Below, in pieces: positions 1 through 5,505 of a stretch of 5,505 nucleotides of DNA. The stretch is from Candidatus Zhuqueibacterota bacterium (GTDB lineage Bacteria > SM23-31), in assembly GCA_022562855.1 (NCBI GenBank), contig JADFON010000157.1, forward strand, positions 1 to 5,505, read 5' to 3'. Position 1 is the stretch's first letter. Each line of letters opens with the position of its first letter. The notes below the pieces were generated by a model. The model was not told where the DNA came from and did not search any database. It saw only the letters and a program-made list of their open reading frames with translations. A program made the translations under genes and the position numbers.

Positions 1-462
1 CACGGCGGGAAGCCGCTTTTTCAATACCGACCCTGTCCAATTTGTACCGTGTCCGATTTGACTGTCGAAATTTTCCGGTATTATACCGGTTATGGCTCGT
101 AAACGGTCCGCTATCTCCGGATCCGAAGTCTGCAACATCACTTTTTTGGCGGATGTATGCTTGATTTTTATATCCGCAGCGCTCTTTTTAACGGTAAATG
201 ACGCATAGCGCAGTACCGCAGATTTCATACCCTTTACAAGTCTTTCGAATATTATTTCTATTTCAGCGGTCCGGCCAACGGTTAACCGGTTCAAACAGAA
301 TGAATACAACCGCTGCCGCCCGTTTGCCCGTACGTATACGTGTCCGTTGTTTTTTATCAGTGACCGCAGGTTTTTTCCGATTATCTTTGTGTTATTCTCC
401 CGGCATCCTTTCAGGATGTTAAAATACTGCTCCGGGATATATGAAGTGTTGTCGGGTAACAT
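1..462 (-). CDS. Hypothetical basic protein, 5' part only (runs off the left edge)
   Basis: An open frame of 154 codons runs without a stop from an ATG at 462-460 to base 1, so the C-terminus lies outside the window. The frame is closed upstream by TAA at about 565-567, and the ATG at 462 is the first ATG, GTG or TTG after it. The product begins MLPDNTSYIPEQ. It has about 26 Lys/Arg against 12 Asp/Glu, no signal peptide and no membrane segment. I do not recognise a family. The basic character would suit a nucleic-acid-binding protein, but this is a weak inference. Codon choice (many CGG, AAA, ATA, CCG and GAA codons) resembles the neighbouring dnaE. No Shine-Dalgarno is visible before the ATG, whereas an extended -10 sits about 13 nt upstream, so a near-leaderless message is possible. 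It has the same orientation as dnaE but is separated by 248 bp with its own promoter, so it is probably a separate transcription unit. Confidence 0.72.
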   Translation of the reverse strand, partial: MLPDNTSYIPEQYFNILKGCRENNTKIIGKNLRSLIKNNGHVYVRANGRQRLYSFCLNRLTVGRTAEIEIIFERLVKGMKSAVLRYASFTVKKSAADIKIKHTSAKKVMLQTSDPEIADRLRAITGIIPENFDSQIGHGTNWTGSVLKKRLPAV

Positions 463-475
463 AGAAATCGAATTG

Positions 476-484
476 TTTATATCA
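476..484 (-). promoter_or_regulatory. Candidate extended -10 next to the hypothetical start codon
   Basis: On the minus strand TGA-TATAAA (484-476) matches an extended -10 element. No good -35 lies 16-18 nt upstream. Its predicted start site would fall only about 6 nt before the ATG at 462, giving an almost leaderless transcript, consistent with the missing ribosome-binding site there. Confidence 0.3.
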
Positions 485-537
485 GTATCGGCAGAACGGG
501 AAATTGACTTAAGATTACTACCGGTTAAAGTGGCTGG

Positions 538-557
538 AGATTCGTGGCAGATTCGTG
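538..557 (-). repeat. Tandem 9-bp direct repeat, possible operator
   Basis: The plus-strand sequence AGATTCGTG occurs exactly twice, at 538-546 and 549-557, separated by GC. The period of 11 bp is about one helical turn, so both copies face the same side of the DNA. The pair starts roughly 5 bp downstream of the predicted start site of the 570-598 promoter. This suits a repressor or antiterminator site, but the binding factor is unknown and chance is possible. Confidence 0.4.
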
Positions 558-569
558 CTTGTATTTACC

Positions 570-598
570 ACATTAGCAAATTTATAGGATTTTGTCAA
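570..598 (-). promoter_or_regulatory. Candidate sigma70 promoter for the hypothetical gene
   Basis: Reading the minus strand, a perfect -35 TTGACA (598-593) is followed by a 17-nt spacer and a -10 TAATGT (575-570). The -10 is preceded directly by TGC, an extended -10 (TGn) element. The -10 hexamer itself matches consensus at only three of six positions. Transcription would begin near 562 and give a leader of about 100 nt before the ATG at 462. Confidence 0.5.
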
Positions 599-669
599 GG
601 GAAAAAACCGAGAATCGAAATTTTGTATATATCTGAAAGGTTGTGCTTCTCTTCAATACATGTTAAAAT

Positions 670-682
670 ATCACGTAGTGAT
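670..682 (-). terminator. Weak hairpin downstream of dnaE
   Basis: A 5-bp stem (ATCAC / GTGAT) with a 3-nt loop lies about 30 nt past the dnaE stop codon and is followed on the minus strand by ATTTTA. The stem is short, not GC-rich, and the T-tract is poor, so it is a weak candidate at best. No better intrinsic terminator is seen between dnaE and the next gene. Confidence 0.2.
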
Positions 683-710
683 TACAATAATTTGTTTGAA
701 AGTTATCTTC

Positions 711-3700
711 CTACGCAGCTCCCGTATCGAAGAACATATCGTCTTCGAGGTCTTTTTCGAAGATGTGAGCGTCGGATTTACGCATGTTTTTCTTCCGGAT
801 CATCTGCACCGATTCGGCAATGATATTTGTCTCACCGGGAACACGGGATTGGACCTTCCCCTTGATGCGGAACGGACCGTATCCCTTAAAAATTGTGCCG
901 TATTTGTCGTAAATATCCGGGAACAGCACAACCTCCATCAGCCCGAATTTATCTTCGAGTGTGGCGAATTTGATGTACCTGCCGTCTTTTGTCGGTGCGC
1001 GTCTTGAGGTGACCATCCAACCGGCGACGACAACCGGCATTCCCCCGCATTCTTTCAGTTTTGTCGAAATCGTTATCGACGGGTCGAATTCGATTTCCGG
1101 AAACAGGCTTAACGGATGAGCAGACACCGCAAACTGCAATGTCTCCAATTCGGCTATAACCCGCTGTGCAAGCGTAAACGGGGGCATCGAGAGGTCCTGC
1201 GTCAGACGGCGGGCGACATGCGATTTCCTGTTGTTGCGGAAATATACCCTGATAAGGGTGAGAGTTTCCGGTTCGTTTGCGCAAAGCGATCTGAGAGAGC
1301 CCGATTTTGCCAGGTTGACCGCCTCTTTCTCGTTTACTCCCGACCGGTTGAGAAAGTCAAACACATCCCGGAACGGTTCGTCTTTCCGCTCGGCAACTAT
1401 GTTTTCGATACTCCGGCGTGTAAGACCGTAAACCGGAAACAAACCGGAAACAATTACCTTACCGGCGTTCGTAAAATAACGCTCAGCTTTGTTTACATCC
1501 GGCGGCTCGATACGGATACCCATGCGTCGCGCTTCCTCCACATAAGCGCACAATGAGTAAAACCCGCCGCCGTTGTTCATCACCGCGGTCATAAACCGGA
1601 CAGGATAGTGTTTCTTGAGATAAGCCGACTGGTAGGCAAGAATTCCGTAGGTCGCACTGTGCGCTTTGTTAAAGCCGTATCCAACGAAATTCACGAGAAA
1701 CTGCCAGATCTCCTTCGCAGAACTTTCTTTTATACCGTTTTTTTCCGCTCCGGTTATGAATTTTTTCCGGACCGGTTCCACCGTTTCCAGTTTCCGGGCT
1801 TTTGTCATCGCACGCCGGAGTAAATCCGCCTCTCCGTATGAAAAACCCGCTACAACGCGCGCTATCCTGAGCACTTGCTCCTGGTAAACGACCACACCGT
1901 ATGTTTCTTTTAGTATCGGTTCAAGAACCGGGTGCAGGTAAACGGTCTTTTCCACGCCTGCCCTGCGGCGTATAAACGCGTCTTTCATGCCTCCTTCGGC
2001 AGGTCCCGGACGAATTATGGCAACTGCATCGATGATATCCTTCAAGGTGTATACCTGCATTTTCCTGAGCAGACCGCGCATCGCGGGACTCTCAAGCTGA
2101 AAACAGCCGACCGTTTCTCCTTCCATTATCATCCGCATCGTGCCCGGATCGTCTTCGGGAATCGAGTTCAAGAACTCCTGTTTTGCAGTTTTGGTAGTTT
2201 TCTCTGTGTCTTTCACACACGGGGAATGACGGGCGTCTTTCACCGCTTCAGCCGTATCTGAAATAACGCTCAGACCGCGTACACCCAGAATATCCATCTT
2301 GACCAGTCCCAGTTTCTCTATCGACTTCATGTCGTGCTGCGAGATAATAAGCCCTTTATTCGACTTCTCGAGAGCCGTGTAGTGGGTGATTTCGTCCGGC
2401 GCTATCACTACTCCACCCGAATGTACCGAAAGATGGCGGGGAAATCCCGATATTTTCCGGCTGACGCTGAGTATCTTCTTGTGCATTGTTCCCCCGAGCG
2501 CCCGGGAGTAATCCCGGCATTCGGGTATGTTTTTAATGGCATTTTCAAAGTAACTCACCGGACGGTGCGGCAGGCTTTTTGTCAGTTTTCTGACTTCGTC
2601 TTCGGGCATCCCCATTGCCTTTCCCACATCGCCGACCGCAGAACGAAGCTGAAACGTGTTAAATGTACAGATCATCGCCATCTTGTCATTGCCGTATTTA
2701 GTATACAGGTAATCGAGGACAATGTCGCGCCGTTTCCAGCAAATGTCGATGTCGATGTCGGGCGGTTCACCCCGTTCCGGATTCAAGAACCGCTCAAAGT
2801 AAAGATCGAACCGGATTGGGTCGGCGTGTGTGATCCCGAGTACGTATGAGACAAGACTGTCCGCCGCAGAACCCCTGCCGACACACGGTATCTCTTTTAA
2901 TATGCAGAAGTCAACGATGTCCTTTGCAATGAGAAAATACCCGGAAAAACCTTTGCCGTGGATAATACCAAGCTCATAATTCAGACGCTTGACGGCTTCC
3001 TTTCCCGGTGGGTGATACCTCCTTTGCAGACCCTTGAATGCCGCTTTCCTGAGCGCAGTATAGCTGCTCTCGCCTTTCGGCAGGTCTAACTTTGGAAACA
3101 CGGGGGTTCCAAGCGTATATGAAAAACGGCACTTACCGGCAATCTCATGCGTATTTTTTACCGCCTCCGGGTACCGCTTGAAGAGTTTTATCATCTCTTT
3201 TGCGGGAGCTAAGTACTGCCTGTCGGATATTTCTCCATTCACGCGGCTGACCGTGGTACGCGTGCCTATTGCGCGGAGATACGTCCGGATATGGACATCG
3301 GACGATTCGATCATAAAAACGTCATTTGCCGCGACCAGGGGAACCCTTGTAACTTGTGAAAGATCGGCAAGCCTGTAATTCAGGAGTGCATCATCATCCC
3401 CATGATACGTCATCTCGATATAAAAATCGCTTCCGAACGTCTCGCGGTAGAGCCTGCAAAGCCGGACGGCGTCGCTTGTTTTTCTCCTGTTTGCAAGCAT
3501 GGAGATACTCCCCCGTTTGCCTCCCGAGAGGAGTATCAATCCCTTTTTGCAGTTAAACAGGTCGGCGTTTGTACAAATGAACCGCCCGTGACCTTCGCGG
3601 AGGTGGACCGTGGAAAGAAGTCTGCACAGGTTCCGGTAACCTTCGCTGTTCTTGACCAGCAGAACCACCACACCGCCGTCCTTCATCGAAATTTCAGCCC

Positions 3701-3896
3701 CTATCAGCGGTTTGACGCCCTTCTGCTTTGCCTTTTCATAAAATTCCACTGTTCCGCTGATCGTGTTGCAGTCGGTAAGAGCAAGCGCGGGCATCCCGTA
3801 CCACGCTGCCCGTTCAACGAGATCGTCGATCGTTGCAGTCCCGTTCAACAGTGAGAAATTACTGTGACAGTGAAGGTGTATGAAGGATGTAGCCAT
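711..3896 (-). CDS. dnaE: DnaE-family DNA polymerase III alpha subunit, short error-prone DnaE2/ImuC-like
   Basis: This is a C-family DNA polymerase of 1061 aa. Replicative DnaE1 is usually about 1160 aa, so the length fits DnaE2/ImuC enzymes, which lack the C-terminal tau-binding domain. Domains in order: PHP (about 1-210, HLHCH at 7-11); polymerase palm with PDIDID at 379-384 (catalytic D382, D384) and KMDILG at 533-538 (catalytic D535); VGRGSAADS at 339-347; fingers with YQEQV (671-675), RRAMTKAR (694-701) and GFNKAHSATYG (741-751); helix-hairpin-helix around 836-872; OB fold about 953-1032. All three polymerase aspartates are present. The PHP domain is degenerate: TDH is TDC (C43), the Asp of motif I is N18, the usual SGC is SGG, and NDxH is NDVF (F194). 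A poor clamp-motif candidate (QDLSM, 900-904) lies before the HPL segment. The start is fixed by the PHP motif at residue 7. The gene overlaps dinB by 38 nt. The likely role is extension past lesions with the upstream Y-family polymerase; calling it error-prone is inference from length and context. Confidence 0.95.
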   Translation of the reverse strand: MATSFIHLHCHSNFSLLNGTATIDDLVERAAWYGMPALALTDCNTISGTVEFYEKAKQKGVKPLIGAEISMKDGGVVVLLVKNSEGYRNLCRLLSTVHLREGHGRFICTNADLFNCKKGLILLSGGKRGSISMLANRRKTSDAVRLCRLYRETFGSDFYIEMTYHGDDDALLNYRLADLSQVTRVPLVAANDVFMIESSDVHIRTYLRAIGTRTTVSRVNGEISDRQYLAPAKEMIKLFKRYPEAVKNTHEIAGKCRFSYTLGTPVFPKLDLPKGESSYTALRKAAFKGLQRRYHPPGKEAVKRLNYELGIIHGKGFSGYFLIAKDIVDFCILKEIPCVGRGSAADSLVSYVLGITHADPIRFDLYFERFLNPERGEPPDIDIDICWKRRDIVLDYLYTKYGNDKMAMICTFNTFQLRSAVGDVGKAMGMPEDEVRKLTKSLPHRPVSYFENAIKNIPECRDYSRALGGTMHKKILSVSRKISGFPRHLSVHSGGVVIAPDEITHYTALEKSNKGLIISQHDMKSIEKLGLVKMDILGVRGLSVISDTAEAVKDARHSPCVKDTEKTTKTAKQEFLNSIPEDDPGTMRMIMEGETVGCFQLESPAMRGLLRKMQVYTLKDIIDAVAIIRPGPAEGGMKDAFIRRRAGVEKTVYLHPVLEPILKETYGVVVYQEQVLRIARVVAGFSYGEADLLRRAMTKARKLETVEPVRKKFITGAEKNGIKESSAKEIWQFLVNFVGYGFNKAHSATYGILAYQSAYLKKHYPVRFMTAVMNNGGGFYSLCAYVEEARRMGIRIEPPDVNKAERYFTNAGKVIVSGLFPVYGLTRRSIENIVAERKDEPFRDVFDFLNRSGVNEKEAVNLAKSGSLRSLCANEPETLTLIRVYFRNNRKSHVARRLTQDLSMPPFTLAQRVIAELETLQFAVSAHPLSLFPEIEFDPSITISTKLKECGGMPVVVAGWMVTSRRAPTKDGRYIKFATLEDKFGLMEVVLFPDIYDKYGTIFKGYGPFRIKGKVQSRVPGETNIIAESVQMIRKKNMRKSDAHIFEKDLEDDMFFDTGAA

Positions 3897-5076
3897 GTTT
3901 TTCCATCCGGTAATAATTTTTTAATACCAGGGTGCTGCCGGGTGCAATGGTTGAAAACCCAAACCGGCGGCGCACATCATCGATGGTGCGGCAAAGCTGC
4001 TCGCTGTTCTCAAATCTGTCCAGCACCGAAAGCTGCCCCGAGTACTCGGAGTCAATATTCATGACTTTCACACCGACAAGCTTTACCCGTATACGCCTGT
4101 GCGGAAAGCCGTCGTATATCTGCTGAACGCGCCGTGCAATAACAGCGCCCTCGCACGTTGGCTGCCGGAGCGACGAGGACCGACGGGCAGACCTGCTGTC
4201 GGAATAGCAGACTTTTACATGCACCTGACGGGCTGACCAGAATTCTTTCCTCAGTTTATCTGCGATCCGTTCGGAGAGATAGCGCAGTGTTCCGGTAACC
4301 AGCTTCTCATCGTTTGTGTCTTCCTCAAACGAAGTTTCACGGCTGATCTGATGCGCAATCCGGCGCGCATGTACCGGTCTCATGTCGTGTCCGTGCGCGT
4401 ACTGCCAGATTGTCTCCCCGGCAGCGCTGCCGAGAAGCTGCATAACCGTATATCTCGGCAGGGTTGTGATCTGCCCGATAGTCGTGATGCCGAGATCAAA
4501 AAACACCTGCTCGGTTTTTCTGCCGATTCCCCGCAGCATACGCAGGGGCAGACCTGACAGGAATGTCCGCTCCATACCGTGCGGCACACTGGTGATGCCG
4601 GAAGGTTTGTTCAGACCGGAAGCTATCCTTGCCACGAGTTTTGACGATGCGACTCCTATGGAGACGGGAATATTGACCCGCTCACGGATGCTGCGCGCGA
4701 TATTGATACATGTCTCGACCGGGAAACGCCGGCGCTCCATTACATTCGTCAGGTCGACATATGCGTCGTCGAGTGAAGCTATTTCGACATCCGGCGAGAA
4801 ACTGTGCAAAATATCCTCGATAGCAAGACCGACAGCCCGGTAATGGCGGAAATCGCCCTTGACAAAAAAAGCATCGGGACAAAGCTCTTTTGCTTTGCTC
4901 AGCCCCATTCCTACCGTGACGCCTTTCCGTCTTGCCTCGTAGGATGCGCTGTGTACACACCCCCGTTGATGGGGCAGACCGCCCACAACGACCGGCTTTC
5001 CGACAAGCAGCGGATTGAAGCTTTGCGCCACCGAAGCAAAAAAGGCGTCTCCATCAAGATGGATTATTGTTCGCAT
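3859..5076 (-). CDS. dinB: Y-family DNA polymerase (DinB/Pol IV-like) with Asp in place of the catalytic Glu
   Basis: This 405-aa protein has the full DinB layout: palm and fingers (about 1-165), thumb helix-hairpin-helix GIGRKTEQ (183-190), little finger starting at ISRETSFEED (244-253), and a C-terminal clamp-binding motif QLSVL (348-352). Recognisable active-site residues are D8 (HLDGDAFF), the steric-gate position F13, Y46 and R49 in SYEAR, D103, and K157 in LNKPSG. The third carboxylate, normally Glu in SxDE, is Asp (SLDD, D104), and the usual SVEQ is SVAQ. The protein is therefore neither a standard DinB nor a clearly dead ImuB-type protein, in which several catalytic residues are missing. 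Such enzymes insert nucleotides opposite damaged bases while docked on the sliding clamp. The start ATG at 5076 places D8 exactly where DinB proteins have it; the Shine-Dalgarno is weak (GGA about 5 nt upstream). A strong promoter lies just upstream, and dnaE follows with a 38-nt overlap. Confidence 0.95.
   Translation of the reverse strand: MRTIIHLDGDAFFASVAQSFNPLLVGKPVVVGGLPHQRGCVHSASYEARRKGVTVGMGLSKAKELCPDAFFVKGDFRHYRAVGLAIEDILHSFSPDVEIASLDDAYVDLTNVMERRRFPVETCINIARSIRERVNIPVSIGVASSKLVARIASGLNKPSGITSVPHGMERTFLSGLPLRMLRGIGRKTEQVFFDLGITTIGQITTLPRYTVMQLLGSAAGETIWQYAHGHDMRPVHARRIAHQISRETSFEEDTNDEKLVTGTLRYLSERIADKLRKEFWSARQVHVKVCYSDSRSARRSSSLRQPTCEGAVIARRVQQIYDGFPHRRIRVKLVGVKVMNIDSEYSGQLSVLDRFENSEQLCRTIDDVRRRFGFSTIAPGSTLVLKNYYRMEKHGYILHTPSLSQ
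3903..3908 (-). promoter_or_regulatory. Ribosome-binding site of dnaE, inside dinB
   Basis: GGATGG on the minus strand lies 6 nt before the dnaE ATG at 3896 and within the last codons of dinB. It is a moderate match to AGGAGG and supports this start. With the 38-nt overlap of the genes it predicts translational coupling. Confidence 0.5.
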
Positions 5077-5104
5077 GTTTATCCAGGGTGATTGTTGTCA
5101 ATAT

Positions 5105-5133
5105 AATATACATGTGTTCACTATTTAAGTCAA
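5105..5133 (-). promoter_or_regulatory. Strong sigma70-type promoter of the dinB-dnaE operon
   Basis: On the minus strand -35 TTGACT (5133-5128), an exact 17-nt spacer and -10 TATATT (5110-5105) lie upstream of dinB. Each hexamer matches consensus at five of six positions. The predicted start near 5098 gives a leader of about 20 nt before the ATG at 5076. Confidence 0.7.
5107..5120 (-). promoter_or_regulatory. LexA-like (SOS box) operator within the dinB promoter
   Basis: The minus strand reads TGAACACATGTATA in the spacer, overlapping the -10. Against the Gram-positive LexA/DinR consensus CGAACRNRYGTTYC it keeps GAAC, a fitting RNRY centre (ACAT) and GT, with mismatches at the first base and two bases of the right half. 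The position is ideal for a repressor and the downstream genes are typical SOS targets, but the right half-site is weak and no LexA gene is in the window. Confidence 0.4.
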
Positions 5134-5283
5134 GAACAATGTTGCAATCGAAAACCGCCGGGAAAATGACATTACTATCAAAATTGACAATATGTTTTTA
5201 AGCAACTTGCTTCTTTTGAGAATATTCACTCTAATAACACGACAGGTTGATATAACCCGTTGTGCTAGTGCTGTGTGACATAA

Positions 5284-5301
5284 ATCATTGATAATGATAA
5301 T
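5284..5301 (+). promoter_or_regulatory. Fur-box-like sequence
   Basis: GATAATGATAAT (5290-5301) equals the first 12 bases of the 19-bp classical Fur box, but the third hexamer is not conserved. It overlaps the dyad ATCATT-GAT-AATGAT (5284-5298). AT-rich DNA gives such matches easily, and no iron-related gene is visible, so support is low. Confidence 0.2.
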
Positions 5302-5309
5302 TTGTTCGC

Positions 5310-5329
5310 TGTTGGTGATAACACCAACA
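5310..5329. repeat. Inverted repeat with 8-bp stem
   Basis: TGTTGGTG and CACCAACA flank a 4-nt centre (ATAA) in a perfect dyad. A second possible pairing, CTGTTG (5309-5314) with CAACAG (5332-5337), shares its left arm. No T-tract follows on either strand, so an intrinsic terminator is unlikely. It could be a protein-binding site or an RNA hairpin of an unmapped transcript. Confidence 0.5.
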
Positions 5330-5440
5330 AACAACAGAATGCCAATTATTATTTTTTATCATCATTAGTGTCCGGTATAAATTCGCGATCATTGCTGTAA
5401 TTCTTTGTTGCATAAAGGTTTAGTACATGTTATTCTTGTT

Positions 5441-5446
5441 TATAAT
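5441..5446 (+). promoter_or_regulatory. Perfect -10 hexamer facing right, without a good -35
   Basis: TATAAT lies on the plus strand about 40 bp before an ATG at 5486. The region 16-18 nt upstream offers only a weak -35 (TTTAGT). It could belong to a divergent gene beyond the right edge. Confidence 0.25.
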
Positions 5447-5458
5447 ACAGTTTCGACA

Positions 5459-5475
5459 CCCCCCTAAATCCCCCC
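5459..5475. repeat. Paired C6 tracts (G-rich on the minus strand)
   Basis: Two runs of six C (5459-5464 and 5470-5475) flank TAAAT in otherwise AT-rich DNA and are followed by TAACGGG. The sharp change in composition and near-repeat structure suggest a copy of a dispersed intergenic repeat or the edge of one. A single copy in this window cannot prove it. Confidence 0.35.
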
Positions 5476-5505
5476 TAACGGGACAATGACAGCATTACGA
5501 ATGAC

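Follow-up and report, generated by a model that had tools for sequence, protein, structure and literature searches.

The window, by which we mean the whole stretch of 5,505 nucleotides analysed here, is contig C163 of a 2.51-Mb MAG in 491 contigs (G000; 79.6% complete, 2.5% contaminated). Its minus strand carries a DinB-like Y-family polymerase gene, polY, and a gene for a short DnaE, dnaE2. Both open reading frames lie where the initial annotation had placed them, the 38-nt overlap that it described is exact, and the strong shared promoter it proposed corresponds to a sigma-70-like element upstream of the pair (Table 1).

Table 1. Features of the polY-dnaE2 locus, in window coordinates
Feature	Position	Strand	Remarks
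Operon promoter, TTGACT-17-TATATT	5105..5133	-	sigma-70-like, 10/12
LexA-box-like element GTGAACACATGTATA, inside the promoter	5107..5121	-	pattern match
polY, DinB-like Y-family polymerase, 405 aa	3859..5076	-	Pfam IMS 143 bits, IMS_C 74 bits
PolY catalytic D103-D104 (Asp-Asp; in DinB Asp-Glu)	4765..4770	-	invariant in alignment A2; D8 also kept
Beta-clamp-binding-like motif QLSVLD	4018..4035	-	alignment, assigned by eye; QRSIFD, QRTLFD in relatives
RecA-NT-like motif EQLCRTIDDVRRRFGFSTIAPGSTL	3928..4002	-	residues 359-383; assigned by eye from the account in PMC6511836
Conserved PolY C-terminal tail YYRMEKHGYILHTPSLSQ	3862..3915	-	occurs whether or not the genes overlap; none of 37 solo DinBs has it
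polY/dnaE2 overlap, 38 nt	3859..3896	-	two frames: PolY ...HGYILHTPSLSQ*, DnaE2 MATSFIHLHCHSN
dnaE2, 1061 aa, without tau-binding C-terminus	711..3896	-	Pfam PHP, DNA_pol3_alpha, finger, HHH_6, OB
DnaE2 PHP motif HLHCHS, inside the overlap	3861..3878	-	invariant in alignment A1
DnaE2 catalytic PDIDIDI	2742..2762	-	no variation at PDID and D384 in alignment A1
DnaE2 third catalytic Asp, D535 in KMDILG	2292..2294	-	invariant in alignment A1

A survey of related genomes recovered the pair, with an identical overlap and protein identities of 46-73%, in four further genomes of the class (G001-G004), so its arrangement is not due to chance; L100 carries it with the same overlap as well. The nearest relatives in the sample are G001 (a match to bacterium SM23_31, LJUD01000141), G002 (JANQEH010000127), G003 (a MAG with the label candidate division KSB1, QNDJ01000059) and G004 (JAUWXV010000270). 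The class sample (G000-G005) consists of incomplete MAGs throughout. In the sixth of these, G005, only the canonical DinB was found, and since this genome is only 70% complete the missing pair is no evidence of absence. Phylum-wide searches around G006 and G106 took in 1 and 7 genomes, respectively.

Just downstream of dnaE2 (positions 1-462, minus strand) lies a 154-aa open reading frame, cut by the contig end and without a Pfam match. A homologue of it (204-aa frame, E ~1e-13) directly follows dnaE2 in G002 (L067 13413-14027), and none was seen downstream of dnaE2 in G001.

DnaE2 and its place among DnaE families

In a tree of 54 DnaEs the window protein fell within a 27-row clade (SH-aLRT 99), together with the DnaE of the Bacteroidetes Emticicia and other PolY-linked DnaE2s, while DnaE1/DnaE3 and the DnaE2A proteins of Agrobacterium and Paraburkholderia were placed on the other side of the tree. 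It is thus a DnaE2 of the DnaE2B clade, as set by its grouping in our own tree and not in the published DnaE2B tree. As the initial annotation had it, the tau-binding C-terminus is missing: the protein ends approximately 60-100 aa before the C-termini of E. coli DnaE and of the genome's own DnaE1. Moreover, no QxxxF-type clamp motif was found in the window DnaE where E. coli DnaE displays QADMF and the own DnaE1 QTNIF. That DnaE1, encoded on a separate contig (C269) and grouping with the DnaE1s of G002 and G003, differs from the window protein in having both the clamp motif and a C-terminal extension, and the window gene is consequently not the only dnaE in its genome. The PDIDIDI motif of DnaE2 corresponds to D401 and D403 of the E. 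coli enzyme, and D535 to its D555.

A different identity of the window DnaE, as a DnaE1 or DnaE3 acting in replication or primer extension, could be argued from its best NCBIfam score, which was obtained with the replicative model PRK05673, below the cut-off of that model, and not with error-prone DnaE. On the strength of the tree, the truncated C-terminus and the separate DnaE1 we reject a replicative role. In addition, the metal positions of the PHP domain have changed from Asp to Asn at 18 and from His to Cys at 43, as compared with the active motif given in PMC12926913. We therefore regard a DnaE1 or DnaE3 identity as extremely improbable. Another contig of the assembly (C292; L079) holds the N-terminal part of a further dnaE, which differs from the C269 DnaE1 where the two overlap. 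It may stem from contamination or be a third dnaE; as a different gene from that on C269, and possibly foreign to the genome, it was rejected as part of the system.

PolY, its C-terminal tail and the gene overlap

The AlphaFold2 model of PolY, built from seven sequences, had a mean pLDDT of 80.8 with a confident core; the C-terminal 60 residues were mostly at ~50 or under, with a helix predicted at 358-371. Residues D8, D10, F13, Y46, R49, D103 and K157 of the core are all invariant in the clade. The sole change among the core residues tested is at position 104, which is Asp and not Glu, so that PolY departs from the Asp, Asp, Glu triad of DinB/Pol IV at its third position. The suggestion in the initial annotation that the Y-family member looks close to active is supported insofar as every core residue tested apart from Glu104 is kept.

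This substitution bears on the possibility that PolY serves as a scaffold with little or no catalytic activity, similar to the iPolY of ImuB, and leaves synthesis to DnaE2. Asp occupies the third metal-ligand position in 13 PolYs, all 13 of them tail-bearing or adjoining a DnaE, and at position 104 in none of the solo DinBs of the sampled set. Such a change might reduce or abolish activity, and related DnaE2B modules with dead PolYs do exist (G045, G050, L146). Dead PolYs, however, lose several of the core residues together, whereas all seven listed above are invariant here, and several tail-bearing PolYs of the same clade keep Asp-Glu. Asp-Asp is moreover a working pair in reverse transcriptases, which we also count against a dead scaffold. 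We consider that reading unlikely, and PolY with its Asp-Asp pair probably retains insertion activity.

In the alignment the PolY core is followed by the clamp-like motif QxxL(F/D) and then by the RecA-NT-like motif, in which D366, R369 and G373 are invariant in the clade. Given the latter motif, RecA is the likely third partner of the two polymerases.

The final 12 codons of polY lie in the DNA that also codes for the metal-binding start of DnaE2. In six species the overlap DNA has a mean pairwise identity of 91%, as compared with 52-59% in the flanking stretches, and encodes PolY HGYILHTPSLSQ* and DnaE2 M(A/D)TSFIHLHCHSN. This is a clear case in which a single DNA stretch encodes two conserved protein motifs, namely the tail peptide and HLHCHS, the PHP motif. 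In nine genomes the overlap measures exactly 38 nt. In G106, G390 and G142, where the overlap is also 38 nt, PolY ends in GF(V/I)LRTPSLTK and DnaE2 starts with M(A/D)SCYVPLHLQSN or MALYFVPLRLRSN.

PolY terminates in the conserved peptide GYILHTPSLSQ. The tail was present without a visible overlap in ten genomes (G065/L101, G351, G222, G081, G372, G244, G391, G202, G214, G073), which rules out that it is a mere by-product of the overlap, and it was found in none of the solo DinBs (0/37). From its retention in these ten relatives it follows that the tail is probably functional. When the tail columns were removed, the 17 tail-bearing PolYs were still set apart by a single branch of the PolY tree; the support of 84 should be taken as suggestive only, and a single origin of the tail is probable.

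The peptide TPSLSQ results when the DNA for the ancient PHP motif HLHCHSN is read in another frame, which makes an origin by overprinting attractive, even though the order of events is not established. According to this scenario the polY frame extended into the start of dnaE2, and the resulting tail came to serve in the docking of a mutasome partner and then outlived the separation of the genes in many lineages. No remnant of dnaE2 coding was visible in the PolY tails of G351, G222 and G081. We put the scenario forward tentatively, as possible but on the whole rather doubtful.

The same three genomes have a close DnaE2 homologue at another locus than PolY, as would be expected if the two genes were independent, with a usual Pol IV and an accessory DnaE having nothing but the transcript in common. 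The constant overlap of exactly 38 nt in nine genomes, a tail restricted to this largely DnaE2-linked PolY clade, and a DnaE2 without an evident clamp motif all argue against independence, which we find quite improbable.

The promoter, ImuA and a second locus with lexA and dinB

The operon promoter is conserved in G001, G003, G004 and L100, and its -35 element is degenerate in G002. The pattern GTGAACANNTGTNNA has a single match in the source assembly (2.5 Mb), located in the window promoter, and its reversed-pattern control gave 0. A LexA-like element is found at the same place of the promoter in G001-G004, and its left half-site only in L100. The window box is a half-degenerate palindrome; a perfect palindrome, TGAACATTTGTTCA, is present inside the promoter upstream of lexA in G005. 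No match to a LexA-type box was seen near the genome's own recA. Taken together, these observations support, but do not prove, LexA control of the operon.

The ImuA model matched only RecA in the source genome, consistent with the initial annotation, which saw no ImuA; an ImuA elsewhere in this genome was rejected, its only candidate match falling inside RecA. Among the six class genomes, RecA was likewise the only match of the model in G000-G004, and G005 gave no match. Only RecA-sized frames matched in the genomes of L100, L101 (a 5.04-Mb chromosome record) and L146. In other sampled genomes, e.g. G033, the same model gives separate, higher-scoring matches distinct from RecA. Only two Y-family proteins of the source MAG (80% complete) exceed the Pfam cut-off, neither of them ImuB-like.

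Another contig of the genome, C173, carries lexA, an SRPBCC-like ORF, an ORF with an 84-aa core and a canonical dinB. The 84-aa family weakly matches DUF6504 (17 bits, below the Pfam threshold of 24.2), on which our literature search found nothing, and is weakly similar to the C-termini of ImuB in a profile comparison (hhalign E 0.008, probability 5%). It adjoins dinB in G002 and G005 and the tail-bearing PolY in G351, G372, G106, G244, G202, G214 and G142, and is also present in the G081 and G222 loci. In several relatives the tail-bearing PolY stands beside both ImuB-C and DnaE2; the gene order in G142 is lexA-imuB-C-polY-dnaE2. From the weak matches and this gene context, together with the Geobacter context described in PMC6511836, the C173 ORF is probably a standalone ImuB-C. 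The description of the locus as a streamlined two-gene system is therefore probably too simple, with RecA as the likely third partner and the probable ImuB-C encoded elsewhere with lexA and a second dinB.

The ORF between lexA and the probable imuB-C (L080 3426-3971, minus strand) is SRPBCC / polyketide-cyclase-like, from a weak Pfam match. In G002, a 117-aa frame on contig C138 (L245 1112-1465, minus strand) lies directly behind a perfect LexA-type box, TTGACAAGTGAACATTTGTTCATTATATT, and is possibly a new SOS gene.

Published mutasomes and a proposed mechanism

Timinskas and Venclovas reported variants that lack ImuA and combine an active or inactive PolY with standalone ImuB-C and/or DnaE2; among them is a Bacteroidetes pair with two apparently active polymerases (PMC6511836). 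In a 2026 survey, DnaE2B is defined together with several modules of RecA and a PolY or iPolY, one of which contains ImuB-C (PMC12926913). Hence the ImuA-less DinB-DnaE2 operon of the initial annotation is supported, but it is not novel: the architecture is already published, both as DnaE2B-PolY-RecA, with an apparently active PolY, and as DnaE2B-PolY-ImuB-C-RecA, and the window pair belongs to this type. In the text consulted from these two papers we found no mention of the TPSL tail, the overlap or the Asp-Asp site, and we make no claim of first description.

The DnaE2B-PolY-RecA module of Bacteroidetes (Cellulophaga algicola) shares with the window a polY next to dnaE2 and a genome with neither ImuA nor ImuB (PMC6511836, PMC12926913). 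Its PolY has a RecA-NT motif, of which the window PolY has a likeness recognised by eye, and its two polymerases are apparently active, as those of the window may also be in spite of Asp104. The Emticicia DnaE belongs to the same tree clade, although the Emticicia PolY has Asp-Glu, the C-terminus NKTPIYR and a 1-nt overlap, as opposed to Asp-Asp, HTPSLSQ and 38 nt in the window clade, and the window genome differs in having a probable ImuB-C. If that protein acts in trans, the composition resembles that described for DnaE2B-PolY-ImuB-C-RecA in Tessaracoccus lapidicaptus (PMC12926913), with imuB-C, polY and dnaE2 together in tail-bearing relatives; in the window genome, by contrast, imuB-C belongs to another operon with lexA and canonical dinB. 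That operon, with its canonical DinB, is of the same kind as the lexA-imuB-C-polY operon of Geobacter sulfurreducens (GeoPolY-like; PMC6511836), and forms a second locus separate from the window pair. With imuA-imuB-dnaE2 (DnaE2A) the window shares an SOS-type promoter element and a Y-family partner upstream of a DnaE2 without tau region; unlike it, the window system has no ImuA, a PolY that is not evidently dead and has no fused ImuB-C domain, and a DnaE of another clade.

We consider it likely that the pair forms a translesion-synthesis operon under LexA (SOS) control, of the DnaE2B-PolY-RecA type known from the literature, to which the putative standalone ImuB-C probably contributes in trans. 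According to this model, DNA damage would activate RecA and inactivate LexA, and the promoter at 5133-5105 would fire. A single mRNA would serve PolY and DnaE2, with dnaE2 translation presumably coupled through the 38-nt overlap. PolY would then organise the mutasome, docking on the beta clamp by its QxxL(F/D) motif, binding RecA in place of ImuA by its RecA-NT motif, and contacting a partner, DnaE2 or ImuB-C, by its tail. DnaE2, having no clear clamp motif or tau region, would rely on PolY to reach the primer end, where it would carry out mutagenic synthesis, both proteins being putatively active as polymerases and ImuB-C acting in trans.

ImuA-less mutasomes are predicted by computation and mostly without experimental test (PMC6511836, PMC12926913), and the pair adds to them a poorly known bacterial group, that of bacterium SM23_31 and the KSB1-labelled MAG. 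The short conserved tail offers a concrete candidate contact for holding PolY, DnaE2 and ImuB-C together. In G006 (L069 3262-4877) a 305-aa ORF and an SRAP-like ORF, identified by eye, lie downstream of the PolY-DnaE pair on the same strand, which suggests a longer damage-response operon in that genome.
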